A stretch of DNA of 47,001 bases from Lewinellaceae bacterium. GTDB taxonomy: Bacteria > Bacteroidota > Bacteroidia > Chitinophagales > Saprospiraceae. The notes under the pieces are model-generated. The model was not told the DNA's origin and searched no databases. It saw nothing but the letters and a program-made list of their open reading frames with translations. The position numbers and the translations under genes are program-made. The stretch is taken from contig JARQTN010000159.1 in the NCBI GenBank assembly GCA_029976695.1, positions 7,350 to 54,350 on the forward strand. Direction: 5' to 3'. The first letter of the stretch is position 1; every line of letters begins with the position of its first letter. Of the stretch, positions 1 through 47,001 are shown one piece after another.

Positions 1-1521
1 TTCCTTGAAGGAGAATTTCCCGCGGGTTTCAAGAGGCTTCGGGACGCCACACGGGATATGCTGGATGAAATGCGTGCGGTATCGCCATATATCGAATATG
101 CATTTGAAAACCCGAATGCGGGTTCTACAGAGGAAGCGAATGCACGACGGGAGGAACTTGTCCGGGAAGGGCTGATCCCCACCAACCTGCGCACACGTGC
201 GGCAGGGGAAGCAAAACAGCAGCAGATCTTTCCGTATGCCATCTTCAATTTCAGTACGCGAAAGGTGGTGGTCAACCTGCTGGAGCCGGACCAGCCGGGC
301 ACCTCGCCTGAAGTTACCCTGAATCACAGTGTCAGCCTGCTGGAATACAAGATGGCCAATGCGATCCAGAAGCTGAAGCTCACACAAAAACCGAATATCC
401 TGTTCACTACAGGCCATGGTGAGCTCGATCCCCTGCAAACCCGTTCATTTGAAAGGGAGCTGGGCAAGTATTACAATACGGGCAGGGTGGACCTCGACGA
501 AAGTGTCCGCCTTTCTGAAGAAATCGACCTGCTGATCGTAGCCAAGCCAAGGGAGGCTTTTAGCGTACAGCACCAGTACCTGGTCGACCAGTACATTGTA
601 CGTGGCGGCAGTGTGCTTTTCCTGCTTGATGCCCTGGATGTGAACCTGGACAGCATTAACCTGAAGCGGAATTTCATCCCAAAGCCCTTCGACCTCGGAC
701 TTGACAGGATGCTCTTCAAGTATGGTGTCAGGCAGCAACCCGACCTGGTGCTCGACCTGCAGTGTACACGGATCCCGATCGTAGTGGGCACCCAGGGGAA
801 CCAGCCACAGACAGAGCTTTTCCCGTGGTACTACCATCCGCTGGTCACGCCCAGGTCCGAACACCCGATCTCACGCAACCTGGGCCTGATGAATTTCCTT
901 TTTCCGTCATCGCTGGATACCATTCAAACGAAGGCAGACATCCGCAAGTCCATCCTCCTCCGATCTTCGGAATATTCCAGGTTCCAGCTGACCCCCGTCC
1001 GGCTGAATTTTGATATCGTCACTGAAGAACCGATCCCGGAAAAATTCAACAAGCCCCATCTCAACCTTGCTGTGCTCCTTGAAGGGGAGTTTGAGTCTGC
1101 TTTTGCAAACCGGATGACGCCTGAAATGCGGGCACTTTCGGAACAGGTTGGGGCACCTTTCAAGCCAACGGGTGCTGCGGGAAAGGTGCTGGTTGTTTCT
1201 GACGGCGACCTGGTCAAAAACCTGGTGAACCGGAATACCGGGGAAGTATCCCCTGTGGGTTTCAACAGGTACGAGAATTTCATATTCAAAGGCAACCAGG
1301 ACTTCCTGCTCAACGCCGTCGAATACCTGATCGGGGAGGGCGATGTACTGGCAGCGCGCTCAAAGGAGGTGAAACTGAGGCTGCTTGACACGGTCGAGGC
1401 GCAGCGCAGCTCACTTAAATGGCAGTTGATCAATATTGTTCTACCTTTGGCGCTGCTCATTCTTTTTGGGATTGCATACCGGTTTTACAGACACCGGAAA
1501 TTTGGAAAAAGAGCGGCATGA
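1..1521 (+). CDS. gldG: GldG, gliding-associated ABC-type auxiliary protein (5' partial)
   Basis: The frame is open from base 1, so the N-terminus lies outside the window; 506 residues are visible. The visible part starts inside a conserved segment (FLEGEFPAGFKRL) typical of GldG. It ends with one hydrophobic helix (WQLINIVLPLALLILFGIAY) and a basic tail, so the large domain faces the periplasm and is anchored at its C-terminus. In Bacteroidota GldG acts with the ATPase GldA and permease GldF in gliding motility. The stop overlaps the start of the DUF4340 gene in ATGA, which implies translational coupling. gldF would be expected just upstream, outside the window. The family call is from recognised sequence; function in this organism is inferred. 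Confidence 0.93.
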   Translation, partial: FLEGEFPAGFKRLRDATRDMLDEMRAVSPYIEYAFENPNAGSTEEANARREELVREGLIPTNLRTRAAGEAKQQQIFPYAIFNFSTRKVVVNLLEPDQPGTSPEVTLNHSVSLLEYKMANAIQKLKLTQKPNILFTTGHGELDPLQTRSFERELGKYYNTGRVDLDESVRLSEEIDLLIVAKPREAFSVQHQYLVDQYIVRGGSVLFLLDALDVNLDSINLKRNFIPKPFDLGLDRMLFKYGVRQQPDLVLDLQCTRIPIVVGTQGNQPQTELFPWYYHPLVTPRSEHPISRNLGLMNFLFPSSLDTIQTKADIRKSILLRSSEYSRFQLTPVRLNFDIVTEEPIPEKFNKPHLNLAVLLEGEFESAFANRMTPEMRALSEQVGAPFKPTGAAGKVLVVSDGDLVKNLVNRNTGEVSPVGFNRYENFIFKGNQDFLLNAVEYLIGEGDVLAARSKEVKLRLLDTVEAQRSSLKWQLINIVLPLALLILFGIAYRFYRHRKFGKRAA

Positions 1522-2495
1522 GGAAGACATTGATACTTTTATTGATCGTGGTAGCGGCAGGTTTCATAGCCTGGAAGTTGATCCGGAATGAACCGGAAAA
1601 GAAAGCCAGTTATGATACCAGCATGTCGGAATTTGCGATCGAGGATATCCAGTCGGTAAACCATATCTTCCTTTCAGACAAATCAGGCAAGCAGATCGAT
1701 TTGAAAAAGAACAGCCGGGGCTGGATCGTCAATGACAAGTATCCCGCAGACCCGGGTTCTGTTGACCTGTTGCTGAAGGGCATGCAAAAGCTGGAGATCC
1801 AGTATATCCCGCCCAAGGCGGCAGAGGAAAATATCATCAAGACAATGGCTGCTTTCGCGATCCAGGTGGAAGCTTTCGGAAAGAAGGACAAATTGCTGAA
1901 GAAGTACTATATCGGTGGAATGACCCAGGACGAGCGTGGCACCTATTTCCTGATGGATGGATCGAGCCAGCCCTATGTGATGCAGGTGCCCGGGTTTGTC
2001 GGCAACCTGCGAGAACGGTTCCGCCCCGAACTTGGCCGGTTCAGATCACTGAAATTCATGCAGTTTGATCCGGATGATGTGGTAGCGGTGAGGGCCACAT
2101 ATCCAAACCAGGGGGAAAATGATTTCCTCCTTGAATCCACCCTGACCGGGTACCAGGTGTATTCCGGTGAAGACCTGCCTGGGGGAATCCCCCAAAAAGC
2201 AGCAAAAGGGAAAGTGGACGCTTACCTCGGCCGGTTGCAGAAGATCGCATGTGAAGCCTATCTGACGGAAGACATCAGGCAGGATTCTGTAACTGCCGGG
2301 ACACCATTCTGTTCACTTGAACTCGAATTCAGGGACGGAAAGGAGAGCCGTGTGCGGTTCTGGCAAAAACTGAATCCAGGGATCCCGGATCAACCTGTCA
2401 ACCGGTTTTTTATCCTGAAAGACAACGAGTTCATGCTGGGCCAGTATGAGGTCCTAAAAGAAGCATTCCGGAATGGGGCCTTTTTTACGCACTGA
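1518..2495 (+). CDS. DUF4340 domain-containing envelope protein
   Basis: 325 residues. I place the start at the ATG overlapping the gldG stop (ATGA) because it gives MRKTLILLLIVVAAGFIAWK, a single N-terminal membrane segment; an earlier in-frame ATG at 1419 would lie deep inside gldG. The rest is a predicted periplasmic beta-rich domain of the DUF4340 type. Such proteins often follow GldG-like genes and are thought to belong to the same ABC assembly, but no biochemical role is established. The next gene begins 23 bases before this stop, so the four genes from gldG onward look like one transcript. Confidence 0.8.
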   Translation: MRKTLILLLIVVAAGFIAWKLIRNEPEKKASYDTSMSEFAIEDIQSVNHIFLSDKSGKQIDLKKNSRGWIVNDKYPADPGSVDLLLKGMQKLEIQYIPPKAAEENIIKTMAAFAIQVEAFGKKDKLLKKYYIGGMTQDERGTYFLMDGSSQPYVMQVPGFVGNLRERFRPELGRFRSLKFMQFDPDDVVAVRATYPNQGENDFLLESTLTGYQVYSGEDLPGGIPQKAAKGKVDAYLGRLQKIACEAYLTEDIRQDSVTAGTPFCSLELEFRDGKESRVRFWQKLNPGIPDQPVNRFFILKDNEFMLGQYEVLKEAFRNGAFFTH

Positions 2496-3732
2496 CAAAC
2501 CGGGCGGCAGCAGTCGTTTTACCCTGGTCATCGTGATCGGGATATTGACCTGCGCACTGATGGCCATGAAGCCATTGCCCTGGGGCTTTTATGCGCATCG
2601 CATGATCAACCGGATGGCGGTCTTTATCCTGCCCACCGAAATGATCAGTGTATTCAAGGCCAACATCGAATTCGTCACAGAGCATGCCGTAGACCCGGAT
2701 AAAAGGAGGTATGCGACTGAACATGAAGCCGTCCGCCACTACATGGACCTGGACCACTGGGGCAAGGCCCCGTTTGATTCGCTCCCCCGGGAATGGACGG
2801 ACGCAATCGCACAAAACCTTTCCCTTTACTGCCTGTCCGAAGGCCGGGATACCCTGCTTCTCTATGAAACCCATCATGACTATTGGGGGAAGAATGCGTC
2901 CGAGGCAGAGGCATATGCCGGCGTGAGGGCATTTACCCGCACGCACGTGTTGCCTGGCTTCTATGAGGATGTATTGAAGTATCCACGTGATACGATCCGA
3001 AAGTATTTCCCGGGCATAGGTCTTTGCCCTGATGGCGAGATCCTGGTCAGGGAGAACTTCAGCGAGCATGGTATTTTGCCCTACCACCTGCTTGTGATGT
3101 ATCGCCGGCTCACCAATGCATTTGCAGATATGGACCAGCAGCGGATATTGCGCCTGGCAGCGGAAATCGGCCATTATATCGGCGATGCCCATGTACCGCT
3201 GCATACAACGAAAAACTACAATGGACAGTTGACGGGGCAGGAAGGGATCCACGCATTCTGGGAATCCCGGATTCCGGAGCTCTTCGCCGGCACCGAATAT
3301 GATTTCTGGGTGGGTACGGCGACCTATGTTGAAGACCCTCCAGCTTATTTTTGGGAAATGACCCTGCAGAGCCACGCATGCGTTGAGGAGGTCCTGGAAA
3401 AAGAAATGGAGGTCAGAAAAGAGGTTCCGGCCGATCGGCAATTCTGTTTTGACGAACGGCTGGGCAGCACGATTTTAACCCAGTGCAGGGAATATGCCGA
3501 TGCGTACAGGAACGCAATGGACGGGATGGTAGAAAACAGGATGCGGCAGGCGGTACGGGCATTGGGGAACGTCTGGTATTCTGCATGGGTGGATGCGGGT
3601 CAGCCCGACTTGGACAAGCTCGTCTATCGTGACCCGACCGAAGAAGAGATCCTGGAGGACAGGCAACTGGATGCCCGGTACCGCCAGGGCGTAGCGAAAG
3701 GAAGGAAGCACCAGGACGAAAAGTTTGAATGA
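2473..3732 (+). CDS. Zinc-dependent phospholipase C / S1-P1 nuclease-like protein
   Basis: 419 residues with an N-terminal hydrophobic segment (about residues 16-32), so probably exported or membrane-anchored. Putative metal ligands fit the trinuclear-zinc fold shared by S1/P1 nuclease and bacterial phospholipase C: W37 and H42 in WGFYAH, the RHYMDLDH segment near 89-95, H234/D238/H244 in HYIGDAHVPLH, and H260/E264 in HAFWE. Glu at the last position is like B. cereus phospholipase C (E146), whereas P1 nuclease has Asp. It overlaps both neighbours (23 bases with the DUF4340 gene; ATGA with the DUF368 gene). The substrate, phosphodiester lipid or nucleic acid, cannot be decided from sequence. 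Confidence 0.78.
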   Translation: MGPFLRTDKPGGSSRFTLVIVIGILTCALMAMKPLPWGFYAHRMINRMAVFILPTEMISVFKANIEFVTEHAVDPDKRRYATEHEAVRHYMDLDHWGKAPFDSLPREWTDAIAQNLSLYCLSEGRDTLLLYETHHDYWGKNASEAEAYAGVRAFTRTHVLPGFYEDVLKYPRDTIRKYFPGIGLCPDGEILVRENFSEHGILPYHLLVMYRRLTNAFADMDQQRILRLAAEIGHYIGDAHVPLHTTKNYNGQLTGQEGIHAFWESRIPELFAGTEYDFWVGTATYVEDPPAYFWEMTLQSHACVEEVLEKEMEVRKEVPADRQFCFDERLGSTILTQCREYADAYRNAMDGMVENRMRQAVRALGNVWYSAWVDAGQPDLDKLVYRDPTEEEILEDRQLDARYRQGVAKGRKHQDEKFE

Positions 3733-4745
3733 CAGATCATTGGCAGATGGAGAATAAATACACGATACAAGTACGATCCCGGAAGCCCCTTCTTCTCGTG
3801 CTGAAAGGCATGGGCATGGGCGTAGCAGAAGTGATCCCGGGCGTTTCAGGAGGCACGATTGCATTTATCACCGGGATCTACGCACAACTCATCGATTGCA
3901 TCAAGTCTTTCGATGCACAGGCAGTCAAATTGTTGTTCACCGCAAAATGGCGTGAACTCTGGAACCATATCCATGGAAGTTTTCTCGTTTTCCTCTTGAC
4001 CGGTATGGTAGGCGGGGTAATTATCGGAGTATTCGGGATCTCCAGGCTGATGGAGACACGCCCCGAAATCCTCTGGGCCTTCTTTTTCGGGTTGATCATC
4101 GCCTCTGCAATCTATGTCGGGAAACAGGTGAAAAAGTGGTCCGTGGCTGTCGTGATCCTGTCAATCGCTGGTGCCGCCCTTGCCTTCTGGATCACACTGG
4201 TGACACCGACTGAGGCCAGCCTGAGTCCGCCGTATGTGTTCCTGTGCGGCATGATCGCCATTTCAGCCCTGATCCTGCCGGGTATCTCGGGAAGTTTCAT
4301 TATGCTGCTCATGGGGATGTATACGGTGATCATACCCATGGTAAAAAGCCTGCTGAAGGACCAGGACCTGTCGGTATTGGGTACGTTGGCAATTTTCGGG
4401 ATCGGATGTATTGTCGGACTTGCTACTTTTTCGCGGGTCTTGTCCTGGATGTTCCGGAATTATGCAGACCATACGCTTGGACTGCTTTCCGGCTTCATGA
4501 TCGGATCATTATTCAAGATCTGGCCGTGGCGAAACCCGATTCGCTGGATGGATGATTCCGGCCAGATGCTTGATGCAGATCAAGTCGCAACACTTTCAGG
4601 TTCCGCACTGGAGCATTTACGCATCGTCTCCGAACTGAATGTCTTGCCGGCTGATTACACGGCTGGCAGCCCTCAAGTGGTGCTCGTTGTCTTGTCAGCA
4701 CTTTTCGGGTTTGCGATCGTCTTTCTGCTTGAACGGTATTTTTAA
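3729..4745 (+). CDS. DUF368 family polyisoprenyl-phosphate translocase (PopT-like)
   Basis: 338 residues, strongly hydrophobic with about eight or more membrane segments. The N-terminal signature GVAEVIPGVSGGTIAFITG is the DUF368 hallmark, and a second copy of the idea, ISALILPGISGSFIMLLMG, sits near the middle, suggesting an internally duplicated inverted-repeat fold. DUF368 proteins of Staphylococcus aureus and Vibrio cholerae have been shown to recycle undecaprenyl phosphate across the membrane. The ATG at 3729 overlaps the previous stop; an ATG at 3747 is an alternative. The gene ends 7 bases from the convergent protease gene. Its position at the end of a gldG operon is unusual for a lipid-carrier recycling protein. 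Confidence 0.88.
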   Translation: MTDHWQMENKYTIQVRSRKPLLLVLKGMGMGVAEVIPGVSGGTIAFITGIYAQLIDCIKSFDAQAVKLLFTAKWRELWNHIHGSFLVFLLTGMVGGVIIGVFGISRLMETRPEILWAFFFGLIIASAIYVGKQVKKWSVAVVILSIAGAALAFWITLVTPTEASLSPPYVFLCGMIAISALILPGISGSFIMLLMGMYTVIIPMVKSLLKDQDLSVLGTLAIFGIGCIVGLATFSRVLSWMFRNYADHTLGLLSGFMIGSLFKIWPWRNPIRWMDDSGQMLDADQVATLSGSALEHLRIVSELNVLPADYTAGSPQVVLVVLSALFGFAIVFLLERYF

Positions 4746-4752
4746 CTGCAGA

Positions 4753-7689
4753 CTACAGTTTGACCACCTTGAAGGTGCTTATCCGGTTGCCATTTGTTAC
4801 CGAGAGTAAATAGATGCCTTGTGGGTATCCGTCCATTCCTTCAAACCGGATTGTTTCTTCCACAGTTGAAGAAAGGGTTCGGTCAATCTCCCTGATCATA
4901 TTGCCCCGGATATCCATCATGCGGAATGCATATTCACCCGACCGGTCAGGACGGATCCGTGCCGTGACAGCATCGCTGAACGGGTTCGGAAACAGGGTGA
5001 CACCGGTAATTTCCCCGGGCTCTTCCACGCTTGTGGGGCAATCGGTCGCAAATGTGACACTTTGAGAATACTGGCTCGTGTCTGCCGGGCAGATTGTCCG
5101 CACCTGGAATTCATACACGGTGCATTGATCAAGGTCCGACAGCAATGCAAAAGTATCGAGGGTCGTCATCGGCTCCTCCCATTCGGTATCAAAGAATTTT
5201 TTGTACCGGTAGTTGAAGACAATGGATGTCTCGACCTTATCCCAGATCATCGTCGCACTCGATTCAGAAACGGCACCATCGACCTTCAGTGAATCAACAT
5301 TGAAACAAGGCACCTGGGCCGGACCCATCACGATGCAATAGTCTTCTACTTCACCAAATTCAAACCTGTCACAGGGGACCGAGGGAGCATCTTCGCGGAA
5401 TCGCATGGATACACGCATCCGGGTACTCCCTTCCTCGGCCTGGTAGGGGAGCACGATTGTATCTGTTACGGTGCTATCCGTGAGTTCGGAAGCATAGATG
5501 AGTTCTGCTGTATCCTGGAAAATACCATCCTGGTTCAGGTCGATCCAGACGGAAAACAACTCCTCAAACTGGACAAAGCCGAAGCCTGGCTCGATCCGGA
5601 TGATATACTCAGCACCCGGGAAAAACAGAGCGGGCTCATCTGCAAAGAAGGCGTACCCGTCATTCGGACCGGAGAGGTTATCGATCGGGCCGAATGTGAA
5701 CCGTTCGATCCATTCGTCCTCAACATTGTCCCCTTTTGAAGCGCAATATGTGAAGTCCAGGCATGCGCCACAGCCAGCGGTGGTAAAGAAATAAGGCTCT
5801 GAAAAGCCGGTATCGGAGGTATCGCAGTCTGTGAGAAAGCGGACTTCGTATTCCGTGCAGCTTACGAGACTATCCAGGATCACGCCATTGTCTGCAGTGA
5901 TCACAGTATCGTACGTGGTTTCATTTGTATTTCGGATCGCCAGGGCATAGCCTACACCGGCAAAAATGTCTTCCCAGCTCACCATCGTCATTTCCTCAGT
6001 GAGATTGTCAAAGTCAACCAGATCGGGAAGGACACAGCATCCCTCGGATTCGAAGGCTATTGTATCAGATACAGCTGTCATCTCCCCGCACAGGTTGGAG
6101 ATGGCGAATTCATATACATTGCATGCGGTCAGCCCGGTCAAAACGTACGGTGAGGTAATGCTGTCGATCGTTGTCCAGGTATCTGAACCGGCGAGCCTCC
6201 AGTGCAAGGCTGAGTAATCTACCGAATCGGTTACGCCCCATGATATCGTCGCCTGCACATCCAGGATGCTGTCCACCCTGATGGCAAAGGGGGCGGGACA
6301 CTCGCTTCCCCTTTCAAGAAGGTATTCTGCGGCCCCGAAAAGGTTCAGCCGTGCGCCGGTTACGGTGATCCCGTCCAAAGAGGCATTCGGCTGGGCTCCG
6401 TTCAGGATGGATTCCTTGACGAGCAATGCTGCCTCGCCCGGGCTCTGGTTTTTGATGGACATGAGCAGAGGGCAATCCGTTGCATATAAAAGGGCAACGG
6501 CACCAGCTACATGGGGCGTGGCCCCGGATGTCCCCCCGAAAGCCCCGTAGGCATTGGATCCGGCAACAGTCCATGTTCCCGATCCAAATGCGCCAAGGTC
6601 AATGGATTCAAGTCCATACCCGGCACTGGAAACCTTCATGTCATTGCGGTCCATATTGGTGACGGAAATCAGGTAATCGCTCTCACATGCTGTCGGCAGG
6701 TCGCCAGACTCATCAACGTTGATATTGAGATTGGCTGTTGCCCCACAATTCAGGATGCCGTATGTACCCAGTGTATCATAAAAAGCACACCACAAGGGAG
6801 CCTCGTCAGGTTTGCCAAAATCAATCCCCCAGCTTGCGTTCGTCGCCACGACGAAGGCACCTTCCGCGCCATTGCTTTCATTGTATTTTTTTCTGAATTC
6901 GAGCGGGTAGGCGTAGGCGGAAAGGACATTGCTTTCTGTGAGTTGTCCAAGGTTGACAAGCATCAGTTTTACGTCCCAGTTGACACCTGCAACGCCGACC
7001 CCGTTATTTCCTTTTGCACCCACGATACCAGCTACGGCATTTCCGTGGCCGCCAAAACCGCCCAGGTCATTATTGTCGTCATCGATATTCCAGCCGTTGA
7101 TGTCATCCACATAGCCATTCAGGTCATCGTCAATCCCGTTGCCCGGGATCTCGCCATGGTTGATCCAGAGATTATCCACGATATCGGGATGTGACAGGCT
7201 GAAATTGTCATCCACGACACAGACCACAATGGTATCACCGTCAATCGTGACGCCTCCTGTGGCCAAATCCCATGCCAGGTCTGCATTGATATCCGCCCCC
7301 GGAGTACCCCCTCCCTGGCCGGTATTGAGATACTGCCACTGGTTGACAAACTGCGGATCATCCGGGACAGTCTGCCGGAGGGCGATCACATGGTTGAATT
7401 GCGCTGTGTGCACGTCAGGGTGGGCCTGCAAGGCTTCCAGGAAAGCCCCTTCATGGATGCGCACATGGTCGAAGCTGAACAGGTAGGTATCCATATGCTG
7501 GCTGATCATCCGATCCACTTTCACCCGGGTGGGTGTGCGCTGGAAGACGTTGAACTGGTCGGCAAGCCTTTCCGGGCTTTTCTGTGCTTCCATCCGAACG
7601 AGGAGATGACCAAGGACGTGATCGAGTTTTTGTCCCTGGATGATTCCTGCGGTACATAAAATGAGGGCAAAGCAAATGATCTGGCGCAT
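4753..7689 (-). CDS. Secreted subtilisin-like (S8) serine protease with GEVED and T9SS sorting domains
   Basis: 978 residues from the ATG at 7689, which gives the signal peptide MRQIICFALILCTAGIIQGQ; the upstream in-frame ATG at 7731 would spoil it. The catalytic triad is visible: Asp about 160 (VVDDNFSLSHPD), His about 215 (GGHGNAVAGI), Ser about 388 (GGTSGATPHVAGA), and a probable oxyanion Asn in NASWG. A stretch of about 80 residues before the catalytic domain resembles an inhibitor/propeptide region. After it come fibronectin III-like repeats, a GEVED domain (FEFGEVEDYC) and a C-terminal type A sorting domain (TLFPNPFSDAV...). It is therefore predicted cargo of the type IX secretion system. 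It is divergent from the SPOR-domain gene across a 251-base spacer. Confidence 0.93.
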   Translation of the reverse strand: MRQIICFALILCTAGIIQGQKLDHVLGHLLVRMEAQKSPERLADQFNVFQRTPTRVKVDRMISQHMDTYLFSFDHVRIHEGAFLEALQAHPDVHTAQFNHVIALRQTVPDDPQFVNQWQYLNTGQGGGTPGADINADLAWDLATGGVTIDGDTIVVCVVDDNFSLSHPDIVDNLWINHGEIPGNGIDDDLNGYVDDINGWNIDDDNNDLGGFGGHGNAVAGIVGAKGNNGVGVAGVNWDVKLMLVNLGQLTESNVLSAYAYPLEFRKKYNESNGAEGAFVVATNASWGIDFGKPDEAPLWCAFYDTLGTYGILNCGATANLNINVDESGDLPTACESDYLISVTNMDRNDMKVSSAGYGLESIDLGAFGSGTWTVAGSNAYGAFGGTSGATPHVAGAVALLYATDCPLLMSIKNQSPGEAALLVKESILNGAQPNASLDGITVTGARLNLFGAAEYLLERGSECPAPFAIRVDSILDVQATISWGVTDSVDYSALHWRLAGSDTWTTIDSITSPYVLTGLTACNVYEFAISNLCGEMTAVSDTIAFESEGCCVLPDLVDFDNLTEEMTMVSWEDIFAGVGYALAIRNTNETTYDTVITADNGVILDSLVSCTEYEVRFLTDCDTSDTGFSEPYFFTTAGCGACLDFTYCASKGDNVEDEWIERFTFGPIDNLSGPNDGYAFFADEPALFFPGAEYIIRIEPGFGFVQFEELFSVWIDLNQDGIFQDTAELIYASELTDSTVTDTIVLPYQAEEGSTRMRVSMRFREDAPSVPCDRFEFGEVEDYCIVMGPAQVPCFNVDSLKVDGAVSESSATMIWDKVETSIVFNYRYKKFFDTEWEEPMTTLDTFALLSDLDQCTVYEFQVRTICPADTSQYSQSVTFATDCPTSVEEPGEITGVTLFPNPFSDAVTARIRPDRSGEYAFRMMDIRGNMIREIDRTLSSTVEETIRFEGMDGYPQGIYLLSVTNGNRISTFKVVKL

Positions 7690-7887
7690 AAGTGAGTGGT
7701 TGAAATCTGAATCGGAGTGAATATCCGACAATTCTGTGGCAATAAAGTTAAAAATAAGTTGATCATTTCAGTTTGTATTGGCATGCGAGATTGGAAATTG
7801 ACACACCACTGACAAAGTTGCTGGCGGAGATCATCAGGATGGAAAAGTAAATTTTCATATTACTTATTATTATCATATATTAGAGCA

Positions 7888-7927
7888 ATGTTTTCAATAA
7901 AACATGTATTATAATATTCTGTAATAC
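7888..7927. promoter_or_regulatory. Two adjacent inverted repeats in the divergent spacer
   Basis: ATGTTTT-caat-AAAACAT (7888-7905) is a perfect 7-bp dyad. It is followed directly by GTATTA (7906-7911) pairing with TAATAC (7922-7927). The pair ends 13 bases before the ATG of the SPOR-domain gene. They could be an operator or a 5' UTR hairpin; the region is very AT-rich, so chance is possible. Confidence 0.35.
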
Positions 7928-7940
7928 TATAATTCAAACA

Positions 7941-10127
7941 ATGATGAGACTTATTACCCCGCTGTTTGTCATGATCCTGTCCTTTCAGCTGGTCACAGGC
8001 CAGTCCACTTTTTCCAGAGCAGAGACACAATATGAAATGCAGGCCTACAAGGCTGCATTAAAGTCCTACATGGAGTGTTACCGTGAAAACCCGGCATACA
8101 TCCAGTGTGCAGAGGGGGTTGCCATGTGCTATGCCCGGTTGAATGACTTTATGCATGCAGCCCAGTGGTATGAAAAGATCATTGATCATACCGAAGTCAG
8201 CCCGGATGTGATCTTTGCGTACGCGAGGACATTGAAAGCACTTAAACTGTACGGGAAAGCAAAATTCTACTTTGAGCGGTATGCCGCTTTCGATGCGGAA
8301 ACGGGAGAGCATTTCGCAGCTTCCTGCGATTTTGCGATCAACAGGGTGGAAGCAAAACCTGCATTCCGGATCACCAATGCCTATTTCAATACATCAGACC
8401 ACGATTTCGGCCTTGCCACCTGGAACGACAAGCTTGTGTTTACAAGCTTCAGGAAAGATATTCCCAAAACGAGGAGAACGGCAGAAACATCCTTGGCTGC
8501 AGGTGCAGGCAGTGACCTGTATCTGATTGACCCGCATGTGGAGGCGAATGTTCGCCTGCTGTTTGACGATATTGCGGACCATGCCCAGGTCGGTCCCGTC
8601 CATTTTTCCGCAGATGGCAAATCAGTGGCACTCACAAAGAACACAGTCAATGAGGAAAGCAAGTTCTTTGTGCCGGCAGAAAACCGGATGAGCCTTTACC
8701 TGGCCACTGTGGGTGATCATGGCAAGTGGGAAAAAGTGAGGCCATACCCATTCAATGACAACAGCTATTCGACAGGCTTTCCGTGGCTGTCCGAGGACGG
8801 TATGATCATGTTTTTTGCAAGTGACATGCCTGGTGGTTATGGCGGATATGACCTGTATGTGAGTTACCTGGACAACGGGAAATGGACTGAACCTCAAAAC
8901 CTGGGGGCAGACATCAATACGCCCGGAAATGAAATTGCTCCGTTCAAATCAGCAGAACACTTCTATTTTTCCTCTGACTGGCACCCTGGGTTTGGAGGAC
9001 AGGATATTTTCAGGACAAAATATGCGAATGGGGAATGGGCCCCGGTTGCACATCTCGGGGTAGGTGTCAATTCGCCAAAGGATGACATCGGTTTTGTTTT
9101 CAATGAAGCAGACAAAACAGGATACTTCTATTCGGACCGCCTTGCAGGTCGTGGCAAAATGGATATTTACAAGGCTGAGGCAAATATGCGTGAAGTCGAG
9201 ATCGTGGTGGAGGACAGGGATGTGCAGGCACCGGTTCTGGATGCACAGATCCTTTTCTCCGAAACCGGCCTGAAGCTGAGCACTGATGATGCGGGGATTG
9301 CTACTGTGCTCCTTTCTCGTGATACTAAAGAAGAAGTGACGATCACGGCAGAAGGCTATCACCCGATCACCATGAAGCTGAAAGGAGTCGGGGATTCCAA
9401 CGAGGTAATGAGATACCAGGTATATGTGGATGCACTGGAAGCAGGTCAGTCCTCCGAACTTGCTGTTGAAGTGGGCAGGGATCAATCTGAAGAACGAATA
9501 CCGGCCATCGCGAATGAACCTGCGGAAGACCTGAGAGAGTCCGCTCACCCTGTTGAGGAGGCAAATGAAGAGCTTGCTCCGCCGATGAAGAAGGTATATG
9601 TCAGGCAGGCACCAGAAATGAAATACGCAATCCAGGTTTCCGCCTTCTCCAAAGGGGAGTATCGCCCCGAGCGCTACCAGTCCCTGAACACTGTAGGTCA
9701 GGTGTATGACTACAGCGAGAACCAGATGACGAAAGTGCGCGTGGGCTATTTTGATACCAGGGCCGAAGCCTCGGAAGCGATCCCGGCTGTGCGCGGGAAA
9801 GGTTTCCGGGATGCGTTTGTCGTAGAGCAGATGGTCTTTCCGGGCGGGCAGCAGGCCGCTGGGGGCCAGGTTTCGTTTGACTATGCCGATTTCAAGGTTC
9901 GCCTGGCCACGTATGCGAAGCCCGGGCATTTTGACGCCGGCAAGGTGGCAAAGATCGGGAAACTTGAATCCTACAAGAAAAATGACCTGACTATCATGTT
10001 GATCGGAGGGTTCCATACGCTGGTTGAGGCCCGTGAGGCGCTCGAACAAGCGCAGCTCGCAGGTTTTCCGGACGCCTGTATCGTAAAGGACATGGGCGGC
10101 GTTTTGGAGAAGATACGGAATGAATAA
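7941..10127 (+). CDS. TPR / PD40 propeller / CRD protein with two C-terminal SPOR domains (PorE-like architecture)
   Basis: 728 residues with a signal peptide (MMRLITPLFVMILSFQLVTGQ). Domain order: TPR-like helices at about 25-135; PD40/TolB-like beta-propeller repeats at about 145-410 (for example SDMPGGYGGYDLYV and SDWHPGFGGQDIF); a carboxypeptidase-regulatory-like beta domain at about 418-495; an acidic linker at about 505-555; and two SPOR-type repeats at about 561-632 (KYAIQVSAF...KVRVGYF) and 649-718 (FKVRLATYA...TIMLIGGF). TPR-propeller-CRD is the layout of PorE, the T9SS peptidoglycan tether, but PorE ends in an OmpA domain. SPOR domains bind denuded glycan strands. A role in anchoring an envelope complex to peptidoglycan is inference. 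A strong terminator follows. Confidence 0.82.
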   Translation: MMRLITPLFVMILSFQLVTGQSTFSRAETQYEMQAYKAALKSYMECYRENPAYIQCAEGVAMCYARLNDFMHAAQWYEKIIDHTEVSPDVIFAYARTLKALKLYGKAKFYFERYAAFDAETGEHFAASCDFAINRVEAKPAFRITNAYFNTSDHDFGLATWNDKLVFTSFRKDIPKTRRTAETSLAAGAGSDLYLIDPHVEANVRLLFDDIADHAQVGPVHFSADGKSVALTKNTVNEESKFFVPAENRMSLYLATVGDHGKWEKVRPYPFNDNSYSTGFPWLSEDGMIMFFASDMPGGYGGYDLYVSYLDNGKWTEPQNLGADINTPGNEIAPFKSAEHFYFSSDWHPGFGGQDIFRTKYANGEWAPVAHLGVGVNSPKDDIGFVFNEADKTGYFYSDRLAGRGKMDIYKAEANMREVEIVVEDRDVQAPVLDAQILFSETGLKLSTDDAGIATVLLSRDTKEEVTITAEGYHPITMKLKGVGDSNEVMRYQVYVDALEAGQSSELAVEVGRDQSEERIPAIANEPAEDLRESAHPVEEANEELAPPMKKVYVRQAPEMKYAIQVSAFSKGEYRPERYQSLNTVGQVYDYSENQMTKVRVGYFDTRAEASEAIPAVRGKGFRDAFVVEQMVFPGGQQAAGGQVSFDYADFKVRLATYAKPGHFDAGKVAKIGKLESYKKNDLTIMLIGGFHTLVEAREALEQAQLAGFPDACIVKDMGGVLEKIRNE

Positions 10128-10152
10128 AACGAAATAGATCTCTGAGCAAATC

Positions 10153-10186
10153 AGGAGGCGCTTCCGCCAGGAGGTGCCTCCTTTTT
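10153..10186 (+). terminator. Rho-independent terminator of the SPOR-domain gene
   Basis: AGGAGGCGC (10153-10161) pairs with GTGCCTCCT (10174-10182) as a 9-bp stem containing one G-U pair, followed by a short T run. It lies 26 bases past the stop at 10127 and just before the convergent nitrilase stop. Confidence 0.8.
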
Positions 10187-10194
10187 CATGCCCT

Positions 10195-11124
10195 TTATTT
10201 GATGCGAAAATCAAAGATGTCCGGCCGTGCATAATGCCCCGCCACATCAAGTGTCATCTGTTCCCTGACAGCGGCTTCCAGATCGTGAATGTCATGGATG
10301 ATGTACCGCGAGTCCGCCCCCTGGGGAGGAAGCAGGACGGATCCGTCAGGACCGAAAATACAGCTCTGTCCGTCAAGGATGAGATCCGGATCGGTTGCCA
10401 TTTGCCCGGATACGTATTCCAGTTGGTCAGGAAGCTGATTTCTCCGCGTGACCTGTCCTACGGCAATGACAAAACATCTGCCTTCAAAAGCGTAGTGCCT
10501 GGATGCAATCTGGAGCATCTCGTGTACCCTTGGCCATAGCGCGATGTGGATGATTTCGCCTGATTCGTGGAGGGCCTGGCGACATAAAGGCATCCAGTGT
10601 TCCCAGCAGATCAGCCCGCCAATCCTGCCAAAGTCTGTCTCTACGGTCTTCAACCCGCGTGCATCCCCCGTTGCATGAATCAACCTTTCAGTATGCGTCG
10701 GCATGATTTTCCTGTGGTGGTGGATCAGACTGCCGTCCCGGTCAAGCAGGCAAAATGCATTGTAGATGGATTTGTTGCCCGGTCCGGTCTCCGGTTTTTC
10801 ATGCATCCCCATGCAGACCATGACACCGGCATCGCGGATCATGGAAGTAAGCTTTTGAAACGCTGCGCTTTCTAATGAAATGGTGTTTTGCCACACTGCT
10901 GCATACACTTCCTTCAGGCCGGGGTGGTCCCATACCGCGATGTCCCGTGCATGGTCCAGCCAGGCAGGGTACCCGGTGAGCCACGTTTCGCCAAACACGA
11001 CAAGATCCACCCCGGAAGCAACCGCGACATCCAGGTATTTTCCGGCAAGGTCAAGGGTAGCATCCAGGTCATTGAACACACCGGTTTCCTGGACGATCAT
11101 GAGCCTGATAGAGTCTTTTTTCAT
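10195..11124 (-). CDS. Nitrilase / carbon-nitrogen hydrolase family protein
   Basis: 309 residues, cytoplasmic. The catalytic Glu-Lys-Cys triad is visible: E46 in VVFGETWLTGYP, K139 in HHHRKIMPT and C173 in GGLICWEHWMPL. The CWEHWMPL context is that of true nitrilases (nitrile to carboxylic acid plus ammonia) rather than of amidases or beta-ureidopropionases, although substrate cannot be fixed from sequence. The length is slightly short for the family. It is convergent with the SPOR gene and divergent from the ABC ATPase, with 79 bases between the starts. Confidence 0.88.
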   Translation of the reverse strand: MKKDSIRLMIVQETGVFNDLDATLDLAGKYLDVAVASGVDLVVFGETWLTGYPAWLDHARDIAVWDHPGLKEVYAAVWQNTISLESAAFQKLTSMIRDAGVMVCMGMHEKPETGPGNKSIYNAFCLLDRDGSLIHHHRKIMPTHTERLIHATGDARGLKTVETDFGRIGGLICWEHWMPLCRQALHESGEIIHIALWPRVHEMLQIASRHYAFEGRCFVIAVGQVTRRNQLPDQLEYVSGQMATDPDLILDGQSCIFGPDGSVLLPPQGADSRYIIHDIHDLEAAVREQMTLDVAGHYARPDIFDFRIK

Positions 11125-11203
11125 ATCGGAACAGGTCTGGAACGTGATAAAAGTACTTCCTTTCTGTCAGGCTGCTTACTTTTAATGCCGGTAAAAGGGA
11201 AAT

Positions 11204-12814
11204 ATGGAAGGGATACTCCTGAAGGCGGACGCATTGAATGTTACGGTGCCCAAAGAAGGTACAGGAAGGACGATCCTCCAGGAGATCGGCTTTGATCTCA
11301 AAAGAGGGGAAACATTGGGGATTGTCGGACCGTCCGGATCAGGGAAGACCATGCTTGCACGTGCGCTGATCGGGATGCTTCCTGACGGGGTCGGGATGAC
11401 TGCGGGCGAGATCCGTTTTTTTTCAGAGGATGGAAAAGAACACATGCTCAATACATTGGGCCATGAGGAACTTAACCGGTTCAGGAGACAGCATGTAGCC
11501 ATGATATACCAAAATCCTGGCCTTTCACTCAATCCCTCGATGCGGATTGGTAAACAAATCAGGATCATTTCCGGCCTCGGAGGTAAGGTGGCATCTCCTC
11601 AAATATGCAATGAAGTTTTATCCGATATGGGATTTGGTGATCCGCGGCGCATCCTCGCGGCTTATCCGCACCAGTTGTCTGGCGGTGAATTGCAGCGTGC
11701 CATCATCGGGATGACCATCCTGAAGGCACCCCGGCTCTGGATTGCCGATGAACCGACCACAGCACTGGATGCCGAGACCAGGGTGGAGATCGTAAGGTTG
11801 TTGCAAAGGGTCCGAACGAAGTTGGGCGCATCCATGATCTATATTTCACATGACGTCGGAACAGTGCGACAGTTGGCAGACAGGGTTCTTTTCATGCGCG
11901 GAGGCGGGGTTGAGCAAATCGTGGATGCCGGGATTTTGCCTGATCATCCTGTAAGCTTAGCCTTCCTGGAAAGAAATCGCCATGGCGAAAACATAGAAGG
12001 TCCGGTAAGATCACACACACGCGCTGAAACAGTTCTGGAAGTGAAGGATGTTTCGAAAGCGTTTGGCCAGGGTTTTTCATTCGGAGCAGGACGGAAATAC
12101 CGGGTTCCCGCGTTAAGGAATGTTTCCTTTCGGCTTGTGAAGGGGGAATCACTGGCAGTCATTGGTCCTTCCGGAAGCGGGAAATCCACATTAGGACGCA
12201 TCCTGACCGGCATTGTCAAAGCGGATGCGGGCTCGATCAGGTTCCGGGAACGGGAATTGATTGGCATAACTGCTAAAGAATGGAAGGATATTCGACGGAA
12301 TGTACAACTGATCCACCAGAATCCGGCACAATCACTTACCCCACATCTGACTGTAGAGCAGCATCTGATAGAGGCGCTTGAGCTGTCCGGTAGGGTTGCC
12401 ATCAGGGAAGCCATAAACAGGGAAATCGGCGTGTTGCTGGATGAACTGGGTTTGTCCAGATCGCTGACAGCTCGATATCCCTTCCAGATATCGGGCGGTG
12501 AAGCCCAGCGCGTCGCCATTGCCCGTGCGCTTGCGCTCCGCCCCTCGGTAGTCATTTGCGATGAAATCACCTCTGCGCTTGACCGGGAAAATCAGCAACA
12601 GCTTATTGAACTGATGGGCCGGCTCAGGGAGGAGTTTGCATTTTCACTGATCTGGATTACACATGACCTGAATGTGGTCAGGCAGGTGGCCGACCGGCTG
12701 ATCCTGCTGGATAAAGGAACGGTCATCGAGGAAGGCCCCACTGAGGATTTTTTCACACATCCTGCTTCAGAAAAAGGAAAAAAAATGCTGGATGCTTACC
12801 GGATGTTTACTTGA
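11204..12814 (+). CDS. ABC transporter, fused dual ATP-binding protein (dipeptide/oligopeptide type)
   Basis: 536 residues with two complete nucleotide-binding domains. First: Walker A GPSGSGKT (about 42-49), signature LSGGELQRA, Walker B WIADEPTTALD and H-loop ISHD. Second: Walker A GPSGSGKS (about 322-329), signature ISGGEAQRVAIARAL, Walker B VVICDEITSALD and H-loop ITHD. The layout equals a DppD-DppF fusion as in YejF/GsiA, energising uptake of peptides or related solutes. No permease or binding protein lies next to it, so it must work with partners elsewhere. Both halves keep their catalytic residues, so both sites should be active. Confidence 0.9.
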   Translation: MEGILLKADALNVTVPKEGTGRTILQEIGFDLKRGETLGIVGPSGSGKTMLARALIGMLPDGVGMTAGEIRFFSEDGKEHMLNTLGHEELNRFRRQHVAMIYQNPGLSLNPSMRIGKQIRIISGLGGKVASPQICNEVLSDMGFGDPRRILAAYPHQLSGGELQRAIIGMTILKAPRLWIADEPTTALDAETRVEIVRLLQRVRTKLGASMIYISHDVGTVRQLADRVLFMRGGGVEQIVDAGILPDHPVSLAFLERNRHGENIEGPVRSHTRAETVLEVKDVSKAFGQGFSFGAGRKYRVPALRNVSFRLVKGESLAVIGPSGSGKSTLGRILTGIVKADAGSIRFRERELIGITAKEWKDIRRNVQLIHQNPAQSLTPHLTVEQHLIEALELSGRVAIREAINREIGVLLDELGLSRSLTARYPFQISGGEAQRVAIARALALRPSVVICDEITSALDRENQQQLIELMGRLREEFAFSLIWITHDLNVVRQVADRLILLDKGTVIEEGPTEDFFTHPASEKGKKMLDAYRMFT

Positions 12815-12861
12815 TCGGGATTCTTGGTGCTGAAATCCGGGATGTGATCGTGATCCGTTTC

Positions 12862-13659
12862 CTACCTGACTTCGAAGGTAAGTGTCGCCCATTCCGAGAT
12901 ATAATCCAGCTTTGGGTCATCGCTTTCTGTCATATGGATCGTGGCTATATACCACTTGCCCGGTTGATCCAGCTGAATTTCAAATTCACCCGACGCATCT
13001 GTCCTGGTTTGTTGCACAGCCGGGGGGGTACCGCCGGATGCCGGGCGGACATTGGATCTGACGACGTAGCCTGGTAATGGTTTTCCCCCTGCCAATAACC
13101 TGAATTTGATTTTTTCGCCTGATTTGGCTGTATACGGATTGTGCAATGGGATAAACTCTACCGGGTAACCGAATGCTGTGCTGTACTCGGATGATCGCAC
13201 ATCCCCGACCTGGAGCAGGGCTTTGACGTGCTTGGCATACCTTTCCCGGGCCGGCCGATCCGCAATGCCTTGATGCTTTCGGACGGTCAGGACATCTGAA
13301 AGCCCCTCGTGCAGAAGATAATCATTAAAATCTTCCGCACTGAGTTCGATCACCCTGGGGCGTGTTGAGATCCCCGCTGCATACGTGCCTGCAGGGCCAC
13401 CCTGGATATCCAGGTAGGTGACATTTCCCTTGTCTGAATAGTCGTCCTCGTCAGGGAGGAACGTGAAATTCGGACCAATGACTTTTGCATCTGTGATCCT
13501 GTCCCGGGTGATGATATTGTCACTTTCATCGAACGTACCATTATAAAGGTATAGCGTTGCTTTTTCAAACGGCTGCAGGAAATATGTATCTGTCTTGAGG
13601 AAGAGTTCATGCGCGGAAAGCGTGATGAACAACACAAAGAGGAAGAGAAGATTACGCAT
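12862..13659 (-). CDS. DUF4198 domain-containing exported protein
   Basis: 265 residues with a hydrophobic N-terminus (MRNLLFLFVLFITLSAHELF). The motif AHELFLKTDTYFLQPFEKATLYLYNG is the DUF4198 start: the mature protein opens with His in an H-E/D-x-x pair, as in the NikM-like nickel-associated proteins this family was first linked to. The C-terminal half is beta-rich. Related proteins are thought to be periplasmic metal- or carbohydrate-binding modules; nothing here fixes the ligand. It is convergent with the ABC ATPase gene (47 bases apart). Confidence 0.8.
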   Translation of the reverse strand: MRNLLFLFVLFITLSAHELFLKTDTYFLQPFEKATLYLYNGTFDESDNIITRDRITDAKVIGPNFTFLPDEDDYSDKGNVTYLDIQGGPAGTYAAGISTRPRVIELSAEDFNDYLLHEGLSDVLTVRKHQGIADRPARERYAKHVKALLQVGDVRSSEYSTAFGYPVEFIPLHNPYTAKSGEKIKFRLLAGGKPLPGYVVRSNVRPASGGTPPAVQQTRTDASGEFEIQLDQPGKWYIATIHMTESDDPKLDYISEWATLTFEVR

Positions 13660-13802
13660 CGGTTTGTTTTTTTCTCAAGGTACTGAATCCGATGAGGTTT
13701 CTTCGGAATTTTCATAGTGACTGCGATCCGGTGGACGGATTCTGCGATCTGAGACACCCGGGCATGTCCTGAACTGTGATTGGACCTGAAGGGTATGCGT
13801 TT

Positions 13803-13866
13803 ATGAGCTTATCAGTTTATCAGTTTATCAGTTTATAAGGGTATCAGTTTATAAGGGTATAAAGGG
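13803..13866. repeat. Octamer tandem repeat, eight units
   Basis: Reading in steps of eight gives ATGAGCTT, then ATCAGTTT three times, ATAAGGGT, ATCAGTTT, ATAAGGGT, ATAAAGGG. Two unit types alternate, so the array has expanded more than once. An 8-base period is incompatible with in-frame coding. Confidence 0.92.
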
Positions 13867-13995
13867 AAGATCCAGGGAGGCGCCGGTTTGATTGATCACA
13901 CAAGTGAAAGAAGGTCAGGAGATCAATCATTTCACATGCTTACGATTTTCTTCGCGGAAGCCAGCGTTTAGACCGACAACTTCATGGCGCATTTA

Positions 13996-14030
13996 ATTAA
14001 CTATTGACGATTAACGATTGACTAATGATG
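13996..14030. repeat. Heptamer tandem repeat (ATTRACK)
   Basis: Units ATTAACT, ATTGACG, ATTAACG, ATTGACT and a degenerate AATGATG follow each other without gaps. Confidence 0.75.
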
Positions 14031-14230
14031 ATTTCAAGGGATCAAAAAAAGGATCCATAGCATCTACTGACGACTCGTGCCTCGTGTCAGCATATAATTT
14101 ATCGACTCGTGCCTTCCCGCCGATCCGCTGCGCTCCAGAATTCCTAATTCCTTCCCGACGGTCCGCCAGGCTCCTGTCGGGATCTCCGCTGCGCTCCGAA
14201 ACTCCTCTCTTGAAATTACCCTCCCCAACG

Positions 14231-14258
14231 TAATTCGTAATTCGAAATCCGTAATTAA
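14231..14258. repeat. Heptamer tandem repeat (TAATTCG)
   Basis: Units TAATTCG, TAATTCG, AAATCCG, TAATTAA are contiguous. The sequence differs from the upstream heptamer but the period is the same. Confidence 0.7.
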
Positions 14259-14424
14259 TTCTCCCCATGCAACCCTCACGACAAAAGCCTGTCTTTAATG
14301 ATGTTAATGAAATATTAAATACGTGCAGGGGAGGAACTGATCGCGTATCTTTAGAGATAATTTACGGTTCGGCTGTAACCTTTCGATACAAAGAATCGTT
14401 ATCCCCCTATAAAAGCAATCGAAT

Positions 14425-14664
14425 ATGAAAAGGAAAAAGACACGTAAAGTCCAGCAATTGCTGATCGTTTTCCTTTTGGCGATGAGTATCTCTTCTTTCA
14501 TCTACGTCCAGAATGTAGACTTGCCCACACCTGAACAAAAAGTACAGACAAGGTATGCAGAAGACCTTGAAGAGTCAGAAGAACTGATGCCGGACCTGCA
14601 TCTCATCAAACGCGTGATGCACAAGGCGATGGAGTTTGTCACGTTCAGCCCGCCGATGTTTTAG
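14425..14664 (+). CDS. Small membrane-anchored protein of unknown function
   Basis: 79 residues. A basic N-terminus (MKRKKTRK) precedes one hydrophobic segment (QLLIVFLLAMSISSFIYV), then an acidic outer part (EDLEESEELMPD) and a short hydrophobic end. It looks like a signal anchor or secreted micro-protein. The initiating ATG follows an A-rich stretch, typical of Bacteroidota start regions. Its 3' end overlaps the convergent fmt gene by 20 bases. I do not recognise a family; coding status rests on the sensible topology and start region. Confidence 0.6.
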   Translation: MKRKKTRKVQQLLIVFLLAMSISSFIYVQNVDLPTPEQKVQTRYAEDLEESEELMPDLHLIKRVMHKAMEFVTFSPPMF

Positions 14665-15577
14665 CCGGCATTTGATACCCGTTTAGAAAAGCGCTGACCC
14701 CCAGCGCACGTTTCCCTTCCATCTTGATCCTGTGTGGCAGGATATATCCGCCCTGGCAATACAGCCTGAACTCTGTTTTCTGGTCCGAAGTGATCGTTCC
14801 GGGTGCTTCCTTTTGATTTTCTGTATACTGAAAAGAACATGACAAGACCTTTACTTCCCTGCCATCCAGCATAAGCCAGGCAGCCGGATAGGGGGCCATT
14901 CCGCGGATAAAATCATACACCTTTTTCACCGGCCTGTCAAAGTCGATCCGGCAGTCGTCGTGGTGGATCTTCGGAGCCTTGCTTACCAGAGTCGGGTCCT
15001 GGGGGATCAATTTTACATTGCCCGTTTCGATCGCCCTGACAGATTTCAGGACGAGGTTTGCCCCGACAGGCATCATCCGGTCATGCAGGTCGCCGGCCGT
15101 GTCCGTAGGCAGGATCGGGACTGTCGCCTGGGCGATCATGTCCCCTGTATCGATGGCATGCTTGAGCAGGAAAGTCGTCAATCCGGTCTCCTGTTCGCCA
15201 TTGATCACGGCCCAGTTGATGGGGGCGGCACCCCGGTATTTCGGCAGGATCGATGCATGCAGGTTCATTGTGCCTTTCGGGGGCATGTCCCAGACAACTT
15301 CCGGCAGCATGCGGAATGCAACCACCACCTGCAGATCTGCATTCAGGGCGCGCAATTCTTCCACGAATGAAGGGGCTTTCAGGTTTTTGGGCTGCAGGAT
15401 GTGCAGCCCCCTGCTTTGGGCAAATTTTTTCACAGCCGATTCGATCAACTCTTTCCGGCCCCTGCCGCCCCGTTTATCGGTTGCTGTGATCACGCCCACG
15501 ATATCGTAGCCATTGTCCAACAGGATCTCAAGTGAAGGAACAGCAAATTCGGGGGTGCCCATGAAGATGATACGCAT
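14645..15577 (-). CDS. fmt: Methionyl-tRNA formyltransferase
   Basis: 310 residues, normal length. It transfers the formyl group of 10-formyltetrahydrofolate to initiator Met-tRNA. Seen: the N-terminal start MRIIFMGTPEFAVPSLEIL, the formyl-THF-binding and catalytic segment LHASILPKYRGAAPINWA with GDMIAQ further on, and a C-terminal OB-like domain. A TATCTTTG box lies about 20 bases upstream of the ATG, implying a very short leader. No def gene is adjacent. Confidence 0.97.
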   Translation of the reverse strand: MRIIFMGTPEFAVPSLEILLDNGYDIVGVITATDKRGGRGRKELIESAVKKFAQSRGLHILQPKNLKAPSFVEELRALNADLQVVVAFRMLPEVVWDMPPKGTMNLHASILPKYRGAAPINWAVINGEQETGLTTFLLKHAIDTGDMIAQATVPILPTDTAGDLHDRMMPVGANLVLKSVRAIETGNVKLIPQDPTLVSKAPKIHHDDCRIDFDRPVKKVYDFIRGMAPYPAAWLMLDGREVKVLSCSFQYTENQKEAPGTITSDQKTEFRLYCQGGYILPHRIKMEGKRALGVSAFLNGYQMPAKTSAG

Positions 15578-15595
15578 AGGTCAAAATATTTGATT

Positions 15596-15603
15596 CAAAG
15601 ATA
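15596..15603 (-). promoter_or_regulatory. Bacteroidota -7 box (TATCTTTG) for fmt
   Basis: On the minus strand TATCTTTG matches the TAnnTTTG consensus and lies 19 bases before the fmt ATG. No clear -33 TTTG is seen. Confidence 0.5.
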
Positions 15604-15761
15604 GTCATTCCGGCACCCCTTTTTGTTGGATGGACTTGCCAGCGGTATGAAAAAACGCGGCGCATCCCGCAATGGAATGGACTGATATCGGTATCTTGCA
15701 GATGAATACCTGGAACCAATACAATACATGTGGAAACCGGGGTATAAAAATCGAATCCAAT

Positions 15762-16082
15762 ATGGCAACAGCGAGAGAGATCATAGAAGCATTACCCCAA
15801 AAAGTCGTCCCGGAAGCGATTGAAGGACATGAAACGAATTTTCATTTTGACCTGGAGGGGGAAGGCGGAGGTGAAATGACCGTGCGCATCAAGGACGGTG
15901 AGGTCACTTTCGAAGAAGGCCTGCATGGCGAGCCCAAATGCACCGTGCGCGGAAAGGCGGAAAACTTCGTCAAGCTGGCCCAGGGCGAATTGAACCCCTT
16001 TATGGCGATCATGACCGGCAAGGTCAAGATCAGCAACCAGGGTGAAATGATCAAGTATGCCAAGATCTTTGGCCTGATGTGA
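15762..16082 (+). CDS. SCP2 sterol-carrier-like domain protein
   Basis: 106 residues from the ATG at 15762 (MATAREIIEALP). Earlier in-frame ATGs at 15672 and 15702 would add a tail with no family resemblance. The rest is one SCP2 domain: a central NFHFDLEGEGGGEMTVRIKDG strand pair, a KCTVRG strand, and the typical end GKVKISNQGEMIKYAKIFGLM. SCP2 domains bind lipids or acyl-CoA in a hydrophobic tunnel. It is a soluble cytoplasmic protein with no signal peptide. It ends 13 bases from the convergent DUF5683 gene. Confidence 0.87.
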   Translation: MATAREIIEALPQKVVPEAIEGHETNFHFDLEGEGGGEMTVRIKDGEVTFEEGLHGEPKCTVRGKAENFVKLAQGELNPFMAIMTGKVKISNQGEMIKYAKIFGLM

Positions 16083-16095
16083 CCTGACATGTAGG

Positions 16096-16719
16096 TTAAA
16101 AGGAGACCACAATTCCATACTGGGTCCCGCCCAGTCCGTTCCTGCCGATATCCGGGCGTATATGGATCTTTCTGTGCGAAAGGTCCTCACTGACATCAAA
16201 ATCTTTCAGGTGAGCGTCCACGAAAGCATCGATGCTGTTGGCCACCCAGACCAGGGCCACGCCAATGATCGCAGTTTGCCGTCGCTTGTTGTACTGGTCC
16301 CTCGCTAACCGCAGGGTGGAAGCCTCAGCCCTCTGAATCAGGCCGTTGTCCAGGTTGAGGCACTTGTCATCCAGGTCCAAAGGCTCGCCGTCTATCTTTG
16401 CAATATACGCCTCCCGGTAACACCTGTACTTCTGGGAATTGCTGACCAGCAGATAACCCACGCCGCCCAATGCTGCATAGACAAAAGGTACCCTGAAATA
16501 GCTCTTGTTGTAGATCTGGCCCGCACCGGGAATGATCAGTGAATATAGCGCGGCTTTCCCGGGCTTGCCCGAAAAGATTGAACCCCTTTTTTCTTTCACC
16601 AACGACCGTGTTTGTTCCACCTCGGGAACGGTATCCGGGAGGACAGAAAAACCATCCTGCTGGCCATGGCCCCAGGCAATGGTGCCGATTGTGAACAAGG
16701 CGAGGAAAAATGATTTCAT
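16096..16719 (-). CDS. DUF5683 membrane protein, downstream of parB
   Basis: 207 residues from the ATG at 16719, which gives the signal-like MKSFFLALFTIGTIAWGHGQ; the ATG at 16740 would add seven residues before it. The family core is KAALYSLIIPGAGQIYNKSYFRVPFVYAALGG followed by the helix AIIGVALVWVANSIDAFVDAHL. DUF5683 commonly follows parB in Bacteroidota. Its role is unknown; the P-G-x-G-Q-x-Y-N segment is shared with TM2-like and other small membrane proteins. It is 42 bases from the parB stop and probably co-transcribed. Confidence 0.85.
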   Translation of the reverse strand: MKSFFLALFTIGTIAWGHGQQDGFSVLPDTVPEVEQTRSLVKEKRGSIFSGKPGKAALYSLIIPGAGQIYNKSYFRVPFVYAALGGVGYLLVSNSQKYRCYREAYIAKIDGEPLDLDDKCLNLDNGLIQRAEASTLRLARDQYNKRRQTAIIGVALVWVANSIDAFVDAHLKDFDVSEDLSHRKIHIRPDIGRNGLGGTQYGIVVSF

Positions 16720-16761
16720 ATGGCTATAACGCGGATGCACTGGACCTTGTTACCGGGAAGG

Positions 16762-17661
16762 TTATTCGATATCGCTGAGGATGTCGAGGATATAATTCAG
16801 ATTCTCCGTGGAATTGAAATGGATCTCGATCTTTCCTTTCCCTTTCTGGTCCTGGTTGATATGCACATTGCTGCCAAAGACTTTCTTCAGGTGGTTTTCC
16901 ATATGGACCACTTCAGGTGGCTTCTGCTTCTTTGCTGGTTTTTCCCGCCTTTTCGGTTGCTGATACGACTGCACAAGCCGCTCCAGAGCCCTTACCGACA
17001 AATCTCTGGAAATCAACTCTTTAAATGCACCTAATTGAAGTGCCAGGTCATCTATTCCGGCCAATGCCCTGGCATGTCCCATCGAGATCTGGTTCGATTT
17101 GACCGCTTTCTGGATCTCGGGTGGGAGTTTCAACAATCTCAGGTAATTGGTGACCGTGCTGCGCCGCTTGCCGATCCGTTCGGACAGGTTCTCATGGGTC
17201 AGGCCGCATTCCTGCATGAGTCTTTCAAGGGAAACAGCGACCTCGATCGCGTTCAGGTCCTGCCTTTGCACATTCTCAATGAGCGCCAGTTCAAGCATCC
17301 CCTGGTCATCTGCCACGCGGATATATGCGGGCACTTCTTCAAGGCCGGCCATTTTTGCCGCGCGCAACCTGCGTTCACCGCTGATCACCTGGAATTTCTC
17401 TTCATTCAGCCTCCTGACCGTAATGGGCTGGATCAATCCATGAACCCGGATCGAAGAGGCGAGTTCACGAAGTGCTTCTTCCTCGAAATCGGTGCGCGGC
17501 TGGAAAGGATTGACCTCGATCCAGGATACCGGGATCAGATTGGACTCTTTCCTGATTCCCCTCGCAATTTCTTCCTTTTTCTGGGTATCCGCTTCATCCA
17601 TTTGTGAGAGCAGGGCACGGATACCTTTACCTAACTGATTCTTGTTGGTTTGTTTGGCCAT
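16762..17661 (-). CDS. parB: Chromosome-partitioning protein ParB
   Basis: 299 residues. It binds parS centromere sites and loads as a CTP-dependent clamp. Seen: the N-terminal ParA-contact stretch GKGIRALLSQ, ParB box 1 (NPFQPRTDF), the CTP-binding motif GERRLRAAKMAG at about 95-106, ENVQRQDLNAIE at about 129-140, a helix-turn-helix (LSERIGKRRSTVTNYLRLL) and a C-terminal dimerisation domain. It follows parA with a 23-base gap. I saw no parS-like palindrome in the window. Confidence 0.97.
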   Translation of the reverse strand: MAKQTNKNQLGKGIRALLSQMDEADTQKKEEIARGIRKESNLIPVSWIEVNPFQPRTDFEEEALRELASSIRVHGLIQPITVRRLNEEKFQVISGERRLRAAKMAGLEEVPAYIRVADDQGMLELALIENVQRQDLNAIEVAVSLERLMQECGLTHENLSERIGKRRSTVTNYLRLLKLPPEIQKAVKSNQISMGHARALAGIDDLALQLGAFKELISRDLSVRALERLVQSYQQPKRREKPAKKQKPPEVVHMENHLKKVFGSNVHINQDQKGKGKIEIHFNSTENLNYILDILSDIE

Positions 17662-17684
17662 ATGCTTGATTTCTGATGCAAGGT

Positions 17685-18482
17685 TTATGAGATCCCTTCC
17701 GCGATGACATTGGTATAATCGTTGTTGCGAATCAGGAACTCCTTTGCAAGGCTTAAAAAATTCATGCTCCCCGTACTGGAGATATCATACATGATCACGG
17801 GCAGTTTCATGTTCGGGGCTTCGCTCACTTTTGAATTCCGGTGGATGATGGTTTCAAAGACGTGGTCCTTCACATGTTCCCTGACCTCATCGACAATGAT
17901 ATTTGCCAGGCGGAGCCTCTGGTCATACATTGAAAGGATGACACCCTCGATTTCCAGCTTCGGGTTCAACTGCTCCTTTACAAGGTCTATTGTATTCCGC
18001 AGTTTGCCCAGTCCTTCGAGTGCAAAGATCTCGCACTGGATCGGGATGAGTACGGAATCAGCAGCAGTCAGTGCATTGATGGTGATCAGTCCGAGCGAGG
18101 GCAGGCAGTCAATCAGGATATAGTCGTATTCATCCCTGATCTTCGCGATCATCTGGTCCATGATGTATTCTCGCTTGAACCGGGAAACAAGCTCCAGCTC
18201 GGCACCGACCAGGTCAATGTGCGAGGGGATGACCGAAAGGTTTGGCGTTTCCGTTTCAATGACCGCCTCGTGCGGATCTGTTTCATTGATCAGGCAGTCA
18301 TAGACCGTAAAGCCATCTTCGCCTGCCTCAATGCCGAGTCCTGAACTGCAATTCGCCTGCGGGTCCGCATCGATAAGGAGGACTTTTTTGTCAAGTACGG
18401 CAAGGCAAGCCCCTAAATTGATCGCGGTGGTTGTCTTGCCAACTCCTCCTTTCTGGTTCGCTACAGCAATGACTTTCCCCAT
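17685..18482 (-). CDS. parA: Chromosome-partitioning ATPase ParA (Soj)
   Basis: 265 residues, complete. It has the deviant Walker [15 protein letters not shown] at about 11-24, Walker A' ([10 protein letters not shown]) and Walker B-like [14 protein letters not shown]. ParA forms ATP-dependent dimers on DNA and drives segregation together with ParB, which is encoded directly downstream. Its start lies 3 bases after the UPF0173 gene, so the transcript probably begins upstream of that hydrolase. Confidence 0.97.
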
Positions 18483-18485
18483 GTG

Positions 18486-19172
18486 CTATTTTGTGGATAT
18501 CGATTCATTTACGCCTGCAAGGATCAGCTTTTTACCCCTTGTCCTGAAAGCTTCTATGGCCTTTTCATGATCGATTTCAATAAAGCCGAATGTATCGAAA
18601 TGACAGCCGACAATATGCGCGCAGTCGATCATTTCCGCAGCGATGACGGCGTCTTCGTATCCCATCGTAAAATAATCCCCGACAGGAAGGATCGCAAAGT
18701 CCAGCGGCGGACACATTTCCGGGATCAGTTTCATGTCCGTAGTCAGTGCCGTATCCCCGGCAATATAAAAACAGACATCTTCATTCCAGATGACAAAGCC
18801 TCCCGGGTTGCCCCCATACGATCCATCCGGGAAGGATGAGGAATGCAAGGCTGTCACATATTTTACCGTGCCAAAATCAAATTTGAATTTGCCTCCGATA
18901 TTCAGGGAATGTCCTGCAAGCCCTTTGGCCTGGTAGTAGCTGACAATCTCGAAATTGGAAATGAGCTCAACACCGGGATTTTTGGCAGCAATTGCCTCCA
19001 CATCACCTACATGGTCGCCGTGTGCATGCGTGAGCAGGATATAATCTGCCTCAATACCCTCCACGTCATTTGCCGGGTTTTTCGGGTTATCGGTGATAAA
19101 GGGGTCCAGGATGATCTTTTTCCCCCTCAGTTCAAATGTAAAACAGCTGTGTCCTAAATATTTGAGATTCAT
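18486..19172 (-). CDS. UPF0173 metal-dependent hydrolase (metallo-beta-lactamase fold)
   Basis: 228 residues from the ATG at 19172 (MNLKYLGHSCFTFEL, the canonical UPF0173 start); the earlier ATG at 19253 lies upstream of a promoter box. The zinc motif THAHGDHVGD, downstream GDTALTTD, and GCHFDTFG near the C-terminus supply the metal ligands. The substrate is unknown for the family. It lies 3 bases before parA, so the cluster order is hydrolase, parA, parB, DUF5683. Confidence 0.92.
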   Translation of the reverse strand: MNLKYLGHSCFTFELRGKKIILDPFITDNPKNPANDVEGIEADYILLTHAHGDHVGDVEAIAAKNPGVELISNFEIVSYYQAKGLAGHSLNIGGKFKFDFGTVKYVTALHSSSFPDGSYGGNPGGFVIWNEDVCFYIAGDTALTTDMKLIPEMCPPLDFAILPVGDYFTMGYEDAVIAAEMIDCAHIVGCHFDTFGFIEIDHEKAIEAFRTRGKKLILAGVNESISTK

Positions 19173-19206
19173 ATATATAAATAAGTTTTGATCTGAGTGT
19201 ATGGGA

Positions 19207-19214
19207 CAAAAATA
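19207..19214 (-). promoter_or_regulatory. -7 box (TATTTTTG) for the UPF0173-parAB cluster
   Basis: The minus strand reads TATTTTTG, a TAnnTTTG match, 35 bases before the UPF0173 ATG. A TTTG lies 14 bases further upstream, closer than the usual -33 spacing. It sets the likely start of the parAB transcript and excludes the longer start. Confidence 0.5.
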
Positions 19215-19320
19215 CGCGAAAATTGAGTCAAATCTGAAAAATGAACTGTTCATGCAAACATTCCGGCTTTTCAGGCATTTAAGTTCTATTGCAGGTCAGA
19301 ATTGATAAAACAGGCGAAAT

Positions 19321-19863
19321 TTGATTACAATCATATCCAGTACGAACAGGTCACGAAGCAAAAGCTACAAGATCGCGAAATATTACGAAGAGCGGTTGAA
19401 AGAACTTGCTCCTGGTGAAGTGCATTTCCTTGATCTTGCAGATATCACCCTCCAGGAGTATGAAAATCTGCTTTATTCAGAGGCTCATATTTCGGATGTG
19501 CTTGCCGCGATCCAGGACAGGTATATCATTCCGGCAGATAAATTTTTGTTTGTTGTACCTGAATACAATGGGGGAATGCCGGGTATCCTGAAACTTTTCA
19601 TCGATGCCATGTCCGTTCGGGAGATCGAGAAGTCATTCTCGATGAAAAAAGCCTGTCTCACAGGCGTTTCATCCGGTCGGGCGGGAAACCTGCGCGGCAT
19701 GGACCACCTCACCGGTGTCCTGAATTACCTGCAAGTAGTTGTTTTCCCGAACCGCCTGCCTATTTCGAGAATAGAATCATTTATTTCTGGTGATTCACTG
19801 ATCCTGGATGATGAAACGCAAAAGGCAATAGACTGCCAACTCAAAGATTTTATCAGTTTCTAA
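19321..19863 (+). CDS. NADPH-dependent FMN reductase family protein (TTG start)
   Basis: 180 residues. The start is TTG at 19321, chosen because it gives the usual flavodoxin-fold opening MITIISSTNRSRSKSYKIA with the phosphate-binding STNRSRS loop. The second signature PEYNGGMPGILKLFIDAM marks NADPH-dependent FMN reductases/azoreductases. No signal peptide. Catalysis of flavin- or quinone-directed NAD(P)H oxidation is family knowledge; the physiological substrate is unknown. It is convergent with the thioredoxin-dockerin gene, 12 bases between stops. Confidence 0.85.
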   Translation: MITIISSTNRSRSKSYKIAKYYEERLKELAPGEVHFLDLADITLQEYENLLYSEAHISDVLAAIQDRYIIPADKFLFVVPEYNGGMPGILKLFIDAMSVREIEKSFSMKKACLTGVSSGRAGNLRGMDHLTGVLNYLQVVVFPNRLPISRIESFISGDSLILDDETQKAIDCQLKDFISF

Positions 19864-19875
19864 ACCGGGTTCTGG

Positions 19876-21003
19876 TCAATTTCCCGGATTGGCCGAACCA
19901 TTCAGGTCTCCCCGTTTATAGGCTTTGAATGCCAGGGGTGTCGTTCCGTCAACGACTTCGGAAAGGCGGATATAATCCGTAAATCCCGTCGGTACCTGGT
20001 TGCCGTTGAGCGGGATTTCCACCTGCTCCGGAACGAGATACCAGCTTTTTCCGTCATTGAAGTCAGATTTGATATCCAGAATGATCTTCTGGAATTCAAC
20101 CAGGTCAAGGGCCGAAATGCTGTTCGATCCATTCGCATCGCTGAGGAGATACTGGTAGCCATCCGTAAACGTCTCGATCGCAAGCAGGTGTCGCTGGATG
20201 CGGACGAGGTCAATGCCGGTAAGTCCATTTCCCGCGATCCCGTTTTTGCGCGCACGGATAACGGCGTCATTTGAGATTGAATCTTCAAAAAATGTAAAGG
20301 CTGTCTGTCCGTCAGGACCTGTCGTGTCTGCCATGATCAACTGGGCTCCCGGGGCCTCCGATGCAAAGACCTCGATGATGGCATGAGCGAGCGGATCCCC
20401 GCCAATGGTCGTCTGTACCCCACCTGTAATGGATACAGGTTCGGGCATTTCAACCGGCTTCACGGCGCCGGTGGCAAGCAGGGCCTGGTCCAGGGCATCA
20501 AATTGTCCCTCAATACCGGAACCAAATACATCAAACTGGACAGTGCCGTCCGGCGCAATCACGACAAATGTAGGCGTGCCGGTGAAGGGGCCGAAATCAC
20601 CGCTTTTATAAGGTGCGACCGCTTCGAGGCTGCCGCCCTCGCTGCCTGCACCCGGGAATGTCATGCCGTAATTTGTCTTGTACCCGTTGATTGCCTCGTC
20701 TGTATCGAAGGCCTTGTCACTGAGTTCAAAAAATTCTACATCACCCTCCCCGGTACCCCACTCCTGATAAAAGGGCTCCATAAACGGGGCGACCTGGTTG
20801 CATGGGGGACAGGTCGTGAAAAAGATCTTGAGCAGTACGCTTTTTCCCTGGTCCAGGTAATCTTCATAAAGCGTGTGGTTGTTCCCATCAGAGTCCGTAA
20901 TGGTAAAATCCGGAGCCACCTGGCCAGACAAACTGAAAGCTGACACAAGCAAAAAGAAAAAAATCAGTGTATTCCACGCAGCTTTTGTCGTACATGATTT
21001 CAT
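19876..21003 (-). CDS. Exported CPPC thioredoxin-like protein with C-terminal dockerin-like module
   Basis: 375 residues with a signal peptide to about residue 28 (ends FSLSGQ). A thioredoxin/TlpA-like domain spans about 29-195, with active site FFTTCPPCNQ (C65, C68) and the cis-Pro region FTGTPTFVV. A beta domain (about 200-250) leads into a dockerin-like pair: GNGLTGIDLVRIQRHLL and the calcium-loop-like DANGSNSISALDLVEFQKII. It ends KRGDLNGSANPGN. Unlike its sister gene directly upstream it has no recognisable T9SS sorting domain, and only 12 bases separate it from the next gene, so none was lost by a nearby frameshift. It lies 33 bases after the sister. Confidence 0.82.
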   Translation of the reverse strand: MKSCTTKAAWNTLIFFFLLVSAFSLSGQVAPDFTITDSDGNNHTLYEDYLDQGKSVLLKIFFTTCPPCNQVAPFMEPFYQEWGTGEGDVEFFELSDKAFDTDEAINGYKTNYGMTFPGAGSEGGSLEAVAPYKSGDFGPFTGTPTFVVIAPDGTVQFDVFGSGIEGQFDALDQALLATGAVKPVEMPEPVSITGGVQTTIGGDPLAHAIIEVFASEAPGAQLIMADTTGPDGQTAFTFFEDSISNDAVIRARKNGIAGNGLTGIDLVRIQRHLLAIETFTDGYQYLLSDANGSNSISALDLVEFQKIILDIKSDFNDGKSWYLVPEQVEIPLNGNQVPTGFTDYIRLSEVVDGTTPLAFKAYKRGDLNGSANPGN

Positions 21004-21036
21004 TTTGGAGTTTTTTTATGAGAAGTCACGGGTTCC

Positions 21037-21858
21037 CTAACCTCGTTTGATCATCTTCACTGATTTAATGGGGGCGCCGTCCAGTGAGGCACGCAAAATA
21101 TACGTCCCGGCCCCGAGGTATTCAAAATCCTCTGTGATCAGGTGGTTGCCTGCCCTGGACACCTGATGTTCATATGATTCAATCCTGTTTCCAAGGATAT
21201 CAAAAACCTCCAGCCGGATTTCCCCTGCCTTACGGGTGGATATTTCAATGCTGGTTTCCGTAATGAATGGATTTGGCTGGACGGTTAGGTCGTTTTTTAC
21301 CGAATGGGTGTTTCCGGCTGACGTGCTTGTGGGTTTTGCAGCACCTGTGGCAGCGATCGCATCGTCAAGCGCATCGATCGTTCCCTGGGTGCCAAGGCCG
21401 CTTACATCAAAATTGACTGTCCCGTCCGGGGCAATGACAACAAATGTGGGTGTTCCGGTAAACAGGCCAAAATCCCCATCCCGGTATGGCTTTGTGGCTT
21501 CAACGCTGCCGCCCTCCGAACCAACAGACGGAAACGTAATATTGTATTGATCAGCATAAGCGGTGATCCGCTGGTTGTCATCGAAAGACTGGGTGCTGAG
21601 TTCGAAGAATTCCACGTCCTGGTCACCGCTGCCCCATTCCTGGTAAAGGGGTTCCATAAAGGGGGCAATCTGGTTGCACGGCGGGCAGCTTGTAAAGAAT
21701 ATTTTAATTACGACCGTCTTGCCTTTGTCGAGATAGTCTTCATAGAGCGTATGGGGATTGCCCCTGGCATCGGTTACATTGAAATCCGGGGCATTCTGGG
21801 CAGCTGCAGAATAGCCAACGGCAAGAAAGATGATGAGCTGGAGTATCCTTTTCTTCAT
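21037..21858 (-). CDS. Exported CPPC thioredoxin-like protein with T9SS type A sorting domain
   Basis: 273 residues: a signal peptide (MKKRILQLIIFLAVGYSAAAQ), a thioredoxin-like domain (about 22-185) with FFTSCPPCNQ (C58, C61) and FTGTPTFVV, then a sorting domain from about 195 (LTVQPNPFITETSIEI ... MIKRG). It is clearly a paralogue of the downstream gene, with long shared stretches such as NQ[IV]APFMEP[LF]YQEWG. CPPC is uncommon in TlpA-type proteins, which mostly have CxPC with Trp before it. Predicted to act outside the cell or on its surface. The pair looks like one transcription unit with this gene first. Confidence 0.88.
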   Translation of the reverse strand: MKKRILQLIIFLAVGYSAAAQNAPDFNVTDARGNPHTLYEDYLDKGKTVVIKIFFTSCPPCNQIAPFMEPLYQEWGSGDQDVEFFELSTQSFDDNQRITAYADQYNITFPSVGSEGGSVEATKPYRDGDFGLFTGTPTFVVIAPDGTVNFDVSGLGTQGTIDALDDAIAATGAAKPTSTSAGNTHSVKNDLTVQPNPFITETSIEISTRKAGEIRLEVFDILGNRIESYEHQVSRAGNHLITEDFEYLGAGTYILRASLDGAPIKSVKMIKRG

Positions 21859-22014
21859 ACGCGTCTGATTATCATCCTATATTTGTGCTGATATTTATAT
21901 AAAATAAACATTGATGCGCGACGTACGTTCAATTCATTCGATAAAACATGGTAAAATATCGTTTAGCGTAACATTTTCTTGTTCAGGCAGGTCTGGTAAA
22001 TGTAATCAAAATAA

Positions 22015-22740
22015 GTGACGAACGCGAAACAAACTGTACGCTTTTGGGACCTGGGCCGCAGATCCTATGCAGAAACCTGGGATTTTCAGACCGGGCTGCA
22101 CCAGGAGCTGATCCGGAACAAGCGGGCCGGGTACCCGGAGCCCCGGCTGCACCATCTCATCTTCGTCGAGCACGAACACGTGTACACGCTTGGGAAAACC
22201 GGTTCAATGGATCACCTCTTGCTCAATGAGTCGGGCCTGGATCAGCATCAGGTCGAATTTTTCAAGATCAACAGGGGAGGGGACATTACGTATCACGGTC
22301 CAGGGCAACTTGTGGCGTATCCCATTTTTGACCTCGACCTGTTCTTTACCGATGTGCACAAGTATGTCAGGTACCTGGAAGAAGCGGTGATCCGGCTTTT
22401 GCACACTTACGGACTGGAAGCAGGGCGCATGGAAGGATATACCGGGGTATGGCTATCGGGTGATGGCAGGCATCCTGACAGGAAAATCTGTGCCATCGGG
22501 GTACACCTCAGCAGGTGGGTTACCCTGCACGGACTGGCCCTCAACGTGCGCACCAACCTGGATTACTTCAACCATATTGTGCCCTGCGGCATCCAGGATC
22601 AGGACAAGACGGTCACAAGCATCGAAAAAGAACTGGGCAGAAGAGTGAAATTTGAGGTGACCAAAGAAAGGCTGAAAGGTATCTTTGCGGAACTTTTTGA
22701 TTTTGTGTATGAATCAACCGTTTATCATGAATTTGAATAG
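22015..22740 (+). CDS. lipB: Octanoyltransferase LipB (GTG start)
   Basis: 241 residues from GTG at 22015. It moves octanoyl from acyl carrier protein to lipoyl domains, the first step of protein lipoylation. Seen: RGGDITYHGPGQLVAYPI, KICAIGVHLSRWVTLHGLALNV with the catalytic-region Lys, and the cysteine in FNHIVPCGI. The product is needed by the pyruvate dehydrogenase complex, one subunit of which (pdhB) lies at 33152. The next gene starts inside its last 14 bases. Confidence 0.96.
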   Translation: MTNAKQTVRFWDLGRRSYAETWDFQTGLHQELIRNKRAGYPEPRLHHLIFVEHEHVYTLGKTGSMDHLLLNESGLDQHQVEFFKINRGGDITYHGPGQLVAYPIFDLDLFFTDVHKYVRYLEEAVIRLLHTYGLEAGRMEGYTGVWLSGDGRHPDRKICAIGVHLSRWVTLHGLALNVRTNLDYFNHIVPCGIQDQDKTVTSIEKELGRRVKFEVTKERLKGIFAELFDFVYESTVYHEFE

Positions 22741-23332
22741 AGCTTTCAATATTGCCAGCATGATGCTCCTCTTCCTGCTGGCGATTTCCACCTTGTCAAT
22801 GGCTCAGTCGTCCGGTTACAGGGCTCAAATCGAGAACCGCCTGAACACATTCATCGAACATATCAATAAAAGTGAGTGGGCGGAAGCATTTGACATGACG
22901 TACCCGAAGTTATTCGAGATTGTGGGCAAGCACGAAATGATCGGGATGATGGAAAGTATGGCACTGAGCGGAATTTCTGCCGAGATCAGGGATGTGCGGG
23001 TCATTGATCTCTCCGAGCCCGTGGAGGAAGGAGCCGAGGAGTTTGTTTTGGTCACCTATGATTCAAAACAGTTCCTTTCCATGCCTGATGCAACCACGGC
23101 AACGGATGAAGCAGTTCAGCAAACGTTGTTGAGCCTGCGGCAGTCAATGTCGGGTCAGCAGGTCACCTATGAAAGTGACTCAAAGAAGTTTCTCATCTCG
23201 GGGAAAAAAACCATGTTTGCCATTCGTGAGGGCGGATCAGGCAGTTGGTATCTTCTTGAAAACAATCCGGAACAGCAAGCCTTCATGGACCAGATCCTTC
23301 CGCAAAAAGTACGTGATGCATTTTCAAAGTGA
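22727..23332 (+). CDS. Exported protein of unknown function
   Basis: 201 residues from the ATG at 22727, which gives a clean signal peptide (MNLNRAFNIASMMLLFLLAISTLSMAQ); the ATG at 22709 is possible. The mature part opens with a helix rich in charged residues (YRAQIENRLNTFIEHINKSEWAEAFDMTYP), like NTF2/SnoaL-type small domains or helical periplasmic proteins, but I cannot assign a family. It overlaps lipB by 14 bases and its stop is 14 bases before the thioesterase ATG, so the three form one operon. Confidence 0.8.
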   Translation: MNLNRAFNIASMMLLFLLAISTLSMAQSSGYRAQIENRLNTFIEHINKSEWAEAFDMTYPKLFEIVGKHEMIGMMESMALSGISAEIRDVRVIDLSEPVEEGAEEFVLVTYDSKQFLSMPDATTATDEAVQQTLLSLRQSMSGQQVTYESDSKKFLISGKKTMFAIREGGSGSWYLLENNPEQQAFMDQILPQKVRDAFSK

Positions 23333-23346
23333 AGAAACAAATTCAA

Positions 23347-23883
23347 ATGGATAATACAATTCCGAACAGCAGGCCTGTTTCCTTCAGCAGAACAGTCATG
23401 ACTGAACTCATCATGCCCGATGATACCAATCCACTGGGCAATCTGATGGGTGGGAACCTCATGCGGTGGATGGACATTGCCGGGAGTATCTGTGCAGGCA
23501 GGCACTGCGGGTCACTCGTTGTGACCGTATCCGTAGATCATGTCAATTTCAGCAAACCCATAAAACTTGGTGATGTGATCACCTTAACTGCCACAGTCAC
23601 AAAAGCTTTTCATACATCCGTTGAAGTATATGTCGAAGTGATGACATCCAGTTTTGAAGGCGGCATACCGGAAAAGTCCAATCATGCATTCATGACATTT
23701 GTGGCGATCGACAAGGAAACATTGCAGCCAAAAGCGATTCCGGCAGTGGAATTGGAAACTGCTGAGCAGAAAAAACTGGCCGAACCGGCTTCCAGGAGGA
23801 GAGAGGTAAGGCTCATCCTGAGCGGGCGGATGAAGGCGGAGGATGCCACGGACCTCAGGGCTTACTTCAGCCAGATGGGCTGA
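23347..23883 (+). CDS. Acyl-CoA thioesterase, hotdog fold (YciA/BACH type)
   Basis: 178 residues from the ATG at 23347; a GTG at 23329 overlapping the previous stop is an alternative. Seen: PDDTNPLGNLMGGNLMRWMDIAG, the conserved N/D-containing segment at the head of the hotdog helix, then VTVSVDHVNFSKPIKLGDVITL and NHAFMTFVAID. The family hydrolyses acyl-CoA to free acid and CoA. It is a cytoplasmic enzyme, last gene of the lipB run, convergent with the lipoprotein-like gene 31 bases away. Confidence 0.9.
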   Translation: MDNTIPNSRPVSFSRTVMTELIMPDDTNPLGNLMGGNLMRWMDIAGSICAGRHCGSLVVTVSVDHVNFSKPIKLGDVITLTATVTKAFHTSVEVYVEVMTSSFEGGIPEKSNHAFMTFVAIDKETLQPKAIPAVELETAEQKKLAEPASRRREVRLILSGRMKAEDATDLRAYFSQMG

Positions 23884-23914
23884 TCCCGTAAGACACCAGC
23901 CCAGCTTTCCTTTT

Positions 23915-24700
23915 TTAGTCTTCAGAAGCACGTTTGGCAGCCCAATAGGTCTTTTCATGGCTGCCATTCCTGAAAATGCCGGACAGCGTACCATCCTCTA
24001 TGATTTTCGCCTCGAGCAGCAGGGCCTGAACCCCGTCAAAGCTCGAAAGGTATAATCTGTCGTCCTGGACAGTTCCTGTGAGATGCCTGTAAACTTCCGT
24101 TGGAGTCTTGACTGTACCACTCAGTTGATTGCCGTCGAGTGAGAATTCTGCAATGGCCGTGTCGGGTACAGCGCTTTCAACAGACAACCGGACTTCCCAG
24201 CGCCCTGATACATCAAGCGCAGGTTCCCGCTGCAGTTCAGTGAACAGGTAATCCCTCGAATGAACCGCCTTGAACGGGATCTTGTAATCCTCCCTGTCGG
24301 CAAGGATCCAGTTGCCCTCAATTGCGTCTTCCTCGTAGTTTCCCCTGACATATGAAAGGCCAGGCACAAAATTGACCTTGATGCTATCCTTCCCTGTTTC
24401 GCGGTCGAGGCCGAACTGGATATTCTGGACAGTCACCCGCCTGCTCCCGTCAATGATTTCGATATGAAATGAATCGGGGCGATCATAGACCACCTCGAAA
24501 TTGAACGGAAGTTCGGCCTTTGAGCGTTCATCAAAGGAACCTGTTGCCGTTGAGCGCACACTTCCCTGGTCAAGGTAGAGCACGCCCCTCCAGATGCCGG
24601 GCGGGATGCCGGAAAAGGGCTCTCCGGTCGTGATGCATTGTGACGAGAACAACGCGATCAATCCGATCAGAAACAGGCAGCTCTTTCTGAAACGCATCAT
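23915..24700 (-). CDS. Exported protein resembling the N-terminal accessory domain of TlpA-type reductases, thioredoxin half absent
   Basis: 261 residues; signal peptide MMRFRKSCLFLIGLIALFSSQC, where Cys could be lipidated although the lipobox is poor (Gln at -1). The body has paired beta motifs: GIWRGVLYLDQG ... ELPFNFEV ... GNWILADREDYKIPFKA, then GRWEVRLSVES ... EFSLDGNQLSGTVKT ... YLSSFDGVQALLLEA ... SGIFRNGSHEKTYWAAKR. I recognise this arrangement from the N-terminal half of some Bacteroidota TlpA-family reductases, where a thioredoxin domain follows. Here the protein stops at AAKRASED. Only 31 bases lie before the next gene, so there is no remnant. It overlaps the previous gene by ATGA. 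Confidence 0.72.
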   Translation of the reverse strand: MMRFRKSCLFLIGLIALFSSQCITTGEPFSGIPPGIWRGVLYLDQGSVRSTATGSFDERSKAELPFNFEVVYDRPDSFHIEIIDGSRRVTVQNIQFGLDRETGKDSIKVNFVPGLSYVRGNYEEDAIEGNWILADREDYKIPFKAVHSRDYLFTELQREPALDVSGRWEVRLSVESAVPDTAIAEFSLDGNQLSGTVKTPTEVYRHLTGTVQDDRLYLSSFDGVQALLLEAKIIEDGTLSGIFRNGSHEKTYWAAKRASED

Positions 24701-25239
24701 GCACCTCCTCCTTTTTCCCCTACAAAATGATCTTTCTTGTACTTGAAGAGCACATTGAATGTGGTCAGGCTTCCGTAGATCCGGGTGATGTACTGCTGCA
24801 AGTTTACTTTTTCTTCATCTGACAGGTTCTTTGAGCTGTTGATTCGCTGTTCCATTACCCTGAGCCGGTCACGCACCATGACAATTTTGTGGAAAAAAGT
24901 GTCAATCGGGATTTCCTTTTCCTGCAGCCCGGATTCTCCCGGCTTGAGGATCATTGTGCCGTCCACCCACTTGTCCCCCAACTCGATGACCTGGGTAATG
25001 TCGCTCCAGTGCCGGAGGATCTTCATCAGGGATTTCTCGGCCTGGGTGAAGGTGACCTCTGCTTCCGGTTCGATCGCTTCGATGATCTCCCAGCCCTCGT
25101 ATTCCTTGCCGACAGCCTTGATCCCGTATGTCATGAAACATACATCATAGGCCACCTTGTGTATGCGGATGACAACACCCTCTCCGTAAGCGGGGTGTTT
25201 TACCCGGGACCCGATGCCCAAAATATTGTGTTCAGCCAT
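24697..25239 (-). CDS. Conserved protein with N-terminal SH3/Tudor-like module, unknown function
   Basis: 180 residues, no signal peptide. The opening GIGSRVKHPAYGEGVVIRIH resembles the small SH3-like module found at the end of UvrD/PcrA helicases and in CarD-like proteins. The middle and C-terminal parts are helical (KSLMKILRHWSDITQVIELGDKW; MVRDRLRVMEQRINSS) and probably coiled. A nucleic-acid or RNA-polymerase contact would fit the module but is inference. It starts 3 bases after the propeller gene and overlaps the next one. Confidence 0.7.
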   Translation of the reverse strand: MAEHNILGIGSRVKHPAYGEGVVIRIHKVAYDVCFMTYGIKAVGKEYEGWEIIEAIEPEAEVTFTQAEKSLMKILRHWSDITQVIELGDKWVDGTMILKPGESGLQEKEIPIDTFFHKIVMVRDRLRVMEQRINSSKNLSDEEKVNLQQYITRIYGSLTTFNVLFKYKKDHFVGEKGGGA

Positions 25240-25242
25240 ATT

Positions 25243-27798
25243 TTATAGTTTTAAGAATTTCCGCGTCGATTGCTGACCATCCCTGTCGAGTTGCAACAGA
25301 TACATGCCTGGCTGGATGCCGGACAAATCAATATCATGTGCAACCTGATGGCCGTTGAGGGACAGGACGAGCTCTCCCCGGATCGTGAAAATGGAAACGC
25401 TGCACTTCCGCGTTGGTTCAATATCCGGGATCGAAATGCGCACCGCGTGCGTTGCCGGATTCGGGTATACAATGAAATCAGCATCTGGCCCGGATACCTG
25501 ACTGGTTGATGTCACCACCGTTACCTGGAAATCCCAGATCCCCCTGCCATATGTACCAAAGCGAACCCTGTCCTGGTTCTCCAGGTATTCCACACTCCAG
25601 TACCTGGTCGAAGGTGCAATGCCACCGCTCATCGGGTACCAGGACTGATCTTCCACGATGTAGATGTAAGGGCCTGATTCGGTAGCTGCAAAATACGCCG
25701 TCTCATCCGCATTGGCCGCGACTTCAAAAACCAGGGTAGGAGGCAAACCTTCATTCATCGGGACAAATGACTGTCCATGGTCAATTGAAAGCCATACCGG
25801 GGAATTGGAGTACCCGCTGCCAGCGTAGAGCAGCATGCCTGGGGTCAAGCGTGAAGCGTAGATATGGTTTCCGTACAGGTACTGGGCGCCCGGCCCGATG
25901 AAATCCTGTGTTTCCCAGGTCTGTCCGCCATCCATGGACGTAAAAAATCCCCCGCCTGTTGTGCCCACATAAATGATTTCCGGATCATGCGGGGAAAAGG
26001 CAATGGCGGAGACTTCCCCCTGGCGCTCTGCAAGGAAATCATACGGGAATTGCTCTGCCTCAATGCTGAAGTTATCCCAGGTCAGTTTGATGAGGTGTGA
26101 GCCAGGGCCGCCTTCTGCATTGCCGCCGGCCATATAAATCTCATTCAGCTCCCCAAACGGGCTTTGGACAAGTGGCGGGATCCAGACGGTCTCATTTTCG
26201 GATTCGAGTTCATACCAGGTCTGGGGGCCCGGATCGGTGTGCGGGTTGTGGTAATAGGAGACACTCCCATTCGGGTACACGGCCCAAAGGCGCTGTCCGT
26301 TCTCGGAAAAGACGATATGCCCGTAATCCCCTGAGATGAGCTGGTCGAAATTGTCCGGATGGGATTCATCGAGGAGGAAACCCCGCTGGAAACCCTGGTC
26401 CTGTGATCCTGCATATACGATCGATGCATCCAGTGGGTCTGTCCGCACACTGTAATACTGGCTGACATTGAGGCCAGCCATCCCGATATTCTGTGTTGTT
26501 TGTCCATAGTCCCGTGTAATGCTCATGCCCCCGTGGTTGCTGATGAGGGTGAAGTACTCCTCTTTTTGAGGATCGTAGAATTCACGGAAATACATCATGT
26601 CCGCATGGATCTTGTTGGGTACGTCATCATAATATTCCCACCAGTGATTGAGTTTTTCCCAGGAGAACCCGCCGTCATGGCTGGCGTAAAGTTCCACACC
26701 GCCGGCTAGCAGATGCTCAGGGTCGCTTTCGAAAACGAAGAACCGACGTGTCCATGGATGTTCGGGGATCACGCCCCTGGAAACCCAGGTTTTGCCCGTA
26801 TCAGAAGAAACCTTGACGGTGTCCCCGGTCGCATAGGCGAAAAAATGGGTTGTGCTGTCGATCAGCCGAGAAATGACCATGGTGGGTGTTTCTTCAAAAG
26901 TAAGGCTTGTCGTGGATTCAATTGGCCAAAACACGTTTACCTGTACGGCATACCGGTATATGTCTGTCCGGGTATTGTCGATCCGGTCAAAAAGATACAA
27001 ATCTTCGGTGCCCGGCGGATTGCTCAACCAGAATTTATCCGTGTCAGAATTGCCAAGCGGACGGATCGGGTGGAAGGACTCCCCGCCGTTTGTGGAACGG
27101 TAAACTGAAATCGCGTTCCAGTAACTGCTTTTTGTCAGCATGTACATATAGGGGTCTACTTTCCCGATACAGACCAGGTTGTATGAAGTGGCATAAGCAT
27201 CTTCAGCTGCGACACCTTTCGAAATTTCCCAGGTTTCGCCCATATCATCAGAATACATCGGGACGCCTCCGCTCGATGCCAGCATCCTTTTCTGCTGGTT
27301 AAACTCGAAAATCTCAAGCATTGCCCCATCGAAAACAAACTCCTGGTTGACTACTTCCCAGCGGTCATTAAACGGTGTGCCCCGGAAGAGGGATCCGCCA
27401 TCAGCCACGGTGTAGATGTAACCGGTTTCCACATCATAGGTGCTTGCCTTCACACTTCCAGCCTGGTTGTCACTTCCCCTTTCGTGCCAGGTGCCCGCAA
27501 CCTTGCCATAGGCAATTTCAACATAGTCGTCACGGTTGGATTCACGGGCACCCCTTTCCGATTGCCTCGTCATTGCATTCTCTAATTCGACCTTTCGCCA
27601 GTTGACATCCGGAGCAGCCCGGTGCATGCTTTCAAACCATGCTTCTCTTTTATCCTTCGAACCGTTTTCTTCCATGTCGGACTTCACGATGGTTCCGAGC
27701 GTGGGCTGCTTCGGGAGCGGGTCTGGTTTGCTGCAGGCCACGAAAACGCAAAGCAAGAAAATGAAGGGTGTCCAGCGGGTAAGTGTACTGAATCTCAT
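25243..27798 (-). CDS. Sialidase/VPS10-like Asp-box beta-propeller protein with T9SS sorting domain
   Basis: 851 residues. Six Asp-box motifs (S-x-D-x-G-x-x-W/F) are spread along the chain: SDDMGETW, STNGGESF, SSDTGKTW, SHDGGFSW, SMDGGQTW and SIDHGQSF. This indicates one or two beta-propellers of the sialidase/photosystem-repair/VPS10 kind; I see no sialidase active-site Arg triad that I could assign, so it may bind rather than cleave glycans. The C-terminus from about 775 (DFIVYPNPATHAVRIS ... STRKFLKL) is a type A sorting domain. The N-terminus ends in FVACSKPDP, which looks like a lipoprotein signal. It overlaps the symporter stop by ATGA. Confidence 0.85.
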   Translation of the reverse strand: MRFSTLTRWTPFIFLLCVFVACSKPDPLPKQPTLGTIVKSDMEENGSKDKREAWFESMHRAAPDVNWRKVELENAMTRQSERGARESNRDDYVEIAYGKVAGTWHERGSDNQAGSVKASTYDVETGYIYTVADGGSLFRGTPFNDRWEVVNQEFVFDGAMLEIFEFNQQKRMLASSGGVPMYSDDMGETWEISKGVAAEDAYATSYNLVCIGKVDPYMYMLTKSSYWNAISVYRSTNGGESFHPIRPLGNSDTDKFWLSNPPGTEDLYLFDRIDNTRTDIYRYAVQVNVFWPIESTTSLTFEETPTMVISRLIDSTTHFFAYATGDTVKVSSDTGKTWVSRGVIPEHPWTRRFFVFESDPEHLLAGGVELYASHDGGFSWEKLNHWWEYYDDVPNKIHADMMYFREFYDPQKEEYFTLISNHGGMSITRDYGQTTQNIGMAGLNVSQYYSVRTDPLDASIVYAGSQDQGFQRGFLLDESHPDNFDQLISGDYGHIVFSENGQRLWAVYPNGSVSYYHNPHTDPGPQTWYELESENETVWIPPLVQSPFGELNEIYMAGGNAEGGPGSHLIKLTWDNFSIEAEQFPYDFLAERQGEVSAIAFSPHDPEIIYVGTTGGGFFTSMDGGQTWETQDFIGPGAQYLYGNHIYASRLTPGMLLYAGSGYSNSPVWLSIDHGQSFVPMNEGLPPTLVFEVAANADETAYFAATESGPYIYIVEDQSWYPMSGGIAPSTRYWSVEYLENQDRVRFGTYGRGIWDFQVTVVTSTSQVSGPDADFIVYPNPATHAVRISIPDIEPTRKCSVSIFTIRGELVLSLNGHQVAHDIDLSGIQPGMYLLQLDRDGQQSTRKFLKL

Positions 27799-29108
27799 GA
27801 ATTCTCTTCTTTATGATAATAATCATCCCATTGCCGCACCTGGGGCGGCCCGATTTTGTCCAGGCTTTTCCCTACCAGGAGGGCCACAGTGGCATCTCCG
27901 GTGACATTTGTGATCGTACGGACCATGTCCAGTGGCCTGTCTATGGCAAAGATCAGGGCCAGCCCTGCTGCTGGCGCGCCAATCGTACCCAGTACGATGA
28001 CCAGCATGATCATGCCTGCACTCGGTACCGCGGCAGACCCGATAGAGGCCAGGGTTGCGGTGACCACAATGGAGATCTGGTCGCCAAGGGTCAGGTCAAG
28101 GCCAAAGGCCTGCGCGATAAATACCGCGGCAACCCCCTGGTAGAGGCTCGTGCCGTCCATGTTGACCGTTGCGCCAATCGGCAGGACAAAACTGGTGACT
28201 TCATCGTCCACGCCCATATGCTCGTTTACCCGTTCCATCGTGACCGGGAGTGTGGCTGCGCTTGAACTGGTCGAGAAAGCCACCAACTGTGCCGGGCTGA
28301 CCCCCTTGAAAAATTCAACATAGCGGATCCCGGTAAAGATCCTTGCAAGTGTTGGATAAAAGACGAGGATGAGCAACCCCAGGCCGATCAGTACTGCCAG
28401 GGCATACCACAAAAGGGCCTGGAACAGGTCCAGGCTTGGAGCTTCCGCGACAAGTGCCGCCATGAGGGCAAATACCCCGTAGGGGGCGCCCAGCATGATG
28501 ATGTCGATCATCTTGAGCACGATCTCATTGAGCCCGTCAATGAAATCCTTCACCGGTTTGGATACTTTTGGATCAATCAGGATGAGGCCGATCCCGAAAA
28601 AGATCACAAAGAAAATGACCTGGAGCATGTTCCCGTTGTCCGACATGGCACCGAAAATATTGCTCGGCACCAGGTCAACCAGTGGCTGCAAGGGGCCCTT
28701 GCCCTGGGCCTGGGTGGCCAACTCGATCGTGCTGCCGGCATCGGTGCCATATCCTTCCAGGAGGTCCTGCCTGGTTTCCTCATTGATCGACAGGCCCGGC
28801 TTGATGATGTTGACAATTAAAAGGCCAGTCGTGACGGCAATCACAGTTGTCAGGAGATAAATGCCGAGTGTTCTGCCTCCCATTTTCGACAGCTGTGAAA
28901 TATCTTTCAGGTCTGAGATCCCTTTGATCAGGGATGCAATGATCAGCGGGATTGCGATGAGCTTGAGCAAATTGATGAAGATGGTGCCGAACGGTTTTAC
29001 CCAGTCGATGATCAGCTGCTGATATCCAAACCGGGCAAATATCAGTCCGGCGATCACACCCAGGACCATGCCGATCAGGATCTTCCAGTGCAAGGCTAGT
29101 TTTTTCAT
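27795..29108 (-). CDS. Dicarboxylate/amino acid:cation symporter (DAACS family)
   Basis: 437 residues, multi-spanning inner-membrane protein. Family marks: the serine-rich re-entrant segment FSTSSSAATLPVTMERV, the substrate/cation motif LPIGATVNMDGTSLYQGVAAVFIAQAFG, and the late segment PSAGMIMLVIVLGTIG. It takes up C4-dicarboxylates or glutamate/aspartate with protons or sodium. The propeller gene begins within its stop codon, an odd partner for a transporter; the run downstream is co-directional. Confidence 0.94.
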   Translation of the reverse strand: MKKLALHWKILIGMVLGVIAGLIFARFGYQQLIIDWVKPFGTIFINLLKLIAIPLIIASLIKGISDLKDISQLSKMGGRTLGIYLLTTVIAVTTGLLIVNIIKPGLSINEETRQDLLEGYGTDAGSTIELATQAQGKGPLQPLVDLVPSNIFGAMSDNGNMLQVIFFVIFFGIGLILIDPKVSKPVKDFIDGLNEIVLKMIDIIMLGAPYGVFALMAALVAEAPSLDLFQALLWYALAVLIGLGLLILVFYPTLARIFTGIRYVEFFKGVSPAQLVAFSTSSSAATLPVTMERVNEHMGVDDEVTSFVLPIGATVNMDGTSLYQGVAAVFIAQAFGLDLTLGDQISIVVTATLASIGSAAVPSAGMIMLVIVLGTIGAPAAGLALIFAIDRPLDMVRTITNVTGDATVALLVGKSLDKIGPPQVRQWDDYYHKEENS

Positions 29109-29196
29109 GTATCCGGTGAATTACGATGGGGAGACAAAATAGCGAATTCTAAGGAGAAGATTTTTCCGCCTGGGGATACTGGTTTACTTTTCTATT

Positions 29197-29853
29197 TCAT
29201 TTTATGGCCCTGATCATCTCGCGTTTTCCGGGAGGTCCGGGGATGCGCTCCACGGTGAAGCCCAATGATTCGAGGTCACGGCGGAACTGGCCCTTTGCAC
29301 AATAGGTCACCAGGATCCCACCGGGGTTCAGGGCAGTGTACATCCTTGCAAGCAATGAGAGATCCCACATATCCTCCTGGCTCGATGGTGCAAAAGCATC
29401 ATAATACACCAGGTCCTGGTTTCCCGGGATGGAGGCAGGTAAATGGATATCAGCCTCCATTTTTGTAAAATGGAAAGTCATTTCCTTGTCAGAAAAGGTG
29501 CATGATGCCTGCTCATGCATTTTCCTGAAAATGACATCCAGCTCCCCCCGATTTAATTGTTCAGCGTACCCAAGCAAATTGTAAATTTCCGGAGGCAGCG
29601 GATATTTCTCGATCGCGGTGTAGTGCAGTGTGATGTGCTTTTCCAGTGCTTCGGTATAGGTGAGGAGTGCGTTCAACCCTGTGCCGAATCCGACTTCCAG
29701 GACGGAAATTTCCAAAGAGGAGTGCAGTTTTTGAATGAGCCCTGACTGGATGAATACATGCCTGCTTTCGGTGATCGCCCCGTGAATGGAATGATAATGT
29801 GCACTGAATGCCTCTGAGTAGACCGTTTTTGATCCGTCAGCAGTGAGGACAAT
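29197..29853 (-). CDS. mnmD: tRNA 5-methylaminomethyl-2-thiouridine methyltransferase MnmD (non-standard start)
   Basis: About 218 residues if started at ATT 29853. The first usual start codon in frame is TTG at 29715, but conserved family sequence continues upstream of it (TADGSKTVYSE, HYHSIHGAITESRHVFI). The frame is open back to a stop at 29923-29925 with no ATG, GTG or TTG; only ATT 29853 and CTG 29877 remain as plausible starts. SAM-binding motif LEVGFGTGLNALL and YYDAFAPSSQEDMWD mark the MnmC1/MnmD methyltransferase, which completes mnm5s2U34 in tRNA. The FAD-dependent MnmC2 half is absent, as usual for stand-alone MnmD. The stop is 88 bases from the symporter start. Confidence 0.88.
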   Translation of the reverse strand: MVLTADGSKTVYSEAFSAHYHSIHGAITESRHVFIQSGLIQKLHSSLEISVLEVGFGTGLNALLTYTEALEKHITLHYTAIEKYPLPPEIYNLLGYAEQLNRGELDVIFRKMHEQASCTFSDKEMTFHFTKMEADIHLPASIPGNQDLVYYDAFAPSSQEDMWDLSLLARMYTALNPGGILVTYCAKGQFRRDLESLGFTVERIPGPPGKREMIRAIK

Positions 29854-29894
29854 GTGGTATGGAGGTGATTGCCCCAGGGAGTTGGTGACCTTTC

Positions 29895-30062
29895 TTAAAG
29901 GAGAATGTGCCTGACCACCACTTCAGCAGCAGACTGGATGATGTCAGTGCTGACAGAAAAATCGGATGGGCAACCGATACCCCTGTTGCATGAAGTCATT
30001 GATATCGCAAGAAATACCAAAACAACGAGGATGGAAAGTGCTCTGTGATGATTCTTTTTCAT
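29895..30062 (-). CDS. Small lipoprotein, 55 residues
   Basis: The ATG is at 30062. Lys/His-rich start (MKKNHHRALS), hydrophobic stretch ILVVLVFLAI, then lipobox-like SMTSC with Cys25, followed by a 30-residue tail (NRGIGCPSDFS...) containing a second Cys. The signal/lipobox layout is much better than expected by chance. It ends just upstream of the mnmD start region (42 bases before ATT 29853; 18 before CTG 29877), so the two are probably on one transcript. Function unknown. Confidence 0.65.
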   Translation of the reverse strand: MKKNHHRALSILVVLVFLAISMTSCNRGIGCPSDFSVSTDIIQSAAEVVVRHILL

Positions 30063-30094
30063 TTCAATTGTGATTATAAGTAGCGTAAAGTTAT

Positions 30095-30106
30095 GAAATA
30101 TATTTC
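30095..30106. promoter_or_regulatory. 12-bp palindrome GAAATATATTTC between divergent genes
   Basis: A perfect dyad in the 193-base spacer between the small lipoprotein gene (minus) and mpl (plus). It could be an operator; an AT-rich palindrome of this length can also arise by chance. Confidence 0.25.
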
Positions 30107-30255
30107 GTACATATGAACGTTGTTATCCATCGGGGTATTTTACCATTCGATCAACAATCACCTGCCTTTTGATCACTGGCCGTTTAATTTGAGTGAGCCA
30201 TCGGGCAGAATACATAAAACAGGACAACAGGAATTCCGTTCAAAACCGGACCACA

Positions 30256-31614
30256 ATGCGAATTCATTTTATAGCCATCGGGGGAAGTATTATGCATGCC
30301 CTTGCAATTGATGCCAGGGAAAGAGGGCATATCGTAACGGGTTCCGATGATGAAATCTACGAGCCTTCCCGGTCCAGGTTGCAGAGACACGGACTCCTTC
30401 CGCCGGCAATGGGCTGGTTTCCGGAAAGGATTGGACGTGATATCGATCTTGTGATCCTCGGGATGCATGCAAGAAAAAACAACCCTGAACTGATAAAGGC
30501 TTTGACTTTGGGGATCAGGACCATTTCCTTTCCGGAGTTCATTTCTGAAATGTCCGGTGAAAAAACACGTGTCGTCATCGCGGGCAGCCATGGCAAAACG
30601 ACCACGACCTCCATGGTGATGCATGTACTCAGGCATTGCGGGATGCCTTTCGATTACCTGGTTGGGGCCAGGCTTGAGGGTTTTGACAATATGGCGAGGC
30701 TCTCCGATGCACCTGTCATCGTGATCGAGGGGGACGAATACCTGAGTTCGGCTCTGGACCGCAGGCCGAAATTTCTGCATTACTACCCGGAGATCACAGT
30801 ATTGACCGGTATCGAATGGGATCACATGAATGTGTTTCCCACCAAAGACAATTATATTGATCAATTCAGGCTCTATATCCACTCCCTTCCGGAAAAAGCG
30901 TCAATTTTCTACTACAAACATGACGTGCACCTGCAGGAGATATTCAGGGGCAGGATGAATGAACTGGATGTAACCGGTTATGAGGGCCATCCGTGCCACG
31001 TGGAAGGGGAGAGCCTCCTTCTGGACCATGCCGGGGGGAGCACGCCCGTATCTATATTCGGCCAGCATAACATGGAGAACTTGCAGGCGGCGAAATTTGT
31101 GTGCCTGAAGCTGGGCGTTACCGAAGCCCGGTTCTACGAAGCCATCACGTCTTTCAGAGGTGCTCAGAAAAGGTTGCAGGAACTTTTTACCGATGGAAAT
31201 AACGTGGCATATCTTGATTTTGCCCATGCGCCTTCCAAGGTTCGGGCCACGGTTGGCGCTGTTGCTGACAAACATCCTGATCGCCAGGTGGTCGCTTGCC
31301 TTGAGCTGCATACGTACAGCTCGTTAAATGCTGCATTTATCCCCCAGTACAGGGGAACGCTCTCAAAAGCCGACGAGTCGATTGTCTATTTTGACCACCA
31401 TACGATCGCAATGAAAAAATTGCCTCCTTTAGATCCTGCACAGGTAGAAGAAGCATTTGGCGGGCAAATCCATGCCATTACACAAATCGACCAGCTTGAA
31501 CGGACCTTGCGAAAAACCGTGAAAAGCCCCGCCGTAATCCTGTTCATGAGTTCCGGTAACTTCCATCAAACGGATCTCATCGAGCTGAGCCGAAAACTCT
31601 TTACTTCATCATAA
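30256..31614 (+). CDS. mpl: UDP-MurNAc : L-Ala-gamma-D-Glu-meso-DAP ligase (murein peptide ligase)
   Basis: 452 residues from the ATG at 30256 (MRIHFIAIGGSIMHALAI); a GTG at 30193 is less likely. The Mur ligase ATP loop GSHGKTTTT is at about 111-118, EGDEYLSS and GIEWDHMNVFP follow, and the C-terminal domain has FAHAPSKVRATV. The opening GGSIMHALA rather than the MurC GIGG form fits Mpl, which reattaches recycled tripeptide to UDP-MurNAc. It overlaps the convergent TlpA lipoprotein gene by 14 bases. Confidence 0.9.
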   Translation: MRIHFIAIGGSIMHALAIDARERGHIVTGSDDEIYEPSRSRLQRHGLLPPAMGWFPERIGRDIDLVILGMHARKNNPELIKALTLGIRTISFPEFISEMSGEKTRVVIAGSHGKTTTTSMVMHVLRHCGMPFDYLVGARLEGFDNMARLSDAPVIVIEGDEYLSSALDRRPKFLHYYPEITVLTGIEWDHMNVFPTKDNYIDQFRLYIHSLPEKASIFYYKHDVHLQEIFRGRMNELDVTGYEGHPCHVEGESLLLDHAGGSTPVSIFGQHNMENLQAAKFVCLKLGVTEARFYEAITSFRGAQKRLQELFTDGNNVAYLDFAHAPSKVRATVGAVADKHPDRQVVACLELHTYSSLNAAFIPQYRGTLSKADESIVYFDHHTIAMKKLPPLDPAQVEEAFGGQIHAITQIDQLERTLRKTVKSPAVILFMSSGNFHQTDLIELSRKLFTSS

Positions 31615-33052
31615 GGGCTTCCTTTGGCTTTGGTTCCAGGTTTTCGTTGATCAATCCTTCCACCTCGCCGCTTGATGGCCTCGGTGCACTTGCGTTGATG
31701 ATCTTCCCATCACCGTCGATCATGATGAATCTCGGAATGCCTCCGATCTTGTAGTCCTTTACGATAGACGCCTTCCATGCTTCCCTGGCATGCAGCTGGT
31801 AACCTTTCATTTCTTTCTTGCGGACCATCCTTTCCCATGCTTCCTTGTCTTCATCAATTGAGACCCCCACAAATGCAACATCGGGATTGCCTTCAAACTT
31901 TGCCTCGAGTTTCTCGAGGTCAGGCTGCTCGGCGAGGCAGGGGCCGCACCACGTTGCCCAAACGTCCACATACACGACTTTTTCCTTCAGGTCTTCAAGG
32001 GAGATCACCTTCCCGTCAATATCCGGATACGCAAAGACAGGTGCCGGTTTGCCCGCCTCCAGTTTATCCCAGTCGTTTTTCAACTCATTGATTTGTTCGA
32101 GATAGGTCGCTTTTTGCTCCTCCGCAAGAAAACGGTCATAAATGGCTTCCTCTTCCTTCTGCAAACCATCATACATCGCATAATTCATGATCGAATAAAA
32201 GACATGGTCTCTCACGGGCCGGCTCCTGATTTTCTCGTCCATGACATCGACCATCGCCTGGATGAACAGCTCAGGTTTGTTCTGGATATCCTCATCTTCT
32301 TTCACATTGTTCCACGCCTCCTGCTGAACCACACTAAACACATAGTTCCGGTATGTGGGGGCACCTACGGCATCCGGATTGTCTATCATGGCTGCTTTTT
32401 TCTTTCCTTCCAGACGTTCTGAAGGTTTGTAGTCGGTTTTGCCTGTCAGGTACCCGTAGTAATTTTCATAAGAATGGTACGCATTTGCGATTTCATATGT
32501 CAGCTGTGCATCCATGAGTTTTCTGAAACCAGGCTCCAGGTTGCCTTTTTTGGAAATTTGATCAAGTGCCTCTTCCACCCGGGTCCGGTGATCGCCCAAT
32601 GACTGGATAAAGGCTTCTTCTTCCTGATTGTACAAGTCGCGGAACGCAGGAAGCTTCAGTGAATCAAGTGTATGCGCCAGGAAATCATTTTCTGTTGTTA
32701 GGTCTCCTGAAAAAGCAATTGCCCGCTTGGGTGCTGCCGGTTTGGTGGAATCCTTCTCGACCGTTATTCTGACATCCTTCCCCGGGGCAATGAAGACCTG
32801 CTGATAGAGATCCCCGATATTGAACATGACCACCCTGGATTCTTCGGTATCCAGGCTGAACGTAAAAGAATTCCCCTTCAGGGGCACATTGATCTCCTTG
32901 CCGTCCACGGTGAAATTCACTGTCTCGGATGCCGGGTTCTCAATGGTGCCACCGATGGTAGCTGAATTTTGCGAAGATCCTTCCGGGTGAGATGATGTAC
33001 ACCCGAATAAAAAGGTACTCACGAGGAGTGAACAAAAGAAAAAATATTTCAT
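31601..33052 (-). CDS. TlpA-family thioredoxin lipoprotein
   Basis: 483 residues. Signal peptide with a good lipobox, TFLFGC (Cys18), so probably membrane-anchored in the periplasm. The first about 330 residues form a beta domain (DUF4369-like region about 30-115) followed by a long helical domain; then a redoxin domain with VYVDVWATWCGPCLAEQP (Cys369, Cys372) and the cis-Pro segment KIGGIPRFIMID. It likely reduces disulfides of exported proteins or cytochromes. It differs from the two CPPC thioredoxins in having the classical WCGPC site. It is divergent from pdhB. Confidence 0.92.
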   Translation of the reverse strand: MKYFFFCSLLVSTFLFGCTSSHPEGSSQNSATIGGTIENPASETVNFTVDGKEINVPLKGNSFTFSLDTEESRVVMFNIGDLYQQVFIAPGKDVRITVEKDSTKPAAPKRAIAFSGDLTTENDFLAHTLDSLKLPAFRDLYNQEEEAFIQSLGDHRTRVEEALDQISKKGNLEPGFRKLMDAQLTYEIANAYHSYENYYGYLTGKTDYKPSERLEGKKKAAMIDNPDAVGAPTYRNYVFSVVQQEAWNNVKEDEDIQNKPELFIQAMVDVMDEKIRSRPVRDHVFYSIMNYAMYDGLQKEEEAIYDRFLAEEQKATYLEQINELKNDWDKLEAGKPAPVFAYPDIDGKVISLEDLKEKVVYVDVWATWCGPCLAEQPDLEKLEAKFEGNPDVAFVGVSIDEDKEAWERMVRKKEMKGYQLHAREAWKASIVKDYKIGGIPRFIMIDGDGKIINASAPRPSSGEVEGLINENLEPKPKEALMMK

Positions 33053-33105
33053 TTGAATGCTTTAGTGATGATAAACATATGGTACAAAGTACGGTAAAAC
33101 GGTAT

Positions 33106-33113
33106 CAAAACTA
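33106..33113 (-). promoter_or_regulatory. -7 box (TAGTTTTG) for the TlpA lipoprotein gene
   Basis: The minus strand reads TAGTTTTG, matching TAnnTTTG, 53 bases before the ATG at 33052. A TTG lies 17 bases upstream on that strand, near -33. Confidence 0.5.
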
Positions 33114-33117
33114 TTCC

Positions 33118-33125
33118 TATTTTTG
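33118..33125 (+). promoter_or_regulatory. -7 box (TATTTTTG) for pdhB
   Basis: It matches TAnnTTTG and ends 26 bases before the pdhB ATG. It sits back-to-back with the divergent box at 33106-33113, so the two promoters nearly touch. Confidence 0.55.
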
Positions 33126-33151
33126 TTGCTCAACACGATAAATTCGACGAA

Positions 33152-34138
33152 ATGGCAAGAGAACTCACATTAAGGGATGCGCTGAATGAGGCGATGCGCG
33201 AGGAAATGCAGCGGGATGACAGGGTCTTTCTCATGGGTGAGGAAGTTGCTGAATATAATGGGGCGTACAAGGTGAGCAGGGGGCTGCTCGATGAATTCGG
33301 CCCCAAAAGGGTCGTGGATACCCCTATCGCGGAGCTTGGTTTTGCCGGGATTGGTGTTGGGGCTGCGATGAACGGATTGCGACCCATTATTGAATTCATG
33401 ACCTGGAATTTTGCAGTCCTTGCTTTTGACCAGATCGTCAACAATGCAGCCAAAACGCTCTCCCAGTCTGCGGGTGAGTTTTCCTGCCCGATCGTCTTCA
33501 GAGGGCCGACAGGATCCGCCGGGCAGCTTGCCCAGCAGCACAGCCAGACCTTTGAATCCTGGATGGCCAACACGCCCGGACTCAAGGTCATCAGCATCGT
33601 GGACCCTGCAGACGCAAAAGGCCTCCTGAAGTCTGCGATCCGGGATGATGATCCCGTGTGTATGATGGAAAGTGAACAGATGTACGGATTGAAAGGGGAA
33701 GTGCCTGAAGGTGAATACCTTGTTCCCATCGGGAAAGCTGCCATCCGCAGGGAGGGAAGCGATGTGACGATCGTTTCTTTCAACAAGATGATGGAAGTTG
33801 TGAAGCCGGCTGCGGAGGAACTTGCGAAGGAAGGGATCGAAGCAGAGGTCATCGACCTGAGGACGATCCGCCCCCTTGATTATCAAACACTGGTCAATTC
33901 TCTCAAAAAAACGAACCGCATGGTTGTCGTGGATGAATCCTGGCCATTTGCAGGTGTTTCCTCGGAGATTGCCTATGCGATGCAGAAGTATGCATTTGAT
34001 TACCTGGATGCACCGATCACCCGGTTGAATGCAGCCGACACCTCGCTGCCCTATGCACCCACCTTTGTGGAAGAATACCTGCCAAATCCGGAAAAGGTGA
34101 TCAGGGCAGTCAAAGAGGTCATGTATATCAATGCCTAA
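33152..34138 (+). CDS. pdhB: Pyruvate dehydrogenase E1 component, beta subunit
   Basis: 328 residues, full length for the alpha2beta2-type E1 beta. Seen: LRDALNEAMREEMQRDDRVF, the thiamine-diphosphate-contact region MGEEVAEYNGAYKVSRGL, DTPIAELGFAGIGVGAA and the C-terminal LRTIRPLDYQTL ... VDESWPFAGV. It decarboxylates pyruvate with the alpha subunit, which is not adjacent. The E2 partner needs lipoate made through LipB (22015). Its TAA stop overlaps the convergent dnaG stop. Confidence 0.95.
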   Translation: MARELTLRDALNEAMREEMQRDDRVFLMGEEVAEYNGAYKVSRGLLDEFGPKRVVDTPIAELGFAGIGVGAAMNGLRPIIEFMTWNFAVLAFDQIVNNAAKTLSQSAGEFSCPIVFRGPTGSAGQLAQQHSQTFESWMANTPGLKVISIVDPADAKGLLKSAIRDDDPVCMMESEQMYGLKGEVPEGEYLVPIGKAAIRREGSDVTIVSFNKMMEVVKPAAEELAKEGIEAEVIDLRTIRPLDYQTLVNSLKKTNRMVVVDESWPFAGVSSEIAYAMQKYAFDYLDAPITRLNAADTSLPYAPTFVEEYLPNPEKVIRAVKEVMYINA

Positions 34139-36111
34139 ATGATCACATTCTTGAATTGGTCCGTGATGTGATTCCGCATTTTTAGTAGTTCCATGTGGAT
34201 CTTGACGTGGATCTCCAGTTGGGTAGGATCACCTTCCTCCCTGACCTTCTCGATGATTTTCTGGTTTTCCCTGATCCGACCCTTGATCTTTTTGAGTTTA
34301 AGCCGCATTATGGCGCTGAAACTGTCTTCCATATAATTTTCCTCCGGGTGCTTTTGTGTCTGTAGCGGCAGGTCATTTTTATCCCAGTCGCTGTATTCGT
34401 AGGGGGTAGTCAGCATTTCCATCACGGTATTGCGAACCTCAATTTCTTCATCCATCAGGAGGTCCTGGTGGGAGAGGACCTCACCGGAAATAAACGCCTC
34501 TTCGTACATATCCAGGATCTTCCGGTAAACCGGATGGTCGAAATTGTCCCTGATATCCTCGATATTCTGAAAGATATATTCAGCAAGGCTGAACACCTCC
34601 TGCCCGTCTTCAACCTCGATCTCGACTTCCTTGTGCCCGTGACAGACCAATATCCTGATGAGGTCCCGTTCCTGGTATTCATCTGGCGAACGCAGGCCAA
34701 TTTGCTGGGCCTCATGCTTCCCTCCTGTGACCTCCTTTTCGTTCTGCTCCCGCAGATTTCTGAAATCAGTTTCGATTTCCTGCCCTGTTGGGCGTTCCCG
34801 CGCTTTCTGCCTGAGTCTTTCCTGGATGTGTTTGTTGATTTCACGCACGAGGAGGGTTTCCTCCATTTGGAGGAGTTGGCTGCATTCCTGGACATAAATG
34901 GACCGCTTGATTGGGTCGGCTATCCGGGAAATACTGCTTACGACATCCCTGACAAGCAGTGACCGCTGGATGGGATCACTGCCAGCATCGGATTGCAGGA
35001 TCCTGGTCTTGAACAGGATGAAGTCCTCTGCATTTTTCTTCAGGAAATCTTCAAATTCAGTGGCGCCGACTTCCCGGATATATGAATCCGGATCCTGGTT
35101 GTCAGGCAGCATGACAAGCCGGACATTCATGCCTTCTTCAAGGATCAGGTCGAGTCCGCGCAATGCTGCTTTCACCCCTGCAGGGTCTCCGTCATAAAGT
35201 ACCGTAATGTTCGCGCTGTATCGTTTTACTGCCTTGATCTGCTCAGGCGTCAGGGAGGTTCCCGAGGAGGCAACCACATTCTCGATACCATGCTGGTGCA
35301 GTGAGATCACATCCGTATAGCCTTCCACCATGTAACAATTATCCTGGCGGCGGATTTCCTGCCTGGCGAAATACAGGCCGTAAAGCACCTTGCTCTTGTG
35401 ATAGATGGGAGATTCTGGAGAGTTGATGTACTTTGGCGTCCGCTTGTCGGCAGTTGAAAGTGCGCGTCCGGCAAATGCGATCGGTTTTCCCGTCAATCCA
35501 TGGATCGGGAAGATGACGCGATTTTTGAAAAAATCGGTATCGTATTTCGTGGTCAGGCCGAGCTGCTTTAACGATTCGATCTTGTATTGGGCTTCAAGTG
35601 CCCTTTTTGTGAATGCGTCTCTTTGTGCGGGCGAAAAACCCAGTTCAAATTTTCGGATGGTTTTTTCGAGAAAACCCCGTTCCTTGAAATAGCTTAAGCC
35701 AATTGTTTTTCCAGGTACAGTCTCGAAAAGCTGCTTCTGAAAGAATTCCCTGGCAAACTGGTTCAGGATATAGAAACTCTCCTCTTCCAGTTGTGCCGCA
35801 CGCTGTTCTTCGGATGGCTTGTCTTCCTCGATTTCAATGCTGTATTTTTTTGCCAGGAAGCGCAGTGCTTCGGGGAAGGTAAAGTTCTCGTGTTCCATGA
35901 CAAACTGCACCGCATTGCCTCCCCGGCCACAACCAAAGCATTTGAAAATATTCTTGGATGGGGAAACATTGAATGAGGGCGTTTTCTCATTGTGGAAGGG
36001 ACAAAGGCCGACCAGGTTTGAACCCCGTCGCTTGAGTGTGACAAAATCCTCCACGACCTCCTCGATGCGGGCAGTTTCAATGATCTCGTTCACGGTCCTT
36101 GGTGCAATCAT
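34135..36111 (-). CDS. dnaG: DNA primase DnaG
   Basis: 658 residues. The CHC2 zinc finger is C37-x2-H40 in LVGLCPFHNEKTPSF with C58-x2-C61 in KCFGCGRGG. The RNA polymerase domain follows (FKNRVIFPIHGLTGKPIAFAGR), then Toprim with VEGYTDVISLHQHG and LYDGDPAG. The C-terminal helicase-binding part is present and helical. The upstream spacer has no obvious TAnnTTTG on this strand. Confidence 0.97.
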   Translation of the reverse strand: MIAPRTVNEIIETARIEEVVEDFVTLKRRGSNLVGLCPFHNEKTPSFNVSPSKNIFKCFGCGRGGNAVQFVMEHENFTFPEALRFLAKKYSIEIEEDKPSEEQRAAQLEEESFYILNQFAREFFQKQLFETVPGKTIGLSYFKERGFLEKTIRKFELGFSPAQRDAFTKRALEAQYKIESLKQLGLTTKYDTDFFKNRVIFPIHGLTGKPIAFAGRALSTADKRTPKYINSPESPIYHKSKVLYGLYFARQEIRRQDNCYMVEGYTDVISLHQHGIENVVASSGTSLTPEQIKAVKRYSANITVLYDGDPAGVKAALRGLDLILEEGMNVRLVMLPDNQDPDSYIREVGATEFEDFLKKNAEDFILFKTRILQSDAGSDPIQRSLLVRDVVSSISRIADPIKRSIYVQECSQLLQMEETLLVREINKHIQERLRQKARERPTGQEIETDFRNLREQNEKEVTGGKHEAQQIGLRSPDEYQERDLIRILVCHGHKEVEIEVEDGQEVFSLAEYIFQNIEDIRDNFDHPVYRKILDMYEEAFISGEVLSHQDLLMDEEIEVRNTVMEMLTTPYEYSDWDKNDLPLQTQKHPEENYMEDSFSAIMRLKLKKIKGRIRENQKIIEKVREEGDPTQLEIHVKIHMELLKMRNHITDQFKNVII

Positions 36112-36186
36112 TTCCTGGAAAAGGTCGATTTTATCGAGATATCAGCCGAATTCGCATAAAATCCTGCATATTATCTAAATTTATCT

Positions 36187-36194
36187 TACATTTG
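36187..36194 (+). promoter_or_regulatory. -7 box (TACATTTG) ahead of the candidate small RNA
   Basis: TACATTTG matches TAnnTTTG on the plus strand in the dnaG-yebC spacer, with no plus-strand gene downstream before the terminator at 36297. Confidence 0.4.
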
Positions 36195-36199
36195 GAATA

Positions 36200-36327
36200 A
36201 TTAAAATGTAATCAAAAAGAAACTAAATTCAGGTTTTATACGTTACATTTACAAAATCTTGATACGTTTTTAGGGTGTTCTCATAGTGTGTTCTTGCCCG
36301 CTTCCATCCCTGGAAGCGGGTTTTTTT
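36200..36327 (+). ncRNA. Candidate small non-coding RNA between yebC and dnaG
   Basis: The spacer between the two minus-strand genes contains a plus-strand -7 box and about 130 bases later a strong plus-strand terminator. No plus-strand open frame of note lies between. AAATGTAA at 36204-36211 can pair with TTACATTT at 36243-36250; another copy of TTACATTT (36186-36193) overlaps the promoter box. The start position is estimated from the box. Unknown family; the case rests on an orphan promoter-terminator pair. Confidence 0.5.
36297..36327 (+). terminator. Strong Rho-independent terminator, orphan orientation
   Basis: CCCGCTTCCA (36297-36306) pairs perfectly with TGGAAGCGGG (36311-36320) around a tccc tetraloop, followed by seven T. 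On the minus strand no T run follows, so it does not serve yebC. Confidence 0.92.
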
Positions 36328-36351
36328 GTCCCGGTGCAAAGTGATGTACGA

Positions 36352-37110
36352 TTAAGCTTCTTCGAGTGTGGCGGCTAGTTCATCACTCATCTCCAGATTA
36401 TGGAAGACCTGCTGGACATCATCGTCTTCCTCCAGCGTTTCGATCAGTTGAAGTGCCTTTTTTGCTTCATCAAGGGATAATTCAACGGTATTCAGCGGAA
36501 TGCGTTCAAGGGTAGCACTGATGGGCTCGATACCTAACTCTTCGACACATTTCTGCATATTCCCGAAATCCTCGAATGCCACCGTGACGGTCAGCTCATT
36601 GCTTTCCTCATCGACCTCGAAACTTTCAGCTCCTCCGTCTATCAATTCAAGTTCAAGTTCCTCCATGTCCTGCTCTTCCAGTGAAAGGATGAAAATGCCT
36701 TTCCGTTCGAACAGGAAATCCACGGACCCGGTGGTTGCCAGGTTTCCTCCTCCCTTGTTGAATATGGCACGTACGCTTGAAACTGTGCGGTTCAGATTGT
36801 CCGTGGTGCATTCGATGAAAACCGCGATCCCTCCGGGGGCATAACCTTCATAGGTCGGCTGGTAAAAAGCGGCGGATCCCGTGTCCAGCGCCTTCTTGAT
36901 GGCACGGTGGATGTTCTCCTTGGGCATATTCACACCCTTGGCATTGGCAATCGCCATCCGAAGCCGCGGATTGAAATCAGGGTCCCCGTTATTCCCTTCT
37001 TTTACAGCGACCGTGATCTCCTTGATGATGCGGGAAAACATCTTTGACCTTTTGGCGTCTGCTGCACCCTTTTTTCTCTTGATCTTCGACCATTTATTAT
37101 GTCCTGCCAT
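36352..37110 (-). CDS. YebC/PmpR/TACO1 family protein
   Basis: 252 residues. The diagnostic start MAGHNKWSKIKRKKGAADAKRSKMF is followed by KEGNNGDPDFNPRLRMAIANAKGVNMPKENIHRAI and YEGYAPGGIAVFIE. Family members were described as transcription regulators, and more recently as translation factors that relieve stalling. No gene-specific evidence distinguishes these. It lies 21 bases downstream of dapB and is probably co-transcribed. Confidence 0.95.
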   Translation of the reverse strand: MAGHNKWSKIKRKKGAADAKRSKMFSRIIKEITVAVKEGNNGDPDFNPRLRMAIANAKGVNMPKENIHRAIKKALDTGSAAFYQPTYEGYAPGGIAVFIECTTDNLNRTVSSVRAIFNKGGGNLATTGSVDFLFERKGIFILSLEEQDMEELELELIDGGAESFEVDEESNELTVTVAFEDFGNMQKCVEELGIEPISATLERIPLNTVELSLDEAKKALQLIETLEEDDDVQQVFHNLEMSDELAATLEEA

Positions 37111-37131
37111 GGATTTGATGGATTTTGCTTA

Positions 37132-37857
37132 TTACTCAAAATTAAGGAAATCGGTAAAAGTGAAGCTCCCTTTTTTGCCGATCAGCCATTGTGCAGCCCG
37201 GAGTGCTCCCGAAGCAAAGATCGACCTGTCATAAGCTTCGTGCCGAAGCATGATCTCCTCATGGCCCGAACGATAGGTGACCTCATGGATGCCGTTTACC
37301 GATCCCGTTCTTTCTGCATGGACCGGCAAGGTGTTTTTCCCGATTTTGCCTTTTCCCGGCTCCAGCTCCCAGTCCGTATACATTGCATGGTTTTCAATCA
37401 TTTCCTCAGCCAGCGTCTTTGCCGTGCCGCTTGGCTGATCAAGCTTCTGTGTGTGGTGGACTTCATGGATTCTAGCCCTGAATTCCGGAAACCGCTCTAT
37501 GATGCGGGCCAGTTGCCGGTTCAGATGAAAGGTGATCTGCATCCCGATGCTGAAATTCGATGCATACAGGAAGCCTGTATGAGACTGGTCCGCGAAAGCC
37601 CTGATTTCAGGCAGCCTGCTTGTCCATCCTGTGGTGCCGCTGACTACCGGGATCCCTTTTTCAAGGCACCACCTGATGTTTGAATACGCAGCATCCGGGG
37701 TTGAAAATTCGAGGGCTGCATCCACTTTGCCCATACTGCTGGAAACCAATGAATTATAATCTGTTATTTCGGCAATTACTTCAAAATTGTGGGCTTCCGA
37801 TATGGCTTTTATGGCATGGCCCATTTTACCCATGCCAATGATGGCGAGTTTCTTCAT
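37132..37857 (-). CDS. dapB: 4-hydroxy-tetrahydrodipicolinate reductase
   Basis: 241 residues. N-terminal nucleotide-binding loop IIGMGKMGHAI; the family motif VHHTQKLDQPSGTAKTLAEE, in which H-H and K-x-D-x-PSGTA bind the substrate; and C-terminal GHEEIMLRHEAYDRSIFASGAL. It makes tetrahydrodipicolinate for lysine and meso-diaminopimelate, and so feeds peptidoglycan together with mpl. Many Bacteroidota place dapB next to parB-DUF5683; here it is about 20 kb away. Confidence 0.96.
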   Translation of the reverse strand: MKKLAIIGMGKMGHAIKAISEAHNFEVIAEITDYNSLVSSSMGKVDAALEFSTPDAAYSNIRWCLEKGIPVVSGTTGWTSRLPEIRAFADQSHTGFLYASNFSIGMQITFHLNRQLARIIERFPEFRARIHEVHHTQKLDQPSGTAKTLAEEMIENHAMYTDWELEPGKGKIGKNTLPVHAERTGSVNGIHEVTYRSGHEEIMLRHEAYDRSIFASGALRAAQWLIGKKGSFTFTDFLNFE

Positions 37858-37928
37858 TGGTACATTTATTGGTGGTTTGCAATGGCTTTGTCATGGCAAT
37901 CAATTTAAGGATATCTCACGGATTTTGA

Positions 37929-37936
37929 TATTTTTG
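37929..37936 (+). promoter_or_regulatory. -7 box (TATTTTTG) for accD
   Basis: It matches TAnnTTTG. A transcript from here would start near 37943, so the in-frame ATG at 37947 is an unlikely start and 37983 or 37998 are favoured. Confidence 0.5.
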
Positions 37937-37997
37937 TGACATTCCCATGGGCCTGCTTTTACATGTCACACAAAAAGGAGGTATGGAAAAAGAATCA

Positions 37998-38846
37998 ATG
38001 GGCTGGTTTAGAAGGCTGAAAGACGGTATTCAGACCGCAACAAAATTCAAAAAGGAAGCGCCGGATGGTTTATGGCACAAGTGTACCAACTGTGGCGAGA
38101 CCAATACCTATAAAGATCTCCGCGAAAACTACTTCAAGTGTCCGAAATGCAATGCACACGAACGCATTGGATCGCATGATTATTTTGAGATCCTTTTTGA
38201 CGGAAAATCCGAGGAGTTGTTTGATGACCTTGAGTCCTATGATTTTCTGGAATTCACTGATCTGAAATCCTATACAGACCGCCTTGAAAAAGCGCATGCG
38301 AAAACACACCTCGCGGATGCGATCACAGTAGCCACAGGCAAGATCGGGAGGAAACCGATTGTGGTGGCAGCAATGGATTTCAGTTTTATCGGCGGTTCCA
38401 TGGGGTCTGTGGTCGGGGAGAAGATCGCCCGGTCCATCGATTATTGCATTGAGCACCAGGTTCCACTCATGATCATTTCCAAATCCGGGGGAGCGAGGAT
38501 GATGGAATCTGCCTTTTCCCTCATGCAAATGGCGAAAACATCCGCAAAGCTGTCCCAGATGGGGAGAGCCGGCATCCCGTATTTTTCTTTCATGACAGAT
38601 CCGACAACGGGCGGTGTGACGGCATCCTATGCCATGCTTGGCGATATCAACTTTGCTGAACCCGGTGCGCTGATCGGTTTTGCCGGTCCGAGGGTGATCA
38701 AGGAGACGATCAAACAGGATCTGCCCGAAGGCTTCCAAACAGCGGAATTCCTGCTTGAACACGGTTTCCTGGACTTCATTGTGGACAGGAGCGAGCTCAG
38801 GGACAAGCTCGATGATTTGCTTACTTTTTTTCAGAAAGCGGCCTGA
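37998..38846 (+). CDS. accD: Acetyl-CoA carboxylase carboxyltransferase subunit beta
   Basis: 282 residues from the ATG at 37998 (MGWFRRLKDGIQTATK), matching the usual family start. An ATG at 37983 follows AAGGAGG with only one base between, too close for a normal ribosome site. The zinc ribbon is C-x2-C (KCTNCG) and C-x2-C (KCPKCN). The crotonase-like core has FSFIGGSMGSVVGEKI and SKSGGARMMESAFSLMQM. With AccA it makes malonyl-CoA for fatty acids. The stop is followed by a duplicated copy of the bshC 3' end. Confidence 0.95.
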   Translation: MGWFRRLKDGIQTATKFKKEAPDGLWHKCTNCGETNTYKDLRENYFKCPKCNAHERIGSHDYFEILFDGKSEELFDDLESYDFLEFTDLKSYTDRLEKAHAKTHLADAITVATGKIGRKPIVVAAMDFSFIGGSMGSVVGEKIARSIDYCIEHQVPLMIISKSGGARMMESAFSLMQMAKTSAKLSQMGRAGIPYFSFMTDPTTGGVTASYAMLGDINFAEPGALIGFAGPRVIKETIKQDLPEGFQTAEFLLEHGFLDFIVDRSELRDKLDDLLTFFQKAA

Positions 38847-38890
38847 TCAGTCCCTTTTCCTGGAGCACATCAGTCCTTTTCCTGGAGCAC
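38846..38890. repeat. Tandem duplication of the bshC 3' end
   Basis: A 23-base copy (38846-38868) and a 22-base copy (38869-38890) differ by one C. The second holds the bshC stop and last codons; the first fills the whole accD-bshC gap. Confidence 0.9.
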
Positions 38891-40456
38891 AATAAATTCC
38901 TTTTCAAGCGGATCGAGATGGCTTAGCAAGGTCTCAATAAAGGCGTTTCCTGACTGGAGGTAATAGGCCATAAAATTGTCATACCTTTCCTGCAGCCCTC
39001 CTTCGGGGAAAAGTTTATCCTTGAATTTCCGCAGTTTGCTGATCGTTTGCTCATATTTGGTCTTCTGGGCACGCATCAGCCTTCCACCCAACTGGTCGAA
39101 TTGCTTGATATGACGGACACCCTCCGCAGCAACCTTCTGGGCAAGTGTCGGGTCGATATCCCTGCTTTTCTTCTCGAGCAACGCATAGGCTTTTTCAATG
39201 AGGGCACGTTCAGCATCTACCTGCAGGTCAACGTCCGTATGCTGATCTACCCAGCTTTTTACAAGAGCTTCGATGTCAGTGAACAGGTCCTTTACATGAA
39301 GTTCGAATTTTTGCATTTGTTTGCAGGCACCCCGGTTCATCCAGAGTACGGAATTGCGCCTGATGAGCATGGGGAAATTAATGCCGTAATATTCGAACTG
39401 GGTTTTTCTCTCGAGCCAGTATGAAAGCTCTCCGCCGCCGCCGATGTAGGCGAGATTGGGGATCATCTTTTCCTGGAACAGCGGGCGCATGATGACATTC
39501 GGGCTGAACCGCTCCGGGTGTCTGGCCAGTTCATTGCGCATTTCATCTTCTGTGAATGAAAGGCCGGTGTCTACCACCGTATACATGCCATCATTCAATT
39601 CGATTCGTTTTCGTTGCTGATCCTGGAGGTAAAACAGATTGATCTCCCGGACATAGGCCTGTGTTGAAAACCCGGCATCCTGGAGTTTCTCTTGTGTCTG
39701 AGGGACAATCTCCTGGGATACCTGCTCGAAGAGTTCCTTTTGCATGATCCCGACAAATCCCTGTTTCAGCCTGGCATCATCCATGTTGAGGATGATCAGC
39801 TCCGTATCGCTGAACAGGCCATGTACAAACCGGATCATCATATCAGCATAGCTGTGCGCACCCGACATGGCTGATTCCATCATTTTCCGGAGTTCGGCAG
39901 CATTCTCTGAATCGCCCAGAATATCCGATATTTCACTGACCGCTTCCGGGATCCCGTCAAGCGTCATACGTCCGACAGGCCCTGTCTGGTTTGTATCCCA
40001 TGTGATTCGTTTTCCAAAGAGGTGCAGATGGTCCATTTCATCCAGATCATGATCTTCACCCCCGGTGATAAAAAGCGGGATGATCGTTTCTTCCAGTTCT
40101 TCATTCAGTTTTCTGGCCAGGTGGATCGCAGAGGCGATCTTGTAGATGAAATAGAGCGGCCCGGTAAACAGGACAGGCTGGTGGGCCGTAATGATCGTAT
40201 ACGAGTCCTCTGATCTCAGTGCGGCCAGGATATCCGGTTCAGGGATTGAAATCCTCTTGTACTGGTCTGAAATGACCTGGTACAGGAGTTCACGGTCAAT
40301 TTTTTCGGCTGATTTATCTGTGATGACCTGCCTGAACGCCTCTTTACGGACCGGATACTTGTAAAAAGGACGCAGGGCCGCATCCTCCATTTGGTATGCG
40401 ATATCGGTTTTCGAGAAATTTGGAATCCCTGAAAATGGAAGTTTTACCAGCTGCAT
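38870..40456 (-). CDS. bshC: Bacillithiol biosynthesis cysteine-adding enzyme BshC
   Basis: 528 residues from the ATG at 40456 (MQLVKLPFSGIPNFSKT); the ATG at 40522 lies beyond a terminator hairpin and is rejected. Family marks are TIITAHQPVLFTGPLYFIYKI, FITGGEDHDLDEMDHLHLFG and LAYIGGGGELSYWLERK. A coiled-coil stretch occupies the C-terminal third. BshC adds cysteine to glucosaminyl malate, the last step to the thiol bacillithiol. bshA and bshB are not in the window. Confidence 0.95.
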   Translation of the reverse strand: MQLVKLPFSGIPNFSKTDIAYQMEDAALRPFYKYPVRKEAFRQVITDKSAEKIDRELLYQVISDQYKRISIPEPDILAALRSEDSYTIITAHQPVLFTGPLYFIYKIASAIHLARKLNEELEETIIPLFITGGEDHDLDEMDHLHLFGKRITWDTNQTGPVGRMTLDGIPEAVSEISDILGDSENAAELRKMMESAMSGAHSYADMMIRFVHGLFSDTELIILNMDDARLKQGFVGIMQKELFEQVSQEIVPQTQEKLQDAGFSTQAYVREINLFYLQDQQRKRIELNDGMYTVVDTGLSFTEDEMRNELARHPERFSPNVIMRPLFQEKMIPNLAYIGGGGELSYWLERKTQFEYYGINFPMLIRRNSVLWMNRGACKQMQKFELHVKDLFTDIEALVKSWVDQHTDVDLQVDAERALIEKAYALLEKKSRDIDPTLAQKVAAEGVRHIKQFDQLGGRLMRAQKTKYEQTISKLRKFKDKLFPEGGLQERYDNFMAYYLQSGNAFIETLLSHLDPLEKEFIVLQEKD

Positions 40457-40486
40457 GAAAGGAAATTTTGAAAGAAAGGCGAAATT

Positions 40487-40515
40487 AAAAAAAGCCTTGC
40501 AGTTCGCAAGGCTTT
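40487..40515 (-). terminator. Rho-independent terminator (minus strand) before bshC
   Basis: AAAGCCTTGC (40491-40500) and GCAAGGCTTT (40506-40515) form a perfect 10-bp stem with a 5-base loop; on the minus strand it is followed by a run of T (complement of the A run from 40487). It ends transcription of the barrel gene at 40578. Confidence 0.9.
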
Positions 40516-40577
40516 CAATCAATGGATAAGCTAAAGCGCTACGTTTAGGGCTTCATTCAAATCGGTTATCAAAGTTT

Positions 40578-41231
40578 CTAAAACTGGTATCCCAGCGAAA
40601 AAATAATCCTGCTTGGGCGATTCTGAAGATCTAATGACTCACCCCTGAATCTGATATGCGCACCATAATTCTGGAAATCCATCTGGTAGGTCATGCCAAC
40701 GGTCACCTGCTGGATATTTATCCCGATCCCCGAGTGAAATCCCAATTGCAGGGTTTTCATTTCGTCGGCATAGCCGCTCAGGGATTCCATTTCATTTTCG
40801 TTCTTTACGATGAGGCGCGGCACCAGGCCTGAAACGACTTCGAATGTACCGATCCGTGCACCAAGGCTGAGGGGCAGGTCTATCCTGTGGACTTCCTCGG
40901 TATAGGTGACTTCGTCAGAGCTCCGAAACCGGGACTCAAATGTATAGTTGACCAGGTAATCGATCTCATACCAGTTATACAAAGCTTCACCGCGCAGGAA
41001 GAAGGATGCATCAAGGTTGTACTGGGTATATCCGCCCAGGTAAAAACTGTTCTTTACATCCGAGATGTTGAACGTAAACTCATCGACAGGCACAGCGCGG
41101 TTTGCAATGGTGTAGTTTGTATTGGGTGCCACAACCGGGGCCGCGCCACCTTTGATGCCAAAGGAAAACTGTGCATTGGCCTGGATGGAGATTAGAATAG
41201 CTAGTACGAGAAGGGTTAGGTACGTTTTCAT
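40578..41231 (-). CDS. Outer-membrane beta-barrel protein (PorT-like family)
   Basis: 217 residues from the ATG at 41231, which gives the signal peptide MKTYLTLLVLAILISIQANAQ; the earlier ATG at 41348 is rejected. The mature start FSFGIKGGAAPVV, alternating hydrophobic strands and terminal IIFSLGYQF with C-terminal Phe fit a small 8-strand barrel. It is a paralogue of the gene upstream on the same strand (similar opening and ending). General family resemblance only; I do not claim it is the T9SS protein PorT. Confidence 0.82.
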   Translation of the reverse strand: MKTYLTLLVLAILISIQANAQFSFGIKGGAAPVVAPNTNYTIANRAVPVDEFTFNISDVKNSFYLGGYTQYNLDASFFLRGEALYNWYEIDYLVNYTFESRFRSSDEVTYTEEVHRIDLPLSLGARIGTFEVVSGLVPRLIVKNENEMESLSGYADEMKTLQLGFHSGIGINIQQVTVGMTYQMDFQNYGAHIRFRGESLDLQNRPSRIIFSLGYQF

Positions 41232-41460
41232 GGTCGTTCTTTTTATGTGATCAAGGGTTTCTATGTTTATTAAACGAAAACCACAACAAAAGTGATATGT
41301 GTGATCTTGTTCTGCTTTACACTGACAGACACCCTTAAGTGTGCTCAACCACTAAAAAAGTCACCTCTTTACAATGACTTTCATAAAACTTTAACACTTT
41401 TCCGGCATAAATAATTTCGAAAAAAGGAAGTAATCCTCCGTATTAATCGAATCGGGCATG

Positions 41461-42099
41461 TTAAAAGGAAATACCCAGAGAGGCGATCAGGCGGCTTGGA
41501 CGGTCGTCAAAAACGTATTGGTTTCCAAAGAAAACGATGTGATCGCCAAAGTTGGAAAGGTTTCCTTCATACCGGAAATCGAAATGGAGCTTCCAAAGGT
41601 CAAGTCCAAGGCCACCCTGCCAGCCCCAGGTCACACCTTTGAAGGTCTGCTCATACCCATCCACATCCAGGAGGTCGGAGGTGCTGCTGATGGCCAGGTG
41701 GCCGACAGGACCGGCGCCAAGCCTGAGGACCCCAATCCGGAATCCAACCATGATCGGAAAGTCCAGGTGCTGGTAATTTTCATCCAGGATCCTGGTTTCC
41801 CCGGTCTGGATGTCTTCCACGGCATAGTCGATGCTGTGGCTGTTAAAGAGTACTTCGGGCTGGATGAAGAGGAAATCTGTTTTTGCCTGGATGAAGAACC
41901 CGATATGGATCCCGTACTTGGCATCTTCTATTTTCATGCGAAAGGCTTGTGCATCATTTCTGTCCAGGATGAGGAGGTCTGAAGGAGAGATGTCGAATGT
42001 GGACAGTCCCCCCTTGATGCCGATGCGGACCTGTCCGGACAGCTGACTTGAAATACTCATCAGGAGAAGAGCAAGGAGCAAATGATGGAATTGCTTCAT
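41461..42099 (-). CDS. Outer-membrane beta-barrel protein (PorT-like family), paralogue
   Basis: 212 residues: signal peptide MKQFHHLLLALLLMSISSQLSG, mature start QVRIGIKGGLSTFDIS, then strands such as DFLFIQPEVLFNS and HFDFRYEGNLSNFGDHI, and terminal RLIASLGISF. The end segment (DRPSRLIASLGISF) parallels RPSRIIFSLGYQF of the sister. The 229-base gap between the two genes argues for separate promoters. Confidence 0.83.
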   Translation of the reverse strand: MKQFHHLLLALLLMSISSQLSGQVRIGIKGGLSTFDISPSDLLILDRNDAQAFRMKIEDAKYGIHIGFFIQAKTDFLFIQPEVLFNSHSIDYAVEDIQTGETRILDENYQHLDFPIMVGFRIGVLRLGAGPVGHLAISSTSDLLDVDGYEQTFKGVTWGWQGGLGLDLWKLHFDFRYEGNLSNFGDHIVFFGNQYVFDDRPSRLIASLGISF

Positions 42100-42156
42100 T
42101 CAGAATGCCTATTTTACAGCATATAAACGTATTGGCCCAATCATTGATGCGTCAAC

Positions 42157-42199
42157 CCATGTGCATTTCAACGATTTAACGAACGTTTAACGCACATGG
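42157..42199. promoter_or_regulatory. 8-bp inverted repeat spanning the barrel-engB divergent spacer
   Basis: CCATGTGC (42157-42164) and GCACATGG (42192-42199) are perfect complements 27 bases apart, enclosing two copies of TTTAACG. It lies just upstream of the engB -7 box and could be an operator for either gene. Confidence 0.35.
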
Positions 42200-42226
42200 C
42201 CTGGTCGTATCAAGCCCGGGCAAAAA

Positions 42227-42234
42227 TAATTTTG
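42227..42234 (+). promoter_or_regulatory. -7 box (TAATTTTG) for engB
   Basis: It matches TAnnTTTG, ending 33 bases before the ATG at 42268. It supports that start over the in-frame ATG at 42196, which lies upstream of the box. Confidence 0.5.
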
Positions 42235-42267
42235 TTGTTTCACCTTTCAAAATCACATTTCATTACC

Positions 42268-42891
42268 ATGGAGGTCGAATTCATAGGCAGTTTCGAAAAT
42301 GAATCACAGTGTCCCGTCGTCGAGATGCCGGAATTTGCCTATATCGGCCGGTCGAATGTGGGAAAATCTTCGCTGATCAATATGCTGGTCGGACGAAAGG
42401 AAGTGGCCCGGACTTCAAAAAAACCTGGAAAAACCCAGACGATCAACCTTTTTAAAATTGAGGAAAAATGGATGATCGCTGACTTGCCGGGGTACGGATA
42501 TGCCAAAGTGAGCAAGAAACAACGCAAAAAATGGGAGCTCCTGATCGAGAGGTATTTGCTGCTCCGCCCAAACCTGGTGTGCACCTTTGTTTTGATCGAT
42601 ATCAGGCACCCGCTCCAGAAGAACGACCTCGATTTTATCAACTGGCTGGGGGAGCGTGCCATTCCATTTGCCCTCGTCTACACGAAGTCTGACAAGCTGA
42701 AAAGTACTGATGTGCCGGCCCATGCGCAGCGGATCAGGGATGAATTGCTCCGCTATTGGCATGCCCTGCCGAGGGAATTTATCACTTCAGCTGCAAAAAA
42801 AGGCGGCAGGGAGGACCTCCTGGGGTATATCGAAGAATTGACAAGCGATTTTTATCTTGCAAAAGATTCCCGTACTGATGGCCAGGCATAA
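42268..42891 (+). CDS. engB: Ribosome biogenesis GTPase EngB (YsxC/YihA)
   Basis: 207 residues from the ATG at 42268. G1 GRSNVGKSS, G2 region RTSKKPGKTQTINLF, G3 DLPGYGYAKV, G4 TKSDK and G5 TSAAKKG are all present. It is an essential GTPase for 50S assembly. The acyltransferase ATG lies inside its last 14 bases, so the genes are coupled. Confidence 0.96.
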   Translation: MEVEFIGSFENESQCPVVEMPEFAYIGRSNVGKSSLINMLVGRKEVARTSKKPGKTQTINLFKIEEKWMIADLPGYGYAKVSKKQRKKWELLIERYLLLRPNLVCTFVLIDIRHPLQKNDLDFINWLGERAIPFALVYTKSDKLKSTDVPAHAQRIRDELLRYWHALPREFITSAAKKGGREDLLGYIEELTSDFYLAKDSRTDGQA

Positions 42892-44590
42892 TAAAATCTA
42901 CCCGCAACTGCTCCCGGATATCGAGGACTGGCCAATCCACCGGTTGTACCAGCAAAGGACCGAATTTATCCACGAGATCAATGATGCGACGGTGGATTAC
43001 CTCATGGCGAAATACAATGAGGATATCGAAAAACCGATTGCACGGACCATATACCTGGAGATGATCCGGCTGAAGGAGAATCCCTGGAAGGTTGACCCGC
43101 CAAACGAGCGCCAGTTCTGGAAGCGCGCCAGGAAAGAGCTGGCTCAAAATGCAAAGCACCGGGATGATGTCAAGCAGGCGCGCAACAAGGAATTGCTCAG
43201 GCGGATCATTAACCGGTATTCCACAGAGATCGCGGGAAATTTCAAACCGAAGACGTTCAAATTCGCCCGCAAATTCCTGACCGGCTTTTTCCGCAGGCTG
43301 CTTAATACCGCGGCCGGCAAGAACTACCAGAAGTTCTGGGGCAGCAAGTTCGAGCTATATGACAGGTTTCATGTATACGGGGACATCGATCTGATCCGGA
43401 AATTATGGGATCAGGGGACGATGGTGGTGGTGCCCACGCACAGCAGCAATCTCGACAGTATTCTGATCGGGTATGTGCTCGACATGATCCTGGGACTTCC
43501 TTCCTTTTCTTACGGGGCGGGACTGAACCTGTACGATTCTGAACTGATCGCATATTTTATGAGCAGGCTCGGTGCTTATCGCGTGGATCGCCGCAAACGG
43601 AATCCGCTGTACCATGAGACCCTGAAAACAATGTCCCAGCTCTCCATCGAGAAGGGGACGAACAGCATTTTCTTTCCCGGCGGCACGCGGTCGCGGTCGG
43701 GAAAGATTGAGCAGGATCTGAAGCTGGGGTTGATGAACTCGATCATTGCCGCCCAACGGGCGATGTTGCGCAAAGGCGATAGAAAAGTGGTCGTCGTTCC
43801 GCTGATCCTGAGCTATCCGTTTGTCCTTGAGGCCAAACTCCTGATCAATCAGTATTTAAAGAACAAAGGAGAGGAAAAATTCATCGCTGCCCGGGATGAT
43901 TTTCAGAGCATTGGACAGATCCTGTCCTTTGCCTGGCGGGCTTTTTCCAAGGGAAGCGAAATCACTCTCTCTTTCGGTGCGCCCATGGATGTATTTGGAA
44001 ATCGCCTTGATGCAGACGGAAACTCACTTGATGAGAAAGGGAAAAAGGTCGACATCAGGCAGTATTTTGATCAAACAGGTTCCATGGCGATCCGCAACCA
44101 GCGGGAATTTGTGTATACGAAAATCCTTGCTTCAAAAATCGTGGATAGCTACCTCATGGATAATGTGGTCCTGGCTAGCCAGATCGTCGCGTACGTCGGA
44201 TTTGTGATCCTGAGGAAAATGAATGACGACCTGGATATCTTCGGGCTGATCAGCCTGCCTTTTGATGATTTTATCTTTGATGCTGAACTGTTTGAATCGG
44301 TCACCTACCAGGTTGTAGCAGCCCTGAAAGAAATGGAGGATAATGGGGAGGTGCTGCTGGAGGAAGAAATCAGGACCCTGACCGTCAAGGAGGTGATCAT
44401 GAACGGAATCTCAAAGCTTGGCATTTTCCACACGGACAAGCCGCTGCGTTTTTCAAAAAATGGCAAAATTGTCAGCGACAGTTTCAAGTTTCTCTATTTT
44501 TACCACAACCGGCTGGCATCATACAAGCTTGAACGCGGTATCGTGTGGGATAAAAAGTTGATCGAGGCCGCCATGGAAAACATCTTGTAA
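42878..44590 (+). CDS. PlsB-like glycerol-3-phosphate / lysophosphatidate acyltransferase
   Basis: 570 residues from the ATG at 42878 (MARHNKIYPQLLP). The catalytic HX4D motif is H188-x4-D193 in VPTHSSNLDSILIG, the glycerol-phosphate/acyl motif FFPGGTRSRSG follows (Gly where Glu is usual), and later RRKRNP and PLILSY segments fit the PlsB/PlsC fold. The length and long N-terminal helical region are those of PlsB-like proteins rather than small PlsC. It would acylate glycerol 3-phosphate or a related lipid precursor at the membrane. 30 bases separate it from the exonuclease gene. Confidence 0.85.
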   Translation: MARHNKIYPQLLPDIEDWPIHRLYQQRTEFIHEINDATVDYLMAKYNEDIEKPIARTIYLEMIRLKENPWKVDPPNERQFWKRARKELAQNAKHRDDVKQARNKELLRRIINRYSTEIAGNFKPKTFKFARKFLTGFFRRLLNTAAGKNYQKFWGSKFELYDRFHVYGDIDLIRKLWDQGTMVVVPTHSSNLDSILIGYVLDMILGLPSFSYGAGLNLYDSELIAYFMSRLGAYRVDRRKRNPLYHETLKTMSQLSIEKGTNSIFFPGGTRSRSGKIEQDLKLGLMNSIIAAQRAMLRKGDRKVVVVPLILSYPFVLEAKLLINQYLKNKGEEKFIAARDDFQSIGQILSFAWRAFSKGSEITLSFGAPMDVFGNRLDADGNSLDEKGKKVDIRQYFDQTGSMAIRNQREFVYTKILASKIVDSYLMDNVVLASQIVAYVGFVILRKMNDDLDIFGLISLPFDDFIFDAELFESVTYQVVAALKEMEDNGEVLLEEEIRTLTVKEVIMNGISKLGIFHTDKPLRFSKNGKIVSDSFKFLYFYHNRLASYKLERGIVWDKKLIEAAMENIL

Positions 44591-44620
44591 ACAAAGAACT
44601 CCGAACAATTTTCAATTTTT

Positions 44621-45163
44621 GTGCAGTTTATCATTTTTGACCTTGAAGCGACGTGTTGGAGCGGGAATGCCCTGGGCAGGGCCCAGGAGATCATTGAGAT
44701 CGGGGCCGTGCGGCTAAGCTCGATCGGGGAGTATAAAGACAGTTTTCAGTCTTATGTCAGGCCGGTCCGGCACCCGATGCTCTCTGCCTATTGCCAGGAA
44801 CTGACAGGTATCGACCAGGTGAATGTCAACCGTGCAGCCCATTTTGATGATGTGTTGGACACCTTCCTGCACTGGCTGGGAAAGGATGAGATCCATACGA
44901 TCCTCTGCAGCTGGGGTGCCAAGGATATCGACCTTCTGCAAAGCGACTGTGAACAGTTTGACCTCGACACGGATTGGCTCAAGCCGCATGTCGATGTAAA
45001 GGCCCAGTACCACCGGATCCGCGGCTTAAACAGGAAACAGGGCCTGTATAAAACCATCGACAGGGAAGGGTTTGAGTTCGAAGGCAGTCATCACCGGGCG
45101 CTGGATGACGCGATCAACACGGCCAAGTTGTTTGTCAAATACCTGGACGAATGGAGGTATTGA
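44621..45163 (+). CDS. DEDDh 3'-5' exonuclease (ERI-1/KapD-like, GTG start)
   Basis: 180 residues from GTG at 44621; the start is fixed by MQFIIFDLEATCW, where D and E of DLE are the first two catalytic residues. Middle Asp in HFDDVLDTF/CSWGAKDIDLL and the terminal SHHRALDDAINTAKLF supply the H and last D. It resembles the inhibitor-of-sporulation KapD and ERI-1-type ribonucleases; RNA is a probable but unproven substrate. Confidence 0.87.
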   Translation: MQFIIFDLEATCWSGNALGRAQEIIEIGAVRLSSIGEYKDSFQSYVRPVRHPMLSAYCQELTGIDQVNVNRAAHFDDVLDTFLHWLGKDEIHTILCSWGAKDIDLLQSDCEQFDLDTDWLKPHVDVKAQYHRIRGLNRKQGLYKTIDREGFEFEGSHHRALDDAINTAKLFVKYLDEWRY

Positions 45164-45390
45164 TGGCCTCCTCATGCGATTTCTTTCCACGTTCATAGAT
45201 CAGGGCCCGCATTTTATCTATTCCGTAGTCAATCATGTAACAAGGATGTGTCCTCTTAGCGTTATACATGCATATTCAACAGCAGACGTGCCTTGTAACA
45301 AAACGCGGAGCTGTGACACGATCAAAATGAAAGCATTGGGAAACCGATAAAAATATAGTAGAGTTTTTTCATACTAATCTGGTCTTTGTG

Positions 45391-45420
45391 AAGGAAGCTA
45401 AACGTAGCTTCCTTTTTTTT
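45391..45420 (+). terminator. Rho-independent terminator downstream of the exonuclease gene
   Basis: AAGGAAGCTA (45391-45400) and TAGCTTCCTT (45405-45414) form a perfect 10-bp stem with an aacg tetraloop, followed by a T run that abuts the coaX stop. It lies about 230 bases past the exonuclease stop; the stretch 45164-45390 holds no convincing gene, so a long 3' UTR or a separate small RNA is possible. Confidence 0.9.
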
Positions 45421-46189
45421 ATGTGCCTCCGGCAGGATCCAGTTCCAGCCGGATCCCGTCCAGTGTCAGGTGCGGGTTGATCTCGTCAAACAAACTGCTG
45501 ACCGGGCCCATGATTGCGGAAAGCCCCCCTGTGGCAACCACGGGAAACGCTTGACCGGATTCTTCCCTGATCATCCGGATCATTTCCCTGACAAGGCCGG
45601 TATAGCCCCATAACACACCGCTCTGGATTGCCGTGATCGTGTCTTTTCCGATTTTAGAAGCCGGGAGTTCTATGGGTACTTCAGGGAGCCTTGCCGTATT
45701 GCCGAAGAGTGACCTGATCGCAGTTTTCAGTCCCGGAAGAATATTCGCGCCGATGACCTCACCCTGGCTGGAAACAACCGTAAATGTCAGTGCGGTACCA
45801 AAGTCCACGATCAGGCATCCTTCCGGAAAGCGGTGGAATCCGGCGATCGCGTTGGCCACCAGGTCACTCCCGATCTCGCTGGCCCGGGCAGGAGAGATCC
45901 TGATCCCGAGGACCTCTCTCGGGTCGAGGACCAGCACTTCTTTCTCAAAGAGTTTCTCCAAAGCAGTGCGCATCCCTTTTGTCAGGTCCGGAACAACACT
46001 GCTCAGTCCGATGGTGTCATGTGGAGTCAAAGAGATGCCGGCCTCAAGGAATACGTCTGCAATTTGGGTGGAGTAGTAGAGTTCAGCCTCCGCCAGGTGC
46101 GTTTCCCACCTCCACAGGTGGTGCCAGGCCTCACCGTTGTGAATGCCTAAAACGATATTTGAATTCCCGATATCTACAGCGATGAACAT
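45419..46189 (-). CDS. coaX: Type III pantothenate kinase
   Basis: 256 residues. The family start FIAVDIGNSNIVLGI with the phosphate-binding Asp/Asn, GSDLVANAIAGFH, the catalytic-domain LIVDFGTALTFTVVS, and GVLWGYTGLV are present. It phosphorylates pantothenate in the first step of CoA synthesis. No birA-like gene is beside it. Its stop codon touches the exonuclease terminator T run. Confidence 0.96.
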   Translation of the reverse strand: MFIAVDIGNSNIVLGIHNGEAWHHLWRWETHLAEAELYYSTQIADVFLEAGISLTPHDTIGLSSVVPDLTKGMRTALEKLFEKEVLVLDPREVLGIRISPARASEIGSDLVANAIAGFHRFPEGCLIVDFGTALTFTVVSSQGEVIGANILPGLKTAIRSLFGNTARLPEVPIELPASKIGKDTITAIQSGVLWGYTGLVREMIRMIREESGQAFPVVATGGLSAIMGPVSSLFDEINPHLTLDGIRLELDPAGGT

Positions 46190-46387
46190 CCGTTTTTGCC
46201 TATTTTCACCACCGAATATATAAATTCACCTTTACTAAGAAATGGATTTTACCTTGCTGTCTTTTTGGATTTTCCATCTGTCGTGTATCCAAATAACCGG
46301 ACCAGCCCGGAAAGCAGCATCTGCGAAAGTGGTTAGTGGAAAGCGAATGATGGAAAATTTAATCCTTATTCCTCATTTCTCATTTGC

Positions 46388-47001
46388 ATGTACATGAAGC
46401 AATTAGTACCCATATTTTTATTGGCGTTACCCGGTCTACTAACCGGGCAGGCGATCAATCTGGATGACATCAGGGAAGTATCGGAGCTCCCGGATGCCTT
46501 GACGGAAAGCAGCGGGATGATCTTGCTGGACGACGGCACGCTGGTCAGCCATAATGACAGCGGGGGCGAACCGGAATTGCTGGTTTTTCGTCCGGGGTCA
46601 AAAGAACTCATCCGGAAGGTCCGGGTCGAAGGGGCAAAAAACCGGGACTGGGAAGAAATCACGGCTGATGATGAATTTATCTACATCGGGGATTTCGGGA
46701 ACAATAACGGGGCACGCAAAGACCTGATGATTTACATTGTGCGCAAAGCAGACCTGAAAGGACAGACGGCAAAATTGGTTGGGGAGATCCATTTTTCCTA
46801 TCCCGAACAGATTTCCTTTTTCCCCTCCTTCGCGCATAATTTCGATTGTGAAGCCATGGTGGTGCATGACGGCCTGATTTATTTATTCACAAAAAACAGA
46901 AAAGACGGCAAATCCAATATTTATACAATACCTTGTAAGCCAGGTGTATACGAATCTTCTTTTAAAGCTGAACTAAATACGAAAGGCCTGATTACCGGTG
47001 C
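46388..47001 (+). CDS. Secreted propeller-like protein of unknown function (3' partial)
   Basis: The frame runs off the window end, so 204 residues are visible. Signal peptide MKQLVPIFLLALPGLLTGQ (ATG at 46394; an ATG two codons earlier is possible). Repeats like LPDALTESSGMILLDDGTLVSHNDSGGEPE and IYIGDFGNNNGARKDLMIY are typical of Bacteroidota exported proteins of beta-propeller type, and such proteins often end in a T9SS sorting domain, which would lie outside the window. I do not assign a function. Confidence 0.8.
   Translation, partial: MYMKQLVPIFLLALPGLLTGQAINLDDIREVSELPDALTESSGMILLDDGTLVSHNDSGGEPELLVFRPGSKELIRKVRVEGAKNRDWEEITADDEFIYIGDFGNNNGARKDLMIYIVRKADLKGQTAKLVGEIHFSYPEQISFFPSFAHNFDCEAMVVHDGLIYLFTKNRKDGKSNIYTIPCKPGVYESSFKAELNTKGLITG

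Follow-up and report, generated by a model that had tools for sequence, protein, structure and literature searches.

The window analysed here, a 47,001-nucleotide stretch of DNA from a Lewinellaceae bacterium, encodes a PorE-like scaffold protein of 728 residues that ends in two SPOR units and has no OmpA domain. The gene (7941..10127, forward strand, ATG start) was defined from the open reading frame call, Pfam, NCBIfam and orthologues. On balance, we favor the reading that its product is a soluble periplasmic scaffold, which grips denuded glycan through the first SPOR unit (SPOR1) and is linked to a protease exported by the T9SS. The domains, the SPOR fold, the single clade, the conservation of the contact residues, the gene pairing and the T9SS genes described below are computed results.

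The scaffold starts with a signal peptide of approximately 21 residues (7941..8003), recognized by eye. A lipobox pattern scan found no lipobox cysteine in it (…LVTGQ/STF), and by eye it looks like a type I signal peptide. Downstream, on the same strand, are TPR-type helices (residues 23–135; 8007..8345), a PD40-type β-propeller (residues 142–414; 8364..9182) and a CRD-like β domain (residues 416–496; 9186..9428). The mean pLDDT of the full-length model, which delineates these domains, is 81.5. A linker predicted to be disordered (residues 502–556; 9444..9608; pLDDT <50) precedes SPOR1 (residues 559–632; 9615..9836) and SPOR2 (residues 651–724; 9891..10112). The 728-residue protein on its own has no Pfam match to the TPR, PD40 or CRD families at E≤0.1. 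Its relatives do have such matches: among 30 aligned members, PD40 is found in 28, TPR_19 in 26 and CarboxypepD_reg families in 23–24. The full model and the Pfam matches in relatives bear out the TPR–PD40–CRD arrangement in PorE order that the first-pass annotation had proposed. A Foldseek search with the full model was little informative, with propeller enzymes at the top ranks.

The same annotation had placed two SPOR repeats where PorE has its OmpA domain, and this also holds: Pfam finds no OmpA domain in the scaffold at E≤0.1, and structure prediction of the C-terminal repeats, which had been suggested as a check, gave SPOR folds. Against Pfam PF05036, the whole protein scores 42.3 bits (cut-off 21), with the best stretch at residues 561–628, that is, in SPOR1. 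SPOR2 is weak alone in Pfam, as two PF05036 stretches pass at 0.1 and one at 0.01. It is found at 1.8e-8 by a profile of the family's first repeats, in a search of a small sequence set (locus L165). The model of residues 545–728 has a mean pLDDT of 88.9 and a pTM of 0.51; the latter value leaves the relative placement of the two SPOR units unsure. Both units adopt the β-α-β-β-α-β arrangement of the RNP-like SPOR topology in this model. In VIA-align, the top match pairs SPOR2 with the SPOR domain of Pseudomonas aeruginosa RlpA in complex with denuded glycan (6i09; Z 8.8, rmsd 1.7 over 69 residues), followed by the RlpA SPOR domain solved without ligand (Z 8.6) and by CwlC (Z 8.4), the latter also aligned by SPOR2. 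SPOR1 aligns with DamX (Z 5.7) and DedD (Z 5.5), and FtsN is found at Z 5.2. These Z values are modest; SPOR entries occupy ranks 1–3, 5, 6 and 8. With Foldseek alone, generic ferredoxin-like folds lead and CwlC is at rank 29. A profile of the tail against PDB sequences finds CwlC at 2.2e-8. The SPOR fold is therefore shared with RlpA, CwlC, DamX, DedD and FtsN, and SPOR1 also matches their glutamine and basic positions, but unlike these proteins the scaffold carries the unit twice. To our knowledge, none of the five has a TPR–propeller–CRD scaffold.

According to PMC6895207, denuded glycan is contacted by a glutamine (Q270 in RlpA, Q251 in FtsN, Q351 in DamX) and a basic patch; for the glutamine, the contact is seen in RlpA, and the residue is also important in FtsN and DamX. 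We counted the corresponding residues in 53 proteins of the clade, one of them truncated and the other 52 as in the tree described below. In SPOR1, position 565 is glutamine in all 53, and a basic residue is present at position 598 in 49 and at position 600 in 51. We read K598 and R600 as the counterparts of the basic patch of known SPOR domains. In SPOR2, the position matching the glutamine (R654 in the window) is R in 27, Q in 22, K in 3 and S in 1 of the 53. Its third strand carries Thr in 49/53 and K at position 686 in 14/53, and there is no basic residue on this strand in the 728-residue protein and none conserved across the clade. Because the contact positions are kept in SPOR1 and varied in SPOR2, SPOR1 looks competent and SPOR2 diverged, as far as the sequences can indicate.

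The 52 SPOR-ending proteins form one clade with a bootstrap and an SH-aLRT of 100 each in a tree of the N-terminal part. This tree has 77 rows, all 52 SPOR-type and 25 other proteins, with the long-branch rows L009–L011 from the window's own genome among those omitted; its bootstrap is incompletely settled (correlation 0.989). A quick N-terminal tree of 116 rows, with long branches among the own-genome rows, also gave an SH-aLRT of 100 for the SPOR clade. A one-off fusion or an assembly artefact could be ruled out, as all 29 best loci of the family besides the window end in two SPOR units and the 52 proteins are one clade. One protein of 1025 residues (L081:7992-11066) has an OmpA domain and, further on, one SPOR unit. 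It is placed among the OmpA-type proteins, outside the SPOR clade, a position suggestive of at least two separate gains of SPOR by a PorE-like scaffold, the second apparently by addition. PorE-like proteins with three SPOR units each were seen at L049:7785-11177 (Saprospiraceae) and at L052:1463-4684, a contig labelled Thermoanaerobaculia. The latter contig is probably mis-binned, as its protein groups with that of L049.

Some match to the 728-residue protein is present in all of the 120 sampled genomes of the GTDB family of the window; from the weak scores, we read part of these matches as OmpA-type paralogues only. A profile of the SPOR pair finds 113/120 of these genomes at E≤1e-8. The pair is nearly complete (E≤6e-26) in 104/120, a count that includes several short forms without the scaffold. 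Pfam SPOR is matched at E≤0.01 by 29 of the 30 aligned proteins. In a sample of the order (298 genomes), 80 of the 87 genomes of the family have the pair at E≤1e-15. The seven that lack it at this threshold are each at least 98% complete, so the pair is not essential to the family. A sample of the phylum (395 genomes) has the pair in five of its six family genomes at E≤1e-12. Outside the family, matches were found in ten genomes of another family of the same order, several with more than one match, and in two genomes of the phylum sample. No PorE-like N-terminus was found at the twelve out-of-family loci read, one per genome. The ten from the same order are other multi-SPOR proteins (L191–L200), some of them in adjacent genes and some with N-termini that appear redoxin-like by eye; the two from the phylum were judged on the part seen, one of them running off its contig. 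Because these searches sample genomes and cap the candidates scored in each, rare carriers could escape them.

Genome contigs were also searched. A single-sequence search with the 728-residue protein found no relatives. An alignment-based search gave 580 confirmed stretches, of which the best-scoring 80 were used; among these, 23 SPOR-type loci carry a name: Saprospiraceae (16), Saprospirales (1), Aureispira (1), Bacteroidetes (1), Bacteroidota (2), Chitinophagales (1) and Thermoanaerobaculia (1).

Divergent from the scaffold gene, across an intergenic region of 251 bp (7690..7940), lies a subtilase gene on the reverse strand (4753..7689). Pfam and NCBIfam identify its S8, GEVED and Por_Secre_tail domains. 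We chose the ATG at 7689 as the start; the open reading frame itself opens with TTG at 7731. The subtilase carries a T9SS type A sorting domain, in agreement with its earlier description as a T9SS cargo protease, and the arrangement recurs in relatives. A relative of the subtilase directly adjoins the scaffold gene, divergently, at 12 of 52 SPOR-type loci including the window, and lies within six genes at 14 of 52. Within three genes, a subtilase is found at 12/52 SPOR-type and 0/51 OmpA-type loci (blastp, 1e-20). The 52 SPOR-type loci omit G027 and include one identical protein twice (L143 and L071), and hence 51 are distinct; the 51 OmpA-type loci are the best-scoring part of a longer match list. 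When the 79 genomes present in both match lists were compared, 24 had a subtilase no more than 5 kb from the SPOR part, head-to-head in every case. This is a minority, with some assemblies too broken for the pairing to be judged. By a rough estimate (two matches in 5 Mb, 10-kb target), fewer than one genome would be expected to show the pairing by chance.

Genes for Kazal-type inhibitors were noted within three genes and on the opposite strand at five of the 52 loci (L127, L131, L133, L141 and L146), identified by Pfam at one locus and by blastp at the others. At L127 and L131, the inhibitor gene occurs together with a subtilase. Upstream of the scaffold–subtilase pair is a block of gldA, gldG, a DUF4340 gene, a gene for a 419-residue protein with weak nuclease/phospholipase matches and a DUF368 gene, covering window positions 1–4745 and the adjoining contig. 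The 5′ end of gldG (1..1521, forward strand) lies beyond the window, and gldA is just upstream on the contig; with TIGR03521 at 463.7 bits and TIGR03522 at 421.3 bits, both genes score above cut-off. The DUF368 gene (3729..4745, forward strand; PF04018) is undecaprenyl-phosphate translocase-like by its Pfam name. Parts of this block recur at 5–7 of the 52 loci including the window, and DUF368 is upstream at six. No divisome gene was found among the recurrent scaffold neighbors that were scanned.

Seven proteins of 272–406 residues have the SPOR pair without the TPR–propeller part (genomes G012, G118, G111, G088, G050, G645 and G626; loci L170–L174, L202 and L203). They remain after the inspection of nine short-frame loci, from which G015, a scaffold gene split in two frames, and G722, which runs off its contig, were excluded; G065, also short, is outside this set. 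Q565 and K598 are retained in each of the seven, with position 600 always basic; six of them are head-to-head with a subtilase, G050 being the exception. The existence of these forms indicates that the scaffold part is not always needed.

Among the closest described proteins is PorE (PG1058) of Porphyromonas gingivalis, a periplasmic protein with the same TPR–propeller–CRD order and a wall-binding C-terminus (PMC5053529, PMC7192894). PMC9143113 describes PorE as an OM lipoprotein that binds the DAP-containing stem peptide through OmpA_C and is found in a complex with PorP and PG1035. In the SPOR-type scaffold, by contrast, a lipobox is missing and the C-terminus consists of two SPOR folds. Its best NCBIfam match is CHU_0125_OmpA (NF053607), over residues 2–424 of its N-terminal half, yet the score of 215.6 bits is far under the cut-off of 620. 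PMC5891637 describes CHU_0125 as a Pal homologue affecting OM integrity. The T9SS_PorE family (NF052230) aligns with residues 11–480 at 174.9 bits against a cut-off of 600, a value that the six scanned paralogues from the same genome also miss (best 368 bits). A simple pattern scan found a lipobox in 0/52 SPOR-type and 3/57 OmpA-type proteins. Its absence is thus common in the wider family and does not decide against a PorE role; the F. johnsoniae homologues of PorE are likewise not predicted to be lipoproteins (PMC7192894).

The genome of the window has seven further PorE-like open reading frames, six of which match the OmpA profile, so that OmpA-type paralogues coexist with the SPOR-type scaffold, a co-occurrence that had been proposed for checking. 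One of them is a lipoprotein (L152:1175-3175) with 404 bits to CHU_0125 and 368 bits to PorE. Another paralogue (L155:8182-10305) has a weak OmpA match and, after it, a stretch that resembles SPOR in hhalign (probability 71) but has no SPOR match in Pfam. Three further SPOR proteins of this genome are one with a thioredoxin-like N-terminus by eye (L001), one of 142 residues (L003) and one with an N-terminal membrane segment, FtsN-like in layout by eye (L004). The OmpA-type PorE-like proteins of Bacteroidota that are linked to PorP/SprF share the scaffold, but the linkage itself separates the two types, since a PorP-like gene is within two genes at 45/51 OmpA-type and 1/52 SPOR-type loci. PorP/SprF genes adjoin three of the seven own-genome paralogues, and four have no PorP-like neighbor. 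As porE and porP are presumably apart in P. gingivalis too, neighborhood alone is insufficient to rule out a PorE role. The genome has the T9SS genes for SprA (2238 bits) and GldM (253.2 bits), both above cut-off. Our analysis found no link between the SPOR-type scaffold and a specific T9SS component.

These results separate two parts of the first-pass interpretation. The scaffold order, the SPOR pair, the SPOR1 contacts, the T9SS genes and the divergent protease stand. The alternative tether of the T9SS, if read as PorE itself, is not supported, given the missing lipobox, the score of 174.9 against 600, the better OmpA-type lipoprotein paralogue and the lack of a PorP neighbor. A canonical PorE replacement was accordingly rejected as the main reading, as the protein has no OmpA domain and no lipobox and scores far under the cut-off.

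From the computed features, we infer glycan binding, the location in the cell, the existence of a partner and a functional meaning of the gene pairing. In a single family of the Bacteroidota, probably Saprospiraceae, tandem SPOR would have replaced OmpA_C in a PorE-like ancestor. SPOR1 would hold glycan strands stripped of their peptides by amidases, and SPOR2 may be a diverged second grip. The floppy linker could let the TPR–propeller–CRD part reach and hold an envelope partner at sites of denuded glycan. The recurrent divergent subtilase, itself exported by the T9SS, suggests that this partner or process is tied to T9SS export or surface proteolysis, which would occur where the wall is remodelled, for example at septa. 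We count for this explanation the SPOR fold, the invariant glutamine (53/53), the single clade, the occurrence in 104/120 genomes, the subtilase pairing, the short forms, the T9SS genes and gldA/gldG upstream; against it are the minority pairing, the short forms without scaffold, the diverged SPOR2, the lack of a link to a T9SS component and the 7/87 absences.

In a more specific and rather speculative version, to which we give only tentative credence, the two genes would form a lineage-specific module. The SPOR pair of the PorE-derived scaffold would mark septal denuded glycan and, together with the exported subtilase, bring proteolysis to septa, with the protease and the SPOR pair as the core and the TPR–propeller part as an optional docking platform. 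Septal surface proteolysis might serve cell separation or the processing of a surface layer in filaments.

The protein could alternatively be a division or cell-separation factor like DamX or RlpA, its PorE-like part serving as a platform for divisome or wall enzymes with no role in the T9SS. We consider this possible, but not probable. PMC6895207 assigns every known SPOR protein a role in division or morphogenesis, and the nearest solved relatives are wall-turnover proteins. The 51/52 loci without a PorP-like gene within two genes and the six with DUF368 upstream would also fit. However, the commonest close partner gene found encodes a T9SS cargo protease, the recurrent neighbors scanned include no divisome gene, and the FtsN-like layout in this genome belongs, by eye, to a separate SPOR protein (L004).

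Subtilase propeptides have a ferredoxin-like topology similar to that of SPOR repeats. The repeats might no longer bind glycan and instead be protein modules that hold or restrain the subtilase before its export. The short forms, which keep little beyond the SPOR pair and lie beside a subtilase in 6/7 cases, and the Kazal inhibitor genes within three genes at 5/52 loci are compatible with such a role. We regard it as improbable, since the contact positions of SPOR1 are conserved (glutamine in 53/53) and kept in 7/7 short forms, and many genomes have the protein but no subtilase was found beside it.

The strict form of the first reading, in which the protein is the T9SS's own PorE tethered through SPOR rather than OmpA, is very improbable: it has in its favor the common scaffold, the presence of the T9SS, a SPOR precedent in the T2SS secretin LspD of Legionella (PMC9239104) and the indecisive character of both the lipobox (absent from 54/57 OmpA-type proteins) and the PorP neighborhood (absent from 4/7 own paralogues), but it is opposed by the distance to the PorE cut-off, the absence of OmpA, the OmpA-type lipoprotein paralogue in the same genome and the seven short relatives that lack the scaffold.

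No paper describing the TPR–propeller–CRD–SPOR layout was found in the open-licence PMC literature, and the word SPOR has no occurrence in the PorE papers PMC5053529 and PMC7192894. The 2016 survey of PorE refined its homologues by the four domains of PorE, as described in PMC5053529, and would probably have missed a scaffold of the SPOR type. LspD likewise has SPOR in a secretion machine; it belongs to another machine and another protein family, a secretin whose SPOR domain is N-terminal (PMC9239104).

PorE has been proposed to anchor parts of the T9SS by gripping the peptide stem of the wall. A family with a related scaffold and a binder of glycan strands separates the scaffold from its grip on the wall, and the recurrent protease partner offers a concrete candidate for the process it serves. 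The SPOR-type scaffold would thus allow a direct test of whether the type of wall contact sets the site of surface secretion, and in these bacteria surface secretion may be tied to sites where the wall is being remodelled.
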